A DNA stretch of 64,000 nt, taken from the NCBI RefSeq assembly GCF_017313225.1, contig NZ_JAFLNE010000002.1:372001-436000 (forward strand), in the 5' to 3' direction. The DNA comes from Allomuricauda sp. CAU 1633 (GTDB lineage: Bacteria > Bacteroidota > Bacteroidia > Flavobacteriales > Flavobacteriaceae). The notes below the pieces were generated by a model. It was not told the DNA's origin and did no database searches. It saw only the letters and a list, made by a program, of their open reading frames with translations. Below are positions 1-64,000 of the stretch, piece after piece; position 1 is the first letter of the stretch, and each line of letters opens with the position of its first letter. The position numbers and the translations under genes are program-made.

Positions 1-813
1 AAAAAGGGAAAAATTGACCTAGATTGTTTCAAGAATGTTGGCGCTATCATCAATTTGGCAGGTGCCAGCATTGCCAAACGATGGACACCTATTCGCAAAA
101 AGAAAATACTTTCCAGCAGGATCAATAGTCTCAGAACATTGTATCGAGGTATGGAACAGGTGGACATATCTTTAATGGATTCATTTGTCTCCGCTTCCGC
201 CATTGGTATTTATCCCGATTCCCTTTCCAAGTTTTATGATGAAAATATAACAGAAGTGGACGATAGTTTTGTGGGAGAAGTGGCCCAAAAATGGGAAAAA
301 GAGGTTGATGTCTTCGAAAAATTTGACATTAACGTTTCCAAAGTGCGCATCGGTATTGTTTTGTCTATGGACGGTGGGGCATTACCACAAATGATGGCGC
401 CCATTAAAAATTTTGTAGGGGCCCCTTTGGGAAGTGGTGATCAATGGCAATCTTGGATACATATTGAAGATTTGGCCCAAATGTTTGTATTTATTCTAGA
501 GAATGATTTAAAAGGCACCTATAATGCCGTGGCTCCAAACCCTATCACCAATGCCAAAATGACCAAGGAATTGGCAAGGGTAATGGACAGACCGTTATGG
601 ATGCCCAATGTCCCAAAGTTTGTGCTGAAGACGCTCTTGGGAGAAATGGCGTATTTATTGTTTTCCAGCCAGCGGGTGAGTAGTAAAAAAATTGAAAACG
701 AGGGATTTGGTTTTCAATATCCCAATATATGTGTGGCCCTTCAGGAGCTTTACGCTGAGAAAGATGAAAAGGAAAACGCTCCCATAGATTCCACGAAAAA
801 AGAATTTGTCTAG
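1..813 (+). CDS. TIGR01777-type NAD-dependent epimerase (5' truncated)
   Basis: The reading frame is already open at base 1, so the N-terminal Rossmann segment lies outside the window. What remains has the family's landmarks: an AIINLAGASIAKRW stretch near the start, a SASAIGIYP motif (Ser of the SDR-type active site region), a RIGIVLSMDGGALPQM strand, a WIHIEDLA motif, and a C-terminal DUF1731-like helical segment (KMTKELARVMDRPLWMPNVP). Family members (E. coli YfcH, plant and bacterial SulA-like proteins) are extended SDR proteins of uncertain substrate. An ATG at 55 exists but would remove the conserved NLAG segment, so it is not the true start. A strong hairpin with a T-run follows the stop codon. 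Family assignment is secure; the reaction is unknown. Confidence 0.85.
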   Translation, partial: KKGKIDLDCFKNVGAIINLAGASIAKRWTPIRKKKILSSRINSLRTLYRGMEQVDISLMDSFVSASAIGIYPDSLSKFYDENITEVDDSFVGEVAQKWEKEVDVFEKFDINVSKVRIGIVLSMDGGALPQMMAPIKNFVGAPLGSGDQWQSWIHIEDLAQMFVFILENDLKGTYNAVAPNPITNAKMTKELARVMDRPLWMPNVPKFVLKTLLGEMAYLLFSSQRVSSKKIENEGFGFQYPNICVALQELYAEKDEKENAPIDSTKKEFV

Positions 814-840
814 GCACTGTCATTACAATTCTTTCGATAC

Positions 841-867
841 AAAATCCGCCTAGGCGGGTTTTTTTAT
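841..867 (+). terminator. Rho-independent terminator after the epimerase gene
   Basis: AAATCCGCC pairs with GGCGGGTTT across a two-base TA loop region and is followed by a run of T. It lies 28 bases past the stop codon of the epimerase gene and upstream of the grpE promoter. Confidence 0.75.
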
Positions 868-876
868 GTTTTGTGG

Positions 877-916
877 TGACATTTTGACATTTTTGGACAA
901 TTGGCAGTACTTTTGC
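877..916 (+). promoter_or_regulatory. grpE-dnaJ promoter region, sigma-54-like
   Basis: TGGCAG (902-907), five bases, then TTGC (913-916) matches the sigma-54 pattern TGGCAC-N5-TTGC with one mismatch. The same bases also contain TACTTTTG (908-915), the Bacteroidota housekeeping -7 element TAnnTTTG, with a TTTG at 883-886 about 21 bases upstream, so the two readings compete. Just upstream are repeated TGACA words (TGACATTTTGACA at 877-889), resembling the TGTCA-TTT-TGACA upstream of hsp20 in this window. Which sigma factor is used is an inference. Confidence 0.45.
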
Positions 917-944
917 CACTTCAAAAAGGATAAAATAAACGTAT

Positions 945-1520
945 ATGAGCAAGAAAAGTAAGGTTGAGGAAATGGATGAGGCAGCACAAGAGGCCCAAAC
1001 AGTAGAAAATCCTGAGCTGAACGAGAAACATATAGATACGGAAAACGCGACGGAAGAAAAGGAGGAAATTTCAGTGGAAGATCAGTTGCGTGAAGATTTG
1101 GCCAAGGAAAAGGATAAGTTTTTGCGACTTTTTGCTGAATTCGAGAATTTTAAGAGAAGAACTTCCAAAGAACGTATGGAGTTGTTCAAAACAGCAGGGC
1201 AGGAAGTAATGGTCTCATTATTGCCCATTCTTGATGATTTTGACCGTGCGCTGAAAGAACTCTCCAAATCTGAGGACAAGGAAATGTTCAAAGGGGTGGA
1301 ACTCATCAGCAATAAGTTCAAGGAAACCCTAAAAGCGAAAGGACTGGAGCAAATAGAAGTTGGGGAGGGCGATACTTTTGATGCCGAAGTACACGATGCC
1401 ATCACCCAAATCCCAGCACCCAATAAAAAGATGAAGGGAAAGATTATTGATGTCGTTGAGAAAGGATTCAAACTGGGCGACCGTATTATTAGACATCCCA
1501 AGGTTGTTGTTGGAAACTAA
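945..1520 (+). CDS. grpE: Nucleotide exchange factor GrpE
   Basis: GrpE is the homodimeric ADP/ATP exchange factor for the Hsp70 chaperone DnaK in the cytoplasm. The 191-residue protein has the family layout: a disordered acidic N-terminus (about residues 1-45), a long coiled-coil helix containing the signature LFAEFENFKRRTSKE, a helical dimerisation core (LLPILDDFDRAL) and a C-terminal beta-wing (FDAEVHDAITQIP to KLGDRIIRHPKVVV). The dnaJ start follows the stop by 6 bases, so the two are surely co-transcribed. dnaK is not in the window. The start ATG is preceded by an AAGGATAAA stretch, a modest ribosome binding site. Confidence 0.96.
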   Translation: MSKKSKVEEMDEAAQEAQTVENPELNEKHIDTENATEEKEEISVEDQLREDLAKEKDKFLRLFAEFENFKRRTSKERMELFKTAGQEVMVSLLPILDDFDRALKELSKSEDKEMFKGVELISNKFKETLKAKGLEQIEVGEGDTFDAEVHDAITQIPAPNKKMKGKIIDVVEKGFKLGDRIIRHPKVVVGN

Positions 1521-1526
1521 GATTTT

Positions 1527-2645
1527 ATGAAAGAGGATTTTTACGACATATTAGGCGTTTCAAAAGGGGCATCCGCAGCCGAGATAAAAAAGGCCTACAG
1601 GAAAAAAGCCATTGAATTCCACCCCGATAAAAACCCGGGTGATGCCAAGGCAGAGGAGATGTTCAAAAAGTCGGCCGAGGCCTATGAAGTGTTGAGCGAC
1701 CCTGACAAACGCGCTAAATACGACCAATTTGGTCATGCGGCCTTTGATGGAAGTGGCGGCTTTGGCGGTGGAGGCATGAACATGGAAGACATTTTCAGTC
1801 AGTTTGGGGACATCTTTGGTAGTGCTTTTGGTGGTGGATTCAGCGGATTTGGTGGATTTGGCGGTGGCGGACAACGTCGCGTTAAAGGAAGCAATCTCCG
1901 TATCCGCGTAAAATTGACCTTGGATGAAGTGGCCAATGGTGTTGAAAAGAAAGTAAAGGTACGCAGAAAAGTTCAGGCTGAAGGGGTGACGTATAAAACC
2001 TGTTCAACCTGTAACGGTAGCGGCCAAATCACCAAGATTACCAATACCATTTTAGGTCGAATGCAAACGGCAACTACCTGTACCACATGCGGAGGGTCTG
2101 GTCAATCCATAGACAACAGGCCAGCTGGGGCAGACGCCCAAGGGTTGAAAGTGGAGGAGGAGACCGTTTCCATAAAAATCCCACCAGGTGTGGAAGATGG
2201 TATGCAGCTAAAGGTAGCCGGTAAAGGTAACGGAGCACCAGGGAATGGAATTCCGGGCGATTTATTGGTGGCCATTGAGACCATTGAGCATGATACCTTA
2301 AAAAGAGAAGGCGATAACCTGCATTACGATTTATACGTCAGTATTTCTGAAGCGGTTCTGGGCTGTTCCAAGGAAATAGATGCCATAGGAGGAAAGGTTC
2401 GCATTAAATTGGAAGCTGGAATTCAATCCGGAAAAATATTAAGATTGCGTGGCAAGGGAATCACCAGTATTAATGGATATGGTAGTGGGGATTTATTGGT
2501 TCACGTCAACGTTTGGACCCCAAAAGAGCTAAATAAAGAGCAGAAAGAATTTTTTGAGCGGATGCAAAATGATGAAAATTTCATCCCAAAGCCCGAAAAA
2601 TCAGATAAATCCTTCTTCGAGAAGGTAAAAGATATGTTCTCATAA
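1527..2645 (+). CDS. dnaJ: Chaperone DnaJ (Hsp40) with reduced zinc finger
   Basis: DnaJ delivers unfolded clients to DnaK and stimulates its ATPase. The J domain (residues 1-70) carries the essential HPD tripeptide at 32-34; a Gly/Phe-rich linker follows (about 75-117, many GGFGG units); then two beta-sandwich substrate domains (about 120-345). The zinc-finger region is shortened: only two CxxCxGxG motifs are visible (C159/C162 and C185/C188), where the classical type I protein has four. The protein is 372 residues, near normal length. From memory this reduction is common among Bacteroidota DnaJ proteins. It sits directly behind grpE and ends at a terminator hairpin. Confidence 0.95.
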
Positions 2646-2738
2646 CAATAAATATTATTCTGTTTAAATAAAAAACGTATATTTGAGACTGATGTTGGGT
2701 GACCAATATCTAATTTTCTTTTTCATAGCAATTTTTTT

Positions 2739-2776
2739 CCCATCCTTGAATTTTTTAAGGGTGGGTTTTTGTTTTT
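2739..2776 (+). terminator. Terminator of the grpE-dnaJ operon
   Basis: CCCATCCTT pairs with AAGGGTGGG (one G-T wobble) across a nine-base loop, followed by TTTTTGTTTTT. It sits about 95 bases past dnaJ and before the ABC transporter start at 2829, which argues against any upstream start codon for that gene. Confidence 0.75.
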
Positions 2777-2828
2777 ATGGGATAAGGGTCTTTTTGACCA
2801 AATACATATCTTTGAAAAAATAGTTTAC

Positions 2829-3767
2829 ATGGATCATATCCTTGTTGCCAAAAATGTTTCCAAAATGTACGGAAACTATACTGCGCTGAGCAACATCTCA
2901 CTCAACATACCTAAAAATTGCATTTATGGTCTCTTGGGACCCAATGGTGCTGGAAAAACCTCATTTATTCGCATCATTAACCAAATTATCTACCAAGATT
3001 CCGGGGAAATTTTGTTTGATGGAGAACCTTTGGCACCCAAACACATATCCCTAATCGGTTATCTGCCGGAAGAACGCGGTCTATACAAAAGCATGAAGGT
3101 GGGAGAACAGGCATTATACCTGGCTCAATTGAAAGGATTGACCAAACCTGAAGCCAAAACCCGATTAAAATATTGGTTCGATCGTTTGGATATTGCCGAT
3201 TGGTGGAACAAAAAAGTCCAAGAGCTTTCCAAAGGAATGGCTCAAAAAGTACAGTTTATTGTTACGGTGCTCCATCAACCTAAACTTTTGATTTTTGATG
3301 AGCCTTTCAGTGGTTTTGACCCCATAAATGCCAATATTATCAAAGATGAGATTCTTCAGCTAAAAGAACAGGGAACTTCCATTATATTTTCCACCCACCG
3401 AATGGAATCTGTGGAAGAGCTTTGTGAATATATAGCACTGATTCATAAATCAGAGAAAATATTGGATGGAAAACTGTCCGACATTAAAAAAGCGTACAAG
3501 AACAATATTTTTGATGTGGGACTTCGGGTGCAGCAAAACGAAGATACATTGATGAAGAATTTGGAAGAAAAATTCAACATTATAGGGCCAAAGTTTGATG
3601 GTGAGGAGCATCAATTGGATTTTAAGATTCAATTACCATCCGAGGAGACCGCGGGCATATTGGCCGAACTATCTAAAATGGCCAACATAAACCGTTTTGA
3701 AGAAACCATTCCTTCGGCCAACGATATCTTTATTCAAACCGTAAATAATAAGGATAATGGTAAGTAA
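2829..3767 (+). CDS. ABC transporter ATP-binding protein (NatA-like)
   Basis: This 312-residue protein is the ATPase subunit of an ABC-2 type exporter. It has Walker A (GPNGAGKTS), the Q-loop region (IGYLPEERGLY), a signature motif in the variant form LSKGMAQK, Walker B (LLIFDEPFSGFD) and the switch histidine (IIFSTHRMESVE). The C-terminal extension of about 90 residues resembles the DUF4162 domain of NatA-type subunits. I chose the ATG at 2829 because the protein then begins with the usual MDHILVAKNVSKMYG strand and because an earlier start would lie within the dnaJ terminator. The gene overlaps the permease start by 11 bases, so the two form one unit. Substrate unknown; sodium or an amphiphile is suggested only by family. 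Confidence 0.9.
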   Translation: MDHILVAKNVSKMYGNYTALSNISLNIPKNCIYGLLGPNGAGKTSFIRIINQIIYQDSGEILFDGEPLAPKHISLIGYLPEERGLYKSMKVGEQALYLAQLKGLTKPEAKTRLKYWFDRLDIADWWNKKVQELSKGMAQKVQFIVTVLHQPKLLIFDEPFSGFDPINANIIKDEILQLKEQGTSIIFSTHRMESVEELCEYIALIHKSEKILDGKLSDIKKAYKNNIFDVGLRVQQNEDTLMKNLEEKFNIIGPKFDGEEHQLDFKIQLPSEETAGILAELSKMANINRFEETIPSANDIFIQTVNNKDNGK

Positions 3768-5088
3768 GCTCGGTTTGATTATAAAGCGGGAGTATTTAGC
3801 CAAGGTGCGGAACCGCTCTTTTATTGTCATGACCATTTTGAGTCCGTTGTTAATTGTGGGCATGATCGTTCTTATTGCGTATCTCACCAAAATAAATTCG
3901 GATGAGGTGCGGGTAGTCTCAATTCTGAACGAAAGCAGTTTTTTTCAGCATCAGTTCAAACCCACCAAAGGGATTTCCTATCTCTATTTGGACGGCATTA
4001 GTTTGGATGAGGCCAAGGATTCCACCAAAGCACTCGAGTACGATGGTCTATTGCACCTTCCCAATGAAAAAGATGCGGAGAAAGTGGCAAACTCAGCCTA
4101 TCTCTACACAAAGGATAATCCCAACACCACAATCATCCAACAATTGGAATCCGTTTTTCAACGGCAGCTGCGCCAAGACCGATTGCAAAAACTGGGTGTT
4201 TCTTCGGACCAATTCTCACAGATAGAGCAACCTTTTGACCTGCAACTGGCTACTTTTGATGGTGAGAAAAGTGTAAAGGGCATCAATGAGATCAAAGCGT
4301 TCATTGGAGGAGGGTTTGGTTATGCCATAATGATGTTCATTATTATTTATGGTGGTTTTGTGATGCGCAGTGTCATCGAAGAAAAGACCAGTCGAATTAT
4401 TGAAGTGATCATTTCTTCCGTAAAACCTTTTCAATTGATGTTGGGGAAGATTATTGGAACGTCCTTGGCGGGCATCACCCAATTTACCATTTGGCTTATC
4501 TCTGCATCCGCTTTGCTATTGTTGGCCGTTACATTTTTGGGGATTGATTTGGGTGAACTTTCCGGTAGCTCCACAGCCATGCCCGGCATGTCGCAATACG
4601 CGTCCATGGACAGTGATATGCTCATGTATGCCCGGGAGATATTGGACATTCCTTGGGCTCTTTTAATTATCTCTTTTTTCATTTATTTTGTATTGGGGTA
4701 TTTGATCTATAGTTCCATTTATGCAGCTATAGGAGCAGCGGTGGACAATGAAACCGATACACAGCAATTTATTTTTCCTATAATACTTCCATTAATGTTG
4801 GCCATTTATGTAGGTTTCTTTTCGGTTTTTAGCAATCCGCATGGTCCCATAGCCGTCGGGTTTTCGTTATTTCCCTTAACTTCACCTATAGTTATGCTTA
4901 TGCGTCTCCCCGGAGGGGTGGGTGAAGGAGGAGTGCCGCTTTGGCAATTATTGTCGTCCATAGCTTTGCTTGCCTTGACCTTTTTGGGAATTGTGTCGCT
5001 GGCATCACGAATTTACAAGGTTGGAATTTTAATGTATGGCAAAAAACCTACCTACAAAGAACTGGTCAAATGGTTAAGATATAAATAG
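3757..5088 (+). CDS. ABC-2 type permease (NatB-like)
   Basis: This 443-residue membrane protein is the partner of the preceding ATPase. One helix (about residues 20-43) is followed by a large extracytoplasmic domain of roughly 130 residues and then five to six hydrophobic segments (around 180-205, 230-260, 300-325, 335-360, 365-395, 400-425). The sequence VIEEKTSRIIEVIISSVKPF preceding the second membrane block is the hallmark of ABC2_membrane_3/NatB-type permeases. It starts inside the end of the ATPase gene and is followed after three bases by an MscS gene, so the three are likely one transcript. The exported compound cannot be deduced. Confidence 0.9.
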   Translation: MVSKLGLIIKREYLAKVRNRSFIVMTILSPLLIVGMIVLIAYLTKINSDEVRVVSILNESSFFQHQFKPTKGISYLYLDGISLDEAKDSTKALEYDGLLHLPNEKDAEKVANSAYLYTKDNPNTTIIQQLESVFQRQLRQDRLQKLGVSSDQFSQIEQPFDLQLATFDGEKSVKGINEIKAFIGGGFGYAIMMFIIIYGGFVMRSVIEEKTSRIIEVIISSVKPFQLMLGKIIGTSLAGITQFTIWLISASALLLLAVTFLGIDLGELSGSSTAMPGMSQYASMDSDMLMYAREILDIPWALLIISFFIYFVLGYLIYSSIYAAIGAAVDNETDTQQFIFPIILPLMLAIYVGFFSVFSNPHGPIAVGFSLFPLTSPIVMLMRLPGGVGEGGVPLWQLLSSIALLALTFLGIVSLASRIYKVGILMYGKKPTYKELVKWLRYK

Positions 5089-5091
5089 CAG

Positions 5092-5979
5092 ATGCAGCAA
5101 GAGACAAAAGAAATAAAGGAAATCATTGAAAACGATATCTGGGGAACCCTAAAGGACTTTTTGGATCTTGGTTTTCATCTGGGTTCCGGTGAAAAATCCA
5201 TCCATTTAACGGTTGGGTTGTTATTGCTTTTGACTGTTGCTTTGTTTGGAGCCAATTTCATCCTAAAGTGGCTCAGGCATTTGCTCACTCGGAAGATGGA
5301 GCGGGAAGACAAGCAGAAGTTTGTCAGTATTTTTAAGTTTATCAACTATGTGGTCTATTTGGTGGCCGTGTTGGTAACCCTCAGTGCCGCAGGAATTGAC
5401 ATTACCTTGATCATAACCGCTTCCGCAGCTCTTTTTGTTGGTTTGGGGTTGGCTTTGCAGGAACTCTTCAAGGATATTTTGGGAGGCATCTTCATCATTG
5501 TGGATAAATCCCTGCAAGTGGGTGATATTGTTGAGGTTGATGGTAAAGTAGGGAAGGTCTTTGAAATAAAACTGAGAACAACCCGTGCCATAACCAGAGA
5601 CGATAAAGTCTTGATTTTGCCCAACCACAAGTTTATAAGTGACATTGTTTACAACTATACCCAAAATCACAAGACCACCCGCGAAAGTGTAAGCGTTGGG
5701 GTAGCCTATGGTAGTAATGTTGAATTGGTGACCCAGATTTTGGAGCAAGTGGCGGCAGAACAAAAGCAAGTGCTTAAAAACCCCAAGCCTTTCGTGCTTT
5801 TTGATGACTTTGGGGATTCGGCCCTAGTATTTTCCATTCACTTTTTTACCAACGATAGTTTTAGCGATCCCCGGATAAAAAGTGAAATGCGTTATAAGAT
5901 CAATACAAAATTCAAAGAAAATAACGTTACTATACCGTTCCCACAACGCGACGTACATATTTTTCAGCAAAAACCTTAA
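5092..5979 (+). CDS. Small-conductance mechanosensitive channel (MscS family)
   Basis: MscS channels open under membrane tension and release solutes during osmotic downshock. The 295-residue protein has three predicted helices (about residues 42-62, 80-100 and the pore helix at 103-130 with the packed small residues ASAALFVGLGLALQELFKD), then the beta domain (GDIVEVDGKVGKVFEIKLRTT) and a C-terminal alpha/beta region. These match the minimal MscS architecture of E. coli (286 residues). The start codon lies three bases after the ABC permease stop. The next gene's open frame begins within its 3' end. Family is clear; conductance and ion selectivity cannot be judged. Confidence 0.9.
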   Translation: MQQETKEIKEIIENDIWGTLKDFLDLGFHLGSGEKSIHLTVGLLLLLTVALFGANFILKWLRHLLTRKMEREDKQKFVSIFKFINYVVYLVAVLVTLSAAGIDITLIITASAALFVGLGLALQELFKDILGGIFIIVDKSLQVGDIVEVDGKVGKVFEIKLRTTRAITRDDKVLILPNHKFISDIVYNYTQNHKTTRESVSVGVAYGSNVELVTQILEQVAAEQKQVLKNPKPFVLFDDFGDSALVFSIHFFTNDSFSDPRIKSEMRYKINTKFKENNVTIPFPQRDVHIFQQKP

Positions 5980-6880
5980 GAAAATAAAAACCTTTATATA
6001 TCATACTGCAACTAGGGGATTGTTGGTTTCCCTTGCAATACTCTACTGCCATATTGGATCAGGACAGAGCACCGATGTTTTTAGGATTGATTACTTGAAC
6101 ATTCCAGAAAATGACCAGGGAATAAAAACCCAGCGCTATAAGCTGCTTTTTAACCTTCCCATACAATTGAACCAAAAAAAAGACTACCTCATTACTGGGT
6201 TGGAATACAATAGGTTCGATATGGACTATTCACAAAATTTACCTTTTGATAAAAGTGAACTGATTCGTTTTCATGTCATTGACTTGAACTTGGGACTTAT
6301 CACCAAATGGAATGAGAATTGGAACTTGGTTACCATTCTTACACCACGCATGGCCTCCAACTTTATTACAGGAACCATCACCGATGATTTTTTCCTGAAC
6401 GCCACGGCCGCTTTTTGGAAAGAGAAGCCCAATGCGGATAGACCCTATAGGATTGTATTGGGATTGACCTATAACAGTACCACCGGATTACCCGTTCCCT
6501 TGCCCTTGATCAATTATTACCGAAAATTTCATCCCAAGTGGTCTTATACCCTTGGTATACCCCGTTCCAATTTTAAACATCACATCAACGAAAAGCATTC
6601 TTTGGAAATGGCATTATTCTTGGATGGGTACTTTATAAATATCCAGAATAATATTGCTTTGCCCAATGATCAAGTAGCATCCAAAATATCATTGACCGCT
6701 TTGGTGGCTTCCGTGGGATATCAGTATAACGTAACAAAGAACATGTCGCTCTTTCTGATGGCTGGACGCTCCATTGAACAAGAAGGAAAGTTGCGGGATG
6801 ACGATGAAGATGATGTATTTTCGTTGAATGACGAGGCAAATTTTTATATTAGGACTGGCTTCAAAATAGGAATTTTTTAA
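5882..6880 (+). CDS. Putative DUF6268-like outer-membrane beta-barrel protein
   Basis: The product is rich in alternating aromatic/polar strands (for example YLITGLEYNRFDMDY, NLGLITKWNENWNLV) and ends in an amphipathic strand closing on phenylalanine, as outer-membrane barrels do. The text resembles the DUF6268 group of Bacteroidota proteins, from memory. The start is uncertain. The first ATG (5882) lies 98 bases inside the MscS gene and gives an implausible hydrophilic leader; the only later conventional starts are TTG codons at 6020 and 6023, which give a signal peptide (LLVSLAILYCHIGSGQS) without its basic n-region. A lysine-rich stretch immediately before suggests initiation in between, perhaps at a non-standard codon. 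No function can be given beyond a surface location. Confidence 0.6.
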   Translation: MKCVIRSIQNSKKITLLYRSHNATYIFFSKNLKKIKTFIYHTATRGLLVSLAILYCHIGSGQSTDVFRIDYLNIPENDQGIKTQRYKLLFNLPIQLNQKKDYLITGLEYNRFDMDYSQNLPFDKSELIRFHVIDLNLGLITKWNENWNLVTILTPRMASNFITGTITDDFFLNATAAFWKEKPNADRPYRIVLGLTYNSTTGLPVPLPLINYYRKFHPKWSYTLGIPRSNFKHHINEKHSLEMALFLDGYFINIQNNIALPNDQVASKISLTALVASVGYQYNVTKNMSLFLMAGRSIEQEGKLRDDDEDDVFSLNDEANFYIRTGFKIGIF

Positions 6881-6891
6881 AACAGAAAATT

Positions 6892-8055
6892 ATGCCGAAG
6901 ATTTTGGTTATTGAGGACGAATCCGCCATTAGAAGGGTTTTGGTGAAAATTTTGGTAGAAGAAAGTGACACTTACGATGTCCAAGAAGCCGAAGATGGCC
7001 TAAGTGGTATCGATGCCATCAAAAAAGATGACTTTGATTTGGTGCTTTGCGATATAAAAATGCCAAAAATGGACGGTGTTGAAGTTTTGGAAGCCGCTAA
7101 AAAGATAAAACCCGAAATTCCCTTCATCATGATTTCAGGGCATGGTGATTTGGACACAGCAGTGAATACCATGCGGATGGGTGCTTTTGATTATATCTCT
7201 AAACCCCCAGATTTAAACCGTTTGTTGACCACCGTTCGTAATGCTTTGGACAAAAAGGAACTTGTTGTGGAAAACAAAAATCTGAAGAAGAAAGTCTCCA
7301 AAAATTATGATATGATTGGGGACAGTCAGGAGATAGGTACTATTAAGGACATGATTGAAAAGGTAGCGCCCACCGATGCCCGGGTTTTGATCACAGGTTC
7401 CAATGGTACGGGAAAAGAATTGGTGGCACATTGGCTCCATCAAAAAAGCAATCGTTCTTCTGCTCCTTTTATTGAGGTGAATTGTGCCGCAATTCCTTCG
7501 GAATTAATAGAAAGTGAACTCTTTGGCCATGTAAAAGGCGCCTTTACCTCCGCTGTAAAAGATAGGGCGGGAAAATTTGAAACCGCCAACAAGGGTACCA
7601 TCTTTTTGGATGAAATAGGGGATATGAGCCTTTCGGCCCAAGCCAAAGTACTTAGGGCCTTGCAAGAAAATAAGATTTCCCGGGTGGGTTCCGATAAAGA
7701 CATTAAAGTTGATGTGCGGGTTTTGGCTGCCACTAATAAAGATTTGAAAAAAGAGATTGAAGACGGCAAGTTTAGGGAGGATCTCTATCACCGTTTGGCC
7801 GTTATCTTGATCAAAGTTCCTGCATTGAACGAGAGACGTGATGATATTCCGTTGCTTGTTGAACATTTCTCGGCCAAAGTCGCTTCAGAACAGGGCATTG
7901 CACAGAAAAACTTTTCCAAAAAGGCCATAGAATTACTCAAAAAGTACGACTGGACCGGAAATGTGCGTGAGCTTCGCAATGTGGTGGAACGATTGATTAT
8001 TTTAGGAGGAAAAGAAGTTTCCGAAGAGGATGTAAAACTCTTTGCCAGTAAGTAA
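6892..8055 (+). CDS. Sigma-54-dependent response regulator lacking an HTH domain
   Basis: NtrC-like regulator of 387 residues. Receiver domain at 1-120 with acidic pocket (EDE near residue 10), phosphoacceptor D54 in LCDIKMP, and K104. AAA+ sigma-54 activation domain at about 142-315: Walker A GSNGTGKE, Walker B GTIFLDEIGD, arginine finger region FREDLYHRL. The loop that contacts sigma-54 reads GAFTSA (216-221) rather than GAFTGA. The protein stops just after the C-linker helix (WTGNVRELRNVVERLI), so the usual Fis-type DNA-binding helix-turn-helix is absent. Such activators can work from solution without an enhancer. No cognate histidine kinase lies nearby. Possible sigma-54 promoters in the window precede grpE and hsp20, but the link is inference. 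Confidence 0.92.
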   Translation: MPKILVIEDESAIRRVLVKILVEESDTYDVQEAEDGLSGIDAIKKDDFDLVLCDIKMPKMDGVEVLEAAKKIKPEIPFIMISGHGDLDTAVNTMRMGAFDYISKPPDLNRLLTTVRNALDKKELVVENKNLKKKVSKNYDMIGDSQEIGTIKDMIEKVAPTDARVLITGSNGTGKELVAHWLHQKSNRSSAPFIEVNCAAIPSELIESELFGHVKGAFTSAVKDRAGKFETANKGTIFLDEIGDMSLSAQAKVLRALQENKISRVGSDKDIKVDVRVLAATNKDLKKEIEDGKFREDLYHRLAVILIKVPALNERRDDIPLLVEHFSAKVASEQGIAQKNFSKKAIELLKKYDWTGNVRELRNVVERLIILGGKEVSEEDVKLFASK

Positions 8056-8057
8056 AA

Positions 8058-8771
8058 TTACTTTGCATCGCATTTGCCTAATCGGTTAAGGGCTTCCTGT
8101 GCCAATGTTTTTACCCGTTGGTGATATTGTTTTTTATGTTTCGAAAGTTCAGTGTTTAGCAACACCAGCCTAGCTTCTTCATGAATGTTATTGATGAATC
8201 TATGCGCTTCTTCGCATTCCACTTCACTAACTACTTTGTCCAAGGATGATTCAAAACCTAGAAGACAACTATGCACTTGTTCTCTAATGGTATGCGTAGG
8301 AGTTAAAAATAATCCGTCTTGGTCATTTAGGGCATCTTTGGTGTTCAGAACCAAAATATCATTGCCATAGGTGCTGGCAACTTCCTGTTCAAATATTCGA
8401 AGCACCTTTATTCCGATTAAAGTGGTTTCCAAAGCCAAGTGCAATGCTTTTTTTGAAGTTTCAAGAGTTTCCGCCTTTGTCGCCTGTTTAAGCTCGTAAG
8501 TAGCACCTTCCAGACTTTCAATGGTGCCTTCGCAACCACAATCCAAAAAATTCGCCTTGGTTTTTTCAATGCCGTTTAATGCTTTATATGCATTGTATTT
8601 TGAGACTTGCAAGTCATCGGTTACAATGGCAGCCTCTATCTTACTTTTAATGTACTCTAAATTGGAGTTGGCATATTCGCAGGCGTTGCGAATAGTAAAA
8701 GAAGACATGAACCATAATAGAATCATGCCTAATACAAAGACTACAAGTAGGATAATAGTTCTTGTTTTCAT
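8058..8771 (-). CDS. Membrane-anchored helical protein of unknown function
   Basis: A 237-residue protein that I do not recognise. An N-terminal hydrophobic segment (residues about 4-24, TIILLVVFVLGMILLWFM) is followed by an all-helical soluble part, rich in Lys, Glu and Leu, probably periplasmic. Two cysteines close together (DCGC, about residue 83) and two further cysteines (SCLLG and VECEEAH) could form disulfides. I start at the ATG at 8771 because the next upstream candidate adds only a non-conserved-looking decapeptide before the basic n-region. It converges on the sigma-54 regulator with a two-base gap, so there is no room for a terminator hairpin between them. Confidence 0.7.
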   Translation of the reverse strand: MKTRTIILLVVFVLGMILLWFMSSFTIRNACEYANSNLEYIKSKIEAAIVTDDLQVSKYNAYKALNGIEKTKANFLDCGCEGTIESLEGATYELKQATKAETLETSKKALHLALETTLIGIKVLRIFEQEVASTYGNDILVLNTKDALNDQDGLFLTPTHTIREQVHSCLLGFESSLDKVVSEVECEEAHRFINNIHEEARLVLLNTELSKHKKQYHQRVKTLAQEALNRLGKCDAK

Positions 8772-8952
8772 AACGCTTAATGATTTGGGACAGTGCGTCA
8801 TTGATTTCCACGAAGTTAGGTCAAGGGGTCAGCCAAGTGCGAATAAAATCGATAAAAATACATTCTATGTCCATAAGTGGTAAAAGTATCGATGAACGGC
8901 ACTTTTTTATTCGGGGTTGAAGGAGTGGCCAAAAAGAATTATATTCATTCCT

Positions 8953-9837
8953 ATGGAAAAAATCGATACAGATTCATATCAGGTTAAAGGCGAAATAAAA
9001 ATAGCCGAACTAAACACCCACGAAGATTTTGGAGCTTCAGAGAAGGAACTCAAAAAAGAATTGAAGGACATCCGTAAAAAATTGGGCGAATTTCAGGACA
9101 CCTTGTACGCCCATGGAAAATATGGTGTCTTATTTTGTTTGCAGGGCATGGATGCCGCAGGAAAGGATAGTCTTATACGCGAAGTCTTCAAAGATTTTAA
9201 TGCAAGAGGGGTGGTGGTTCACAGCTTTAAAGTGCCCACTTCCTTGGAATTAAGGCACGATTATCTATGGCGTCATTATATTGCTCTTCCGGAACGGGGT
9301 AAATTTTCAGTCTTTAATCGCACCCATTATGAGAATGTGTTGGTCACCAAGGTGCACCCAGAATACATCTTGAGTGAAAATCTTCCTGGGATTGAGTCCG
9401 TCTCAGACATTGATGATGTTTTTTGGGAAAAACGGTATCAACAAATCAACGATTTTGAAAGACATGTGGCTCAAAACGGGACCATCATTTTCAAGTTTTT
9501 TCTTCATTTGTCCAAAGAAGAACAACGCCAACGCTTATTGCGCAGGTTGCGGTTAAAGCGGAAAAATTGGAAATTTTCCCCTGGGGATCTTAAAGAGCGA
9601 AAAATTTGGGATGTCTATGAAAAGTGTTATGAAGAAGCCCTGAGCAAGACTTCGAAAGCACATGCGCCTTGGTATGTAATTCCTGCTGATAATAAACCAG
9701 CGGCCAGGGTCATTGTGGCCTCCATTCTGCTGGAAGCGTTAAAAAAGTACAAAGATATTCAGGAACCCGAGCTTGACGAGGAAATAAAGGCTAATTTAGA
9801 AACCTTTAAACAGGAACTGGAAAAAGAGACCCCATGA
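8953..9837 (+). CDS. Polyphosphate kinase 2 family protein
   Basis: PPK2 enzymes transfer phosphate between polyphosphate and nucleotides (AMP, ADP, GDP). The 294-residue protein has a single PPK2 domain: Walker A GMDAAGKDS (about 65-73), lid and Walker B region with FNRTHYENVLVTKVHP, the basic RLLRRLRLKRKNWKFSP segment contacting polyphosphate, and the conserved APWYVIPADNK strand. A single domain of this size fits class I/III PPK2. Subclass, and so direction and nucleotide, is not determinable by eye. I chose the ATG at 8953; an in-frame ATG at 8917 gives a leader that looks unrelated. Its last bases overlap the start of the M28 peptidase (ATGA). Confidence 0.92.
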   Translation: MEKIDTDSYQVKGEIKIAELNTHEDFGASEKELKKELKDIRKKLGEFQDTLYAHGKYGVLFCLQGMDAAGKDSLIREVFKDFNARGVVVHSFKVPTSLELRHDYLWRHYIALPERGKFSVFNRTHYENVLVTKVHPEYILSENLPGIESVSDIDDVFWEKRYQQINDFERHVAQNGTIIFKFFLHLSKEEQRQRLLRRLRLKRKNWKFSPGDLKERKIWDVYEKCYEEALSKTSKAHAPWYVIPADNKPAARVIVASILLEALKKYKDIQEPELDEEIKANLETFKQELEKETP

Positions 9838-11231
9838 GAATCGCGTTGCTTTGTACCTTTTTATTGGTAAACACCTTATTTTTTGCACAATCTTCGGATG
9901 AAAAACAGATGAAGGCCATTTATGACATGGCTTTGACTGAAGGTAAGGCCTATGACTGGCTAAACTATCTTTCCAATCAGATAGGAGGGCGACTTTCAGG
10001 GTCAGTGCAGGCTCAACATGCGGTGGAATACACCAAGGACCAACTGGATTCTTTGGGATTGGATCGGGTATGGCTGCAACCGGTTATGGTGCCCAAGTGG
10101 GTAAGAGGTACTCCTGAGTTCGCATTTATAGAGACCAAGCCTGGACTTACCACCAATGTACCCATCTGTGCTTTGGGTGGTTCTGTGGGTACCCCAGATG
10201 GCGGTCTAAAGGCTAATATTGTTGAGGTACAAGGAATCGAAGACCTGGAAAGATTGGGACGAAAAAAGATTGAAGGTAAAATTGTCTTTTACAATCGGCC
10301 CATGGAGCCAACTTTGGTAAACACCTTTGCCGCTTATTCCAATTGTGTGGACCAGCGCTATTCTGGTGCGGCCGAAGCTGCCAAGTACGGTGCTTTGGGT
10401 GTAATCGTTAGATCTATGAATCTGCGGTTGGACGATTATCCGCACACGGGATCCATGGGTTATGGTGATACACCTGTAAAAAACAGGATTCCTGCGGCGG
10501 CCATTAGTACCAATGGAGCCGAATTATTGAGCACCACCTTAAAATTGAATCCCGACATCAAGTTTTATTTTAGACAAAATTGCAAACAGTTGGAAGATGT
10601 ACAATCCTATAATGTAATCGGTGAAATTACAGGAAGTACCTATCCCAATGAAGTTATGGTCGTTGGCGGGCATTTGGACTCGTGGGATTTGGGTGATGGC
10701 TCCCATGATGATGGTGCAGGTTGTGTTCAGAGCATGGATGTATTGCGACTTTTAAAGGAAACAGGTTACAAACCCAAACGAACGCTGCGTGTGGTATTGT
10801 TTATGAATGAGGAAAATGGCCTTCGAGGTGGGAACAAATATGCCGAAGTGGCCCAAAACAAAGGTGAAAACCATGTGTTTGCCTTGGAAAGCGATTCGGG
10901 AGGGTTTACGCCCAGAGGGTTTTCCTTTGACTGTTCCGAAGAAAATTTTGAGCAAGTACAAAGCTGGAAAGGCTTGTTTGAACCTTATCTGATCCACCTT
11001 TTTGAAAAAGGATTCAGTGGAGCAGACATCGGTCCCATGAAGAATGAGAGTATTGTGCTAGCCGGACTTGTACCGGATTCACAACGGTATTTTGACCATC
11101 ACCATGCCGAAAACGATACATTTGAACATGTAAACAAACGGGAATTGGAATTGGGGGCCGCTACTATGGCCAGTTTGGTCTATCTTGTTGACAAATATGG
11201 AATCGTTCCATCACAGAAAATAAAAGGGTAA
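9834..11231 (+). CDS. Secreted M28 family zinc peptidase
   Basis: A 465-residue exported metallopeptidase. Signal peptide: residues 1-19 (MRIALLCTFLLVNTLFFAQS). A PA-like insert occupies about 120-240. The peptidase M28 core carries the dinuclear zinc ligands: His in GGHLDSWD, Asp in GSHDDGAGC, the catalytic and ligand Glu pair in NEENG, Asp in ALESDSGGF, and His in FDHHHAENDT. This arrangement resembles plasma glutamate carboxypeptidase-type (PGCP, M28B) enzymes that release N-terminal amino acids or dipeptides. It overlaps the PPK2 gene by four bases and converges with a DUF1801 gene five bases away. Confidence 0.92.
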   Translation: MRIALLCTFLLVNTLFFAQSSDEKQMKAIYDMALTEGKAYDWLNYLSNQIGGRLSGSVQAQHAVEYTKDQLDSLGLDRVWLQPVMVPKWVRGTPEFAFIETKPGLTTNVPICALGGSVGTPDGGLKANIVEVQGIEDLERLGRKKIEGKIVFYNRPMEPTLVNTFAAYSNCVDQRYSGAAEAAKYGALGVIVRSMNLRLDDYPHTGSMGYGDTPVKNRIPAAAISTNGAELLSTTLKLNPDIKFYFRQNCKQLEDVQSYNVIGEITGSTYPNEVMVVGGHLDSWDLGDGSHDDGAGCVQSMDVLRLLKETGYKPKRTLRVVLFMNEENGLRGGNKYAEVAQNKGENHVFALESDSGGFTPRGFSFDCSEENFEQVQSWKGLFEPYLIHLFEKGFSGADIGPMKNESIVLAGLVPDSQRYFDHHHAENDTFEHVNKRELELGAATMASLVYLVDKYGIVPSQKIKG

Positions 11232-11236
11232 AGAAT

Positions 11237-11668
11237 CTATATTCCCAAAGTGGGCAAGTGTTTTACTTTATGGTACATAAGGGCTGCGCCAATACAGTTT
11301 TTCAGTTCCTCTGTGGGAACAGTGTCATCCATTCCAAAAACAATGGCTCTACTTCCTTCAAAAACAAATAGGTCGTTATAGACCATTTTAAAAGTGGGTA
11401 CCAATTTGCTGGTACATTGAAAATACAAAGCGTATTGATTGGGTTTTTTGGGCTTCCAATCCATCCTGATCGTACTTCCATTTTTGGTCACGTAGCTGGG
11501 TTCGCCCCATTTTAAAGTTTCGCCCATACGGTTGATTTCTTTGTTTTCCTGAGCCACCTCAATAATCAATTCTCTCAGCGCTTCCAATTTTTTCCGAACC
11601 GGGTCTGGGTAGTTTTTGAAAATGGCTTCAACCTCTGGATTAGTGCTTATTTGTAGACCCTCCTCCAT
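11237..11668 (-). CDS. DUF1801 domain protein
   Basis: A 143-residue cytoplasmic protein with the DUF1801 pattern: FKNYPDPVRKKLEALRELI helix, LKWGEPSYVTKNGSTIRMDW, and YALYFQCTSKLVPTFKMVY. The fold is shared with YdhG/frataxin-like proteins; the biochemical role is unknown. It is the last gene of a minus-strand pair of DUF1801 paralogues and converges with the M28 peptidase gene. Confidence 0.8.
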   Translation of the reverse strand: MEEGLQISTNPEVEAIFKNYPDPVRKKLEALRELIIEVAQENKEINRMGETLKWGEPSYVTKNGSTIRMDWKPKKPNQYALYFQCTSKLVPTFKMVYNDLFVFEGSRAIVFGMDDTVPTEELKNCIGAALMYHKVKHLPTLGI

Positions 11669-11673
11669 GGAAA

Positions 11674-12051
11674 TTATAATGTTTTGTTCAACATTTCATT
11701 TCTATACTGAATCATTTCAATGATAAGGCTTTTTGGTAGGGGTTGGTCCAACGGAAATTGCACGGAGCCTTTGCCCTGTTTATAAGCGGAGAGCTTGTCT
11801 GTAAATTTCTCCATGACCTTTGGGTGGGGATAAAGGCCAACATGTTTTTTATAGCCCGCTATCATGATTTGTTGATCTCTTTTTCCTCCTTCAACTAGGG
11901 CATAAGCCGGAATGTTGTAATTGATCATCTCAATAGCCTGTGGAGCGGCACTTAAAATACATTCCCGTAATTCCATCAATGCTTTTTGGGTTGCTTCGGG
12001 CTGATGCTCAAAGTATTCCGCAGCTGTGGTGAATTCATAGGAGGTCTTCAT
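11674..12051 (-). CDS. DUF1801 domain protein (YdhG-like)
   Basis: A 125-residue protein of the same superfamily as its neighbour but closer to the YdhG/'iron chaperone' branch: EYFEHQPEATQKALMELREC, MINYNIPAYALVEGG, HVGLYPHPKVMEKF, and the C-terminal KGSVQFPLDQPLPKSLI motif that is typical of that branch. The gene lies five bases upstream of the second DUF1801 gene, in the same direction, so they probably share a transcript. The frataxin-like role reported for some relatives is not demonstrated here. Confidence 0.8.
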   Translation of the reverse strand: MKTSYEFTTAAEYFEHQPEATQKALMELRECILSAAPQAIEMINYNIPAYALVEGGKRDQQIMIAGYKKHVGLYPHPKVMEKFTDKLSAYKQGKGSVQFPLDQPLPKSLIIEMIQYRNEMLNKTL

Positions 12052-12066
12052 AGAGAGACGGATTTG

Positions 12067-12675
12067 TTACACTACTGTACCAAAAGTACCTTTTTTTGGG
12101 ATAGCCTTTTGGCTGTTCTTACTTTCTTTTCGCATGCGTTTGGGTCCGTACCAAAGCCAAAACCCAGTAATAGTAAACATCAATAATGAAACTCCCATTA
12201 CCGAAGTGTAAACCAGCTTTATCGCTCCAGAGGTGCCCAAATATCGGTCAAGGATAGAGCCGTCGTGCACATTTTCAAGAAAGTCCGATCTTCTTTGCCC
12301 AATGGAAAGGACATTTCCAGTGGCGCCATCCAATTGGATTTCATAGAAATGGTCAACAAAAACAAACTTCACCGAACCCTTGTCCTTTCGTAGGTCTATT
12401 CGATCTAATTCCAAGGATAGGTTTGGGGATACTGACGTATGTAATGTGTTACAGGCAATGGTGTGCAAGCTATCCACGGGGAGCCATTCCTGTAAATTGG
12501 ATGTGGTTCCTTCTTGGGTTTTGGGTAAGATGTACCCATCGGTGTTCTTTTTCCAACCTAATAATAGTCCGGTCACCGATATAAAAAAGAAAAAAACAAA
12601 AAGTAATGCTCCTGTGGTTCTGTGAATCTTTCTAAAAATGCGCAACACTCTCGCCTGCTTCTTTCTTTTCCCCAT
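12067..12675 (-). CDS. PepSY-associated transmembrane protein
   Basis: A 202-residue inner-membrane protein with two helices: residues about 20-40 (TGALLFVFFFFISVTGLLLG) preceded by the conserved FRKIHRTTG motif, and about 150-175 (VYTSVMGVSLLMFTITGFWLWYGPK). Between them lies an extracytoplasmic PepSY-like domain (VKFVFVDHFYEIQLDGATGNVL). This is the compact form of PepSY_TM proteins often associated with siderophore uptake or periplasmic electron transfer. No iron gene is adjacent here. Gene order suggests transcription with the DUF1801 genes (16-base gap). Confidence 0.8.
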   Translation of the reverse strand: MGKRKKQARVLRIFRKIHRTTGALLFVFFFFISVTGLLLGWKKNTDGYILPKTQEGTTSNLQEWLPVDSLHTIACNTLHTSVSPNLSLELDRIDLRKDKGSVKFVFVDHFYEIQLDGATGNVLSIGQRRSDFLENVHDGSILDRYLGTSGAIKLVYTSVMGVSLLMFTITGFWLWYGPKRMRKESKNSQKAIPKKGTFGTVV

Positions 12676-12845
12676 GTAAATCTCAACTAATCGGTATAAA
12701 ACAATCTTGTAAAAATCGCTAAAATTACCGAGAAAGGGGAAGTTGGGAAAATAATTGTGAATGCTTTAAGAGTCTGTTTACCTTGACCGAACGAGCGCGT
12801 GAATAGATAGATTTAAATATTCAGGGTCGTGGTTAACGCTGGTTT

Positions 12846-13400
12846 TTAGGAGTACTTTTTTAGTTGTTCATTAATCCACCCATGAAATTCTTTATTGCTG
12901 AAATCTGCAATTTCATTTCCCTTTTTCGGCACTTTTACCTGGAATTCTTGTTCGACCCAATTCATGAATTTGGGATTGATTCCCTCATTTTTGTCATTTC
13001 CAACGTTCAAATTCCATTCCTCAACAGTTAGATTCATATCGGCAAATCCAATTTCATCATATCCGATGGCCAACAATTTTAAAAACCCAATAAAATTATC
13101 GGCAAGAATATATATGGCATCTCCTTCAGAGCCCAAGTGGACTATTTTCTGGTTTCCGGTATCATCTAACCAAAAGGCATAAATATCTCCAGACGCGCCT
13201 GCTCCAAAGAGTCCAAATCTATCGGAGACATCATCAAAGCCAAGCCAATATCGCATGGTTTCCCCGTCATCTCCCCTCAATTCAAAACACCCACTTATAG
13301 GGTATCCATTTTTTTCGGTCCATTCGCATAATTTCTTTAATTCTTCTGGAATGCGGATGTTTTTTGGTATTCCTTTTTTAATGTTTTCGAAAATATTCAT
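12846..13400 (-). CDS. SMI1/KNR4 (SUKH)-like immunity-type protein
   Basis: A 184-residue cytoplasmic protein resembling the SUKH superfamily, best known as immunity proteins against polymorphic toxins. Visible features: the PKNIRIPEELKKLCEWTEKNG helix region, a FDDVSDRFGLFGAGASGDIYAFW stretch (discussed here as FGLFGAGASGDIYAFW), and YILADNFIGFLKLLAIGYDEI, the usual 'aeNFeeFL..l' SUKH ending. No toxin gene lies beside it, so it is an orphan. It is the first gene of the AT-rich accessory block, all on the minus strand. Confidence 0.6.
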   Translation of the reverse strand: MNIFENIKKGIPKNIRIPEELKKLCEWTEKNGYPISGCFELRGDDGETMRYWLGFDDVSDRFGLFGAGASGDIYAFWLDDTGNQKIVHLGSEGDAIYILADNFIGFLKLLAIGYDEIGFADMNLTVEEWNLNVGNDKNEGINPKFMNWVEQEFQVKVPKKGNEIADFSNKEFHGWINEQLKKYS

Positions 13401-13588
13401 TGGTCTTTTGCTTTGGTATAGAAATGGGAATGGGTGACTTGAATTTCATTTAGAGTGAAGCCATTGAATCATTGGGCATAAGTTAAAAAAGTGCCAGAAT
13501 TGCCAGAAGGCAGTATAATATTGACTTCATGGGTTGGTTCTTACTTATGATTCCATATATATATATAGCCCATGTTATGGTGTCGCTT

Positions 13589-14134
13589 TTATTCAGTTTT
13601 CTTTCTATTATTTAAGACAATTAATGTAATAATATAAATCAAAACGATTGCAAAAGGAATAGCTGTAAACCTATATTCGGGTAAGAGATACCAAAGAGCT
13701 AGAACTACAATTATTCTCGTCAGTGTATGAAAAATTCCAATCCAATGTTTTATGATCCAAGAGAATGGCAGCCACATTAGTCCAGTTAAAATTCCCACAG
13801 TCATTGGAAGGGAAGAATAGTCAACGATAAAAAATGGTATTGCAATTGAATAGACAAGAATCGCTTGTCCGGCTGTAAAAAGAAAGAGAGTGTCGAATTC
13901 GTTTTTTGGTTTGTTTTTATCTAGAAAATTTTCACCTGTGAATTTTGAGAGAAACAGACCTAGATATACAATACTCCCAGTTCCAATAAAAATTGACCAA
14001 ACTGCAATAAAGTCCGAGAAAAAGATTCCGATTAATCCAATTAAAGTCCAAATAATCAATCCAGCTAATGGTGTAGCCAGAAATTTTTGATTGATAAATT
14101 CAATCCGCTGTTGTTCAAGTGTTCTGTTGTTCAT
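13589..14134 (-). CDS. Integral membrane protein, DUF7010-like
   Basis: A 181-residue protein with about five to six hydrophobic helices (near residues 20-42, 44-62, 83-105, 108-128, 133-150, 155-175) and a short N-terminal helix EQQRIEFINQK. It resembles proteins labelled DUF7010 in Firmicutes and Bacteroidota, from memory only. No catalytic or ligand-binding motif is obvious. It is part of the AT-rich minus-strand block of small genes with long gene-free spacers between them. Confidence 0.6.
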   Translation of the reverse strand: MNNRTLEQQRIEFINQKFLATPLAGLIIWTLIGLIGIFFSDFIAVWSIFIGTGSIVYLGLFLSKFTGENFLDKNKPKNEFDTLFLFTAGQAILVYSIAIPFFIVDYSSLPMTVGILTGLMWLPFSWIIKHWIGIFHTLTRIIVVLALWYLLPEYRFTAIPFAIVLIYIITLIVLNNRKKTE

Positions 14135-14277
14135 CGGTTAATTCAGTCAGTTTTTATAGATTCTGAAATTGTTTTACAAATTTTAATAGTTCCTCGTGAG
14201 CCTTTTTTAACTGAAGAAAGACAAAACACGAAATTTGAACCATGCATTAATTAGTACAGGTTGTTGGCTAGCGTCCT

Positions 14278-14847
14278 TTATAGTTTATCACTACTTGGTT
14301 TTCGTTGTAGATGTTTCATTTTCTTCTCTGCTATAACTTTTCTTCCTACGATTTTAAAACCAAGATTTACGTATAATTTTTCGGCATTTGGGTTATCCTC
14401 ATCAACCAATAAACCCAGAGTCTGTTGGTTGGAACCATACGTATGAATCACATACTGTAATAATTTTGTGCCTACTCCTTTGCCTTGGCTATTGGGACTT
14501 ACCCCAAAAGTATCAATATAATATTCCCCTTGTTGCGTTTCATCTTCAGGTGTAAACCCTGAATTGAAATGCTCTCTAATATAGCGTACAACAGGCCTTC
14601 TTAACATATCCAGTTCTCCTCCGTTGTAAATGTTGATGGAACCTTCAACTCCATCAGCACTTTCAGCGACCAAACAATTTTGATAGGAATATTGATTGTT
14701 TTCTCTTTCAACAAAGTGAAGTAGAAATTCCTTTGCCTTTTTGGCATCTTCTACTCCAATAAATTGATATAGGATATCCTCCATTGCGAGAAATAAGTGT
14801 TCTGCAATGATTATGGAATCTTCTTTTTTTGCTTTTCTAATGAGCAT
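14278..14847 (-). CDS. GNAT family N-acetyltransferase
   Basis: A 189-residue acyl-CoA dependent acetyltransferase. Motif A is clear: DTFGVSPNSQGKGVGTKLL (Q/R-x-x-G-x-G/A for acetyl-CoA pyrophosphate), followed by LGLLVDEDNPNAEKLYVNLGFK (motif B, Y/N near the thiol). The N-terminal region MLIRKAKKEDSIIIAEHLF is the usual first strand and helix. The acceptor is unknown. A repeat of the array type (14863-14887) lies just upstream. Confidence 0.85.
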   Translation of the reverse strand: MLIRKAKKEDSIIIAEHLFLAMEDILYQFIGVEDAKKAKEFLLHFVERENNQYSYQNCLVAESADGVEGSINIYNGGELDMLRRPVVRYIREHFNSGFTPEDETQQGEYYIDTFGVSPNSQGKGVGTKLLQYVIHTYGSNQQTLGLLVDEDNPNAEKLYVNLGFKIVGRKVIAEKKMKHLQRKPSSDKL

Positions 14848-14862
14848 TCCTTTTAACCCTGA

Positions 14863-14887
14863 TTAACGGTCTTGTATATGAAAAGTA
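14863..14887 (-). repeat. Cassette-boundary motif copy 1
   Basis: On the minus strand this reads CATATACAAGACCGTTAA, sharing the GACCGTT core and the preceding ACT...TATA-type stretch with the four other copies in the block (15548, 19818, 20390, 21397). It stands immediately upstream of the GNAT gene start. Confidence 0.45.
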
Positions 14888-14987
14888 TTACATTCAAAAG
14901 TGACACCCTTAACTTGTCGAAGGGTAGGTGAGAACCTTTCAGCCGACATGCAGGCTAGCAATTACTTAAAGCGAATTTTATGCTTAG

Positions 14988-15539
14988 TTATTCTTCAAAT
15001 TCAAAATCTATTCTGAAAAGTTCGGGTTGATTTTCTGAATACATGATAGGTACATAATGTCCGACTACGTACCTGTTGTCATAATCAGAAAGTCTTTGAA
15101 TGATTTTCTGCCCTTTATCAAAATATTGAATGGTTGCATAAACTCTAATGCGATTCCGACCTCTACCACCAAATCTCCGTACCTTTTCTTTTCCTATAAT
15201 TTTGGCAAGAGTTGGAATTTTTGCCTGTTGTTCATAAAACTTGCCCCTATTTGTTATCATTAGAAAAATTGCACCTAAAGCAAGTAATACCGATGGGAGA
15301 TAGAATATAAAGCTTTTCGTTTGGTACCATTTGGTTTTGTATGGGCTATCAACAAAAGTCATGAATGCCAAGATAATACCCATCATTACCATTACCCCTC
15401 CAATTATATCATTCCATGATTTATATCCATAAGATTTATAAACAAAGAGGTAATATCCGATTCCAATCATAGCCACTTGGGTTAGAACCCAGACTATTTT
15501 CCAATTTTTTGAAAGATTTCTTGGATAAAATGACTTCAT
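14988..15539 (-). CDS. Small membrane protein of unknown function
   Basis: A 183-residue protein with three hydrophobic segments (about residues 14-31, 41-62 and 77-97) and a C-terminal soluble domain with many basic residues (FGGRGRNRIRVYATIQYFD) and the strand YVVGHYVPIMYSENQPELFRI. The layout, membrane helices followed by a small beta domain with 'vGd.V.V.Y.p.nP', recalls DUF3592 proteins, a loose resemblance. The ATG at 15539 is preferred because it precedes a basic n-region; an earlier ATG at 15593 would lie in the upstream repeat. Function unknown. Confidence 0.6.
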   Translation of the reverse strand: MKSFYPRNLSKNWKIVWVLTQVAMIGIGYYLFVYKSYGYKSWNDIIGGVMVMMGIILAFMTFVDSPYKTKWYQTKSFIFYLPSVLLALGAIFLMITNRGKFYEQQAKIPTLAKIIGKEKVRRFGGRGRNRIRVYATIQYFDKGQKIIQRLSDYDNRYVVGHYVPIMYSENQPELFRIDFEFEE

Positions 15540-15547
15540 AATTAAAC

Positions 15548-15585
15548 ACAACGGTTTCGTATAACCATGAGTTATCGACTTTAAA
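15548..15585 (-). repeat. Cassette-boundary motif copy 2
   Basis: Minus-strand core GGTTATACGAAACCGTT, preceded by ATAACTCAT. It is nearly identical to the copy at 21397 (GGTTATACGAACCGTT). It sits between two AT-rich minus-strand genes, nine bases before the chosen ATG of the downstream one. Confidence 0.55.
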
Positions 15586-15700
15586 TTACTCAATTTTTCG
15601 GTTTAGGACTGATGTTAGTAATTCCAATCTGCCGTAACTGGCATCACACCCTGTTGTGAAAATTTATAACGAGTAAGCCCAGCTTTTGCACTTCTTCCGA

Positions 15701-16144
15701 CTAATTTTCCTTTCTGGACCATTTACATGCTTGTGATATGATCATTGCAAAGACTAAAATTTCCACGAAGTTGAAAATAACAAAGAAGGTCTGCCATTCC
15801 TTGTTAATGCTGGAAACTATAATTAGAATCGAAATACAGGCATATATCAATGCAATAATGATGTTCAACCATTTATTGATTTGTGGTTTTAGAAAAATGG
15901 AAAGAAATATCATTAGGGCTGGAATAATTAGAAGTACAGAAAAAATCACCAAAATCCCTGGTGATGTCGGACCCATTGGAGATTGAAGCTTTATCATATG
16001 CTCCAACTTTCCAGGGGTCATTAACCGAAAATAGTCTGCATATATGTACAGAAACATCAGCGTAGTCCAAAGAGATGCTAGTTTAATTTTTACGTTGATT
16101 CCGTAATCGGTCAATGAATTGGGACTTTCCTTTTTAATACTCAT
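15701..16144 (-). CDS. Four-helix membrane protein of unknown function
   Basis: A 147-residue protein that I do not recognise. Four hydrophobic stretches are seen (about residues 22-40, 62-84, 90-110, 115-137). A DYFRLMTPGKLEHMI loop lies between the first and second. The C-terminus CKWSRKEN is basic, hence probably cytoplasmic. No motif suggests a function. It belongs to the AT-rich minus-strand block. A 165-base spacer separates it from the glycoside hydrolase-like gene; I see nothing definite in that spacer. Confidence 0.55.
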   Translation of the reverse strand: MSIKKESPNSLTDYGINVKIKLASLWTTLMFLYIYADYFRLMTPGKLEHMIKLQSPMGPTSPGILVIFSVLLIIPALMIFLSIFLKPQINKWLNIIIALIYACISILIIVSSINKEWQTFFVIFNFVEILVFAMIISQACKWSRKEN

Positions 16145-16309
16145 ATTTCATGGCTTTATTAATTGGTTTTGAGCGGCAGGGATTTTGATGCACCACCTAT
16201 GAAACCATCGTTAAACGCATTCCTATTTCAATTCAAACTTTACCTTGCTTTGCTTATGACTGCGTGTTGGTCCAATGGTTTATTTATAGGTCTATATATT
16301 TATGTTAAA

Positions 16310-18442
16310 TTAAAATATTTGTTTGACCCCTTTTATTCCAACCTGATAAATTGCTAAGGATTTAGTGGGCTTTACGGTCACTTTTTGTCCATTGCATTTT
16401 ATAACACCTCCAACCTGAGAATTAGGGACTACGGGCATAATCATCACAAAGTTATTTTCATTTTCACCCGGAACAACCGTAACATACGCACCCTCTAATT
16501 TGGTGACCGGAGAAGGTAACTGAAGCTTTTCGATATCAGAAGCAAGAACTGACATGTCCTCACCTATGCTAAAGGCAACATCGTCGTTGGATTTCAATGT
16601 TTCACCATTCAGCAGAAGTTGTGGAATTTCATCTATAAAATAGCAAGGAATATGGGCTTGTTTTAATTTTTCTATCACAGCCAAGCATTCTGGGGTTACG
16701 ATTTTGGCAAAAGGCAACAATACAGCCGAGTATTCTTCATTCCTTATTTTTAATTTCCCATTTTCAACTTTCCCCTCTGCCAAGAGCCAGTCAGAAATGC
16801 CATCGGCTTGTATGCCCAATGCGGGCATTATTCCAAGTAATCTGTCGATATGATTTACCATGTGTGTATTATGTGGTTCACGACTTCCTAAAAATGTGGT
16901 AATGGGATAAACTATTGCCACATCGGCCAATGGTAGTTTGTACTTTGTTATTTCCCGTACGTTGTTTGTTTTCTTTATGAGTTCCGGTAAAAGTGGCCAA
17001 GTTTCGTGATTTGGGAAACCGGGGCCAAAACCACGTGATGCTCCTAAAATACCGGTATATCCATAAACATGCTGAATCCATTCATTGGAAAAGAGGGACA
17101 TTAAATCATTCCAATAAACGGGAACTTCCGATGTGTAGTTCACCCCCCATCTGTTATAATTGGCCGTTTGATTCTTCGCATACTTTGCTAAGCTGGATGC
17201 AAGTAGCATATACGCTATTTGGCCATATTTTCCGGCCAGATCCTGAGTGAAGTAACGTTCAAAGGCACCGTCATCGGTATACCCGCCGTCAACGCCAACA
17301 AGCCCCCGCCAATAATCGGCACAACCAGCGTACATATTATCTGGAAGCGTATGCCAGGTATGGTGTACGCCCATTCGAACCGGGCCAAAAAGTTCCTCTG
17401 CTTTTTGCCAGAAACGTTGTTGACCACCAAATACGTAATCCATCAACAATTCAAAATAATCGTACCTGACTTGAAATTGGCTGTCATCATCAAACTCAAG
17501 CAAGAGTGCAGCGAGATTTTCTTTTAAATCGTAGCCATATTTTTGTTTAAAATCTTTATAGATCCGATCACTGATTGGATATTGGCCAAAACCAAAATAA
17601 TAGCCAGGCTCATCCCACCAAAAACCATCAAAATGCACTTCTTGCTCTTTATAATCATCAAGTAAATCAAATATGATTTTTTCATGTTCAGGGGAATCAA
17701 AAGCATACATGTTTGTGCCAAATCTGGGAAACGCGAGTACATACCAATCTCCCTCGGGCAAATCAGGTTTTCCAAAGACTTCAACATAATACATGCTTCG
17801 ATTAATAATCGACTTGCTTTGATCGGTAATATCAACAATGGATGATTTATCTACCTTGCCATTTTTTTTACGGTAAGCAATAACCTTATCCATACCAATT
17901 GGATTGAGCCACAAACCCGCTTCTGTTAGCATATGCACATCACGCCGTTGGGGATAATTATAGCGTAAGGAAAAGCTGCCTTTCTCCAATTTGGATTCAT
18001 TCAACAATGGATTCTCAGGTACCCCATCTCTTTCAGGAATTTTTAGGTTAAAGTCGGAATTTACCATTAGCATTTCTGCCCCATACCCCGTTTTCTGTAA
18101 AGAATAACTTGATAAAAAACGGGGGTCAAGCCCCCAAATAAATTCTATATTTTGTTTCTGACATTCTTTACTGGCCACTGTAACGGCATCCATCATTTCC
18201 TGATGGTACATATGATACCTAGTAGCCCTTGGCATTGCATAAAGTCCCTGAAATCCAGCATCTTTCATGTCGACAATATTTTTCCTAAGGGTATCTGGAT
18301 TTTCAATGACGTTATCTTGCCATGTCCAAAAAATGGAAGATATGTGCTTGCTGCCAGGATGTGCCACTTCTTGGGAATTACTAGGTAATGTAAAAATCAA
18401 GAAAAGGATAAATACAAATAGCCTGATGTTAAATAGTCTCAT
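16310..18442 (-). CDS. Secreted glycoside hydrolase-like protein (GH106-like)
   Basis: A 710-residue exported protein. Signal peptide about 1-23. The N-terminal half looks like a TIM-barrel sugar hydrolase: SSIFWTWQDN start, DMKDAGFQGLYAMPRATRYH (the 'aGfgGvei' strand of GH106-type rhamnosidases), IEFIWGLDP, then FDGFWWDEPGYYF, a plausible acidic active-site strand. The C-terminal third resembles the GATase-like domain found after such barrels (ADVAIVYPITTFLG, GISDWLLAEG, YSAVLLPFAKIV). I cannot place it in a named CAZy family. It is followed on the same strand by a GH27 enzyme, so the two may attack one galactose- or rhamnose-containing glycan. No SusC/SusD pair is present. Confidence 0.6.
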   Translation of the reverse strand: MRLFNIRLFVFILFLIFTLPSNSQEVAHPGSKHISSIFWTWQDNVIENPDTLRKNIVDMKDAGFQGLYAMPRATRYHMYHQEMMDAVTVASKECQKQNIEFIWGLDPRFLSSYSLQKTGYGAEMLMVNSDFNLKIPERDGVPENPLLNESKLEKGSFSLRYNYPQRRDVHMLTEAGLWLNPIGMDKVIAYRKKNGKVDKSSIVDITDQSKSIINRSMYYVEVFGKPDLPEGDWYVLAFPRFGTNMYAFDSPEHEKIIFDLLDDYKEQEVHFDGFWWDEPGYYFGFGQYPISDRIYKDFKQKYGYDLKENLAALLLEFDDDSQFQVRYDYFELLMDYVFGGQQRFWQKAEELFGPVRMGVHHTWHTLPDNMYAGCADYWRGLVGVDGGYTDDGAFERYFTQDLAGKYGQIAYMLLASSLAKYAKNQTANYNRWGVNYTSEVPVYWNDLMSLFSNEWIQHVYGYTGILGASRGFGPGFPNHETWPLLPELIKKTNNVREITKYKLPLADVAIVYPITTFLGSREPHNTHMVNHIDRLLGIMPALGIQADGISDWLLAEGKVENGKLKIRNEEYSAVLLPFAKIVTPECLAVIEKLKQAHIPCYFIDEIPQLLLNGETLKSNDDVAFSIGEDMSVLASDIEKLQLPSPVTKLEGAYVTVVPGENENNFVMIMPVVPNSQVGGVIKCNGQKVTVKPTKSLAIYQVGIKGVKQIF

Positions 18443-18516
18443 AATCTTATTATCTAATGCTAGTATAATATATCGAATTGTCTGTTATTGCTAACACAAA
18501 ATCTTATGGGCGGAAC

Positions 18517-19785
18517 TCATTCTTGATCCTTATATTGGAATACATTAAACGGTAATGCTTCTCCTTTGATTTTTAGAACAACAACTCCGTGAGGTACAAC
18601 TAGTCTGCTTATTTCACGCTCTGTTGAGTGTTGAAAAGTTTCTTTTGACCATAAATCCGTCATGGTGTAAGACTTGGATGCGTCCAATCCCACGGACTTA
18701 AGGCTAAACGTAATTGTATCAGTATTATCCGACCTGTTTAACATGGCAACTGCTACTTCCCCACTCATTGTTGAGATTAAAGGTTTTGCCCATACCTCTA
18801 GATCTCCATAATCAATTAGCCTTCTTGCTTGATATACAAATGAACTCTGATTAAGTGATATTATTTCTTCATTACTTATAATGTCCATTGTTTCTTTGCT
18901 CATGTTTGTTAAATCATTACCAAGTAATAATGGAGAGTGCATCATGCACCACATTGTAAAATGAGTTTTATCTTCTTCGTAGCTCATTCCTCTGCCCACC
19001 TGCAACATGTCCATATCATTATAATGTCCTTTGGAGCAATACATCCATAAGTCGGCATTCAAATCGATTATTTTTAAAATAGATTCAAAATTATTACCAA
19101 TATCCCCTGAAATTCTCCAGGAATCGGCTATTTGAGTTACCCATTTCCCTGGAAATTTCCATCTGCAGACGTTATATTTTGCACTAGGTTTTATTGCTTT
19201 TATCATTTTTCCAACTTCTGTATAACGCAGCTCTTCATCTAGACCCAACCATTCGCCACCGCACCAATCTATTTTAATAAAATCATAGTTCCATTCGTTT
19301 AAAAACAAAGTCAAATCTTTCCGATCGTGACCATACAAGCCCATGCCTGCTCCAATAGTATCTTTATCCCAGTATGAAGCACACGTGTTGATTCCCGCAT
19401 CCGAGTATATGCCGGCTTTTAATCCTTTGGAGTGAATGTAATCAGAAAGGGATTCCATGCCTTTTGGAAACCGTTCCTTATGAGACAATATTCTACCAGT
19501 GCTATCTCGACCACCAAAGAATCCATCGTCAATATTTATAAAAGAGTACCCTGCCTTTACTAACCCAGTAGATATCATAGCATCAGCTTGAGCTTTTATA
19601 ACCTCCTCATTGATGTTTACTCTATAATTATTCCAACTTGCCCAGCCCATCATTGGACTAAGTTGAGGGTTGTTTACAGTTTCGTTTTCAATATTTTGTG
19701 GAGGATCGATTTTTTTGGGATTTCTAGTTTCTGTGTTACAGGATATCAGTAACACCAACAATATGATTGTAATCAGGTAATTCAT
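18517..19785 (-). CDS. GH27 alpha-galactosidase-like lipoprotein
   Basis: GH27 retaining enzymes cleave terminal alpha-galactose (some members act on beta-L-arabinopyranose or alpha-N-acetylgalactosamine). The 422-residue protein starts with a lipoprotein signal (MNYLITIILLVLLISC). Family motifs: MMGWASWNNYRVN, YSFINIDDGFF, the nucleophile strand DFIKIDWCGG (Asp), the acid/base strand SWRISGDI (Asp), YNDMDMLQVG, and MWCMMHSPLLLGNDL. The last 90 residues form a small beta-sandwich. The ATG at 19785 is preferred over one at 19830 because it gives a proper lipoprotein signal. It precedes a GH106-like gene; the substrate specificity is inferred only from the family. Confidence 0.9.
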   Translation of the reverse strand: MNYLITIILLVLLISCNTETRNPKKIDPPQNIENETVNNPQLSPMMGWASWNNYRVNINEEVIKAQADAMISTGLVKAGYSFINIDDGFFGGRDSTGRILSHKERFPKGMESLSDYIHSKGLKAGIYSDAGINTCASYWDKDTIGAGMGLYGHDRKDLTLFLNEWNYDFIKIDWCGGEWLGLDEELRYTEVGKMIKAIKPSAKYNVCRWKFPGKWVTQIADSWRISGDIGNNFESILKIIDLNADLWMYCSKGHYNDMDMLQVGRGMSYEEDKTHFTMWCMMHSPLLLGNDLTNMSKETMDIISNEEIISLNQSSFVYQARRLIDYGDLEVWAKPLISTMSGEVAVAMLNRSDNTDTITFSLKSVGLDASKSYTMTDLWSKETFQHSTEREISRLVVPHGVVVLKIKGEALPFNVFQYKDQE

Positions 19786-19817
19786 TTTCCTATTTTGTTT
19801 TTGTCCATATTTTACCC

Positions 19818-19848
19818 AAAACGGTCTCATATAATTGTCAGTTACGGG
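19818..19848 (-). repeat. Cassette-boundary motif copy 3
   Basis: Minus-strand text CCCGTAACTGACAATTATAT then GAGACCGTTTTGGG. It matches the copy at 21397 over CCCGTAACTGAC and over the ACCGTT core. It stands just upstream of the GH27 gene start. A further stretch TTGCCAACAATGTATAACC (19890-19914, minus strand) lies between this copy and the end of the neighbouring WapI-like gene. Confidence 0.55.
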
Positions 19849-19920
19849 TATTAAGTCAATGATTTTTGGTTAAGAACTGGCGTAAGCAAATTGCGGTTAT
19901 ACATTGTTGGCAACAGTTAT

Positions 19921-20361
19921 TCATTTTTTCACACCTTTCATTCCGCCATATTTATCAAAAATCCGTTCTAATTGTTCAATTGAATTTTTAAAATATGACT
20001 GGTCACTATTGAACTCAAATTCCAATTTATTATCTATTGCTAAATTCTCTTGATAGTTTCCCCAAATTAAAATTTTTCCAAAATCATATTTAACCGTTAA
20101 TTCTAGATTTTTTTCATAAGAGTCAAATTCCGCAACTCCATTCATTTCCGATTGACAGGTATTTAGTTTTTCATAAAATTTGAACAGCTCGCCTGTCGAA
20201 GTATAAAAACTACTTTTTAATGAATAAGAGCCAACTCTAATTTCAATTCCGACAGTACATTCATAACCACCTTTGAAACAAGTTTTATTCGGAAAGTCAA
20301 AAGTTTCTTCAATTCTAACAGTAATAATTCCGTTTTCTCCTTTTAGTTCAAATTTTTCCAT
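19921..20361 (-). CDS. WapI-like immunity-type protein
   Basis: A very AT-rich gene encoding 146 residues. The second half, LELTVKYDFGKILIWGNY followed by KLEFEFNSDQSYFKNSIEQL, fits the pattern of the WapI family of contact-dependent toxin immunity proteins (beta sheet with G-x-I-x-V-x-G, then a D-Q-S/T-Y-L/F helix start). No associated toxin gene is visible. It is flanked on both sides by array repeats, as expected for an independently mobile single-gene unit. The assignment is by eye and moderate. Confidence 0.5.
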   Translation of the reverse strand: MEKFELKGENGIITVRIEETFDFPNKTCFKGGYECTVGIEIRVGSYSLKSSFYTSTGELFKFYEKLNTCQSEMNGVAEFDSYEKNLELTVKYDFGKILIWGNYQENLAIDNKLEFEFNSDQSYFKNSIEQLERIFDKYGGMKGVKK

Positions 20362-20389
20362 TATTCATAAAGAGTCGTTTCCGATAATT

Positions 20390-20431
20390 GTTGCCAACGG
20401 TCTCGGCTATGAGTAGTTGCGTGGGTTAGCA
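20390..20431 (-). repeat. Cassette-boundary motif copy 4
   Basis: Minus-strand parts GTGCTAACCCACGCAACTAC and CATAGCCGAGACCGTTGGCA. The ends GTGCTAAC and GTTGGCAAC are imperfect inverted repeats of each other, as in integron attC-like sites. It lies between the alpha/beta hydrolase end and the WapI-like gene start. Confidence 0.55.
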
Positions 20432-20445
20432 CTTAACTTTACAAG

Positions 20446-20498
20446 CCTGCCTGCCGGTAGGCAGGTACACACCAAACTGAAAATCCGCGAGGATTTTC
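20446..20498. repeat. Two-hairpin intergenic repeat, copy A
   Basis: Hairpin one is CCTGCCTGCCGGTAGGCAGG (18 of 20 bases self-complementary, 20446-20465). Hairpin two is GAAAATCC-GCGA-GGATTTTC (20479-20498). The same pair of hairpins, closer together, recurs at 60874-60911, 40 kb away, so this is a dispersed repeat. Here it may also serve to terminate the hydrolase transcript. Confidence 0.6.
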
Positions 20499-20520
20499 AT
20501 AAGTAGGTGAGAACAAGCCA

Positions 20521-21381
20521 TTACTTATTGCCATTATTGTGTGCAGTTTTATTTTTAGTTAAGTGTTCAATAATCCCTTTTTCTACCTCTTGGTAGTTTG
20601 TTTGAATTAGCCAATGACCTCCCTCTAATTCTAGAAAGGTATAATCTCCTTTAATGTACTTGTAATTATTTTCAGTTGCTACTTTGCCTACGGCTAAATC
20701 ATTTTTACCCCAAATAAATAGTGTAGGTTTAGTAATATCTCCAATTGGTTGTTTTTTCCCTTGCCCAAGATTTGCCCTATAATAATTTAGGGAGGCAGTT
20801 AAGGTTCCTTTTCTTCTAAAGACAGTGAGATAGTCATTTAATTCTGCGTCCGAACTGTTTTTCCACAATCTTCTAAATTTTTTAAAATCATTTTTCCGCA
20901 ATACAATTTCAGGAATAATGGGAAATAAGAACCAGCCTATGTAACGACTTTTCTTTTTTTGTTGTTTATCCGTTTTAATTGCTTTCCAAAATGCTCTTGG
21001 GTGAGGTACTGATAAAGCAGTCCAGCTAATTATTCTTTCAGGGTTTTGATAGACAACATTCCATCCAATTCCAGCACCCCAATCATGGCCTATTAGATGA
21101 AACTTATTTTTATTAATTACATCGGCAATATTTAAAATATCAAGTACTAATTTTTGAGTTTTATAGTTTTTCACTCCTTTTGGACAAGCATTTTTGCTAT
21201 AACCTCTCATGTTTGGTGCGACACAATAAAACCCAATAGAAGATAGCTTTTCCATTAAATCAATCCACATATAAGATGTTTCCGGAAATCCATGAAGAAG
21301 GATTATTAGTTCGTTTTCTTTGTTGCCGGAAATTCTACAGTCAAATTCAAAGTCTCCAGTATTTATTTTTCTTATTTGCAT
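20521..21381 (-). CDS. Alpha/beta hydrolase (epoxide hydrolase-like)
   Basis: A 286-residue cytoplasmic hydrolase. Visible motifs: oxyanion HGFPETSYMW, RGYSKNACPKG, nucleophile elbow GHDWGAGIGW with Asp as nucleophile, a cap region rich in aromatic residues (IGWFLFPIIPEIVLRKNDF), the acid-loop strand TLFIWGKNDLAVG, and the catalytic His in ELEGGHWL. An Asp nucleophile, HGFPE and the cap point to the epoxide hydrolase / haloalkane dehalogenase branch rather than esterases. Substrate unknown. Array repeats lie on both sides. Confidence 0.85.
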   Translation of the reverse strand: MQIRKINTGDFEFDCRISGNKENELIILLHGFPETSYMWIDLMEKLSSIGFYCVAPNMRGYSKNACPKGVKNYKTQKLVLDILNIADVINKNKFHLIGHDWGAGIGWNVVYQNPERIISWTALSVPHPRAFWKAIKTDKQQKKKSRYIGWFLFPIIPEIVLRKNDFKKFRRLWKNSSDAELNDYLTVFRRKGTLTASLNYYRANLGQGKKQPIGDITKPTLFIWGKNDLAVGKVATENNYKYIKGDYTFLELEGGHWLIQTNYQEVEKGIIEHLTKNKTAHNNGNK

Positions 21382-21396
21382 GATTTAAGGTAATTG

Positions 21397-21440
21397 CGCC
21401 TAACGGTTCGTATAACCGTCAGTTACGGGTTTAAAGTACT
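21397..21440 (-). repeat. Cassette-boundary motif copy 5
   Basis: Minus-strand pieces CCCGTAACTGACGGTTATAC and GAACCGTTAGGCGCAATT. An internal hairpin ACGGTT-CGTAT-AACCGT is present, and the downstream end GTTAGGC fits the GTTRRRY core of integron attC sites. It is upstream of the hydrolase gene and forms the right edge of the minus-strand accessory block. Confidence 0.55.
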
Positions 21441-21516
21441 GTTTTTTGACATAAATTGGTTGGCCGACTAAAATGTTGGTCTTGTTCTAGGGCTTTCACC
21501 CTTGCCTATAAACCCC

Positions 21517-21524
21517 TATCTTTG
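21517..21524 (+). promoter_or_regulatory. -7 element for the dual PPIase gene
   Basis: TATCTTTG matches the Bacteroidota -7 consensus TAnnTTTG, about 50 bases before the ATG at 21577. A convincing -33 element was not seen at the usual spacing. Confidence 0.5.
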
Positions 21525-21576
21525 CAGCCTTAAAAAACGGATGTCGAACAATCGATTCATCCCATAATCTAAAAAG

Positions 21577-22509
21577 ATGCAAGACGGAATCTACGCTAAA
21601 TTCAATACCACCAAAGGTGAGATATTGGTAAAACTTACCCACGATAAAACACCTGGTACGGTGGGGAACTTTGTGGCCCTCGCCGAAGGCAACATGGAAA
21701 ATACTGCAAAACCTCAGGGCAAACCGTATTATGATGGCCTCAAGTTCCATAGGGTCATAGCCGATTTTATGGTTCAGGGAGGGTGTCCCCAAGGAACGGG
21801 AACAGGAGACCCCGGTTATAAGTTTGACGATGAGTTCCACCCAGACCTTACCCATGAGGGACCTGGAGTGCTTTCCATGGCCAATGCGGGACCTGGCACC
21901 AATGGAAGCCAGTTTTTTATCACCCATGTGGCCACACCGTGGTTGGACAATAAGCATACGGTTTTCGGACATGTGGAACACGGTCAGGAAGTGGTGGATG
22001 CCATTGCCCAAGGCGATGCCATTGAAAGTTTGGAGATTGTTCGCGTTGGCGATGAAGCTGAAAAATGGAATGCCATTGAAGCGTTCAGAACTTTTGAAGG
22101 CGCCCGTGAAAGACGAATCGCAGAAGCCAAGGCCCAGGCTGAGGCTGAAATGGAAGAACTAGCTGCCGGTTTTGAAAAGACCAACAGTGGGCTACGCTAC
22201 AAAATCATACAAAAAGGAAATGGAGCCAAGGCCGAAAAAGGAAAAACGGTTTCTGTGCACTATGAGGGTTGCTTGTCCAACGGGCAGGTTTTTGACTCTT
22301 CCTATAAAAGAAACCAACCCATTGATTTTACCATTGGTGTGGGCCAGGTGATTCCAGGATGGGACGAAGGCATTGGATTATTGCAGGTAGGCGACAAGGC
22401 TCGCTTAGTGATACCATCGCATTTGGCCTATGGAAGTGCAGGTGCTGGAGGGGTAATTCCACCAAACGCCACCCTTATTTTTGATGTGGAACTGATGGAT
22501 GTGAAATAG
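21577..22509 (+). CDS. Dual-family peptidyl-prolyl isomerase: cyclophilin-FKBP fusion
   Basis: A 310-residue protein that joins two unrelated proline isomerases. Residues about 1-155 are cyclophilin ([19 protein letters not shown] with the catalytic Arg, [32 protein letters not shown]). A charged helical linker of about 45 residues follows ([19 protein letters not shown]). Residues about 205-310 are FKBP ([54 protein letters not shown]). No signal peptide, so cytoplasmic. Similar cyclophilin-first fusions are known from Flavobacterium. Both active sites look intact, so it should act as a two-headed folding catalyst. Confidence 0.93.
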
Positions 22510-22530
22510 AATCAGTACTATTAAATAAAG

Positions 22531-22557
22531 AAAAGCTTCCAGAAATGGGAGCTTTTT
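22531..22557 (+). terminator. Terminator after the dual PPIase gene
   Basis: AAAAGCTTCC pairs with GGGAGCTTTT (one mismatch) across a five- to six-base loop, with a short T-run. It lies 22 bases past the stop codon. Confidence 0.7.
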
Positions 22558-22918
22558 TATTTAGTGCGATTCACACTTATCAAAAGAAGACAAAGGTTAA
22601 GAGCAAGCAAAAAGAATAAAATGCTAATAAAAGTATTCATTGGGTATTGGTCTTTTTATGGATAACAATTCAACGCTTAAAAACCCTACCTATTGCCCCA
22701 ATTAGCATCTGATGGGTTTCAATTTTTCTCCAAAAAGCTCTTTTTGGAACCGTTAACACTTAAAACGAGCAATAATACATTAATGACCAGAAGAAGAAGA
22801 AGGACTCCAAAGAATGTGTTCATGCCAATGTTTGTTTACTGGTTATGGGGAACAGTTGTCTAGAGAGTAGATATGAAAATAGGAAGAGGTTGCGTTGCCT
22901 TTAGGAAAAATTTTAAAC
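22558..22918. other. Gene-poor spacer with one possible small ORF
   Basis: Between the PPIase terminator and the cspA-like terminator no conventional gene is seen. It holds a hairpin CCAAAAAG-CT-CTTTTTGG (22730-22747) and, from the ATG at 22783 to the TAG ending at 22863, an open frame for 26 residues, MTRRRRRTPKNVFMPMF followed by VYWLWGTVV. An arginine cluster followed by a hydrophobic aromatic tail is the look of a membrane-associated small protein, but the ribosome binding site is poor and chance cannot be excluded. Confidence 0.3.
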
Positions 22919-22942
22919 AAAAAAACCCGGGCAATGCCCGGG
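22919..22942 (-). terminator. Terminator of the cold shock gene
   Basis: On the minus strand CCCGGGC-ATT-GCCCGGG forms a perfect seven-pair GC stem, followed by TTTTTTGTTT. It begins 35 bases past the stop codon of the cold shock gene. Confidence 0.9.
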
Positions 22943-22976
22943 CCTGATCTGATCTATAAAAAAGTATACTGTTACC

Positions 22977-23171
22977 TTAATCTATAACTTGTACGTTTAC
23001 GGCGTTCAATCCTTTTTTACCTTGCTGTAGTTCAAATTCTACAGCATCACCTTCCCTAATTTCATCGATTAAACCTGAAACGTGTACAAAGTGATCTGTT
23101 TGTGAACCTTCTTCAGTAATAAAGCCGTAGCCTTTAGAATCGTTGAAGAATTTTACTGTTCCTTTACTCAT
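22977..23171 (-). CDS. Cold shock domain protein (CspA family)
   Basis: A 64-residue single cold-shock domain that binds single-stranded RNA and DNA and acts as an RNA chaperone. RNP1 is KGYGFITEE. RNP2 is HFVHVSGL, where the usual VFVHFS has His for the first Val and Val for Phe. MSKGTVKFFNDSKGYG is the classic start. It is monocistronic, with an AT-rich leader and its own strong terminator. Confidence 0.95.
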   Translation of the reverse strand: MSKGTVKFFNDSKGYGFITEEGSQTDHFVHVSGLIDEIREGDAVEFELQQGKKGLNAVNVQVID

Positions 23172-23259
23172 AATAAAAATTAAAAAAATTAAATAAAGCG
23201 CGAAGGTACATTTAATTTATTGGGAATTAGGGTTTTTGCACTTTTTTCTCAAAAAATAA

Positions 23260-23898
23260 TTATGCCGTGGGGTCTGGGGTCAAACGTAAATACGGTTTTA
23301 CCTCCTCAACACCTTTGGTAAAAATTTTCTTGGCCTCATCTGTGGGTATGGCGGGACTTACCACAACTTTTTCCCCATGCTTCCAATTGGCCGGTGTGGC
23401 CACTTTGTGGTTGGCCGTCAATTGCAGCGAGTCTACAACACGCAAAAGCTCATAAAAATTACGTCCAGTTGAGGCAGGATAGGTCAGAATCAATTTTATC
23501 TTCTTGTCCGCACCAACAATAAATACAGAGCGTACCGTAAGGGTATCATCTGCATTGGGGTGAATCATATCATACAAATCGGAAACCTTTCGGTCCTCAT
23601 CCGCAATAATGGGGAAGTTGACATTGGTAGCTTGGGTCTCGTTGATGTCCTTGATCCACTCTTTGTGCGATTCGGCACCATCCACACTCAATGCCATCAT
23701 TTTTACATTGCGCTTGGCAAATTCATCCTTGAATTTGGCCGCAGTGCCCAATTCGGTAGTACATACCGGAGTGAAGTCGGCAGGGTGAGAGAAAAGAATA
23801 CCCCAACCATCACCCAAATAGTCATAGAAATTCAGTGTTCCTTCTGAGGTTACCGCAGTAAAATCCGGAGCGGTATCGCCTAATCTTAGTGTAGCCAT
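23260..23898 (-). CDS. 1-Cys peroxiredoxin (Prx6 family)
   Basis: A 212-residue thiol peroxidase that reduces hydrogen and organic peroxides. The peroxidatic cysteine is C46 in HPADFTPVCTTEL. It is the only cysteine in the protein, so the resolving thiol must come from another molecule. Further Prx6 marks: FPIIADEDRKVSDLYDM, RSVFIVGADKKIKL, TGRNFYELLRV and the C-terminal extension ending VKPYLRLTPDP. Length is normal for the family. The protein starts with MATLRLGDTAPDF. Confidence 0.94.
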   Translation of the reverse strand: MATLRLGDTAPDFTAVTSEGTLNFYDYLGDGWGILFSHPADFTPVCTTELGTAAKFKDEFAKRNVKMMALSVDGAESHKEWIKDINETQATNVNFPIIADEDRKVSDLYDMIHPNADDTLTVRSVFIVGADKKIKLILTYPASTGRNFYELLRVVDSLQLTANHKVATPANWKHGEKVVVSPAIPTDEAKKIFTKGVEEVKPYLRLTPDPTA

Positions 23899-24063
23899 AT
23901 ATGTTGTTTTTTAGGATTATAGAATGATTACTCTACAAAGTTAGTAGATAAATCAATCCCATGATTTTAGCACAGTTAAAAGTGTATTAAAATTACTGAT
24001 GTTTTTTATGAATTCAGAAGAAAGACAAGAACATTTCAACCTGAAGTTCACTACCTTTAAAAC

Positions 24064-24606
24064 ATGGAAAAAGAAACTTTGGAACAACTGAAATATCCCA
24101 TTGGTCATTACCAAATCCCGGAGATCATTACGGACCAACAATTACAGGAATGGATCACTGTTTTGGAAGAATTGCCCCAAAAATTGGAGGTCATGGTAAG
24201 CCCACTTTCAGCAAAACAATTGGAAACCCCATACCGACCCGGCGGTTGGACGGTACGGCAATTGGTGCACCATATTGCAGACAGCCACCACCATAGCTAT
24301 ATTAGATTCAAATGGGCATTGACGGAAGAAAACCCATTGATTAAGCCTTATGATGAAAAGGCATGGTCAGAGCTGTTTGATGCCCGGACAGCACCTATCC
24401 AAATATCTTTGGATCATCTAAAGGCGGTTCATGCCAAGTTGGTGTATCTGCTAAAAGGATTGTCAAAAGAAGATTTGCAACGTACCTTCACCCATCCAGA
24501 TGGGAACGAGGTAACGACTTTGGACGTAAATATAGGTCGCTATGCTTGGCACGGAAGTCATCATTTTGCACACATTGCAAATTTGATACAGCGCGAAGGG
24601 TGGTAA
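24064..24606 (+). CDS. YfiT-like bacillithiol transferase (DinB fold)
   Basis: A 180-residue protein with the DinB_2/YfiT pattern: YPIGHYQIPEIITDQQLQEW start, YRPGGWTVRQLVHHIADSHH (first metal His cluster) and RYAWHGSHHFAHI (the two remaining metal His). The family forms a four-helix bundle with a divalent metal and transfers bacillithiol to electrophiles; Bacteroidota members use bacillithiol. It converges with a GNAT gene one base away. The leader contains no clear terminator or operator. Confidence 0.85.
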   Translation: MEKETLEQLKYPIGHYQIPEIITDQQLQEWITVLEELPQKLEVMVSPLSAKQLETPYRPGGWTVRQLVHHIADSHHHSYIRFKWALTEENPLIKPYDEKAWSELFDARTAPIQISLDHLKAVHAKLVYLLKGLSKEDLQRTFTHPDGNEVTTLDVNIGRYAWHGSHHFAHIANLIQREGW

Positions 24607-24607
24607 T

Positions 24608-25135
24608 CTAGAGACGCTTGGTCAAAATCCACATGGCTTTTTCTGATGGTTTGGCACCGGGAAGACTGAGTTCACTCTCCCGTTTGATCACATATCCATT
24701 TTTTTGATAAAATTGAATAGGGCCTCCCTTTTGCATGGTATCCAACCAAATTACTTTTTTGTTCAATTTTCGAGCATAATCTTCTATGAGGTGCAGCACC
24801 TTTTTCCCAATGCCCATCCCGGCATAAGCTTTTAGAAGATAAATTTTTTGCGCCAATAACGATTCCTTCTCCGATAGATCATCCAAGGCTTGATTTTTGA
24901 TGAGTTTGACAATACCCACAACGGAATCTCCCATTTTTACTAAATAGTGGATTACATTGGGGTCGGCCAAGTCGCGTTGCATAATCTGTGGAGCAAAGCT
25001 GTTGGAGAGGTAGGGTGTGGGATCCTCATTTTCCCAAAGATGCAGATAATGTTCTTGGTAGGATGTTTTTCCTACGGAAACATACGTGTCCAAAGTTGAG
25101 GGTTGGACTTTTTCCAGAATGACTTCTCGGCTCAT
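24608..25135 (-). CDS. GNAT family N-acetyltransferase
   Basis: A 175-residue acetyltransferase. Motif A is KIYLLKAYAGMGIGKKVLH (acetyl-CoA loop AGMGIGK), and motif B is FYQKNGYVIKRESEL. EHYLHLWENEDPTPYLSNSF near residue 30 is typical of a subgroup near spermidine/N-terminal acetyltransferases. It overlaps the upstream cupin gene by four bases (ATGA), so they are co-transcribed. Confidence 0.87.
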   Translation of the reverse strand: MSREVILEKVQPSTLDTYVSVGKTSYQEHYLHLWENEDPTPYLSNSFAPQIMQRDLADPNVIHYLVKMGDSVVGIVKLIKNQALDDLSEKESLLAQKIYLLKAYAGMGIGKKVLHLIEDYARKLNKKVIWLDTMQKGGPIQFYQKNGYVIKRESELSLPGAKPSEKAMWILTKRL

Positions 25136-25455
25136 GGATTATTTTCACCTCCCTCCGGCCCATAGAAAAATACCCAAGTGGCAAAATCTTCCGTAAAGTT
25201 TTCAAACCGATGCTCCACGCCCGCTGGAACGAACAAAAAATCTCCTTGCGAAAAGGTAGTTCGCTTGCCGCCGTTCAAAAATTCACCACTACCAGAAACA
25301 ACCACATAGATCTCGTCCCGGGAATGGGGTTGTTGCAAGTCCACTTTTTCCGGCTTGTAGATTTCAACCGCCAACGAACCATGTTTAAAAAGGGTCCGAA
25401 ATGGTGAATCCACTTCCGAGAGTTTCTCCAATGCTTCTTTTGGACTTATTTTCAT
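25132..25455 (-). CDS. Cupin domain protein
   Basis: A 107-residue single cupin. Motif 1: PHSRDEIYVVVSGSGEF (metal ligands H, E); motif 2: GDFLFVPAGVEHRFENF (ligand H). Probably a small metal-binding sensor or isomerase. It sits between the thioredoxin-like gene (15 bases) and the GNAT gene (overlap), forming a three-gene minus-strand operon of unclear common purpose. Confidence 0.87.
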   Translation of the reverse strand: MKISPKEALEKLSEVDSPFRTLFKHGSLAVEIYKPEKVDLQQPHSRDEIYVVVSGSGEFLNGGKRTTFSQGDFLFVPAGVEHRFENFTEDFATWVFFYGPEGGENNP

Positions 25456-25470
25456 AGCCCGAGTATTAAA

Positions 25471-26031
25471 TTAGCTTTCCTTCCATTTAATGTTGCACCC
25501 AATGCTGGGTTTTTGGTCAGGGTCAATGGGGTTGCCCTCTAAAAGGGCATCCATCGCATTCCTAAGGTCTGTTCCTGTAAGAGGCAGTCCATTTCCTGGT
25601 CTGGAATCGTCCAATTGACCACGATAAACCAATTTAGAATCCCCGTCAAAAAGATAAAAATCTGGTGTGCAGGCCGCATCGTATGCCTTGGCTGCTTCTT
25701 GAGTCTCATCATACAAATAAGGAAAGGTATACTCCATTTCCTGGGCTTTTTCCTTCATGAGGTGCGGAGCATCCTGCGGATAATTTTCTACATCGTTACT
25801 GGAAATCGCTACAAAGTTGATGCCCTTGGCTTGATACTCCTTTCCCAATTTGGCAATCTCTGGATTCACATGAATCACAAAAGGGCAGTGGTTGCAAATA
25901 AATAGGACCACCGTTCCTTTTTCACCCTGTAATGTATTCAGAGAAAGCATTTCGTTGGAAACAGTGTCCAATAATTCAAAATCCGGGGCTTTGGTGCCCA
26001 AGGGCAACATATTGCTTGGGGTTCTGGCCAT
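25471..26031 (-). CDS. Thioredoxin-fold AhpC/TSA-like protein
   Basis: A 186-residue cytoplasmic protein: LPLGTKAPDFELLDTVSNEM start, then the redox motif FICNHCPFV (C-x-x-C), FVAISSNDVENYPQDAPHLM, FPYLYDETQEAAKAYDA and CTPDFYLFDGDSKLVYRGQ with a further conserved cysteine. This is the 'thioredoxin family protein' class widespread in Bacteroidota. First gene of the operon with the cupin and GNAT genes. Confidence 0.88.
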   Translation of the reverse strand: MARTPSNMLPLGTKAPDFELLDTVSNEMLSLNTLQGEKGTVVLFICNHCPFVIHVNPEIAKLGKEYQAKGINFVAISSNDVENYPQDAPHLMKEKAQEMEYTFPYLYDETQEAAKAYDAACTPDFYLFDGDSKLVYRGQLDDSRPGNGLPLTGTDLRNAMDALLEGNPIDPDQKPSIGCNIKWKES

Positions 26032-26092
26032 GGTTTTTATTTTTTTTTGATTAAAACTTTATTACTTCTTTGTTGATGCAGATTGGCATCCC

Positions 26093-28621
26093 TTACATCA
26101 TCTGTCCAAAGAAAATAGCATTCATCAACAGTTTGTTGGTGCCGTACCAAAACGCCCTAAAGTTGGTGTTGTCCGTAAAGAGAATCACTCTTCCTTTACC
26201 CAAACGTTGCACCTTAAAAGGCACACTATTTTTGATGAGTTCTGCATTTTCTTCAGAAATATAACCACTCAGCAACGGGTCACTGGTATACTGAATGGGA
26301 TTGTCGTAGCTGTTTTTTTCCGGGTCCAAATAAATGTTGGTGTTTCGGAAAAGAGCCAACTTATCATTTTTATATCCATAATTAATCGGGTGGGAGCGAT
26401 CCAAATCGGCTTCAAAAATGGCACCACCGGTTACTTGTGCCCCTGTAAAATCCTCTTTTTGGTCAAAGGCGATGTTTTTGGCAACCAAGGTGTCCTTCCG
26501 CATTTTAAGGCTCATGAGTTCATTGCTCAAAAACCAGTTGGCTGTTGTTCTATACCCAATAACACTACCTCCATTTTTTACCCACTCCTTGATTTTTTCA
26601 GCACCTTTTTTGTCGAGCATGATACCGCCTCCCCAACCAGTACCTGGCAGTATCAAATCGGTATACGAATCTAAGTCTACACTGTTGAAATATTTGGTGT
26701 CGATTTTGGTGATTTTCATATCATATCGAGTATCAAACAAATGCCAGATTTCACCAGCGTCATAGGAGCGGGTGCCATCACCCACCAAAATGGCCACTTT
26801 TTGTTTTTTGAGCGGTTCAAAATCCCCACTTCCCAAATCAATTCCTTCAGTAACCCCAGTGGATACCCCATTTATAGTGACACCACTTTCTTGGGCAATG
26901 CCATTTAAAAAGCCATAGAGTTCAGTGGCATCCAATTTTTGATTTTGAACGGGAATCATTATGGACCCATAGTCGTACCGTTTGCCTTCCAAAATGAATG
27001 GGGTCCGTGCGGTTTTGGCACGAAGGCCTTTTTCCAAAATGGCGTTCAACACTTTAGGGGTATAGTATTCATGCCATTCAAACACATAGGCATAATTACT
27101 CTTTTTATCCACTCCGCCTGTTGGGCGTTGAAAATCCATCACCTCCGGTCCGGCATTGGGCAAAGAGGACAGTTCGGCATAATCAACATTAAAGGCTAGG
27201 GGAAAGGTCCAAGCTGAGATGTCATAAAATAGACTGTCCGCAAAAGTGGTTCGCTTCTCAAACATGGCGTTGATGAGCCTTGGGTTTTTCTGATCCATAG
27301 GCACCACATAGCTATACCCTTTTTTGTAATTCTTTCCACCAATGGTAGCATCTGAAGCCAATTCGTGGAACTTTATTTTGTGCCTTTTCAAGATTTCTGC
27401 CAAATGCCAGGTTTTGGAGGCATCCTTGCTATCACCAAAAATAATGGCCTTGGTTTTGCTCCGTGCACCTTCATTACGCAGGTCTGCATAGTACTTTTTC
27501 TGGAAGTCCAACAGTTTTGTCCGCATGTTTTTGGCCGCATCAATGGTGGACAATGCCGTGGTAAATTGATTTCGAATGGTAAAGGGAAACGTCAACAATC
27601 CATTCTCACTTTCTTGAATATGCCCACGTGAGCTGGCCTGTTCAAACAATATTCCAATACTTCCATTCACATCAGGAAACGTGGAGCCCTTACCGTAGTA
27701 ATAGTCATCATAATTTTCCTCCGAAAAATACAGTGACCCAATTTTATCCAATGCTTTGGCATGATAGGTTCCAATTTCTGCGGTCAGCTCTTGGGTCATT
27801 TTGGGAGTCAATGGATGTACCCGTGTTGGTTCACCAGGCTGAAAAAAGAAAGTGGAATTGGTTCCCATCTCGTGGTGGTCCGTTAAAATATTGGGCATCC
27901 ACTTGTGGAATGTCTCCACACGGGCCCTACTGGCGGGTAACTGAGCAGGCAACCAGTCGCGATTGAGATCAAACCAATAATGATTGGTACGCCCGCCGGG
28001 CCATACCTCATGGTATTCCCGCTCATTGTTATCAGGGTTTAGGTTTTCACTTTTGTTGACATTGGCCCAGTAGGCAAAGCGTTGCAAACCGTCTGGATTA
28101 AAACTGGGATCCATAAGAATGACCATGTTGTCCAACATGGACTCAATTTCCGGACCTTGGGCAGCGGCTAAATAATACGCATAAGCCAAACCAGCATTGG
28201 CACCACTGGGTTCATTTCCATGGATGGAAAAGCCTTGGTACACAATAATGGGCATTTCTGAAGTGTCCAAACTTGAATTTCCTTCGGAAAGGGCAACATG
28301 CTGTTGCCGTATGGTCTCTATGTTTTGATGGTTTTCTGGTGTGGTTATGGTAAGCAATAGGATGGGCCTGCCCTCAAAAGTGGTTCCTCTATTCTCAATG
28401 GTGATTCTGTCACTGGATTCTGCAAGTTGATGCATGTAGTACACCAACTTGTCATGGGTAACATGCCATTCGCCAACTTCATGCCCGATCACATCCACTG
28501 GTTTTGGGATATTGGGATCGTAAGAGATGCCATCCGGTAAATAATAATCCAATGTTACTTGTTGCGCCGAAAGGGTTAAAACCGCAAATAGGGCCAAGAA
28601 TACAAGGTTGCTTTTTTTCAT
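26093..28621 (-). CDS. Secreted M14 zinc carboxypeptidase with ThuA-like C-terminus
   Basis: An 842-residue exported metallopeptidase. Signal peptide 1-19 (LALFAVLTLSAQQ). M14 core: IHGNEPSGANAG (zinc ligands H and E), MDPSFNPDGLQRF, HYWFDLNRDWL, TDHHEMGTN (third zinc ligand) and ILFEQASSRG (catalytic Glu). The M14 core ends around residue 370. The remaining part has alternating strands (KAIIFGDSKDASKTW, KVAILVGDGTRSYDAG, DLILPGTGWGGG) that look like a class I amidotransferase/ThuA-like fold. It lacks a T9SS sorting tail, so it is probably periplasmic or membrane-associated. Confidence 0.88.
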   Translation of the reverse strand: MKKSNLVFLALFAVLTLSAQQVTLDYYLPDGISYDPNIPKPVDVIGHEVGEWHVTHDKLVYYMHQLAESSDRITIENRGTTFEGRPILLLTITTPENHQNIETIRQQHVALSEGNSSLDTSEMPIIVYQGFSIHGNEPSGANAGLAYAYYLAAAQGPEIESMLDNMVILMDPSFNPDGLQRFAYWANVNKSENLNPDNNEREYHEVWPGGRTNHYWFDLNRDWLPAQLPASRARVETFHKWMPNILTDHHEMGTNSTFFFQPGEPTRVHPLTPKMTQELTAEIGTYHAKALDKIGSLYFSEENYDDYYYGKGSTFPDVNGSIGILFEQASSRGHIQESENGLLTFPFTIRNQFTTALSTIDAAKNMRTKLLDFQKKYYADLRNEGARSKTKAIIFGDSKDASKTWHLAEILKRHKIKFHELASDATIGGKNYKKGYSYVVPMDQKNPRLINAMFEKRTTFADSLFYDISAWTFPLAFNVDYAELSSLPNAGPEVMDFQRPTGGVDKKSNYAYVFEWHEYYTPKVLNAILEKGLRAKTARTPFILEGKRYDYGSIMIPVQNQKLDATELYGFLNGIAQESGVTINGVSTGVTEGIDLGSGDFEPLKKQKVAILVGDGTRSYDAGEIWHLFDTRYDMKITKIDTKYFNSVDLDSYTDLILPGTGWGGGIMLDKKGAEKIKEWVKNGGSVIGYRTTANWFLSNELMSLKMRKDTLVAKNIAFDQKEDFTGAQVTGGAIFEADLDRSHPINYGYKNDKLALFRNTNIYLDPEKNSYDNPIQYTSDPLLSGYISEENAELIKNSVPFKVQRLGKGRVILFTDNTNFRAFWYGTNKLLMNAIFFGQMM

Positions 28622-28654
28622 GAGTTGAAACTTGAGTTAGTAGGGTTAAAAATA

Positions 28655-28685
28655 AAAAACGACCCGCTGAATACGGGTCGTTTTT
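28655..28685 (-). terminator. Terminator after the DUF3276 gene
   Basis: AAAAACGACCCG and CGGGTCGTTTTT are perfectly complementary across a seven-base loop. On the minus strand the T-run continues into TTTTTTATTTTTAA. It separates the DUF3276 gene from the M14 peptidase gene. Confidence 0.85.
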
Positions 28686-28708
28686 ACTATTTTTTAAGGG
28701 AATCTTAT

Positions 28709-29083
28709 CTAAATGTCATCAAAATCAACATCGGTGAAACTGCCAGATGCGGTTCCGTTCTCACTGAAGTCTTCATTATCTTCTTTTTTGAAATCTTTTT
28801 GGTGACGTTCCGAAATTACTTCTTGCCCTTTTTCATCAATGATGTAGTCCATCATTTCTTCCATAATTTCCCTAAATGCGGTAAAATCTTCTTTGTAGAG
28901 ATAGATTTTGTGCTTTTTGTAATGGAAGGAGCCATCATCATGTGTAAACTTCTTGCTTTCTGTGATGGTTAAGTAGTAATCACCGGCCTTGGTACTTCTT
29001 ACATCAAAAAAATAAGTTCTTCTTCCTGCTCGTAAGACTTTCGAATAAATCTCTTCCTGATCCATTATATCTTTCTCGCCCAT
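28709..29083 (-). CDS. DUF3276 / PUR-alpha-like nucleic acid binding protein
   Basis: A 124-residue protein. The SKVLRAGRRTYFFDVRST start, DYYLTITESKKF strand and HKIYLYKEDFTAFREIMEEM helix form the PUR repeat found in Bacteroidota and spirochaetes. BpuR of Borrelia, in this family, binds single-stranded DNA and RNA. The C-terminal third is acidic and disordered. The M at 29065 is an alternative start. It has its own terminator. Confidence 0.85.
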   Translation of the reverse strand: MGEKDIMDQEEIYSKVLRAGRRTYFFDVRSTKAGDYYLTITESKKFTHDDGSFHYKKHKIYLYKEDFTAFREIMEEMMDYIIDEKGQEVISERHQKDFKKEDNEDFSENGTASGSFTDVDFDDI

Positions 29084-29161
29084 TTGGTCTAGTGTGTTTT
29101 AAACTTTGGTTGTTTATTCTCCCAAAAATGGAAAAAAAAAGCTAATCCAGCAACTTTTTTA

Positions 29162-30913
29162 TCATTCTTTCCCAGAGAGCTGGTTGAGATAGAGTTCTTT
29201 ATAGTATCCATCAATGTTGTTCAATTCCTCATGGGTGCCCTCTTGGAGTATGGTTCCATTTTCCAATACAATGATCTTATCGGCATTTTTGGCGGAAGAG
29301 ACTCGGTGGCTTACAATCAAGGTGGTCCTGTCTTGGGATTCTCGTTTTAGATTGTTCAGGATTTCCTCTTCGGTTTCGGTATCCACAGCGGACAAACAGT
29401 CATCGAAAAGATAGATTTTTGGGTCTTTGAGCAGGGCTCTCGCAATGGATACCCGCTGCTTTTGACCACCACTTAATGTAATGCCACGTTCCCCCAATAT
29501 GGTATTGTACTTTTTGGCAAAACCTTGAATGTTTTTATGTACCACTGCCTTTTTGGCCACGTCCACAATCTCTTCATGGGTAGCATTTTCATTACCAAAA
29601 CGGATGTTGTTCTCAATAGTATCTGAAAACAGGAAGGCATCTTGGGGCACAGCGCCGATGGAACTCCGCAAGCTGTTCAGGTTCAATTTTTGAAGAGGTA
29701 CACCATCAATCAATATCTCACCAGAACTTACGTCGTAAAGACGGGCCACCAAATCCAGGATAGTGGATTTTCCCGAACCTGTTTTTCCTAAAAATGCCAC
29801 AGTTTCCCCAGCTTGTATGGTAAAGGAAACCTTGTTAAGGGCGGTAATATTGGTATCCTCGTAGGTAAAGGTCACATTTTTAAACTCGATGTTTCCTTTA
29901 ATGGGCGTGTCTTGCGCTACTTCATTTTTAATGGAAGGCTCCTCCTTTAAAAACTCATTGATTCGTTTTTGGGAAGCTTCTGCCCTTTGAATGATGGAGG
30001 TGAGCCATCCCACAATGGCAACGGGCCACGTAAGCATGTTCACATAAAGGATGAATTCGGCAATAATGCCAATGGATTCAATTTGACCGCTGATGTACTG
30101 TCTTCCCCCAATGTAAATCACAAAAATGTTACTGATGCCAATGAGCAGAATCATCAATGGAAAAAACCAAGCGTTTACCTTGGCCAGTGCCATACTGGTA
30201 TCTTTGCCCTCTTGGGCCAAGTCCTGTAATTCCGAATTTATCTTGGGTTCAAGACTATATGCTTTGATCACGGCCACCCCCGAGAAAGATTCTTGGGTAA
30301 AGGTGGACAGCGTGGACAAATATTCCTGCACTTTGGTGCTTCTTTTATGGATGACCTTACTGATCTGATAGATCAAAACCGATAAAATGGGTAAGGGAAG
30401 CAATGTGTACATGGCCAAGGTGGGAGCCTTAATGAACATCAGTGGAATTAAACAAGCAAAAAGGGTCAGTGTCTGTATACCATACATAATGGCAGGACCT
30501 GCATATAACCGCACCTGATTAATATCCTCACTAATTCGGTTCATGAGGTCACCAATCCTGTTTTTTTTGTAAAAATTAAGGCTGAGCAATTGATAATGGT
30601 CAAAGACTTCATTTTTTAGATCATATTCAATGTACCGGGATACATTGATGATGGTCTGCCGCATTAAAAAGGTAAAAAGTCCAGATAAAAGCGCGGCACC
30701 GACAATGATCAGAATGTATTGGAAGAGCATCCCTTTGGCATCCGATAGGGTAATTACGTTTGACATAAAATCCTCCACCGCCTGTATGGATTTGTTCACA
30801 TAGGAAGGCATGATCAAGGAAAAAACACGGGCAATGATGGTGATCAAAATCCCCATCAACAGCTTAAACAAGTATTTTTTAAAGTATTTATTTAGGTGTT
30901 TTAATTCCTTCAT
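29162..30913 (-). CDS. Type I ABC exporter (MsbA/MDR-like half transporter)
   Basis: A 583-residue half transporter: six helices in the first 310 residues, then a nucleotide-binding domain. Walker A GKTGSGKST, Q-loop IGAVPQDAFLFSDT, signature LSGGQKQR, H-loop IVSHR. Walker B ends IYLFDDCLSAVD: the usual catalytic glutamate is aspartate, as in the degenerate site of heterodimeric exporters such as TM287. No partner gene is adjacent. Substrate could be lipid or drug. It is transcribed away from nusB. Confidence 0.88.
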   Translation of the reverse strand: MKELKHLNKYFKKYLFKLLMGILITIIARVFSLIMPSYVNKSIQAVEDFMSNVITLSDAKGMLFQYILIIVGAALLSGLFTFLMRQTIINVSRYIEYDLKNEVFDHYQLLSLNFYKKNRIGDLMNRISEDINQVRLYAGPAIMYGIQTLTLFACLIPLMFIKAPTLAMYTLLPLPILSVLIYQISKVIHKRSTKVQEYLSTLSTFTQESFSGVAVIKAYSLEPKINSELQDLAQEGKDTSMALAKVNAWFFPLMILLIGISNIFVIYIGGRQYISGQIESIGIIAEFILYVNMLTWPVAIVGWLTSIIQRAEASQKRINEFLKEEPSIKNEVAQDTPIKGNIEFKNVTFTYEDTNITALNKVSFTIQAGETVAFLGKTGSGKSTILDLVARLYDVSSGEILIDGVPLQKLNLNSLRSSIGAVPQDAFLFSDTIENNIRFGNENATHEEIVDVAKKAVVHKNIQGFAKKYNTILGERGITLSGGQKQRVSIARALLKDPKIYLFDDCLSAVDTETEEEILNNLKRESQDRTTLIVSHRVSSAKNADKIIVLENGTILQEGTHEELNNIDGYYKELYLNQLSGKE

Positions 30914-31016
30914 AAAAGGGAAAGATGGTTTGTGAACGTCATTTTTTTAATGACAATCCAGCAAATATATGCCATAGAATACAAACTAAATGTTATAAAA
31001 CTGATAAGAAAACAAC

Positions 31017-31052
31017 TTTGGTAGGTAAGATTCAAATATAAGATTACTTTTG
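31017..31052 (+). promoter_or_regulatory. nusB operon promoter
   Basis: TACTTTTG (31045-31052) fits the -7 consensus TAnnTTTG. TTTG at 31017-31020 could be the -33 element, though the 24-base spacing is a little long. The start codon lies 42 bases downstream. Confidence 0.5.
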
Positions 31053-31093
31053 CGGGGTGAAAGCCAATCAACGACTTTAAAGTTCTTTTAAAA

Positions 31094-32041
31094 ATGCTTA
31101 CCCGCAGGCATATCAGAGTAAAAGTGATGCAGTGCATTTATGCATTGATCCAATCCAAGGACGATTCCCTGGAAAAACAGGAAAAGTTCCTCAGAGTGAG
31201 TATAGAGAACATGTATGTGCTCTATCTACTTGTTCTTAGCCTTTTGCCCGAACTGCACCAAATGGCCAACAGGCATGTGAACCGTGCTTCAAAAAAATAT
31301 CTCGCCACCGAAGAGGACAACTATCCCGATCGTGAAAAATTTGTAAAGAACAGACTGCTCTTGCAAATTGTCAACAATGAATCTTTAAAGGCCGCCCTGT
31401 CCAAAAGAAAACTGAACAATTGGTACTTGAACGAGGAGTATGTAAAGATCATCTACAAAGAGGTGATAGGCAGTAAAATTTACAAAGACTACATGACCAA
31501 TGGTAAGGACAGCTACGAGGATGATCGGGATGTGGTTCTGGAACTTTTTAAGGAAATAATAGCCCCCAACGACAAGATCTACGAATATTTTGAGGATGAC
31601 AAACTCACTTGGGTGGACGACTTTCCTATTGTAAACACCTATTTGATGAAACGTTTGCGGAAGGCCAATGAAAACTCCAATGAAAAGTTTTTTCTTCCAG
31701 CCTTGCTCAAAGACCAGCAGGATATGGAATATGCGAACAACCTATTGACCAAAACCCTTCTCAACGATGCTAAATGGGAAAAGGAGATAGAGGGGAAGAC
31801 CCCAAATTGGGACAATGACCGTATAGCCGAGATTGATTCCATCATCCTGAAAATGGCCATTTGCGAGTTGCTTAATTTCCCGTCCATCCCCGAAAAAGTG
31901 ACTTTGAATGAGTATTTGGAGATAGCCAAAGAATACTCCACACCCAAGAGCAGTATCTTTATCAATGGGGTGTTGGATAAGTTGGCCAAGGAATATAAAT
32001 CCACGGGAAGACTGCAAAAAATAGGCAGAGGTCTCCAATAA
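31094..32041 (+). CDS. nusB: Transcription antitermination factor NusB (extended)
   Basis: NusB binds boxA RNA with NusE/S10 and supports rRNA transcription. At 315 residues this protein is twice the length of E. coli NusB (139). Its first residues MLTRRHIRVKVMQCIYA are the normal NusB start, but a large helical insertion follows. The canonical C-terminal half is at about 215-305: NWDNDRIAEIDSIILKMAIC, then VTLNEYLEIAKEYSTPKSS, then FINGVLDKLAKEY. Long NusB forms are usual in Bacteroidota. A DUF1573 lipoprotein and yajC follow on the same strand. Confidence 0.93.
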   Translation: MLTRRHIRVKVMQCIYALIQSKDDSLEKQEKFLRVSIENMYVLYLLVLSLLPELHQMANRHVNRASKKYLATEEDNYPDREKFVKNRLLLQIVNNESLKAALSKRKLNNWYLNEEYVKIIYKEVIGSKIYKDYMTNGKDSYEDDRDVVLELFKEIIAPNDKIYEYFEDDKLTWVDDFPIVNTYLMKRLRKANENSNEKFFLPALLKDQQDMEYANNLLTKTLLNDAKWEKEIEGKTPNWDNDRIAEIDSIILKMAICELLNFPSIPEKVTLNEYLEIAKEYSTPKSSIFINGVLDKLAKEYKSTGRLQKIGRGLQ

Positions 32042-32079
32042 ACAATATTTGCTTAATTTTGGAAAAACAAATTTTTATC

Positions 32080-32559
32080 ATGAAAAGAATAACAGCAATT
32101 TTTAGTCTGCTCTTTGTGGTGGCCTTAGTAAGTTTTTCTTGCAAGGACAAAGCCTCCAACAAAATTGTAGCGGACAACGTTGAAAGTGCAACCAATAGGG
32201 ATGAAGCACAAAAGAAACTCCCTGTAATGAACTTTGAGAAGTCGGAGCATGACTTTGGAACCATTGCGCAAGGTACCCCACAAGAAACAACCTTTAAATT
32301 TACCAATACCGGAGATGCCCCTTTGATCATCACCGATGCCAAAAGTAGCTGTGGCTGTACAGTTCCTGAATATCCAAAGAACACGCCCATTGCTCCAGGA
32401 GAGACAGGCGAGTTGTTGGTAAAGTTCAATGGTTCTGGACAAAACCAGGTGACCAAGACCATCACCGTTACCGCCAATACCGAAAAAGGAACAGAAATGC
32501 TAAGGATCAAGGCTTTTGTCAACCCTGCAGGTGCGACTCCAGCTGGTCCTGTTAAATAG
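32080..32559 (+). CDS. DUF1573 lipoprotein
   Basis: A 159-residue lipoprotein. Signal: MKRITAIFSLLFVVALVSFSC with lipobox cysteine 21. DUF1573 is an Ig-like beta-sandwich with the pattern FEKSEHDFGTIAQGTP, FKFTNTGDAPLIITDAKSSC, GCTVPEYPKNTPIAPGETG. Position between nusB and yajC is conserved in Bacteroidota, from memory. I start at the ATG at 32080 because an earlier in-frame start lacks a signal peptide arrangement. Role unknown; perhaps an envelope assembly factor. Confidence 0.9.
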   Translation: MKRITAIFSLLFVVALVSFSCKDKASNKIVADNVESATNRDEAQKKLPVMNFEKSEHDFGTIAQGTPQETTFKFTNTGDAPLIITDAKSSCGCTVPEYPKNTPIAPGETGELLVKFNGSGQNQVTKTITVTANTEKGTEMLRIKAFVNPAGATPAGPVK

Positions 32560-32571
32560 TTTACAGCCTGA

Positions 32572-32862
32572 ATGGAAAACATAGGACAGTTTTTACCGCT
32601 GATATTGATTTTTGCCGTGGCGTATTTTTTTATGATTCGCCCGCAGATCAAACGTCAGAAGGATGAGAAAAAATTTACTTCAGAGTTAAAAAAAGGAGAT
32701 AAGATCATCACCAAAAGTGGTCTTCACGGCAAGATTGTGGAATTGAACGACAAGGATTTCTCCTGTGTCATTGAAACCATGGCTGGTCGTTTAAAGTTTG
32801 ACCGCTCTGCCATTTCCATGGAAATGAGCAAAAAGTTGAATGTTCCCGACGATAAGAAGTAA
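32572..32862 (+). CDS. yajC: Preprotein translocase accessory subunit YajC
   Basis: A 96-residue inner membrane protein with one helix (about 7-24, FLPLILIFAVAYFFMIRPQ) ending in the diagnostic RPQ. The cytoplasmic part has KGDKIITKSGLHGKIVELND and AISMEMSK. YajC associates with SecDF and the Sec translocon. It ends the nusB operon, followed by a clear terminator. Confidence 0.95.
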   Translation: MENIGQFLPLILIFAVAYFFMIRPQIKRQKDEKKFTSELKKGDKIITKSGLHGKIVELNDKDFSCVIETMAGRLKFDRSAISMEMSKKLNVPDDKK

Positions 32863-32888
32863 TAGATAGTACATACATTAAAATTTAG

Positions 32889-32928
32889 AACGCCCCTATG
32901 GTACAGGATAACCAAGGGGCGTTTTTTT
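32889..32928 (+). terminator. Terminator of the nusB-yajC operon
   Basis: AACGCCCCT pairs perfectly with AGGGGCGTT across a 17-base loop that can pair further (GG/CC), followed by TTTTTTGT. Confidence 0.85.
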
Positions 32929-32953
32929 GTATCTTATCCAAAATTTAAAAAAA

Positions 32954-34303
32954 ATGGGTACACGAAGACAGTTTGTAAAAAAAGGATCCTTGTTCATGGC
33001 CGGAATGGGAGCCACTGTGATTTTTCCAATGGAATTATTGGGCGCTATGCGCAAAACCATAAGCCCCAACGACAAAATACAAGTGGGACTCATTGGCTGT
33101 AAGGGGATGGGATTCTCCGATTTGTCTTCCATGCTCAAGAATAGTGAAGTGGAAGTAGTTGCCCTTTGCGATGTGGATGAAAATGTGCTTCAACAACGCA
33201 CCGCCGATTTGGAGAAAGCGGGCATCAAGAAGCCCAAATGGTATTCGGATTATAGAAAGTTGTTGGAAGATAAGGATATTGACATTGCCATCATTGGTAC
33301 GCCAGACCATTGGCATTGTTTGTTGCTGGTGGATGCCATTGATGCTGGAAAGGATGTGTACTGCGAAAAACCGATTGCCAACTCCATTGCAGAATGCGAT
33401 ATCATGCTGAACAAAGTAGATGCCAGTGACCGCATGGTGCAAATTGGGCAATGGCAACGCAGTCAGCCCCATTTTGTGGATGCCATCAACTATGTGCACT
33501 CCGGAAAGTTGGGTCAGATACGCTTGGCCAAGACCTGGGCGTATCAAGGATGGATGCAATCCATTCCCACCGTTCCCGATAGTCCAGTGCCTGCAGGGGT
33601 GGATTACAAAATGTGGTTGGGCCCGGCCCAAGACCGACCTTTCAATAAAAACCGCTTTCATTTTGACTTTAGATGGTTTTGGGACTATGCTGGTGGCTTG
33701 ATGACCGATTGGGGCGTACACTTGATAGATTATGCCCTTTACGGTATGAAAGCCTCCACACCAAAGTCTGTGATGGCCATGGGTGGAAAATTTGCCTACC
33801 CCAATGATGCCGCAGAAACCCCGGATACCCTACAAACGGTATATGAATTTGACGGATTTTCCCTTTTGTGGGAACATGCTACTGGAATTGATGGGGGCAA
33901 CTATGGCCGAAATCATGGAATCGCTTTCATTGGCAACAACGGCACCTTGGTATTGGATCGTGGCGGATGGGAAGTCATCCCGGAAAACGACAGACCACAT
34001 TGGAGCCAAAACAATGGCCCAAAAATAGAGGCAGTACCACTACAACAGGTTGACGCTAATGGATTGGACTTGCATACCACCAACTTTTTGGATGCGGTTA
34101 AATCACGGGATAAATCCATTCTTAATGCGCCGATAAAAGTAGGGTATGATGCCGCAGTGGTTAGCCACATGGGGAACATTGCCTATAAAACTGGGGAGCG
34201 GTTGTTTTGGGATGCTAACCAAAACCAATTTACAAATGCTACAGCCAACGCACATTTACAAAATGCATACCATAATGGCTGGGAGTTGCCAAAGGTGGGG
34301 TAG
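32954..34303 (+). CDS. Gfo/Idh/MocA family oxidoreductase, Tat-exported
   Basis: A 449-residue NAD(P)-dependent sugar dehydrogenase-type protein. The N-terminus TRRQFVKKGSLFMAGMGATV is a twin-arginine signal, so it acts folded in the periplasm. Rossmann loop VGLIGCKGMG, DWHC-type motif GTPDHWHCLLLVDAI, and the catalytic lysine in DVYCEKPIA. The C-terminal domain contains FRWFWDYAGGLMTDWGVHLID, here split as FRWFWDYAGG and MTDWGVHLID. I take the ATG at 32954 because it places RR correctly. Substrate is not identifiable; relatives act on glycan monosaccharides. Confidence 0.9.
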   Translation: MGTRRQFVKKGSLFMAGMGATVIFPMELLGAMRKTISPNDKIQVGLIGCKGMGFSDLSSMLKNSEVEVVALCDVDENVLQQRTADLEKAGIKKPKWYSDYRKLLEDKDIDIAIIGTPDHWHCLLLVDAIDAGKDVYCEKPIANSIAECDIMLNKVDASDRMVQIGQWQRSQPHFVDAINYVHSGKLGQIRLAKTWAYQGWMQSIPTVPDSPVPAGVDYKMWLGPAQDRPFNKNRFHFDFRWFWDYAGGLMTDWGVHLIDYALYGMKASTPKSVMAMGGKFAYPNDAAETPDTLQTVYEFDGFSLLWEHATGIDGGNYGRNHGIAFIGNNGTLVLDRGGWEVIPENDRPHWSQNNGPKIEAVPLQQVDANGLDLHTTNFLDAVKSRDKSILNAPIKVGYDAAVVSHMGNIAYKTGERLFWDANQNQFTNATANAHLQNAYHNGWELPKVG

Positions 34304-34449
34304 GCAGTTTTGACTTTAAATATGTATTGCAGTTTTTGGGATATCACTCCTGTCAGCCGACTGGTAGATATCCTTATTGTTGGGATTAATTCAAAAAAAC
34401 TGTAACATTATCTTCCGTTTATTGACTTACCATAAAAATCAAACAAAAA

Positions 34450-35202
34450 ATGAAAAAAAGATTCTTGGCTTTGTTGGTATTGTTCATTTTTATTTCTTGT
34501 AACAATGACAAAAATGAAAAGGGAAGTATATTGATTATCGTTTCAAATACAGAAGATATGGGTGACCCGGAAAAACACTTTGCCGGGAACAATCTTTGGG
34601 AAGTAGCTCCTCCCTACCATATTTTTGTTTCTCACGGATATACAGTGGATTTTGTTTCGCCAACAGGTGGAAAAGTACCCTTCTCAATGGATCCTGTTGG
34701 AATAAGTAGTTATACTATAAAGTATGAAAATTTTAATGGCAATGTTGAAAATTCATTGACACCTGATGCAGTAGATTATAAAAACTATAAAGCCGTTTTT
34801 ATTGGTGGTGGATATGGACCCTTATTCGATGTGGCTAATAATGAAGAGTTACTTTCCATAATCGCTAAAATTTATGAAAATGGAGGAATAGTGGGAGGTT
34901 GTGGACATGGGCCAGGTGCCTTTGCAAATGTTAAGCTTAGTAATGGCGAGTACATGGTAAGCGGAAAAAAAGTGACTGGTTTCCCAAACTCAACCGAAGT
35001 AACAAAAAGCTGGGCCAATGAAGGCACTTTATTGCCCATTATGTTGGAGGATCAATTAAGGCAAAATGGAGCAGTATTTCAAACCAAAGGCGACTTGAAT
35101 GATAAACACGATGTAGTCATTGACAAGAGAATTGTATCCACCATGTTTCTTCCCTCTTCTGCAATCGTCGCCAAAGAAATGATCCAACAGATAGAAAATT
35201 AA
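34450..35202 (+). CDS. DJ-1/PfpI-type lipoprotein with altered nucleophile elbow
   Basis: A 250-residue envelope protein with a lipoprotein-like signal (FLALLVLFIFISC, C17). The body matches the Hsp31/DJ-1/PfpI fold: SILIIVSNTEDMG, LWEVAPPYHIFVSHGYTVDF, VDFVSPTGG, KAVFIGGGYGPLFD. The elbow reads GGCGHGPGAF (C151-G152-H153), whereas the family normally has the nucleophilic Cys directly before His-Gly-Pro. So the usual position is glycine and a cysteine stands one residue earlier. Catalysis (glyoxalase or amidase) is therefore doubtful. The 146-base leader holds an inverted repeat GGATATC (34339-34345) / GATATCC (34367-34373). Confidence 0.82.
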   Translation: MKKRFLALLVLFIFISCNNDKNEKGSILIIVSNTEDMGDPEKHFAGNNLWEVAPPYHIFVSHGYTVDFVSPTGGKVPFSMDPVGISSYTIKYENFNGNVENSLTPDAVDYKNYKAVFIGGGYGPLFDVANNEELLSIIAKIYENGGIVGGCGHGPGAFANVKLSNGEYMVSGKKVTGFPNSTEVTKSWANEGTLLPIMLEDQLRQNGAVFQTKGDLNDKHDVVIDKRIVSTMFLPSSAIVAKEMIQQIEN

Positions 35203-35265
35203 TGCCAGCCAACAAAAATCGGCTAACTTAAAGAGAAACTTGGTAGGTTGATGAAAATTATAAAT

Positions 35266-35889
35266 CTACCGATACCCGTCATTCAACCCAACCCCTTTCT
35301 CAATCATGGGTAGGATTTTTTCCAGTCGCCGTAATTTTGTGGCCTCTTGTTTGGCCTCGGTAATATATTCGCAGAATTCTTTTTGTTTGTAGGGGGTAAA
35401 CTTTGAAAATGCAGTTTTTAATGCAGTGCTCTTTGCCAATTCAGTTTGAAGCAGTTCAGGAATGGTAACTTTTTTAGTTTTTTCCGCCTTCACTTCCAGT
35501 CCCGTTTTTTGGTTGTCCAAGGCCTCGGTCATATAGGCCAAAACTGTTTTATCATCAATTTCGTCGAGAGACTGGAATTTCCAGTGCCGCATGCCCTTGG
35601 TTTTACCTTCCTGTGCATTTTCCAGCACTTTTTTAGGGTCTTTCAAAAACACCCCATTAAAAAACCACACTCCAAAATGCTGCTTGAACTTGCAGATACC
35701 AAAAACATTTTTTCCATTAAGGGTGTACACAGGAATACTCCATTTAAAATCCTCATCCGCCTCTGTTTTTAGGGCAATTTCCCTGAGATGGGCAATACCC
35801 TCTTTAAAGGGATGTTCCTTTTGGTAGTAGGCTTCTAACTTTTTGGATTTTTCCACAACTACTTGATTTGACTGTCGGTAAGTTCGCAA
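35266..35889 (-). CDS. YdeI/OmpD-associated family protein with DUF1801 domain
   Basis: A 207-residue protein with an N-terminal DUF1801-like part ([35 protein letters not shown]) and a C-terminal YdeI-type helical region ([19 protein letters not shown], then [20 protein letters not shown]). Cytoplasmic, function unknown. Its 5' end overlaps the 3' end of pepT by 31 bases, an unusually long same-strand overlap, so the real start may be a little further in. It is the third DUF1801-type protein in the window. Confidence 0.82.
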
Positions 35890-37088
35890 ATTTTTACGAT
35901 TACCTTCACCGCTTTTTCCATACTTTCCAAAGGGACATATTCGTATTTCCCATGAAAATTATGTCCTCCCGCAAAAATATTGGGGCAGGGCAACCCCATA
36001 AAACTAAGTTGGGAGCCATCCGTTCCCCCACGAATGGGTTTGATGATAGGTTCTATTTTAAGCTGTTTCATGGCCTCTTCGGCAATCTCAACAATATGAA
36101 AAACGGGTTCCACCTTTTCCCGCATGTTTCGGTATTGATCTTCCATTTCCAGAACAACATGGTCTCCATATTTTTTGATGAGTTTTTCGGTAATGTCTTC
36201 CAGCATTTCTTTCCGAGCCTTAAAGTGGACCGCATCGTGGTCACGGATAATGAGTTCTATCTCGGCCTTTTCAATTTCACCCTTTATTTTATGTACATGG
36301 AAAAAACCTTCCATACCGGAGGTATGTTCCGGAACTTCCCGGGGTGGCATCAGGCTTAAAAATTCATTGGCAATACCAATGGCATTCACCATTTTGTTTT
36401 TGGCGTATCCAGGGTGCACGCTCTTTCCGGTAACGGTGATTTTGGCCTTAGCGGCATTGAAATTCTCGTACTCCAGTTCGCCCACTTGGCTACCGTCCAT
36501 GGTGTAGGCCCAATCGGCCCCAAACTTTTTTATGTCAAACTTATGGGCGCCTCTACCAATTTCTTCATCGGGGGTAAAGGCAATCCGAATTTTACCGTGT
36601 TTTATCTCTGGATGTTGCACCAAATATTCCATGGCTGTGACAATTTCGGCAACACCCGCCTTATCATCGGCACCCAACAAGGTGTTTCCATCTGTGGTGA
36701 TCAAGGTCTGCCCTTTATACAGCAGCAAATCCTCAAAATAATCTGGGGAAAGCACAATATTTTTGCTTTTGTTGAGCACAATGTCCTTACCGTCATAATT
36801 TTCCACTAGTTGAGGCCTCACATTCCTTCCACTAAAGTCTGGGGACGTGTCTATATGCGAAATAAAACCAATGGTGGGCACTTTTTTGTCCGTATTGCTG
36901 GGCAAGGTGGCCATGATATAGGCATTTTCGTCAATGGATACCTCTTGCAATCCAATTTGGTGCAGTTCCATTACCAACTTTTTGGCAAGGTCCCATTGCT
37001 TTTCGGTGCTCGGCGTGGTTTTGGAATAGGGGTCGCTCTGGGTATCGATGGTCACATAGTCCAGAAATCGGGATAGTAGTTGCTTCAT
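35859..37088 (-). CDS. pepT: Peptidase T (tripeptide aminopeptidase)
   Basis: A 409-residue M20B zinc aminopeptidase that removes N-terminal residues from tripeptides. Ligand motifs are intact: [13 protein letters not shown] (His, catalytic Asp), [13 protein letters not shown] (bridging Asp), [15 protein letters not shown] (Glu pair) and [19 protein letters not shown]; the last zinc His is in [12 protein letters not shown]. The dimerisation lid ([14 protein letters not shown]) is present. Cytoplasmic, no signal peptide. The YdeI-like gene follows with overlap. Confidence 0.95.
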
Positions 37089-37185
37089 GGGTAGTGTTTG
37101 ACCAAAAATAAGGCTTATTCAATCGCAATTTTGATCAAGTAAAGACTTTTACCATTATCTTTCGTTTTTTTAAACCCCATACTCG

Positions 37186-37605
37186 TTGAGAGCAGCTCTT
37201 TTTTGTCTTTTTTTGATGTTGAATTTTACGGCTTTTGCCCAGCAGGAATGTTTGCTCGGTGTAGGTGGTGAAGATGATGAAACTATCGCTAAGGTTTTTC
37301 AACTAAATGAGGAACAGCAGGAAAACCTGAAGAATTGGAGTGCCGAGCTCAAAATCAGGAACGAGATTTTGCAGAACCGAGCGGATTATCTTTTAAAACA
37401 GCATAAAGAAAGTTCGGTAGATGTTCTTTTGACTGTCTCAAAGGAATATCAAGATATTTTGGACAGCATGAAGCAAAATGTTCGAATGATAGATAAACGT
37501 TTGTTGTCTACCCTCAATCCAAAACAATATGAGTTCTATACGGAGTTGTGTAGCAAACTCACACTGCGTCCTATCTATATAAACAGGTCGGTTGACGAAA
37601 AATGA
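37186..37605 (+). CDS. Secreted helical protein of unknown function
   Basis: A 139-residue protein starting at TTG (37186), giving a signal peptide RAALFCLFLMLNFTAFAQQ. An ATG ten codons further in would lose the basic residue. The mature part is helical and charged (FQLNEEQQENLKNWSAELKI, then DSMKQNVRMIDKRLLS), with cysteines in QECLLG and ELCSKL. The 'LN..Q...Y' pattern recalls periplasmic stress-adaptor proteins but no family is assigned. It precedes pyrD by 54 bases. Confidence 0.65.
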   Translation: MRAALFCLFLMLNFTAFAQQECLLGVGGEDDETIAKVFQLNEEQQENLKNWSAELKIRNEILQNRADYLLKQHKESSVDVLLTVSKEYQDILDSMKQNVRMIDKRLLSTLNPKQYEFYTELCSKLTLRPIYINRSVDEK

Positions 37606-37613
37606 ATCTTTTC

Positions 37614-37644
37614 CTTAAAACTGTTTTAAGAGTTTTTATTTTTG
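37614..37644 (+). promoter_or_regulatory. pyrD promoter with palindrome
   Basis: CTTAAAACTGTTTTAAG (37614-37630) is a near-perfect palindrome just upstream of the -7 element TATTTTTG (37637-37644). The start codon is at 37660. The palindrome followed by T-rich sequence may instead be a weak terminator of the preceding gene. Confidence 0.4.
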
Positions 37645-37659
37645 TCCAAAATCTGTTGA

Positions 37660-38700
37660 ATGTACAAAATTCTCATTCGCCCAATCCTCTTTTTATTAGA
37701 CGCTGAAACCGCACACCATTTTTCTTTTTGGGCTATTGGGATACTTTCAAAACTGGGGTTTGGCCCCCTGTTCAGAAAGGCGTTTGAAGTGAAGGACCCA
37801 AAGTTGGAACGTGAAGTTTTTGGGTTGAAATTTAAAAATCCGGTGGGTCTTGCTGCTGGGTTTGATAAAGATGCGAAGCTGTACAACGAATTCTCAAATT
37901 TTGGTTTTGGTTTTGTTGAGATAGGAACTTTAACCCCAAAACCACAAGCAGGAAATCCTAAAAAACGGTTGTTCCGATTACGGGAGGACAAGGCTATCAT
38001 TAACCGGATGGGGTTCAACAATAAAGGCGTTTTTGAAGCTGTGGAGCAGTTGAAGAAAGAACACCGGGTCATTATTGGAGGAAACATTGGTAAGAACAAG
38101 GTCACGCCCAATGCTGATGCCATCAAGGACTATCTTATTTGTTTTGAGGCCCTTTTTGAACATGTGGACTATTTTGTGGTCAATGTAAGTTCGCCCAACA
38201 CGCCGGGACTTCGGGAACTGCAAGACAAAAAACCATTGACTGACTTGCTGAATAAATTAAAGCGTCAGAATACCAAACAGGCCAAAAAATCCAAGCAAAA
38301 AGAAAAACCCATACTGCTTAAAATTGCGCCTGACCTTACCGACGCGCAGCTTATGGATATCATCGGAATTGTAACAGCAACCAAAATTGACGGTGTTATC
38401 GCCACCAATACCACTATTTCCAGAAATGACCTAAAAACCCCTCTTTTTATTGCTGAGGAAAAAGGCGGATTAAGTGGTGAACCTCTGGTGCAAAGAAGCA
38501 CCGAGGTCATTCGATTTTTGGCCGAAAAGAGCAACAAGGCATTTCCCATTATTGGGGTGGGGGGCATTCACTCCGCAGAAGATGCTCTTGAAAAATTGAA
38601 GGCAGGCGCGGATTTAATCCAACTCTACACAGGTTTCATATATGAAGGACCCGGCCTGATAAAAAAAATAAACAAGGCCCTATTGGAAGGTAAACCATAA
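37660..38700 (+). CDS. pyrD: Dihydroorotate dehydrogenase (quinone), class 2
   Basis: Oxidises dihydroorotate to orotate in pyrimidine synthesis, passing electrons from FMN to quinone at the inner membrane. The 346 residues include the membrane-associating N-terminal helices ([18 protein letters not shown]), FMN and substrate motifs [39 protein letters not shown], and [16 protein letters not shown] with the class 2 catalytic serine. FMN phosphate site: [15 protein letters not shown]. Length matches class 2. Confidence 0.96.
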
Positions 38701-38776
38701 CGCTTATCACGGTTCGGATTCAGGATAATTTTAGCTATTGCCATCAGATAAATAATGGTAATTTTACGGTCGGCCT

Positions 38777-39640
38777 ATGTCAAAGATCAAACTCATAGAA
38801 TGTCCACGGGATGCCATGCAAGGCATAAAGACCTTTATTCCCTCAGCGGAAAAGGCCAGATATATTCAGTCCCTTTTGGGTTGTGGGTTCGATACTATTG
38901 ACTTTGGCAGTTTTGTCTCCCCCAAAGCCATTCCCCAAATGCAGGATACTGCAGAAGTTTTAGCCCAATTGGACCTTTCCAAGACCAAGAGCAAACTTTT
39001 GGCCATAGTGGCCAATGTCAGAGGAGCAGAGGATGCTTGCCAACACGAGACAATTAATTATTTGGGGTTTCCTTTTTCCATTTCTGAAAACTTTCAAATG
39101 CGGAATACGCACAAGACCATTGCGCAATCCGTGGAAACTTTGGAAGGCATACTGGAGTTGGCTAACAAGCACAATAAGGAGGTGGTCACCTATATCTCTA
39201 TGGGATTTGGAAATCCGTATGGAGATCCTTGGGATGTGGACATTGTAGGGGAGTGGACCGAAAAGTTGGCGGACATGGGAACCCAAATTTTATCGCTTTC
39301 CGATACCATTGGAAGTTCCACACCAGAGGTCATAGATTATTTGTTTTCCAATCTCATTCCGAAGTACCCCAACATAGAATTTGGAGCCCATTTGCATACT
39401 ACACCCACCAAATGGCACGAAAAAGTAGATGCCGCTTACAAGGCAGGATGTCGACGGTTTGATGGGGCAGTACAAGGGTTTGGAGGATGCCCCATGGCCA
39501 AGGATGAACTTACCGGAAACATGCCCACAGAAAAAATGCTGTCCTACTTTACGGCAACAAAAGCCGATACTGGTGTAAACTGGATGGTATTTGAAGCTGC
39601 CTACAACAAGGCTACTGAACTTTTTTCAGCATATCACTAA
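38777..39640 (+). CDS. Hydroxymethylglutaryl-CoA lyase
   Basis: Cleaves HMG-CoA to acetoacetate and acetyl-CoA in leucine degradation. The 287-residue TIM barrel has KLIECPRDAMQG (Arg-Asp, metal and carbonyl binding), YISMGFGNPYGDP, LSLSDTIGSS, GAHLHTTP (metal His pair) and the glycine-rich catalytic loop QGFGGCPMAKD with the essential cysteine. The first motif differs slightly from the usual EVGPRDGLQ. Preceded by a 76-base spacer after pyrD. Confidence 0.9.
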   Translation: MSKIKLIECPRDAMQGIKTFIPSAEKARYIQSLLGCGFDTIDFGSFVSPKAIPQMQDTAEVLAQLDLSKTKSKLLAIVANVRGAEDACQHETINYLGFPFSISENFQMRNTHKTIAQSVETLEGILELANKHNKEVVTYISMGFGNPYGDPWDVDIVGEWTEKLADMGTQILSLSDTIGSSTPEVIDYLFSNLIPKYPNIEFGAHLHTTPTKWHEKVDAAYKAGCRRFDGAVQGFGGCPMAKDELTGNMPTEKMLSYFTATKADTGVNWMVFEAAYNKATELFSAYH

Positions 39641-39678
39641 GTTTTTATAAAAAGACGGGATATAAATGTTAAATATTA

Positions 39679-39709
39679 AAATTTATTTAAACCAAGTCTA
39701 AATAAATTT
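39679..39709. promoter_or_regulatory. Palindromic operator A upstream of the porin gene
   Basis: Fourteen-base arms AAATTTATTTAAAC and GTCTAAATAAATTT flank CAA; only one of the 14 pairs is a mismatch. The right arm runs into a candidate -33 TTTG at 39707-39710, so a bound protein would block RNA polymerase. The same core recurs at 42428-42450. By form it resembles DtxR- or Fur-type metalloregulator sites; that identity is inferred. Confidence 0.7.
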
Positions 39710-39738
39710 GTTTGGTTTGAGGGGTAAAAATATATTTG
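39707..39738 (+). promoter_or_regulatory. Promoter of the porin gene
   Basis: -33 TTTG (39707-39710) and -7 TATATTTG (39731-39738), spacing 20 bases, match the Bacteroidota pattern TTTG-N(17-23)-TAnnTTTG. The start codon is at 39761. The -33 overlaps operator A. Confidence 0.65.
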
Positions 39739-39760
39739 CCGCACAATTACTCAAACAATT

Positions 39761-40939
39761 ATGAAACAGCTCACTATTCTATTGGCACTTTTGTGTGCTA
39801 CTTTTGCTTTTGCACAAACCAAAACAGATTCCATCCAACTTGATCCACAGAAACAAATCAACGCTGCACAGCGATTGCTTTCTGGCAATTACGCATCCGC
39901 GGTAACCGTTGGGGCTTATGGCGAAATGCTATATAATCAGCCCGAGGCCCAAAATGGGGAATTGGACGTACAGCGCTTGGTACTTCTTTTTGGATATCGA
40001 TTTGATGACCGCACCCAGTTTGTAACGGAAGTTGAATTTGAACACGTAGAGGAAGTCTTTATAGAACAAGCCTTTGTGAACTATAATGCTGCTCCCAACT
40101 TAAATATTAGAGGGGGGTTGATGTTGGTGCCCATGGGTATCATCAATGAATTCCATGAACCCACCACTTTTAATGGAACCGAACGCCCGGCTATGGACAA
40201 TGCCATTGTACCCACTACATGGCGTGAGCTTGGCGTCGGGATAACCGGTAGGTTTAATTCAATTTCATTGGGATACCAAGCCTATATTTTCAACGGATTC
40301 AAATCTACGGAAGCTGATGGCGAAGGAGGGGTTGCTGGTAAGTTGAGCGGCTCCAGTGGACTTCGTGGTGGTAGACAAAAAGGAATTCAATCCACCATTG
40401 ACAGCCCCAACCTTTCCACAAAATTGGATTATTATGGTATCCCGGGCCTTCGATTGGGCTTTTCAACCTACTTTGGTCGTACCCAAGCCGAAGATGATGT
40501 GGAGCAGTTTGATGGCGCGGATATTGGCATTGCCATGTTCGGTTTGGATGCGAGATATGCCTACCAAAAATTTACAGCCCGTGGACAGTTTATCCATGCC
40601 TCACTTTCAGATACGGACGATTACAACACTTTAACCGGAAGTAATTTGGGAAGTGCCTTGCAAGGATGGTATTTGGAAGGAGCTTATAATGTACTTCCCG
40701 TGGGGAACCGCCAAAAATTGTTTGCTTTTTGCAGGTATGAAACCTATGATACCCATGCCAATACTGATGGTACCTTAACAGCAAACGAAGCTTATGATAG
40801 AACCGATGTTACCACTGGATTGACCTACCACATTGCGCCAGGGGTTGTGGTCAAGGGCGACTATCAGTTTAGAAGCAATGCAGCAGACGATGCTGATGTG
40901 TCAGACCGCCTTAATTTTGGTATAGGAGTTTGGTTCTAA
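39761..40939 (+). CDS. Outer-membrane porin (phosphate-selective porin-like)
   Basis: A 392-residue beta-barrel with signal peptide 1-19 (LLALLCATFAFAQ). The text is that of Bacteroidota porins of the OprP/OprO type: VTVGAYGEMLYNQ, DVQRLVLLFGYRFDDRTQFV, EVEFEHVEEVFIEQAFVNY, NIRGGLMLVPMGIINE, FHEPTTFNGTERP, and a final strand LNFGIGVWF with a C-terminal aromatic residue. A glycine-rich loop (about 185-215, GEGGVAGKLSGSSGLRGG) is probably extracellular or constricting. It precedes an FMN-binding gene and carries operator A, so its cargo may be a metal complex or small redox shuttle rather than phosphate; this is inference. Confidence 0.85.
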   Translation: MKQLTILLALLCATFAFAQTKTDSIQLDPQKQINAAQRLLSGNYASAVTVGAYGEMLYNQPEAQNGELDVQRLVLLFGYRFDDRTQFVTEVEFEHVEEVFIEQAFVNYNAAPNLNIRGGLMLVPMGIINEFHEPTTFNGTERPAMDNAIVPTTWRELGVGITGRFNSISLGYQAYIFNGFKSTEADGEGGVAGKLSGSSGLRGGRQKGIQSTIDSPNLSTKLDYYGIPGLRLGFSTYFGRTQAEDDVEQFDGADIGIAMFGLDARYAYQKFTARGQFIHASLSDTDDYNTLTGSNLGSALQGWYLEGAYNVLPVGNRQKLFAFCRYETYDTHANTDGTLTANEAYDRTDVTTGLTYHIAPGVVVKGDYQFRSNAADDADVSDRLNFGIGVWF

Positions 40940-40956
40940 GACACTCTGAATGGTTT

Positions 40957-40991
40957 CAATAGGGATAAATCACAAAGCTTTATCCCTATTG
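40957..40991 (+). other. Strong hairpin between porin and FMN-binding genes
   Basis: CAATAGGGATAAA and TTTATCCCTATTG pair perfectly over 13 bases with a nine-base loop. No T-run follows, so it is not a textbook terminator. It could stabilise the porin mRNA or reduce read-through. Directly after it stands a half operator GTCTAAAT (40993-41000). Confidence 0.65.
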
Positions 40992-41015
40992 AGTCTAAAT
41001 TAATATATTTGGTGT

Positions 41016-41546
41016 ATGAAACTGGGAAAATCAATATCTCTGGTACTTGGCTTTTTTGTGCTGCTCGCATTTTCACTTCCCAAGGAGGTGAACAAAAGGG
41101 TCTTGAAAGAGGTTGAAAAGACCTTTGAAGTATCGGATTTTACCTTAGAACCCATTACAGTTTCAGAAGAATTGAATGCCGAGCTCCCGGCTAAGATTTC
41201 TGGGGAAAATTTATTCCGCATCCAGGCTGGTCAATCCGTTTTGGGATATGCGTTTGCGGACCAGGCACCCAGCAAGACGGCCGTATTTGATTACTTGGTG
41301 CTTTTTGATGAGAATGTAGAGGTCATACATACCAAAGTTTTGGTCTACCGTGAAGAGTATGGCGGTGAGATTGGCAGTAAGCGCTGGTTAAAGCAATTTT
41401 TAGGAAAAACCGGCGGAGATCGTGTTGACAGCGACACCAATATCGACGTCATTTCCGGAGCCACCATCTCTGTGAATTCCATGACCAAGGCTATGGATAA
41501 TCTTTTTCAGACTATCGGGGTACTTCAGCAAAACGGAAAACTGTAA
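41016..41546 (+). CDS. Exported FMN-binding protein, covalently flavinylated
   Basis: A 176-residue protein with an N-terminal signal or anchor (KSISLVLGFFVLLAFSLP). The C-terminal FMN_bind domain holds the flavin transferase motif D144-V-I-S-G-A-T150 (pattern D-x-x-[ST]-G-A-[TS]), where ApbE attaches FMN to the threonine. KVLVYREEYGGEIGSKRWLK is the conserved strand-helix before it. In other bacteria such domains carry electrons across the periplasm (Rnf/Nqr-like and extracellular reduction systems). No ApbE gene is in the window. It overlaps by one base the next gene, a membrane protein, so the two should be a functional pair. Confidence 0.88.
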   Translation: MKLGKSISLVLGFFVLLAFSLPKEVNKRVLKEVEKTFEVSDFTLEPITVSEELNAELPAKISGENLFRIQAGQSVLGYAFADQAPSKTAVFDYLVLFDENVEVIHTKVLVYREEYGGEIGSKRWLKQFLGKTGGDRVDSDTNIDVISGATISVNSMTKAMDNLFQTIGVLQQNGKL

Positions 41547-42040
41547 TGGAGTACAATGGACTGCTAACCCGTTTTCCTAGCGAAATCCGACTTTTTATCG
41601 CAACGTTTGTAATTATTCTTTCAGTAGGATTTTTTACTGGACTGCTGTTCATTAAAGAAACCGAATCCACAACCCCGGCGGGAATAGAAGAAAATTATTT
41701 GGGAAATGAAGAAGATGAGGACGCGGAAGTGATGAAATTCAAAAAGGGTGACCGGGAAATGCTCACTATTGTGCACACCCACATCCTTTCCATGTCTATG
41801 ATCTTCTTTTTGTTGGGTGGATTGGTCTGGATAACCCGTTGCTCCAAAAAATGGAAACTTTTTTTGACGATTGAACCTTTTCTATCCGTCATTTTGACCT
41901 TTGGAGGGATTTATTTGATGTGGAAGGGCATTTCATGGTTCAAGTACATTGTCATCTTTTCCGGGATTTTGATGACGCTTACCTTTACCGGTTCAGCTTC
42001 TTTGGTGTTGTGGCAATGTGTAAAGCCTAGCAGAAAATAG
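41546..42040 (+). CDS. Four-helix membrane protein with paired histidines
   Basis: A 164-residue inner membrane protein; I do not recognise the family. Helices at about 15-36, 77-97, 107-126 and 131-153. Between helix 1 and 2 is an acidic extracytoplasmic loop (EENYLGNEEDEDAEVM). Helix 2 begins with HTHILSMSMI: His77 and His79 near the membrane surface are plausible heme or metal ligands. The start overlaps the FMN-binding gene's stop by one base. Inference: a quinol- or heme-linked electron donor to the flavoprotein. Confidence 0.75.
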   Translation: MEYNGLLTRFPSEIRLFIATFVIILSVGFFTGLLFIKETESTTPAGIEENYLGNEEDEDAEVMKFKKGDREMLTIVHTHILSMSMIFFLLGGLVWITRCSKKWKLFLTIEPFLSVILTFGGIYLMWKGISWFKYIVIFSGILMTLTFTGSASLVLWQCVKPSRK

Positions 42041-42047
42041 GCACAGC

Positions 42048-42416
42048 TTAATTTTCAATGAATCGGTAATCGATATCCTGGTATTCCAAAAATTTAATGT
42101 GTGGTTTTTTGAAGGATAATAGGTGCAGTATTTCGTGAACCTCTTCCTTGTTCACCAAGATGATGAAATGCTTCTTTCCTACCGAAATGGGGATTTTCCG
42201 TTGTTGTGTCCAATGTTTCAGTTGATTTTCCCAATAGGGGATATCAATTTCATCCACATATTCTTTAAAAGCTTCCAATTCCCATTCATACAATTCAAAA
42301 CAAAGATTGTTGAAGATCAGTTGAAAGAGTTTGGTTTTATCGCAAAAGGTCAATAAGCCGTTTTTGGATTGACTCAAAATATATAGAGAATTGCACATTA
42401 AATCTTGATTTTGCAT
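42048..42416 (-). CDS. DUF6686 family protein
   Basis: A 122-residue cytoplasmic protein. The ILSQSKNGLLTFCDKTKLFQ start, then LIFNNLCFELYEWELEAFKE, fits DUF6686 of Bacteroidota as I recall it. Two cysteines (C28-type FCDK and NLCFE) might bind metal. It converges with the four-helix membrane gene seven bases away and is preceded by operator B, the same palindrome as before the porin. So it appears to belong to the same regulon despite lying on the other strand. Function unknown. Confidence 0.72.
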   Translation of the reverse strand: MQNQDLMCNSLYILSQSKNGLLTFCDKTKLFQLIFNNLCFELYEWELEAFKEYVDEIDIPYWENQLKHWTQQRKIPISVGKKHFIILVNKEEVHEILHLLSFKKPHIKFLEYQDIDYRFIEN

Positions 42417-42427
42417 AAAGATATAAA

Positions 42428-42450
42428 TTATTTAAAATAAGTCTAAATAA
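42428..42450. promoter_or_regulatory. Palindromic operator B upstream of DUF6686
   Basis: Arms TTATTTAAAA and GTCTAAATAA around TAA; 8 of 10 pairs match. Compared with operator A, 21 of 23 core bases are identical. It begins 12 bases upstream of the DUF6686 start codon on the minus strand and 94 bases upstream of guaB, so DUF6686 is the more likely target. Confidence 0.65.
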
Positions 42451-42512
42451 AAATAAAATGATTGTGTTTTAATCAGAATAGGGGAAGGAATAGAAATCAA
42501 TTAAAATAGTGG

Positions 42513-42520
42513 TATATTTG
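42513..42520 (+). promoter_or_regulatory. -7 element of guaB
   Basis: TATATTTG fits TAnnTTTG, 23 bases before the guaB start. No clear -33 TTTG is found at normal spacing. Confidence 0.5.
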
Positions 42521-42543
42521 CACGCAATTAATCCGTAATTGCA

Positions 42544-44016
42544 ATGGAAGCCCACCTAAATAAAATTGTTGGCGAAGGACTTACTTACGACGATGTTCTT
42601 CTTGTGCCAGCATATTCCGAAGTACTCCCGAGAGAAGTCAATATTCAGTCCAAATTTACAAGGAACATTACCATTAATGTACCCATTGTTTCTGCGGCTA
42701 TGGATACCGTTACCGAATCCCGAATGGCCATTGCCATGGCTCGTGAAGGAGGTATTGGGGTGTTGCACAAAAATATGACTGTTGAACAGCAGGCTATGAA
42801 AGTCCGAAAGGTAAAACGGGCCGAAAGTGGTATGATCATGGATCCCGTGACCCTTCCGCTGGAATCTACCGTACGTGATGCCAAAGCAAATATGAAAGAG
42901 CATAGCATTGGCGGAATTCCGATTGTGGATACCAACAAAAAATTATTGGGAATAGTTACCAACCGTGACCTTCGCTTCGAAAAAAATGATAATAGACCTA
43001 TAGCTGAGGTAATGACTTCAGAAAATTTGGTCACTGTTGGGGAAGGTACCTCCTTGCAGCAAGCTGAAGTGATTCTTCAGGAAAACAAGATTGAAAAGCT
43101 TCCCGTGGTCAATGAAAAGGATGAACTGATTGGGCTTATCACTTTTAGGGATATCACCAAATTGACCCAAAAACCCATTGCCAACAAAGACCAATATGGG
43201 CGTTTACGGGTAGCCGCAGCCGTTGGAGTAACCGCAGATGCTGTGGAAAGGGCTGGTGCATTGGTTGCTGCTGGAGTGGATGCCATTATTATTGATACAG
43301 CCCACGGACACACCAAAGGTGTGGTTGGTATTTTAAAAGAAGTGAAAAAGAATTACCCAGAGTTGGAAGTGGTGGTGGGTAATATTGCCACAGCCGAAGC
43401 TGCCAAATATTTGGTAGAGGCCGGCGCAGATGCCGTCAAGGTCGGAATTGGGCCTGGCTCCATTTGTACCACCCGTGTAGTAGCTGGGGTTGGTTTTCCG
43501 CAGTTTTCTGCTGTATTAGAAGTAGCGGCTGCCATAAAAGGAACGGGGGTTCCTGTGATTGCCGATGGAGGAATCCGTTATACCGGGGATATTCCCAAAG
43601 CGATTGCCGCCGGAGCCGATACGGTGATGTTGGGTTCCTTGTTGGCCGGGACTAAAGAATCGCCGGGAGAGACCATCATTTATGAAGGCCGAAAATTCAA
43701 ATCCTACCGTGGAATGGGCTCTGTTGAGGCTATGAAACAAGGGAGTAAGGACCGTTATTTCCAAGATGTGGAGGATGACATCAAAAAATTGGTTCCCGAA
43801 GGAATCGTGGGTCGTGTACCGTATAAAGGTGATCTTTACGAAAGTATGCATCAATTTATCGGTGGACTCCGTGCTGGAATGGGCTATTGTGGTGCAAAGG
43901 ATATTGCCACTTTAAAAGAAAATGGTCGGTTTGTAAAGATTACTTCCAGCGGTATCCATGAAAGTCATCCCCATGATGTCACCATCACTAAGGAAAGTCC
44001 AAATTATAGTAGGTAA
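42544..44016 (+). CDS. guaB: Inosine-5'-monophosphate dehydrogenase
   Basis: Oxidises IMP to XMP with NAD, the committed step of guanine nucleotide synthesis. The 490-residue protein has the TIM barrel split by two CBS domains (about 95-210: [40 protein letters not shown]). Catalytic loop: [17 protein letters not shown] with the nucleophilic Cys. Other marks: [39 protein letters not shown], and the flap [12 protein letters not shown]. Length and motifs are canonical. Confidence 0.97.
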
Positions 44017-44031
44017 ACTCCTAGTTATAAG

Positions 44032-44307
44032 TTGTTGGTTGTTAGTTCGATACTTCGTTATATCACACCGCTAAGAGTTTGTGGTGTTTATTTAACTATT
44101 GTCACTATAAAATGGAGTACCATCATTGATACTTCGCTTGAAAGTGCGCATAACCCTGAACTCGGAGGACTTATCCCTTTTATTTCTGGTGGCCTTGCAT
44201 TATTAGCCCTAATTTTGGACTTAGTGCTTTCCCTTACACTAAAACCCAAAATTAATTGGGTTATCCAATCAATTATAGTGTTGATAGGAGTTTTTCTCTA
44301 TAATTAG
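44032..44307 (+). CDS. Small two-helix membrane protein
   Basis: A 91-residue frame read from TTG at 44032, 15 bases after guaB; no ATG exists in the conserved-looking part, so the start is uncertain. Two hydrophobic segments (about 45-67 and 73-89: ISGGLALLALILDLVLSLTL, INWVIQSIIVLIGVFLY). The preceding residues HNPELGGLIPF are probably periplasmic. No family recognised. Could be a real small membrane protein or an unexpressed frame. Confidence 0.45.
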   Translation: MLVVSSILRYITPLRVCGVYLTIVTIKWSTIIDTSLESAHNPELGGLIPFISGGLALLALILDLVLSLTLKPKINWVIQSIIVLIGVFLYN

Positions 44308-44328
44308 GGGAATAGTTGCATGGATTAA

Positions 44329-44844
44329 TTACTTCCCAGCATACGTCTGCCAATCCTTGTCTTTGTAGATATTGTCGCCAAAATAACGGGCAATCTGTAG
44401 AAATGGCTCCACTTTTTGGTAACCAGGAACAGGAGAGAGCATATTCAATTGTTCATCCAAAAAGACTACAGTGGGATAGCTCATTTTACCTTGTAGAAGC
44501 GCTGCAGCCAATTCATGATAACCACGTCTTCCCGAAGGGACAAACTTGAAGGTTTTTCCTTTGTATTCAATGGGGTCTTTTCCTTCGGCATCCATCTTTA
44601 CCATATAAAAATTCTCCTGCATGTATTGGGAAACTTCAGGATTTTGGAAGGTATCCTTATCCATTTTTTTGCACCATCCGCACCAATCGGTGTAGACATC
44701 AATAAACATTTTCTTAGGCTGTGCATCGGTTTGGGCCAGTTCCACTGCTTCTTCCCAAGAAATCCAATTAATGTCCTGGGCTTGGGCTTGAAATCCTACA
44801 AGCAGTAAAAAAAGTAAGCTAATCTGGGTAAAAATTGCGCGCAT
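44329..44844 (-). CDS. Secreted thioredoxin-fold protein (CGWC)
   Basis: A 171-residue periplasmic protein with signal peptide (IFTQISLLFLLLVGFQAQAQ) and a thioredoxin domain. The redox motif is YTDWCGWCKKMDKDTF; the cis-proline region is KMSYPTVVFLDEQ. It resembles the gamma domain of DsbD and other 'thioredoxin_7' proteins. I take the ATG at 44844 because the signal peptide then begins with the usual Met-Arg. It lies downstream of lysA and a DUF3995 gene on the same strand. Confidence 0.88.
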   Translation of the reverse strand: MRAIFTQISLLFLLLVGFQAQAQDINWISWEEAVELAQTDAQPKKMFIDVYTDWCGWCKKMDKDTFQNPEVSQYMQENFYMVKMDAEGKDPIEYKGKTFKFVPSGRRGYHELAAALLQGKMSYPTVVFLDEQLNMLSPVPGYQKVEPFLQIARYFGDNIYKDKDWQTYAGK

Positions 44845-44913
44845 AGTTCCTTTTTTTAGGACATTGGTCGTCCTATCCATACAAAAATAACGAAAATTGT
44901 GCCAGAAAAGTAT

Positions 44914-45327
44914 TTATCCCAAAAACTCCAAAATAAAGATCAGTGCGCCTAAAAATAGACATAGCGGGGAGTAATACCGAGTGTCCAAAGCCGAAAATTT
45001 ACTGTTCTTCGCCGTTTTAAAAAAACCGATGTATTTAAAATCTCCAAAAGCTCGCAAAATAAAAATGATTCCGATGACCAATGGGATATAGCTTACCCAA
45101 GGCTTGTCCACATAAATAAGAACTTTATTGATAAAGACAAAGGCAAAAAATAAGAGTATGAAGCCTACCAAAACCGATACTAGTTTTCCCGGGGATTTTA
45201 CTTTGGAACTTCCTATTTCCGTAGGCAGCACTGCTTCGGGTTCTTTAATCCCAAAAATGGCCCAATAGAAATGAAGTCCCGCCAAGAAAATAAAAACTAT
45301 GGAAAGTAATAGGGCTATGATTTCCAT
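44914..45327 (-). CDS. DUF3995 membrane protein
   Basis: A 137-residue protein with four helices (about 3-25, 48-68, 77-95, 115-135). FLAGLHFYWAIFG at the start and the FGDFKYIGFFKTAKNSKFSA loop are typical of DUF3995. Function unknown. It follows lysA by ten bases and precedes the thioredoxin-like gene by 69 bases. Confidence 0.82.
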   Translation of the reverse strand: MEIIALLLSIVFIFLAGLHFYWAIFGIKEPEAVLPTEIGSSKVKSPGKLVSVLVGFILLFFAFVFINKVLIYVDKPWVSYIPLVIGIIFILRAFGDFKYIGFFKTAKNSKFSALDTRYYSPLCLFLGALIFILEFLG

Positions 45328-45337
45328 CCATCCTATT

Positions 45338-46576
45338 TTACTTTACTACTTCTTTTTTGGGTACTTCAAACAGTTCTTTCACATCAACTTGATTTCGAAG
45401 GATATCATCAAAGGTCTCCCGTTGCCGAATCAAATGGGCCTTGCCGTTGTACCAAAGTACCTCTGCCGGTCTAAACCTTGAATTGTAGTTGCTGGCCATA
45501 GTGAAACAGTAAGCACCTGCATTTCTAAAGCACAGGATATCGCCTTCGGAAATTTCATTGATCCTGCGGTTACTGCCAAACGTATCGGTTTCACAGATAT
45601 ACCCTACAACCGAGTAGTACCGTTCCCTTCCTTTGGGATTGGAGAGGTTGATAATCTCATGGTTGGCACCATAAAGCATGGGGCGTATCAAATGGTTGAA
45701 ACCAGAATCTATACTTGCAAATACCGTGGATGTGGTCTGTTTTACCACATTTACCTTGGCCAAAAAGTGTCCCGCTTGGCTGACCAAAAACTTACCGGGT
45801 TCAAAGGCCAATGTCAAGCTTTTGCCATATTCTTCGCAGAATTGGTTGAAGCGGGTGGTCAATTTTTTACCCAGCTCCTCTATGTTGGTCTCAATATCCC
45901 CTGTTTTATAGGGAACCTTGAATCCACTACCAAAGTCGATGAATTCCAAATCCTTGAAATTTTTGGCAGTTTCAAACAAGATTTCAGAAGCGTACAGGAA
46001 CACATCAATATCCAGAATATCACTTCCAGTGTGCATGTGGATACCATTGATGTTCATGTTGGTCAGTTCTACAATGCGCAACAAATGTGGAATCTGGTGT
46101 ATGCTGATTCCAAATTTGGAATCGATATGCCCCACAGAAATTTTGGAATTTCCTCCAGCCATCACATGCGGATTGATACGAATGCAAACAGGGATATCTG
46201 GATGTTTGCTGCCAAACTGCTCCAAAATGGAGAGATTGTCAATATTCACCTGAACACCAAGCGCAGCAGCTTCCTCAATTTCCTCCAAAGAAACCCCGTT
46301 GGGTGTGTAAATGATGGATTCCGGTTTAAATCCGGCCATAAGTCCCAACTTCACTTCTTGAATGGAAACGGTGTCCAAACCACTTCCCAAGTGGTTCATC
46401 AATCTAAGAATGCTTATGTTTGAAAGCGCTTTGGCGGCATAATTCAAACGCAATTGGGGCACGCCTTCAAAAGCTTTCGTCAATCTTTGGTATTGAGAAG
46501 CAATTTTGTCGGCATCATATACGTAGAGTGGAGCTCCAAACTGCTCCGTAAGTTTTAAAAGGTCTTTGGAGTTCAT
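45338..46576 (-). CDS. lysA: Diaminopimelate decarboxylase
   Basis: PLP enzyme making lysine from meso-diaminopimelate. The 412-residue protein has the lysine of the Schiff base in LRLNYAAKALSN, the HIDSKFG and GIHMHTGSD motifs, the glycine loop DFGSGFKVPY, and the substrate residues PGKFLVSQAGHF and NAGAYCFTM, the cysteine of the active-site dimer interface lying in IICE-type segment GYICETDTFG. The ATG at 46576 gives the usual N-terminus MNSKDLLKLTEQFGAPLYVY. An upstream start at 46657 adds an unrelated leader. Confidence 0.95.
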   Translation of the reverse strand: MNSKDLLKLTEQFGAPLYVYDADKIASQYQRLTKAFEGVPQLRLNYAAKALSNISILRLMNHLGSGLDTVSIQEVKLGLMAGFKPESIIYTPNGVSLEEIEEAAALGVQVNIDNLSILEQFGSKHPDIPVCIRINPHVMAGGNSKISVGHIDSKFGISIHQIPHLLRIVELTNMNINGIHMHTGSDILDIDVFLYASEILFETAKNFKDLEFIDFGSGFKVPYKTGDIETNIEELGKKLTTRFNQFCEEYGKSLTLAFEPGKFLVSQAGHFLAKVNVVKQTTSTVFASIDSGFNHLIRPMLYGANHEIINLSNPKGRERYYSVVGYICETDTFGSNRRINEISEGDILCFRNAGAYCFTMASNYNSRFRPAEVLWYNGKAHLIRQRETFDDILRNQVDVKELFEVPKKEVVK

Positions 46577-46737
46577 TATGTTCAGTCTTTCGAGCAAATC
46601 TACAGGAACTACGCGGGTTCTACAAGAATAAAAAACAAAATCATTTATTTGTAACAAATTGTTTTAAAACCAACAATTAAAAACAAAGGTACTTGCTCTT
46701 TTGCATTTGGGATTGTACATTTAGGCAAACTTCAACA

Positions 46738-47376
46738 ATGAAATTACCGCTATTTCCCTTGCAATCGGTTTTTTATCCGGGAGAAACCGTCCCTCTTCAT
46801 ATTTTTGAGGAGCGCTACAAACAGTTGATTAATGATTGTAGGAAAGAGGCCATCACCTTTGGAATTCCTGTTTTTATCAACGATGCTATGCTTTATGGAA
46901 CTGAAGTACAGTTGGTTGAGGTGGTCAATACCTATAAAAACGGTGAAATGGATGTGGTCTGTGTGGGGCGACAAGTATTTAAGGTGCTTTCGTTTGAACG
47001 CCAATTGAAGGGTAAGTTATATTCTGGCGGTGAGGTGGAGTTTATAGATGTCGAGAATGATGCGGATGAAGACCTTCGGGATGAAGTGCTGCAAAAAGTT
47101 GAGGTATTGTACGATCTTATGGATGTGCCCTTCACCAAAACGTCCCCAAAACAGTTCAACAGCTACGCTTTGGCTCATAAGATGGGACTTTCTTTTGAGC
47201 AGGAGTACGAATTGCTTCAGATTCCCAAAGAGAAAGATCGTTTGTTATATATCAAAGAACATTTAGATTCCACAACCTCACTTCTGAGTCAGGTGAACCG
47301 GACAAAAGCTGTCATTGAAATGAACGGTCACTTTAAAAATTTTGACCCTTTGGACTTTGAGGATTTTAAAATATAG
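46738..47376 (+). CDS. Lon N-terminal (substrate-binding) domain protein
   Basis: A 212-residue stand-alone Lon-N (LON substrate-binding, PUA-like) protein: MKLPLFPLQSVFYPGETVPL, HIFEERYKQLIND, FGIPVFINDAMLYGTEVQLV, DVVCVGRQVFKVL, and a helical tail DRLLYIKEHLDSTTSLLSQV. No ATPase or protease domain. It may bind unfolded or regulatory peptides. The ATG at 46738 is preferred to an earlier TTG because it places the conserved LPLFPL strand first. Confidence 0.88.
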   Translation: MKLPLFPLQSVFYPGETVPLHIFEERYKQLINDCRKEAITFGIPVFINDAMLYGTEVQLVEVVNTYKNGEMDVVCVGRQVFKVLSFERQLKGKLYSGGEVEFIDVENDADEDLRDEVLQKVEVLYDLMDVPFTKTSPKQFNSYALAHKMGLSFEQEYELLQIPKEKDRLLYIKEHLDSTTSLLSQVNRTKAVIEMNGHFKNFDPLDFEDFKI

Positions 47377-47472
47377 CGAGAGATTTGTTACGAATGGTAC
47401 GCGTATTGTGTCAGGAGGCCTTTGGGAAGGCAATTAATCCCTTTTCACCTAGAATTTGTCGATGGGGTTTTC

Positions 47473-47480
47473 TATTTTTG
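47473..47480 (+). promoter_or_regulatory. -7 element of sucC
   Basis: TATTTTTG matches TAnnTTTG 26 bases before the chosen sucC start. It also shows that the longer frame from 47422 is unlikely to be translated. A TTTG at 47455-47458 is rather close for a -33 element. Confidence 0.45.
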
Positions 47481-47505
47481 TCGGCAAACAAAAGTTAATT
47501 CACAG

Positions 47506-48699
47506 ATGAACCTTCACGAATATCAAGGAAAAGAAATTTTGGCCAGCTTTGGGGTTAGGATCCAACGTGGAATCGTGGCTCGAAATGCTAAGGAAGCGGT
47601 TGATGCCGCCAAACAATTGACACAAGAAACCGGAACAGGTTGGCACGTTATAAAGGCGCAGGTACATGCGGGTGGCCGAGGTAAAGGTGGCGGTGTAAAA
47701 TTGGCCAAAAACTTGAAAGAAGTTGAAGAGTTGGCAGGGAATATCATCGGAATGAACCTGATTACCCCACAAACATCTGCAGAAGGTAAAAAAGTGCACC
47801 AAGTATTGGTGGCTGAGGATGTATACTATCCTGGCGATAGTGAAACGAACGAGTTTTACATGTCTGTTTTGTTGAATAGGGGAACTGGAAGAAACATGGT
47901 GATGTACTCCACCGAAGGTGGAATGGACATTGAGGAAGTGGCTGAAAAGACCCCGCATCTGATTTTTACCGAAGAAATTGATCCAGGAACTGGGCTTTTA
48001 CCTTTTCAGGCAAGACGTATCGCCTTTAACTTGGGATTGTCCGGTACTGCATTTAAGGAGATGGTAAAATTTGTTTCTGCTCTGTATAAAGCATACGAAG
48101 AAAGTGATGCCAGTCTTTTTGAAATTAATCCTGTATTGAAAACCTCTGATGATAAGATTATGGCCGTGGATGCGAAGGTGTCCATTGACGATAATGCCCT
48201 TTACCGAAGAAAGACCTATGCCGAAATGCGCGACCTTCGCGAAGAAAACCCAATTGAGGTTGAAGCCCGTGAGGTTGGATTGAACTATGTGGACTTGGAT
48301 GGAAACGTAGGTTGTATGGTAAACGGTGCTGGATTGGCCATGGCTACTATGGATTTGATCAAGATGGCGGGTGGTGAACCAGCAAACTTTTTGGATGTGG
48401 GAGGTACTGCAGATGCCAAAAGGGTGGAGGAAGCTTTCCGAATCATTCTAAAGGACCCCAATGTAAAAGCGATATTGATTAATATCTTTGGAGGTATTGT
48501 ACGTTGTGACCGTGTGGCGCAAGGTGTTGTGGATGCTTATAAAAATATGGGCGATGCCATTAAGGTGCCAATTATTGTTCGTCTTCAAGGGACCAATGCC
48601 GAGTTGGCCAAAGAAATTATTGACAATTCTGGATTGGCGGTGCATTCTGCTGTTCAGTTCCAGGAAGCTGCCGACAAAGTAAAAGAGGTTTTGAGCTAA
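47506..48699 (+). CDS. sucC: Succinyl-CoA synthetase, ADP-forming, beta subunit
   Basis: TCA-cycle enzyme subunit that binds nucleotide in an ATP-grasp domain. The 397 residues start MNLHEYQGKEILASFGVRIQ. ATP-grasp motifs: KAQVHAGGRGKGGGVKLAKN, LFEINPVLKTSDDKIMAVDA (metal binding). The CoA-binding/ligase half contains GLNYVDLDGNVGCMVNGAGLA, LDVGGTADAKRVEEAFRIIL and LINIFGGIVRCDRVAQGVVD. sucD is not adjacent, as often in Bacteroidota. A terminator follows. Confidence 0.96.
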   Translation: MNLHEYQGKEILASFGVRIQRGIVARNAKEAVDAAKQLTQETGTGWHVIKAQVHAGGRGKGGGVKLAKNLKEVEELAGNIIGMNLITPQTSAEGKKVHQVLVAEDVYYPGDSETNEFYMSVLLNRGTGRNMVMYSTEGGMDIEEVAEKTPHLIFTEEIDPGTGLLPFQARRIAFNLGLSGTAFKEMVKFVSALYKAYEESDASLFEINPVLKTSDDKIMAVDAKVSIDDNALYRRKTYAEMRDLREENPIEVEAREVGLNYVDLDGNVGCMVNGAGLAMATMDLIKMAGGEPANFLDVGGTADAKRVEEAFRIILKDPNVKAILINIFGGIVRCDRVAQGVVDAYKNMGDAIKVPIIVRLQGTNAELAKEIIDNSGLAVHSAVQFQEAADKVKEVLS

Positions 48700-48722
48700 T
48701 AAGCCTTACAATCTATACTAAC

Positions 48723-48754
48723 AAAGGGCGATATATTTATGTCGCTCTTTTTTT
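48723..48754 (+). terminator. Terminator after sucC
   Basis: AAAGGGCGA pairs with TCGCTCTTT (one G-T wobble) across a ten-base loop, followed by TTTTTTATTTT. Confidence 0.8.
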
Positions 48755-48867
48755 ATTTTAAAATAGCCTTGTTGGGATAGGGTTGATAAATTCAGGGCTT
48801 CTCGATGTACTAAAATGGGTTGTTTTGGAGTTATCTATACAGAAGAAGTTACATCAAAACCAAACCC

Positions 48868-49269
48868 ATGGGCACTTACGAGGAAAAATTGAGCATTCTT
48901 TCGGAAATGATTGCCTTTGCCAGGGTGGATCATTCCCTGAAGGAATCGGAATATGGTTTTTTGCTCAAGGTAGCTTCAAACTTAGGCATTGATAGGGAAA
49001 CTTTTGAAGGTCTTTTAAAAGAAAAATCCCCAAAAGTGATATTAAAATCCCAAGCCGAGCGAATCGTCCAGTTTCATAGATTGTTATTGTTGATGAATGT
49101 AGACCAACACCAACATAAGAAAGAAGTGGACACGCTGTATAACATTGGCCTTAGAATGGGACTCCCGCCCGCTGCAATAAGTCAAGTCCTACAGGTTATG
49201 CACAATTATCCCAACAATGTCATTCCGCCGAGTGTGTTGATCAATATCTTCAAGGCACACTACAATTAA
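48868..49269 (+). CDS. TerB-like helical protein
   Basis: A 133-residue cytoplasmic protein, all helical: MGTYEEKLSILSEMIAFARV, DHSLKESEYGFLLKVASNLG, DRETFEGLLKEKSPKVIL. This is the 'aDG.i...E..fl..ia..Lgi....f..ll' pattern of TerB/DUF533-type metal-binding-like bundles. It lies between sucC and hsp20 on the plus strand with its own leader of 110 bases. The start at 48868 avoids an unlikely basic leader. Role unknown. Confidence 0.7.
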   Translation: MGTYEEKLSILSEMIAFARVDHSLKESEYGFLLKVASNLGIDRETFEGLLKEKSPKVILKSQAERIVQFHRLLLLMNVDQHQHKKEVDTLYNIGLRMGLPPAAISQVLQVMHNYPNNVIPPSVLINIFKAHYN

Positions 49270-49341
49270 TGTCATTTTGACATAATATTTTGTTAAAAAC
49301 ATGTCACATCGACATGATTTCTGTGTTGGTACATGATTTGT
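49270..49341 (+). promoter_or_regulatory. hsp20 promoter region, sigma-54-like, with inverted repeats
   Basis: Contains TGTCA-TTT-TGACA (49270-49282), CATGTC-ACATC-GACATG (49301-49317) and TGGTAC-N5-TTGT (49327-49341), which matches the sigma-54 consensus TGGCAC-N5-TTGC except at two bases. A good housekeeping TAnnTTTG is not seen here. The start codon lies 48 bases beyond. The TGACATTTTGACA text upstream of grpE is similar. Confidence 0.45.
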
Positions 49342-49389
49342 CTATATGTTGGTGATTTAGAAGTTTAACCTTATAAAAAATAAATCGCC

Positions 49390-49815
49390 ATGAGTTTAGT
49401 AAAAAGAAACAACCTGTTTTTTCCATCCTTGATGAATGATTTTATGGGACCAGATTGGTTCGGTGGAACAGATAAGTGGAATACTTCTGTTCCCGCAGTA
49501 AATATTAAGGACAATGAAGAAAATTTTGAACTGGAACTAGCTGTTCCTGGAGTAAAGAAAGATGATTTCACTGTAGAAATGGACAATGATATCTTGACCA
49601 TTTCCAGCGAAGTCAAATCTGAAAATGAAGAGAACAGGGACAATTATACCAGAAAAGAGTTCTCATATTCTTCCTTTAAAAGGGCCTTTACATTGCCCGA
49701 AACCGTAGATGGTTCTAAAATTGATGCCAAGTACGAAGATGGAATATTGAAATTAACCTTGCCTAAAAGGCAAGAGGCATTACCAAAACCAAAACGATTG
49801 ATTTCAATCGGATAA
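49390..49815 (+). CDS. Small heat shock protein (Hsp20 / alpha-crystallin)
   Basis: ATP-independent holdase. A 141-residue protein with short N-terminus (MSLVKRNNLFFPSLMNDFMG), alpha-crystallin domain (about 35-130: VPAVNIKDNEENFELELAVP, GVKKDDFTVEMDNDILTIS, FKRAFTLPETVDGSKIDA) with the family motif KYEDGILKLTLPK, and a C-terminal LISIG tail in place of the I-x-I motif. The gene is monocistronic with its own terminator. Confidence 0.95.
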   Translation: MSLVKRNNLFFPSLMNDFMGPDWFGGTDKWNTSVPAVNIKDNEENFELELAVPGVKKDDFTVEMDNDILTISSEVKSENEENRDNYTRKEFSYSSFKRAFTLPETVDGSKIDAKYEDGILKLTLPKRQEALPKPKRLISIG

Positions 49816-49877
49816 AAAATTGAAGAGGACACCAACTTAGGTGTTTCATGATGGTTGATTAGTTGGTTAGTTTGTTT

Positions 49878-49911
49878 GCGCGCTCCCTCAGCAATGTAGG
49901 AGCGCGCTTTC
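49878..49911 (+). terminator. Terminator after hsp20
   Basis: GCGCGCTCC pairs perfectly with GGAGCGCGC across a 12-base loop, followed by TTTCGTTTT. It lies between hsp20 and the convergent M20 peptidase gene. Confidence 0.85.
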
Positions 49912-49914
49912 GTT

Positions 49915-51450
49915 TTAGTCCATGGGTTCGGTCAACACAGCCAAACAGGACATAATGCCCTCCAGATAATTTCCAATCCTAAGATTTTCATTTGGCGCAT
50001 GGATACTGTTATCTGGATTGGGAATGCGAAGAGCGACAGCAGGCACACCGAGCGTATTGATAAAGGGACCTATGGGTTGAGATCCCCCCGTGGTTCGCAT
50101 GTTGACAAATCTGTCATCAAAAAGTCGGGTCATGGCACGATTCAACATGTGGCCCATGGAAGAGTCAAAATTGGTGCGAAAGGGTTTGGATCCCAGTTTG
50201 TAGGTAAATGAAGCCAATTTTGGGTATGTTGCACGCTCCTCGTCAGTTGGAATGGAGTCCACCAGATGAAATCCATTGTCCATAATGTATTGTTTTAGCG
50301 ACTCCATCAATCGCTTTCCGTCGGATTCTGGGACTAATCGCATATCAATCTCAGCAACTACTTCAGAAGGTATAATCGTTCGGACCTCTTTGCCAACCCA
50401 AGCGGCCTTTAGCCCCCGAATGTTCAAAGAAGGATATTGCAGAGCTTCTTGGTACGTTTCTCCAACTTTATCAGGCTGGGAAATGCCAAGTCCGGTTTTT
50501 ATTTCATTTAAGTCTTCTGGAACTTGGTTGAGTTTCTCTTTTTCTGTTTCTGTCAACTCAATTCCATCATAGAATCCTGGAATTTGAACTAGGCCTTCTT
50601 CATTTTTAAGAGAACCCAAAAAGCGCGAAGCCTCAAAAACTGGATTAGGGGAGAAATTCCCGTATTGACCGCTGTGCAGGGAACGTTTTGCACCGAAAAC
50701 AGTCAAAGTGGCTGTAGCAATTCCTCTTGCCCCATAGGTTAGTGTTGGCCAATTGGAGAGATGACGGGTTCCATCCATGATGAGGATGCCATCTGCAGAG
50801 AGCAGGTCTCCAAATTTTTTAACCACCTCCGGTAGGTCAGGAGAACCCAATTCTTCCTGAAAATCCATAATGACCTTGATGTTGTACTCTGGGGTTTCGC
50901 CCATCTCTGTCAATATCTGTAATCCAGAAATAAAAGCCATGGCAGGCCCTTTGGAGTCCGATGCGGATCGGGCAAAAATCCGCCAATCCAGATCCAATGG
51001 CATTTTATGGGCCTCGTATGATATGATTTCCCATTCACCATCTTTGTTTTCTTGCTTTAAAACAGGAAGGTAAGGACTTGGTTGATACCACTCCGTAGAA
51101 TCCACTGGTTGTCCATCAATCTGCAAATAAAATAAGAGGGTTTTCGTGTTTTTTGGATACCTCTTTTCAGCAAAAAGCAAGGGAGCTCCATTGGTTTCCA
51201 AACGTTGGATTTTGAAACCCATTTCCGAAAAAATAATGGTACAGCGCTCTAAATTGGCCTCAATTTGATCGGGATAGTTTCCATCATTGGGGATTTTTAG
51301 AAACTCCATCAGATTTTCAACAGCATTGGGCAATGCTTTTTTGGAGGCAGTTTCAATTTGCTCCTTCGTCAACTTTTGAGCATGGATGCCCATGACCATC
51401 AAAAGATTGAATAAGATGGTCAGAAAAAAGGTGTGGCCAAATGATTTCAT
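49915..51450 (-). CDS. Secreted M20 family peptidase with altered metal site
   Basis: A 511-residue exported dipeptidase-like protein (signal TFFLTILFNLLMVMGIHAQ). M20 motifs: LLFYLQIDGQPVD, SASDSKGPAMAF (bridging D165), DFQEELGSPD (E199/E200), LIMDGTRHLS, and final ligand His in DNSIHAPNEN; lid motif SGQYGNFSPNPV. The first zinc ligand, His of the usual G-H-x-D-x-x-P motif, is Gln110 (YLQID). The second Asp of S-D-D-K-G is Ser166. The fold is clear, but metal binding or activity may be changed. Overlaps the upstream uvrB by four bases. Confidence 0.88.
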   Translation of the reverse strand: MKSFGHTFFLTILFNLLMVMGIHAQKLTKEQIETASKKALPNAVENLMEFLKIPNDGNYPDQIEANLERCTIIFSEMGFKIQRLETNGAPLLFAEKRYPKNTKTLLFYLQIDGQPVDSTEWYQPSPYLPVLKQENKDGEWEIISYEAHKMPLDLDWRIFARSASDSKGPAMAFISGLQILTEMGETPEYNIKVIMDFQEELGSPDLPEVVKKFGDLLSADGILIMDGTRHLSNWPTLTYGARGIATATLTVFGAKRSLHSGQYGNFSPNPVFEASRFLGSLKNEEGLVQIPGFYDGIELTETEKEKLNQVPEDLNEIKTGLGISQPDKVGETYQEALQYPSLNIRGLKAAWVGKEVRTIIPSEVVAEIDMRLVPESDGKRLMESLKQYIMDNGFHLVDSIPTDEERATYPKLASFTYKLGSKPFRTNFDSSMGHMLNRAMTRLFDDRFVNMRTTGGSQPIGPFINTLGVPAVALRIPNPDNSIHAPNENLRIGNYLEGIMSCLAVLTEPMD

Positions 51451-53432
51451 GATTCTTGCAGTGATTTTATTTCATCGCGTAGTTTGGCTGCTTCCATAAA
51501 ATTAAGTTCTTTGGCTGCTTTCTCCATGGCTTTTCGTTTCTCCCGAATCAGTTTTTCCTTTTGGTCTTCGGTAAGATATTCCAAATCAGGTTCAGCGGCA
51601 CGAAGTTCCTCTTTTTGAAAGTGATACGTTGAAACCGAATTCTTGGCCAGCGCATTATCCAAATTTTTATTCAGTGCTTTTGGCGTGATATTGTTCGCCA
51701 AGTTATAGTCCATTTGTTTTTCCCTGCGGTAGTTGGTTTCGTCAATGGTCTTTTGCATGCTTTCTGTGATGGTATCGGCATACATAATGGCCTTTCCATT
51801 CAAATTACGTGCAGCACGACCCACAGTTTGGGTCAAGGAACGGTTACTCCGTAAAAAACCCTCTTTGTCGGCATCCAAAATGGCCACTAGTGAAACCTCA
51901 GGCAAATCCAATCCTTCCCGTAACAGGTTTACACCAATCAAGACATCAAATAAACCTTTTCGCAGATCTTGCATGATCTCCACCCGCTCCAACGTATCCA
52001 CATCACTATGAATGTAACGGCAACGCACATCAATTCGAGCCAAATATTTGGCAAGTTCCTCGGCCATTCGTTTAGTCAAAGTGGTTACCAGCGTCCGTTC
52101 ATCCAGTTCCACCCGTTGCTGGATTTCCTCCACCAAATCATCAATCTGATTGGCACTTGGCCGTACCTCAATGACAGGGTCCAAAAGTCCTGTTGGGCGA
52201 ATTACCTGCTCCACATACACCCCTTGGCTCAGTTCCAATTCGTAATCCGCAGGTGTGGCACTAACGTAAATCACCTGATTTTGCAAGGTTTCAAACTCTT
52301 CAAATTTAAGTGGTCGGTTGTCCATGGCCGCGGGAAGTCGGAACCCATATTCTACCAAATTTTCCTTTCTGGAACGATCCCCACCGTACATGGCATGTAC
52401 CTGAGGGATGGTTACGTGGCTCTCGTCAATTATCATCAAATAGTCATCGGGAAAATAATCCAATAAGCAGAAGGGTCGTGTTCCTGGTTCCCGACCGTCC
52501 AAATAGCGGGAATAGTTTTCAATTCCGGAACAATAGCCCAGTTCGCGGATCATTTCCAAATCAAAATTGGTGCGCTCTTCCAAGCGTTTGGCTTCCAGAG
52601 GTCGACCTATTTCCTTAAAGTAATCCACTTGTTTCACCAAATCATCCTGGATTTGTCGGATCGCATTCTGGAGGATATCCGGTGAGGTCACGAACATATT
52701 GGCAGGGTAGATGTTCAGTGAATCGTAAATTTCGATTACCTTATTGTTGAAGGGGTCCAGTGCTTCAATTTCCTCAATTTCATCTCCGAAAAAGTGAATG
52801 CGAAAGGCATGGTCAGCATAACCTGGAAACACATCCACCACATCACCTTTTACTCTAAAATTTCCATTTCTGAAATCCGCAGTGGTTCTCGAATATAGAC
52901 TTTGCACCAATTGTTTTAGGAATTTGGTGCGTGAAATCACCTGATCCCTATGGATGGAAATCACGTTCTTTTGAAATTCAATCGGGTTTCCAATACCATA
53001 CAAGCAAGAAACCGAAGCGACCACCAGCACATCCCTTCGACCTGAAAGTAGCGAAGAAGTGGCACTCAATCGTAGTTTTTCAATATCCTCGTTGATGGAG
53101 AGGTCTTTTTCTATATACAACCCACTGGTGGGAATGTAGGCTTCGGGCTGGTAGTAATCATAATAGGAAACAAAATATTCCACGGCATTCTTGGGAAAAA
53201 ACTGTTTGAACTCCGAATACAACTGGGCCGCCAACGTCTTGTTGTGGGCCAACACCAAAGTGGGCCGTTGCACGGATTCCACCACATTGGCCACGGTAAA
53301 TGTTTTTCCCGAACCCGTTACTCCGAGCAGGGTTTGGTGGGGATCTCCCGCTTCAATCCCGCCCACTAATTGTTTGATGGCCCCTGGCTGGTCACCTGTC
53401 GGTTTGAACTCTGATACTACCTGAAACTTCAT
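51447..53432 (-). CDS. uvrB: Excinuclease ABC subunit B
   Basis: DNA-damage recognition helicase-like subunit of nucleotide excision repair. The 661-residue protein has the FKPTGDQPGAIKQLVGGI start, Walker A LLGVTGSGKTFTVANVV, beta-hairpin YYDYYQPEAYIPTSGLYIEK, Walker B region YLMIIDESHVTIPQ, helicase motifs VGRAARNLNGKAIMYAD, and a C-terminal UVR domain (MEKAAKELNFMEAAKLRDEI) for UvrC/UvrA contact. Length is standard (E. coli 673). The M20 peptidase follows with ATGA overlap. Confidence 0.97.
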   Translation of the reverse strand: MKFQVVSEFKPTGDQPGAIKQLVGGIEAGDPHQTLLGVTGSGKTFTVANVVESVQRPTLVLAHNKTLAAQLYSEFKQFFPKNAVEYFVSYYDYYQPEAYIPTSGLYIEKDLSINEDIEKLRLSATSSLLSGRRDVLVVASVSCLYGIGNPIEFQKNVISIHRDQVISRTKFLKQLVQSLYSRTTADFRNGNFRVKGDVVDVFPGYADHAFRIHFFGDEIEEIEALDPFNNKVIEIYDSLNIYPANMFVTSPDILQNAIRQIQDDLVKQVDYFKEIGRPLEAKRLEERTNFDLEMIRELGYCSGIENYSRYLDGREPGTRPFCLLDYFPDDYLMIIDESHVTIPQVHAMYGGDRSRKENLVEYGFRLPAAMDNRPLKFEEFETLQNQVIYVSATPADYELELSQGVYVEQVIRPTGLLDPVIEVRPSANQIDDLVEEIQQRVELDERTLVTTLTKRMAEELAKYLARIDVRCRYIHSDVDTLERVEIMQDLRKGLFDVLIGVNLLREGLDLPEVSLVAILDADKEGFLRSNRSLTQTVGRAARNLNGKAIMYADTITESMQKTIDETNYRREKQMDYNLANNITPKALNKNLDNALAKNSVSTYHFQKEELRAAEPDLEYLTEDQKEKLIREKRKAMEKAAKELNFMEAAKLRDEIKSLQES

Positions 53433-53481
53433 CTGATAAAAATAGTAAAGGCCGGCACCAAATTAAAGCAAAGCGGAAAGA

Positions 53482-55221
53482 TTATCGTTTAAGGGTAAAA
53501 TGGCCTTTAATTTCTCTATTTGACTCATCGAAGGCTCGAAACCAATACTCTCCTTCAGGAACGGGCTGTCCTTGGAAATTGCCATCCCAACCATTGGAAT
53601 TTTGGAGTATTTCCTTTAGGAAAAATCCATAGCGATTAAAAATTTGGATGCTTTGCAAGACGATTACCTCCCCATTTGGGGGTTGAATAAATTGCCAATA
53701 ATCATTGATGTTGTCCCCATTTGGAGTGAAAAATTTGGGAAATCCTTCCACTGTCAAGTCTTGTACCAAACTTTTCTCTGCAATGCCACAGCCATTTTTG
53801 TCCCTCACATAAAAGGTATGGGTGACCGGTTCAAGGTTGGGGAAGGTGTTGTTGTCTGAATAAGGGCCGTCCCGGTTGTCCACAGCATATTCATAGTCCC
53901 CATTACCCGAAGCTACCACCGTAACCTGTAATTGGTCCGTTCCATTACCAGAGAAATCTAGCCGGCTGATGATTGGTGCCTCGGATGAAACCACAGTAAA
54001 TTCCTGAATGGAGGGGCATTCAATAATGTTTCCTGATTGGGACACCAGATTATAGGCTTCATAACGATACCTGCCATTTTCTTGGATTGAAACCTGATTT
54101 GTATCTGAAATTACCGTCTCATTATCAAATTCGTCAATTTGGTACCATCGGTAGCCGTCGGCCGTGTCTTCGGAAGTGACAATTAGGGGAGATTCATTCT
54201 CGCAGAAGGATAGTGTTTCTGGAAAATCAATCTCCGGATTAATAATGACGTATTCTCCAGTATCAAAATCCAAGTATGGTCCACAACCCAATAGGGTACT
54301 GAAACTGGTTTGCAGGCAGTTTTCTGCCTCACCGGCATCATTAAAAGGCACAATGGTGATAAAAAAGGTTTTGTTGGGTTCGAAATTCAGCACCGGAGTA
54401 GAATTGTTATAAAAAGTAGAATTATTTAAGATGTCACTGTTGGAAGGTGTTGTTCCAATGTTTACAACATATCCTGTGGCATCTGGTATGGCCGTCCATT
54501 CAAGTATGGGTGATAGGGCAACATTTGTTTCTCCATCCATCGGATAAACGATGGTAGTACAATCTGGAATTTCTGATTCAGCCCGGGTTCTGAACTGTTG
54601 TGAGATACATCCAGTTGCGGAACCAATGCCATTATATGGAATTATAGTTACAAAAATATCAGCTTCTGTAGGAAGATTTGTTGGAGGATTCAAGGTTAAG
54701 GAATTGCCTACATCTTGTTCCAGAATATCATTGTTTCCCACAGTAGTTCCCAGTCTAACCACGTATCCTGATGCACCGTAAACATAATCCCACGAGATGT
54801 TGGTGTTGGGGTTTATATCCGTGGCCAAATCCATGGGGCTGGTCATTTGGGTGCAATTTGGGCTGGATGTCAATGCCTCAGTTGTAAAACTAAAACTAGG
54901 ACAAGTGATATTTGGGCTATTAAAGAAGAATAGTGTTATAGTGACATATATGGTGGTATTCGATGGTAAACCCAAAGTAGGGGTAAAGGAAGAACCGTTG
55001 GTAAATTGAGAAGCTAATATATCATCATCACCTGGACTCGTACCTAAAATTATGTTGTACGCGGGTACCCCATCCACTGTTTCCCATGAAATGGTGGCAT
55101 CCACAGGTACATTGGTAGCGCCATTGGTTGGAGCCAATAAATCCGGACATTCTTGTGCTTTTAGCCCAAGGGCGAGTAAAAGTGACAAAAGCAATAAGAA
55201 TACCCTATTTTTCATTTTCAA
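53482..55221 (-). CDS. T9SS type B cargo with three FN3-like repeats
   Basis: A 579-residue secreted protein. Signal peptide 1-23 (VFLLLLSLLLALGLKAQE). Three tandem repeats of about 95 residues: NVPVDATISWETVDGVPAYN, DINPNTNISWDYVYGASGYV, NVALSPILEWTAIPDATGYV, each ending near LGT..G..DIL, and a SprB/gliding type C-terminal domain: FPKFFTPNGDNINDYW, NRYGFFLKEI, GNFQGQPVPEGEYWFRA, ending in IKGHFTLKR. The C-terminal domain directs type IX secretion (type B sorting). It lies seven bases downstream of a second cargo gene with the same end. Binding target unknown. Confidence 0.9.
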   Translation of the reverse strand: MKMKNRVFLLLLSLLLALGLKAQECPDLLAPTNGATNVPVDATISWETVDGVPAYNIILGTSPGDDDILASQFTNGSSFTPTLGLPSNTTIYVTITLFFFNSPNITCPSFSFTTEALTSSPNCTQMTSPMDLATDINPNTNISWDYVYGASGYVVRLGTTVGNNDILEQDVGNSLTLNPPTNLPTEADIFVTIIPYNGIGSATGCISQQFRTRAESEIPDCTTIVYPMDGETNVALSPILEWTAIPDATGYVVNIGTTPSNSDILNNSTFYNNSTPVLNFEPNKTFFITIVPFNDAGEAENCLQTSFSTLLGCGPYLDFDTGEYVIINPEIDFPETLSFCENESPLIVTSEDTADGYRWYQIDEFDNETVISDTNQVSIQENGRYRYEAYNLVSQSGNIIECPSIQEFTVVSSEAPIISRLDFSGNGTDQLQVTVVASGNGDYEYAVDNRDGPYSDNNTFPNLEPVTHTFYVRDKNGCGIAEKSLVQDLTVEGFPKFFTPNGDNINDYWQFIQPPNGEVIVLQSIQIFNRYGFFLKEILQNSNGWDGNFQGQPVPEGEYWFRAFDESNREIKGHFTLKR

Positions 55222-55228
55222 TCTCTTA

Positions 55229-57943
55229 TTATCGCTTTAGGGCAAAATGACCTTTAAAGATTCTTCCGCTCTGTAACGAAACACTGAACCAGTAATCCGA
55301 AGCAGGTAGCTCGCTATTATTATGTGAGCCATTCCAACCTTCACTCCCAGGGCTTATTTGGGCAACCAATTTTCCGTAGCGGTCATAGATTGAAATAATG
55401 CTCTCGGGCTGAAATTGCTCATTTACCCCAATAATCTGCCAAAAATCATTGACATTGTCCCCATTGGGGGTAAAGAATTTGGGATACCCAATCACGGAAA
55501 TCAGTTCTTCGGACAATCCGCAGCCATTTTTGTCCCTAACATAGGCTGTAATTATCCCCGGAGATACATTGTCAAACAAAGCTGAATCCTGATAAAAAAA
55601 ACCATCCAATGAAAATTCATATTCCCCATCCCCCGAAACCAAAATCTCAACCGTATTGTTCTCTGAAATATCCTCGATTAAAATATCGTCAATCTGTGCC
55701 TTGTTGGAGGGCACCACTTCAAAAATGGCGGTATTGGTGCATTCAAAAGCACCTTCATTGGACGTGTATACATATCCTACTTCCAGAACATAATTCCCAA
55801 GCGCCTCAATTTGAAGGTCTTGTTGGTTTCCAATTTCTGCCAATCCCCCTGATTGGTCCTTATACCATCTATACAAATCAAAACCATCAGGGGCAGTCAC
55901 AGAAATGGGCGGGCCATCCGTACACCAAGTCAATTCATCCATAAAGTTGAGCGTTGGGGTTTGGGTAACCGTAAGGTTGATGATATCAACATCCTCACAT
56001 TCATTGTTCTCCTCAATTCTGGCATAAATTAGAGTAGACGATGAGGCATAATCCCCTGATATTGGATTTTGCTCAAGACTGGCATCTTCCAAAGTGGTAT
56101 ATAGGGTAACATCCCTATTTCTATAAGCTGAATCCAGCATACTGTTCAAGTCAAAAATTCCTTCCAGTAACTCATCTTCGGGGTTTTCATCACAGGCATA
56201 GAATGTTTTTTCATCCTCGGTCAACACAATGGAAAGGACCTGTAGTTGTAATTCTCCAGTATCCTCACAACCATTGCTATTTAAAATCTTGTAATACAGG
56301 GTTTGGTTAAAAGGGGTTGAGTTGGTGTATCCAATTGGATTGGGAATGGGGTTTTCTGATGCCAAATCGGACAGGGACTCATAAAAATAGAAGGTGTAGG
56401 AGGTGTCAAAAATGGCCTGCTCCAAATTAAAAGTAGTGAGCCCATCCGCAGAATTGGTCGCTGCGGCATCGCACTGTACCAAGAGAAGGGGTTTGGGTTC
56501 AGGGAGCGGGTCCACCATAATAAAAGCTTCTCCGAGTATGGGACATTCATTGGGATCTTCGGGAGTAATTTGCAAACTATAACGACCTGAATCCACTGCA
56601 CTTGATGAGGCAATGGCTAAATTATAACTGGAATTAGCCAAGGGAACCCCATCTTTTTCCCAAGTATAGGTTGCATTGGGAAGATTTTCACCTTCCAAGA
56701 CAAACGCTTCCCCTGCACATAAGGTGAGGGTGGAACTTGAGGTGCCATCTGCATTCTGTACAAGGTCGACCTGGTTGAAGAAAGATTGCACAAAGGGCGG
56801 AAGACCTTGGGTAGCATTTTTACCTTCAAGGTAAACGGCATTATGAATGTAATTGGAAGCAACTCCCATTTCATTGGGATTTTCTATAACGCCCAAATAG
56901 GGAGATCCTTCGAAGTAATTTTCTGCAACGGTACGATATATTTTTCCATTTTGGGCAAGCTGTAAGGCTCCTCGATAAATAGGTCTCCTATCAATTTCAA
57001 TCTCCGAGGCGGAGATGTCCAGTGCCTCTAGATCAAATTGCAGTAATGAGGTGGAGAGCAATTGAGGGTCGTTTTGAGGAGGGATATCGGTGGTGTTTAC
57101 ATATAAAAAGTTTTGGTTGGGTGAAAATTCTATACCATACACTGTTGTAAAGGGGTTTGAGGTTTGCAGCTTTTGTTGATTGGACAAAAGGCCGGTGTCG
57201 GTATCAAAATCATACAGGTAGAGTCCGGAGTTACCGTTGGCACTTGCCAAGATGCTGCCATCTGGTGAAAACTTCAAATAACCTCTTGGGTCAAATATTT
57301 GGATGTCGTTGAACGTACTTTTTACGGGAACGGGATTGACCCCTGTCGTATTGACCTCGAAGGCATAATAAGTATTGAAGAATTGACCCGGCTCTTCGTT
57401 CTCGGAAGCTAGGGTGACCACCCAAATGGATTTGTCAAAACAATCTTTTATAACGGCGGACAACTTTTCCGAGCCATCAGCCAAAAGGTTTATGTTTTTC
57501 TGTATAACCGCCCCATTTCCGCCGTTCAAAGTAATATCTACCACGGAATAATTAAACCCCCAATCGGGATCCCCCTCAAAGGTTATGGTATCCATGGTAA
57601 AAATGTAGAAAATAGTGGGATCTTCAGGTTTTTGTACGATTATGGCAGATTGGGTGCTGGAAGGGTCTCCATACAATCCTGTCCCATTTTGCATGATGTT
57701 GTGGTTACGGTCATAAACCACAATACCATCAGTGTAAAACAAGAGGTTGCCTGTTGTGTCTGATATGGTAGTGCAGCCTTCAAACGTGTTTAACTTACCA
57801 TCGGTAAGGGCCACCACAGTCCCATCATCTTTAAATTTTAAGCCAGCTCCGTTTCCAAAATACCAATTGGAGGTTTCCCCTTGTGCAAAAAGAGAAAGGG
57901 AAAAAAGGCTGAAAAATCCAAAAAAGAGGTGTTTCAATGCCAT
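55229..57943 (-). CDS. T9SS type B cargo with beta-propeller-like N-terminus
   Basis: A 904-residue secreted protein. Signal peptide about 1-20 (FFGFFSLFSLSLFAQ). The first 370 residues contain WD40-like blades (NWYFGNGAGLKFKDDGT, FDPRGYLKFSPDGSILASAN, YGIEFSPNQNFLYVNTTD). The middle holds Ig-like and PKD-like segments (LCAGEAFVLEGENLPNATYTW, about 405-770). The C-terminal type B sorting domain: YPKFFTPNGDNVNDFW, YDRYGKLVAQISPGSEGW, then RIFKGHFALKR. Its end matches that of the neighbouring cargo, so both likely pass the same secretion system. No sorting machinery (porU etc.) is in the window. Confidence 0.9.
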   Translation of the reverse strand: MALKHLFFGFFSLFSLSLFAQGETSNWYFGNGAGLKFKDDGTVVALTDGKLNTFEGCTTISDTTGNLLFYTDGIVVYDRNHNIMQNGTGLYGDPSSTQSAIIVQKPEDPTIFYIFTMDTITFEGDPDWGFNYSVVDITLNGGNGAVIQKNINLLADGSEKLSAVIKDCFDKSIWVVTLASENEEPGQFFNTYYAFEVNTTGVNPVPVKSTFNDIQIFDPRGYLKFSPDGSILASANGNSGLYLYDFDTDTGLLSNQQKLQTSNPFTTVYGIEFSPNQNFLYVNTTDIPPQNDPQLLSTSLLQFDLEALDISASEIEIDRRPIYRGALQLAQNGKIYRTVAENYFEGSPYLGVIENPNEMGVASNYIHNAVYLEGKNATQGLPPFVQSFFNQVDLVQNADGTSSSTLTLCAGEAFVLEGENLPNATYTWEKDGVPLANSSYNLAIASSSAVDSGRYSLQITPEDPNECPILGEAFIMVDPLPEPKPLLLVQCDAAATNSADGLTTFNLEQAIFDTSYTFYFYESLSDLASENPIPNPIGYTNSTPFNQTLYYKILNSNGCEDTGELQLQVLSIVLTEDEKTFYACDENPEDELLEGIFDLNSMLDSAYRNRDVTLYTTLEDASLEQNPISGDYASSSTLIYARIEENNECEDVDIINLTVTQTPTLNFMDELTWCTDGPPISVTAPDGFDLYRWYKDQSGGLAEIGNQQDLQIEALGNYVLEVGYVYTSNEGAFECTNTAIFEVVPSNKAQIDDILIEDISENNTVEILVSGDGEYEFSLDGFFYQDSALFDNVSPGIITAYVRDKNGCGLSEELISVIGYPKFFTPNGDNVNDFWQIIGVNEQFQPESIISIYDRYGKLVAQISPGSEGWNGSHNNSELPASDYWFSVSLQSGRIFKGHFALKR

Positions 57944-57971
57944 TTAGCTTGATTCAGTATCTGACAAGATA

Positions 57972-58805
57972 CTATAAATCACGCTTTTTCAATAATGCAT
58001 AGGATAAGTAGATAAAAAGAGCCGTCCAAAAGAGAACGATTAAGAACTCATACCAGTAGACATGATAGTCGAATCGCATGTTCTCCCCAATCTGGTCTCC
58101 AATGTTCTGTACTGCTGAGAGCCTTGAGAACGGTTCCTTGATCAAATTCATCATGGATTCTAGCGGAAAAAAGTCTTTCACTCTTTTTGCAGCGGGCCAA
58201 CTCATTACTTTCCAGCCTAACAATCCAAAGGTGACCTGTTCCAAAATGGTCCAGAGAATCAGAAAACCAAGTGCAAAGGCAGATCGCTTTACAAAAATCC
58301 CCAAAAAGAGACAGAAGGAGAAAAAACCAACCAGCTTTACAAAAAAGGCCAGTAAAAATTCCAAGTCCGAAAAGATGATGGACAGTTCGTTATAATCGGA
58401 ATAAACCAACCCCAAAATCATGGAAACCACAAACACAAAAACCGTTGATATCAATGCAAAAGAAATAACAGTCAGTACTTTGGAAAGGATAAATTCCTTT
58501 TTGGAGAGCCCATCTATCAAATTTTGTTTGATGGTCTTATTGCTGTATTCATTGGACATCATGGAGACAATGACGATGGCCAAAAAGAGTTTAAAAATAG
58601 CGGTAACAAAAGTGTTAAAGTGCCAGATATAGGGAAAGTTGAAAATTCCCTGGTCGGCCAAATGAAATTGCACTGGGCCAATATCGAACTTTATGGCTGC
58701 GACCAATGCAATTGAGGTCAGAAGCACAAAATAAGATGTGATTAAAATCTTACTGGCCCTGTTGTTCCAAAGTTTTATAAATTCTATTTGAAGTAGACGT
58801 ACCAT
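57972..58805 (-). CDS. ABC-2 type permease (BcrB/NosY-like)
   Basis: A 277-residue inner membrane protein with six helices (about 20-40, 68-88, 112-135, 145-165, 172-195, 250-270). The first lines MVRLLQIEFIKLWNNRASKI are typical of ABC-2 permeases of bacitracin-like exporters. MSNEYSNKTIKQNLIDGLSK is the coupling motif. It follows its ATPase gene by 11 bases. Confidence 0.88.
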   Translation of the reverse strand: MVRLLQIEFIKLWNNRASKILITSYFVLLTSIALVAAIKFDIGPVQFHLADQGIFNFPYIWHFNTFVTAIFKLFLAIVIVSMMSNEYSNKTIKQNLIDGLSKKEFILSKVLTVISFALISTVFVFVVSMILGLVYSDYNELSIIFSDLEFLLAFFVKLVGFFSFCLFLGIFVKRSAFALGFLILWTILEQVTFGLLGWKVMSWPAAKRVKDFFPLESMMNLIKEPFSRLSAVQNIGDQIGENMRFDYHVYWYEFLIVLFWTALFIYLSYALLKKRDL

Positions 58806-58816
58806 TCGTTTTTTGA

Positions 58817-59713
58817 TTAGTTGTTTTTGGTCAGAGTTAAAAATTGCTCTTCCAGACTTTCCTTACGTTTCACCAGATGCGAAAGCACAATACCTTTTTC
58901 AAACAGGAGTTTGTTTAGTGCCTCGGCATCCATCTCTTCCTTTAAATAGGCGGTAAGTGTTCCGTTGAAGTTTTCAATCTTTCCAAAACTGGCATTCTTT
59001 TCCAGAAGGGCTTGTAGTTTTTCCATATCGATGGAGCGAAGCTCAAAAAAGCCATGACTGGCCAACATACTGTCCACGGGACCAGAATAGAGTTTTTCAC
59101 CCTTCCGAAGAATGACCACATGGGAACATACTTTTTCAACCTCGTCCAGTAAGTGCGAGGCCAGTAGAATGGTGGTGCCTTGGCTGGCAATTTTTTTAAT
59201 GATTTCCCTGATTTGATGAATACCCTGCGGGTCCAATCCGTTGGTAGGTTCATCCAGAATAAGAATTTCGGGGTCGTTGAGTAGGGCAGAGGCAATGGCC
59301 AAACGCTGCTTCATTCCCAAAGAGTAGGTCTTGAACTTACTGTTTCTTCGGTCCCACAACCCAACCAGTTCCAGTTTTTCCTGAATGCGGGTCTCTGGCA
59401 CTTCCTTGATCTTACAGACCAATTTCAGGTTTTGAATGGCGGTCATGTAGGGGTAAAAATTGGGTCGCTCAATAATGGCCCCCACTTTTTTCAAGGCCTG
59501 GTGGGTAGAGGTATTGCCATCGAACCAGCTAAAATCGCCCGATGTGCGGTTCACTACGTTCAAAATAATACCCAAAGTGGTCGATTTTCCACTACCATTC
59601 GGGCCCAAAATGCCATACACATTGCCCTTTTCAATGGTAAAGGACAAGTCTTTGACTGCAGTGAGGTATCCAAATTTTTTGGTGAGTTGATTTACGGTCA
59701 GTATAGTTTCCAA
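58817..59713 (-). CDS. ABC transporter ATP-binding protein (BcrA-like)
   Basis: A 298-residue ATPase: Walker A GPNGSGKST, Q-loop region VGAIIERPNFYPY, signature YSLGMKQRLAIASAL, Walker B LILDEPTNGLDP, H-loop LLASHLLDEVEK, and a C-terminal helper domain of about 85 residues. With the permease it forms a two-gene exporter; antibiotics or peptides are plausible, but the substrate is not shown. The divergent kinase-like gene starts 74 bases away. Confidence 0.9.
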   Translation of the reverse strand: METILTVNQLTKKFGYLTAVKDLSFTIEKGNVYGILGPNGSGKSTTLGIILNVVNRTSGDFSWFDGNTSTHQALKKVGAIIERPNFYPYMTAIQNLKLVCKIKEVPETRIQEKLELVGLWDRRNSKFKTYSLGMKQRLAIASALLNDPEILILDEPTNGLDPQGIHQIREIIKKIASQGTTILLASHLLDEVEKVCSHVVILRKGEKLYSGPVDSMLASHGFFELRSIDMEKLQALLEKNASFGKIENFNGTLTAYLKEEMDAEALNKLLFEKGIVLSHLVKRKESLEEQFLTLTKNN

Positions 59714-59787
59714 GACGGAATCGTTTTTTGATTTGTTTATAGTAACTTGACGAGGTATTATGGAATTTGTTACAAAATAGGGAAAGA

Positions 59788-60864
59788 ATGACTGAGGAAA
59801 AACTGATGTCCAAGAAAAAACCGGCCTATCCGGTCCAAAAAAAGCTGGATGCGTATTTACACCGATATAATCGGAAAATAGAGATTCCCATTTTTTATGA
59901 GGACTTGCTCCGTTTTGCCGGTTCTGTGGTGGTTTATGATTCGGATGGGGAGGACACTTTGTGGGTGCGCGTCTATTATTCGGATTCTGATCGTAAGGAA
60001 ATCGATATCAGTTTAAAAAAAGTCTATTCCATTTTGCATTCTGATGGTAGTGACCGTATTCAGGAGTATTTGAATGTGGACGCGGTTGATTTCTGCACGT
60101 TTGGGAACTCCAAACCCTTCCGAATCAAGGTACGGAACATCCTGAATGACAACTACACCTATTTCTATGTAAAAAAAACCGATGCTTCCCGTATTTATGG
60201 TTTGGAACTGGAGCACATGCTTTCGCCTTATAACCTTAACTTTTTGGTGTACAAGGATACCCTTATTGAGGAACATATTGCAGGTATTCCCGGGGATGTT
60301 TTTATAAAGGATATGCTGCCCAAATGTTCTGAATCTGAAAAGGCCCAATTGGCCAAAGAATTTGTAAAGTTCAACGAGCGTTGTATGATTCGTTTGTTGG
60401 GCGATATGCGCTCGTATAACTACGTTATTGTTCCTGTTCACGATTTTGACCATGTGGTGTACAAGATCAGGGCTATTGATTTTGACCAACAGAGTTTTGA
60501 GGGAAATCTAAAAGTGTATCGCCCCCAATTTTTTAAGGAAAACTATAAAATGGTGGAATTGGTCCGTCACAAATTACAGAAGGATTCTGTTGATCAATAC
60601 AAAATTGAGGAGCGTTCCATTGTGGCCAAACGGATTTTGAGCTCCGGGAATCGAATAAGACGTTTGGTTTCGGCGGTTAAACCGGATACCATTTCGCTTC
60701 CAGAGAATATTGAGCGGTTAAAGCTTGAAATCTATGATCTAACCAAGGATATGGATTTTAAAAAGAGTACCACCATGGGCGAAGTACTTTCACTTGCTCT
60801 TGATTTCGTTAAGCGAAATTACGAAGATGTCAGTATGAAACAGATTATAGAAAAGAAGTTCTAG
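59788..60864 (+). CDS. Unrecognised protein with protein-kinase-like fold landmarks
   Basis: A 358-residue cytoplasmic protein of no family known to me. Read from the ATG at 59788, it carries in the right order the marks of a kinase/APH fold: a strand ending in lysines (YTYFYVKK, K129/K130), a following helix with glutamates (GLELEHML, E140/E142), a hinge-like DTLIEEHIAGIPG (E161/E162), a catalytic-loop-like LLGDMRSYNYVIV (D206 and N211, spacing D-x4-N), and IRAIDFDQQ (D231/D233) in the place of the metal-binding DFG. The last 120 residues are helical. Sugar, lipid or protein kinase, or a dead member, cannot be told. It diverges from the ABC exporter genes. Confidence 0.6.
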   Translation: MTEEKLMSKKKPAYPVQKKLDAYLHRYNRKIEIPIFYEDLLRFAGSVVVYDSDGEDTLWVRVYYSDSDRKEIDISLKKVYSILHSDGSDRIQEYLNVDAVDFCTFGNSKPFRIKVRNILNDNYTYFYVKKTDASRIYGLELEHMLSPYNLNFLVYKDTLIEEHIAGIPGDVFIKDMLPKCSESEKAQLAKEFVKFNERCMIRLLGDMRSYNYVIVPVHDFDHVVYKIRAIDFDQQSFEGNLKVYRPQFFKENYKMVELVRHKLQKDSVDQYKIEERSIVAKRILSSGNRIRRLVSAVKPDTISLPENIERLKLEIYDLTKDMDFKKSTTMGEVLSLALDFVKRNYEDVSMKQIIEKKF

Positions 60865-60873
60865 TTCTCGATA

Positions 60874-60911
60874 CCTGCCTGCGGCAGGCAGGCAAAATCC
60901 CTTCAGGATTT
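60874..60911. repeat. Two-hairpin intergenic repeat, copy B
   Basis: CCTGCCTGCGGCAGGCAGG (60874-60892, fully self-complementary apart from its centre) followed by AAATCC-CTTCA-GGATTT (60895-60911). It matches the pair of hairpins at 20446-20498. It lies between the convergent kinase-like and nucleoid-associated protein genes, where it may end transcription from both sides. Confidence 0.6.
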
Positions 60912-60950
60912 CACTCGAACTGACAAAGTTCAGTCAAACGCACTACGGGC

Positions 60951-62009
60951 TTAACTCTTCTGTTCCTTGTTGAAATACACCAAATAATAGTACATCTGGC
61001 GTTCCTCGTCCCAGCCTTTTTCTACAAACTTTTGTGCAGAATCGGGGTTGATGAAATCCAACTTTATCTGGATGTTGGTATCCAAGTTAATGACATTCTT
61101 GATTTTCTTCCGGGCATCAGAAACGGCCTTGTTGGCAATATCAAAATTGGAAACGTCCTCAATACTGTATTTGGGTCCTTTTTCAACCTTGTAATGTTTA
61201 AACTCCGGAATCAACTCGGGGTTTTCCATGACCTCATTTAAAAAAGAGGTTTCCTCAAAATTGTCGTTTTTAGCGAAGTGGTTCACCGCTCGGTTCATAA
61301 AGAGCACCTCTTGTTGCTTGTCTTCAGCAGGTAACACGACATCCTTGGCAAAGTTTTGACAGAATTTCAGATAGTTTTTGGTGTAGAAGTTCTCATCGGT
61401 CAGAGGAATCAACCCTAAAAAGTTCTCCAACCAATATTTGGCATCATAACGGTTACTATCTACCGACAACACTTTATAACCTTCCTCTTTTTGCGTATTG
61501 AAAACGATACAACCCTTGTCCAATTTATTGATGTTGATGCCTTGTTTGATTAGAATCTCCAAATTTTGTTCTTTTTCCTTAAACTGAAGGAAATCATGCT
61601 TCAACTCACTTTTAAAAATCCCAACGGCATCCAATTTTTGGTTGTCGATGACCATATCCGAAAAATGAACCACATAAACCTCCCCATTTTTAATGTGCGG
61701 GTGGTTGGATTGTTCAAACAGATGTGTGGTTATTTTTTTGGAAACTTCATGGGTTTTGGAGCTGTCATCAAAAATCGCGCTAATAGCGTTGTAGATTTCA
61801 TTGAACTCCAAATCGACATCATTGTAAAACTTGTAGTAGTTCTCCTCCTTCTCCCTGAACGGCTTAAAGAAATATTCCTTGAGCAATCCTGACATTTCAT
61901 CATTTAGTGTGAAGGGCTCCGCAGATAAAAATGCGTTTTCGTTTTTGCTCTTGTTGCCTACACGGTGGAGCGAAATACTTTCTATTTGGGCGTGATATAG
62001 GTTTAGCAT
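60951..62009 (-). CDS. Nucleoid-associated protein (NdpA/YejK-like)
   Basis: A 352-residue protein resembling the NdpA family: the LYHAQIESISLHRVGNKS start, YFFKPFREKEENYYKF, EVYVVHFSDMVIDNQKLDAV, GIFKSELKHDFLQF, NRYDAKYWLENFLGLIPLTD. E. coli YejK/NdpA binds the nucleoid. Bacteroidota versions are common. The last 60 residues (IQIKLDFINPDSAQKFVEKG) are typical of the group. Cytoplasmic. Confidence 0.88.
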   Translation of the reverse strand: MLNLYHAQIESISLHRVGNKSKNENAFLSAEPFTLNDEMSGLLKEYFFKPFREKEENYYKFYNDVDLEFNEIYNAISAIFDDSSKTHEVSKKITTHLFEQSNHPHIKNGEVYVVHFSDMVIDNQKLDAVGIFKSELKHDFLQFKEKEQNLEILIKQGININKLDKGCIVFNTQKEEGYKVLSVDSNRYDAKYWLENFLGLIPLTDENFYTKNYLKFCQNFAKDVVLPAEDKQQEVLFMNRAVNHFAKNDNFEETSFLNEVMENPELIPEFKHYKVEKGPKYSIEDVSNFDIANKAVSDARKKIKNVINLDTNIQIKLDFINPDSAQKFVEKGWDEERQMYYYLVYFNKEQKS

Positions 62010-62055
62010 TTTTTGGTTAAGGGTTAAAGGTTTATGGGTGAAAGGTTAAGGGTTT

Positions 62056-62553
62056 TTAATTCCAGTTTTCGTCAAAATCCATGTCGTCATAGCTGTCCAG
62101 AAAGTCATCGTCAAATTCCGTTGAAGGTTTGGACTCGAAGTTTTTTTCAGGTGGAGCGTCGGGCAGTTCACCAAAACTGAACAACACATTGGGATAGGTT
62201 CTTCCATCTTCTTTGTCCACAACATCTGCCAATTCCACAAAAAAGGTCCACATGCTAAAAAAATCATACACATAGATCATTTTGGGATTGTCTTCGGTCA
62301 ATACATCATCCAGAATGGTTTCATTCATCAATCGGATATCGGAACCATTTTCGCTCATATCAAAAAGGGCAATTTCCTCATCTTGGTTCCATTCTTCATC
62401 ACAGGTATAAAATGATGCCATCTCAGAACCTTCAAATCCAAAAGCTTGGGTAATGGTGTTATGAAATTCTTCCAATGTATTGCTATCCTCAATCTCAACA
62501 TCCCTAAAGATATCTTCCTCAGCATCAAGAATAATCCTGATTTTATAAATCAT
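62056..62553 (-). CDS. IS1096 passenger TnpR / pRiA4b ORF-3-like protein
   Basis: A 165-residue protein: MIYKIRIILDAEEDIFRDVE, TLEEFHNTITQAFGFEGSEM, ASFYTCDEEWNQDEEIALFD. This is the ORF-3 / IS1096 passenger fold, seen both in mobile elements and as a chromosomal single gene. The C-terminal 30 residues are very acidic (DDDFLDSYDDMDFDENWN). No transposase or terminal repeats are adjacent, so it looks resident. Function unknown. Confidence 0.82.
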   Translation of the reverse strand: MIYKIRIILDAEEDIFRDVEIEDSNTLEEFHNTITQAFGFEGSEMASFYTCDEEWNQDEEIALFDMSENGSDIRLMNETILDDVLTEDNPKMIYVYDFFSMWTFFVELADVVDKEDGRTYPNVLFSFGELPDAPPEKNFESKPSTEFDDDFLDSYDDMDFDENWN

Positions 62554-62596
62554 CCATCAAATTTTAGAGTGGGCACAAATTTACGACAATTCAATC

Positions 62597-63610
62597 TTAT
62601 TTGGTGAATCGGTGCAAGGTAAACGTCATGCCGGCCAATAAGAAAAATGCCCCAATTTGGTGCGCGATGCCCAGCCACAGGGGAACGGCGTAGATTAGGG
62701 TTAATACACCCAGCAAAAATTGAACAAAGACCAAAATTACTATTGATTGTAGTCCTTTATCTTGTAATGAAGTTCGTTCTATTTTTCGAGTCCGTACCCA
62801 TATCAAGGCAATCAATCCCACCACAATATAGGCAATGTAACGGTGCACAAACTGAACGCCACTTTTTCCTTCAAAAAAGTTCTTGATGATGGGCTGTTGC
62901 TCAATATATACGGTTTCGTGAATCAGTTTTCCCTCACTCATCAGGGGCCAGTGGTTGTGGATAAAACCTGCATCCAGTCCGGCTACAAAAGCCCCCCAGA
63001 TAATTTGAACCAATAAAACAGCGTAGGTAACGCGAATGAGGTTTCGGATAGGTTTTAGTACTTCTTTTTTGGATGGATAAATGAGGTCCAATGCCACCCA
63101 AAGGCTATATGCAAAGGTGATGAAAGCGGTGGTCAAGTGTGCGGCTAATCTAAAATGGGATACATCAGGACGGTCCACTAGGCCACTTTTTACCATGTAC
63201 CACCCTAAAAACCCTTGAAATCCTCCCAGAAAAAGTAAGACTACACATTTTTTGATGGTGGGTCTATCCAATTTCTTGGTAAATAAAAAATATAGGAAGG
63301 GTAGAATAAAAACGATTCCGATAAATCGACCTATGAATCGGTGCAGCCATTCCCAAAAGTAAATGTCCTTAAAATCCTCTAGGTCAAAGTGGGAATTCAG
63401 TTTTTGGTACTCTGGGTATTGTTTGTACAGTTCAAAGGCTTCTTCCCAGGCTTGCTCGTTCATAGGAGGCAAAGTGCCGTGAATCAATTTGTAGTCCGAT
63501 ATGGAAAGTCCAGAATGGGTGAGCCGGGTAATTCCACCCACCAAAACCATCATAAAGATGAGCGCACAACCGGTCAACAACCAGTATACCACATACTTGT
63601 TTTTTTTCAT
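62597..63610 (-). CDS. ctaA: Heme A synthase (COX15/CtaA)
   Basis: Hydroxylates the heme O methyl group to make heme A for cytochrome aa3-type oxidases. The 337-residue protein has eight helices. Heme-ligand histidines: [67 protein letters not shown]. The [16 protein letters not shown] loop and [14 protein letters not shown] are typical of the COX15 branch. It overlaps the upstream cca gene by four bases (ATGA). Confidence 0.95.
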
Positions 63611-63999
63611 TCTGAATGGACTTTTAAGTTCAGTTGCTTGCCTTTTTCCAGCATAAATTGATAAGCAGCTTCGTGTTCATTGGGAATCTCACCTTCCAAA
63701 ATGGCTTCTTTGATAGCATCCTTGATAATTCCAATTTCCTTGGAAGGCTTCAAATTGAAGGTCTGCATGATTTCCTCACCAGAAACCGGGGGTTGAAAGT
63801 TACGGACATGATCTCGCTCTTCAACTTCCACTATTTTTTGACGCACCAGCTGAAAATTGTTCTTGTACTTCCGTTGTTTTTTGGGATTCTTGGTGGTGAT
63901 ATCCGCTTCGCATAAGGTCATAAGGTCATCCACATAATCGCCAGCATCAAAAACCAATCGACGCACTGCGGAATCGGTTACATGCTCTTCGGCCAAAAT
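63607..63999 (-). CDS. CCA-adding enzyme (tRNA nucleotidyltransferase), C-terminal part
   Basis: The frame is open to the right edge; the catalytic head lies outside. The 131 residues visible are the C-terminal helical part of the bacterial CCA enzyme fused to an HD domain: [60 protein letters not shown], and [20 protein letters not shown] (tail typical of Bacteroidota members). Its function is adding CCA to tRNA 3' ends. The ctaA start overlaps the stop, so the two are co-transcribed. Confidence 0.85.
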
Positions 64000-64000
64000 G

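Follow-up and report, generated by a model that had tools for sequence, protein, structure and literature searches.

In the window analysed here, a 64,000 nt stretch of the Allomuricauda sp. CAU 1633 genome, the genes for a porin, an FMN_bind protein and a four-helix membrane protein (TM4) probably constitute a Fur-repressed envelope electron-transfer module serving iron assimilation, in which electrons would pass from TM4 to a flavin and on to ferric or heme iron. The three lie in a row on the plus strand, with the porin at 39761–40939 (392 aa, identified from the ORF list and Pfam Porin_4), FMN_bind at 41016–41546 (176 aa) and TM4 at 41546–42040, the ATG of TM4 sharing one base with the FMN_bind stop codon (TAATG). 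A Pfam-identified DUF6686 gene converges on them from the minus strand (42048–42416), and the full set of neighbours of the FMN_bind gene, as judged from ORFs and Pfam, comprises HMGL-like, porin, TM4, DUF6686 and guaB. An earlier note on this DNA had described this arrangement, the sequence D144-V-I-S-G-A-T150 in FMN_bind, H77/H79 in the four-helix protein and a palindrome shared by the regions 5′ of the porin and of DUF6686; each was found in place by ORF and Pfam analysis or read as described, the two palindrome copies being near-identical. Amongst the neighbouring ORFs, Pfam detected neither a TonB receptor nor HmuY at the triad, and no other Rnf/Nqr subunits adjoining the FMN_bind gene. 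Genes of related genomes were called by a greedy ORF script, with which start codons are uncertain, and took their names from similarity in BLAST or HMM searches. A subset was checked against Pfam; a further check confirmed the names of the TonB receptors, the DUF6607 of locus L078, hemA, AraC, the ApbE of L297 and nqrABCDEF.

With regard to regulation, the palindromes at 39685–39703 (5′ of the porin) and 42430–42448 (5′ of DUF6686), which read ATTTAGACTTGGTTTAAAT and ATTTAGACTTATTTTAAAT on the minus strand, match the published Riemerella Fur consensus at 15 and 17 of 19 positions, respectively. The available text of PMC5609570 gives that box in two forms. Its abstract prints GATAATGATAATCATTATC; the form given under its results, ATTTAGAATTATTCTAAAT, is the one scored here. 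The same paper reports that four promoters with a putative box were bound by purified Fur in gel shifts. The pattern ATTTARNCTNNNTYTAAAT occurs without mismatch only twice in the 4.26-Mb genome, at these two palindromes. With up to two mismatches it yields 57+63 matches against 55+46 for a reversed control pattern, and because the own-genome counts show no excess over this control, such loose matches are mostly chance.

The conservation of the box upstream of the porin exceeds chance. Across 71 loci from the named and diverse sets (excluding L063 and the 40 genus-level loci L086–L125, 35 of which duplicate a TM4 from the named set), the best match reaches at least 14/19 in 70, the exception being L073 with 13/19; in 56 it is 16/19 or better. 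Dinucleotide shuffles of the same regions reach these two scores in 14.9 and 0.3 % of cases, whilst the control genes HMGL and DHODH attain the lower one in only 4 of 140. A decayed third box precedes FMN_bind (40982–41000, plus strand, 12/19), a position at which many relatives score better at equal distance from the gene; in Maribacter/Arenibacter, 20 of 24 loci have a match of at least 14/19 before FMN_bind. A perfect 14 nt inverted repeat with a 9 nt loop also lies between the porin and FMN_bind genes (40956–40992, plus strand). Loci that combine FMN_bind with DUF6607, considered below, have a match of at least 14/19 in 20 of 20 cases, set against none of the 53 unlabelled genes of more than 150 aa within those loci. 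Matches upstream of guaB (37 of 81) are inflated because this stretch shares the DUF6686 box. Two FUR-family genes score above cut-off in the organism's own genome. The single, possibly iron-responsive regulator suggested previously gains support from the conservation of the palindrome and its fit to the Fur box of flavobacteria; neither gene order nor palindrome was seen to be lost in related genomes, and box match and conservation together point to Fur as the putative regulator of the locus.

The DUF6686 protein (Pfam 139.5 bits, cut-off 23.9) is likely a fellow Fur target and probably lies outside the redox module. Between 200 bp upstream and 60 bp inside the gene, a Fur box of at least 16/19 is found at 6 of 22 DUF6686 genes, that of the window included, and some of those in other genomes have a box of their own. 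In the scan that also covered the 71 porin loci, 8 of 33 DUF6686 genes lack a match, all eight having over-long ORFs; L273, L275, L283 and L288 were dropped from the box count as their central ORF is not DUF6686. Amongst the loci inspected, DUF6686 adjoins TM4 only in Allomuricauda/Flagellimonas-type genomes, and the idea of the four genes as one system accordingly finds no support. Comparison of DUF6686 with a 112-residue protein near hfp in L064 returned an hhalign probability of 1 (E 0.054, 11 % identity) and an hmmsearch E-value of 1.7e-4 in a database of only three sequences; no homology is claimed.

Turning to the proteins themselves, the porin scores 28.2 bits for Porin_4, just above the cut-off of 27, and its sequence profile found no match in the PDB. 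Its AlphaFold model (pLDDT 73.9) is a predicted beta barrel, for which the best Foldseek matches are OmpM1, OmpU and OmpF/OmpC-type porins, with E-values down to 1.2e-13, and it is therefore predicted to be of the general-porin kind. The FMN_bind protein (30.7 bits, cut-off 22) is predicted to be exported or membrane-anchored and flavinylated at T150 (codon 41463–41465). G148-A149-T150 is invariant in all 74 non-redundant FMN_bind sequences, and of 23 rows aligned at the D144 position, 16 have D. Its closest solved relative in a profile search is RnfG (E 0.014), the alignment spanning the GAT site. ApbE adjoins nqrABCDEF in the same genome, at L079 and away from the triad; amongst 27 class- and phylum-wide loci, BLAST places it next to the triad in nine and one gene off in a further one, with Pfam verification for L301 and L297. 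The invariant GAT-S, an ApbE in the genome and others near the triads of deep relatives render probable the earlier suggestion that FMN_bind is a flavinylation substrate, and covalent FMN on this protein would be expected from its sequence.

TM4 consists of 164 residues in four predicted helices, with H77 and H79 (codons 41774–41776 and 41780–41782) and E110-P111 invariant and a conserved GIEENYLGNE-like loop; from the predicted topology, the HxH would lie near the periplasmic face. It has no Pfam family at Pfam cut-offs, and amongst Pfam and NCBIfam matches of E ≤ 0.1 for 22 members none belongs to the PepSY, MsrQ, NapH, DsbD or DUF4405 families; only two histidines are invariant, on one helix, as opposed to four in DUF4405-type cytochromes. 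Weak Pfam matches to DUF998 (3 of 22 members, best E 0.0025), DUF5336 and DctQ (one member each), and NCBIfam matches to FraC (E 0.0016), NuoN and a Plasmodium domain (again one member each), were taken as chance. The same applies to ELAV-like protein 1 (E 0.054), the only PDB match of TM4 profile A4, profile A1 having none by sequence. Foldseek gave no confident fold match for the TM4 model (best E 0.47, to channelrhodopsins, with MGST lower), and the best VIA-align hit was a designed protein at Z 8.2, a value common for helical bundles. Heme-copper oxidase chains appeared at Z 7.4 and 6.6 amid unrelated helical bundles, and no family is drawn from this; the HxH of oxidase helix X is no more than a possible likeness to that of TM4. 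No cofactor site or named homologue was recognised in TM4 by these searches, and its putative role in electron transfer is suggested by its pairing with FMN_bind.

This pairing is close. Of 148 relatives, 62 carry both genes, two TM4 only, five FMN_bind only and 79 neither, counts that come from related and hence non-independent genomes, of which G007 is 83 % and G038 79 % complete. The sole real case of TM4 without FMN_bind is G041, where TM4 is broken, since in G045 TM4 sits at a contig end. The two genes lie apart in 22 of 61 loci. Of the 22 genomes concerned, 21 carry FMN_bind elsewhere, G041 again being the exception. Whole-genome searches within the phylum reveal a patchy distribution of TM4, with 10 of 395 class genomes and 27 of 296 phylum genomes positive; TM4 was not found in a plasmid collection. 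Excluding the source genome, 31 genomes in these two scans possess TM4. In the 27 for which wide loci were fetched, FMN_bind is immediately 5′ of TM4 in 26, and in the remaining four (G280, G460, G537 and G548) it adjoins TM4.

Iron and heme genes recur around these loci. In 20 of 20 fetched loci (of 21, G065 being left out), FMN_bind unlinked from TM4 lies with DUF6607 in divergent orientation to a TonB receptor/HmuY locus, and the Allomuricauda genome harbours such a version at a second locus, L078. Fur-FeoA-FeoB precedes the triad in L297, one of the 27 wide loci, and ferritin adjoins TM4 in L296. VKGC/TonB cassettes lie 5′ of TM4 in 5 of 79 named loci (79 of 80 were used, as L160 has no TM4 ORF); namesakes of this set, compared by name only, are Fur-regulated in Riemerella according to the available text of PMC5609570. 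Since genomes of this phylum commonly carry TonB receptors, part of the closeness is chance. These links to FeoAB, Fur, TonB/HmuY and ferritin in some loci favour the envelope-redox and iron part of the earlier interpretation, which is supported along with its iron regulator and flavinylation substrate; its electron-carrying membrane protein and acceptor-admitting porin stay putative, and the unity of the four genes is unsupported. BLAST labels, however, identify no FeoB, Fur, TonB, HmuY, DUF6607 or ferritin in 18 of the 27 wide loci, which slightly lowers confidence in the module.

The constant company of TonB/HmuY in the DUF6607 loci, together with a Haem_bd gene (PF14376) adjoining TM4 in some named loci, raises the alternative of a mainly heme-directed module, which would reduce heme or free its iron at the membrane and from which the porin version was derived. 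This we consider unlikely, as the porin is the usual partner in the 27 wide loci and HmuY is labelled in only one. Alternatively, TM4 may itself be a permease for ferrous iron (metal) or otherwise handle metals, and FMN_bind, reduced for example by Nqr, would supply it with Fe(II). The invariant HxH, predicted to lie close to the periplasmic face, the invariant membrane-embedded E110-P111, the GIEENYLGNE-like loop and the iron links of part of the loci would all suit such a role. It is nevertheless rather improbable, given that L297 already has FeoAB, and hence a ferrous permease, ahead of its triad, and that we know of no permease as small as TM4.

The near-obligate pairing and the lack of a recognised cofactor motif in TM4 could equally be accommodated by an anchor or assembly factor, required for membrane insertion of FMN_bind or docking of ApbE and carrying no electrons. 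In Rnf and Nqr, however, the FMN_bind protein is not known to need a TM4-like factor for its anchoring, and the invariant histidines would be left unexplained. In addition, G110, G121 and G136 retain FMN_bind with no TM4 detectable, profile search included; TM4 is therefore not always needed for FMN_bind, and we judge the anchor role improbable. Least probable is a respiratory or detoxifying role in the envelope, reducing some solute let in by the porin, with iron control as cofactor economy only, for whilst the general type of porin, the 18 wide loci devoid of labelled iron genes and the varied redox functions of flavinylation (available text of PMC8238504) are in keeping with it, the conserved Fur box and the repeated TonB, HmuY and VKGC/TonB links, with FeoAB or Fur in single loci, argue against it.

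For the iron-assimilation module that we favour, we infer Fur control, covalent FMN, electron flow through TM4 with its cofactor, donor and topology, and the substrate, and the proposed sequence of events would be as follows. Under low iron, Fur would leave its boxes, allowing transcription of porin, FMN_bind and TM4, and ApbE would add FMN to T150 on the periplasmic side. TM4 would span the inner membrane, its H77/H79 close to the periplasm, and pass electrons to this flavin, probably from menaquinol and possibly via a heme held by the HxH of a TM4 dimer. The flavin would then reduce periplasmic ferric or heme iron, admitted by the porin, or in relatives by a TonB receptor with HmuY, and the resulting ferrous iron would enter through FeoB. 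Points that weigh against this module are the lack of a recognised cofactor site or confident fold match in TM4, the patchy distribution of the pair and the three genomes that have FMN_bind but no TM4. A broader version is offered tentatively, as somewhat less likely than not: TM4 would be a new class of inner-membrane conduit, its dimer binding heme by the HxH, and a porin–FMN_bind–TM4(–ApbE) operon would extend across Bacteroidota, the outer-membrane part (porin or heme receptor) being swapped and the reductase pair kept.

Several known systems bear comparison. Flavinylation-based extracytosolic electron transfer, as surveyed in 2021 and 2024 (available text of PMC8238504 and PMC11334425), likewise has a predicted ApbE-modified FMN_bind protein, an inner-membrane partner and links to iron assimilation, but TM4 is none of the partners named there (Nqr/Rnf(-like), NapH-, MsrQ-, PepSY-, DsbD- and DUF4405/FezC) and, unlike those systems, the window locus includes a porin. 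RnfG/NqrC bear only a weak likeness to the FMN_bind protein; the genome's nqrABCDEF and ApbE lie elsewhere. In the Hfp/Hmu heme uptake of Flavobacterium psychrophilum (HfpR–DoxX–HfpY; available text of PMC9331221), the parallel is with relatives of this FMN_bind, with or without TM4 adjoining, that are oriented divergently to TonB receptor and HmuY genes and have Fur boxes; DoxX is present in some of these loci. The window locus differs in having a porin and neither TonB receptor nor HmuY, L078 being the TonB/HmuY version. The PepSY_TM/TonB/DUF4198 iron system, exemplified in the same genome by L085 with a box-like site, shares the logic of an envelope iron reductase, but employs another membrane protein family, and DUF4198 where the window locus has FMN_bind. 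No paper on this gene set was found amongst open-licence PMC articles, and the names DUF6607 and DUF6686 are absent from the papers searched.

To our knowledge, the reduction of ferric or heme iron in the Bacteroidota envelope is poorly understood. That FMN_bind and TM4 are kept together, often near iron or heme import genes, hints at a novel type of iron-reducing apparatus in the envelope. Surveys by annotated neighbours or apbE proximity would easily miss a 164-residue TM4 that has no named family and whose apbE, in this genome, lies elsewhere. The FMN_bind–TM4 pair is a well-delimited candidate for such a reductase; its control site is open to testing, and its membrane protein family has so far no annotation. 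First testable roles are also offered for TM4, DUF6607 and DUF6686.

Between an HMGL-like lyase gene (38777-39640) and guaB (42544-44016), the plus strand carries a triad of porin (39761-40939), FMN_bind (41016-41546) and four-helix membrane protein (TM4; 41546-42040) genes, with DUF6686 convergent on the minus strand (42048-42416). The FMN_bind stop codon contains the TM4 start (TAATG). A model of the porin (pLDDT 73.9) finds the general porins OmpM1, OmpU and OmpF/OmpC by Foldseek, with E-values down to 1.2e-13. The stretch from the HMGL-like gene to guaB (39641-42543) is an exchange site: related species (loci L086-L125 and L156-L235) have porin-FMN_bind-TM4 there, only TM4, a TonB receptor gene transcribed away from TM4, or imelysin/VKGC/TonB(-Haem_bd)-TM4. 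The closest named relatives of TM4 belong to Flagellimonas and Allomuricauda, which probably places the host in this group (Flavobacteriaceae).

The earlier note had described the same palindrome before the porin and before DUF6686, and this is borne out: ATTTAGACTTGGTTTAAAT (39685-39703) and ATTTAGACTTATTTTAAAT (42430-42448) are the only mismatch-free matches to the pattern in the 4.26 Mb genome. With up to two mismatches there are 120 matches, not clearly above the 101 of a reversed control, so that weak matches mean little alone. By sequence, the palindrome is a Fur box, the consensus being taken from Riemerella anatipestifer; PMC5609570 predicts the box there as ATTTAGAATTATTCTAAAT, no more than 100 bp from the start codon, and describes gel shifts with purified Fur for four promoters, including hmuR. 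Two FUR-family genes are present in the genome. Elsewhere in the genome, looser box-like sites occur before hemA (L080, 3464), which neighbours a gene for an AraC-type regulator, ahead of an iron locus of the TonB-DUF4198-PepSY_TM kind (L085, 4799) and, twice, between TonB/HmuY and DUF6607-FMN_bind (L078); given the reversed-control count, the sites of these three loci are leads only.

Conservation of the palindrome in relatives, a check the earlier note had proposed, was scored as the best match to the Riemerella consensus in the 150 bp upstream, with a threshold of at least 14/19. Porin genes reach this in 70/71 loci, and at least 16/19 in 56/71 (shuffles, 14.9% and 0.3%, respectively). The 14/19 threshold is also reached by DUF6607 (12/12), hfpR-like TonB genes (11/11) and DUF6686 (25/33); the control genes HMGL and DHODH do so in 3/75 and 1/65. 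The count for guaB (37/81) arises because it shares the DUF6686 box. TM4 has such a match in 11/98 cases and FMN_bind in 48/82, with Maribacter/Arenibacter FMN_bind genes having a box of their own (at least 14/19) in 20 of 24 loci. This box usually starts 34 bp ahead of the start codon, and the window's equivalent has decayed to 12/19; it is overlapped by the right arm of a perfect 14-nt hairpin (40956-40992) between porin and FMN_bind, which may act as a partial terminator or stabilise the mRNA.

FMN_bind and TM4 form a pair. Amongst 148 relatives, TM4 occurs in 64, FMN_bind in 67, both in 62 and neither in 79. The two TM4-only genomes have a TM4 broken by stops (G041) or cut by a contig end (G045). 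Five genomes have FMN_bind only, two of which have a completeness of 83% and 79%. The other three (G110, G121, G136), where TM4 is undetectable by profile too, are real exceptions; these small-genome relatives keep porin-FMN_bind (L292-L294), in two of three cases in front of TonB and HmuY. Across 61 loci, 31 have porin-FMN_bind-TM4, eight DUF6607-FMN_bind-TM4 (a few with a small ORF between genes) and 22 a TM4 without adjoining FMN_bind. FMN_bind lies elsewhere in 21 of these 22 genomes and, in 20/20 loci fetched, is 3′ of DUF6607 and diverges from genes for HmuY and a TonB receptor. All 20 of these DUF6607-FMN_bind loci carry a Fur box scoring 14/19 or better, versus 0/53 unlabelled genes of >150 aa there. 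The window's own genome has such a second locus (L078; G000:C1:1075000-1086000) lacking TM4, and its FMN_bind may share the window's single TM4. Four named loci (L193, L199, L210, L214) unite the parts, with TonB-HmuY followed, after at most two genes, by porin-FMN_bind-TM4.

Amongst the best 80 of 414 named loci (79 used; one lacked a TM4 ORF call; some gene names checked with Pfam), FMN_bind precedes TM4 in 60/79, TM4 directly follows HMGL in 12/79, a VKGC/HTTM-TonB cassette occurs in 5/79 (three with Haem_bd) and a divergent TonB receptor in 2/79. The Riemerella study includes a TonB receptor, a vitamin K-dependent carboxylase and an imelysin amongst Fur-regulated genes (PMC5609570), a likeness to these cassettes by name, not sequence.

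In even samples, own genome counted, TM4 is found in 10/395 class and 27/296 phylum genomes. FMN_bind directly precedes it in 26 of 27 class and phylum loci with wider flanks; the pair in the 27th (L309) was not resolved by the ORF script. ApbE, the flavinylating enzyme, adjoins the triad in nine (L297, L299, L301, L305-L308, L310, L317) and is one gene away in L316 (10/27 in total); the window genome's own ApbE adjoins nqrABCDEF (L079). Nearby iron genes comprise FeoB (L297, L309, L318), Fur (L297, L317) and TonB receptors (L295, L296, L300, L315, L316), with no labelled iron gene in 18/27. The gene order in L297 is Fur-FeoA-FeoB-porin-FMN_bind-TM4-ApbE. Four of these names (Fur, FeoA, FeoB, ApbE) are confirmed by Pfam, as are ferritin in L296 and ApbE in L301.

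DUF6686, present in 26/247 class genomes (own counted), looks like a candidate Fur target with a probably cytosolic role. In L295, alongside FMN_bind-TM4, it adjoins genes for HmuY and TonB; in L296 a related gene (own HMM, E 4e-10) adjoins a TonB gene. At least 16/19 is reached by six of 22 usable genes: L263 and, from other class families, L269 (19/19), L271, L278, L279 and L285. These strong boxes, counted without a shuffle control, hint that Fur may control the family more widely.

At 70% non-redundancy, 44 TM4 sequences share invariant G53, H77, H79, F87, E110, P111 and F119, and 74 FMN_bind sequences Y111-R112-E113, G116, Q127, G148-A149-T150 and S152. The D144-V-I-S-G-A-T150 motif noted earlier holds at G148-A149-T150, whilst position 144 is D in 16/23. 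RnfG of solved Rnf complexes aligns with the FMN_bind profile at the GAT site (E 0.014). TM4 is modelled as four long helices (pLDDT 86), predicted by the charge rule to have cytoplasmic ends and a periplasmic loop ahead of H77; 22 diverse members gave no convincing Pfam or NCBIfam family (best E 0.0016, one member).

In characterised flavinylated systems, according to PMC8238504, a membrane apparatus delivers electrons to the extracytosolic flavin. TM4, the only near-constant partner of FMN_bind here, would by analogy be the membrane partner of the predicted flavinylated protein. As the outer-membrane part varies (porin, HmuY/TonB) and the pair stays, with FeoAB in one locus where it could supply the ferrous step, FMN_bind-TM4 is probably a ferric or heme-iron reductase, a better fit than a permease. 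FezC, modelled with heme sites as a homodimer in PMC11334425, offers a precedent from which we infer that two TM4 chains might have a heme site in common. Systems that link electron transfer by flavinylated proteins to iron are already known; what appears new, as it was not found in the searchable literature, is TM4 as the partner, the link to a porin and the swapping of outer-membrane parts.
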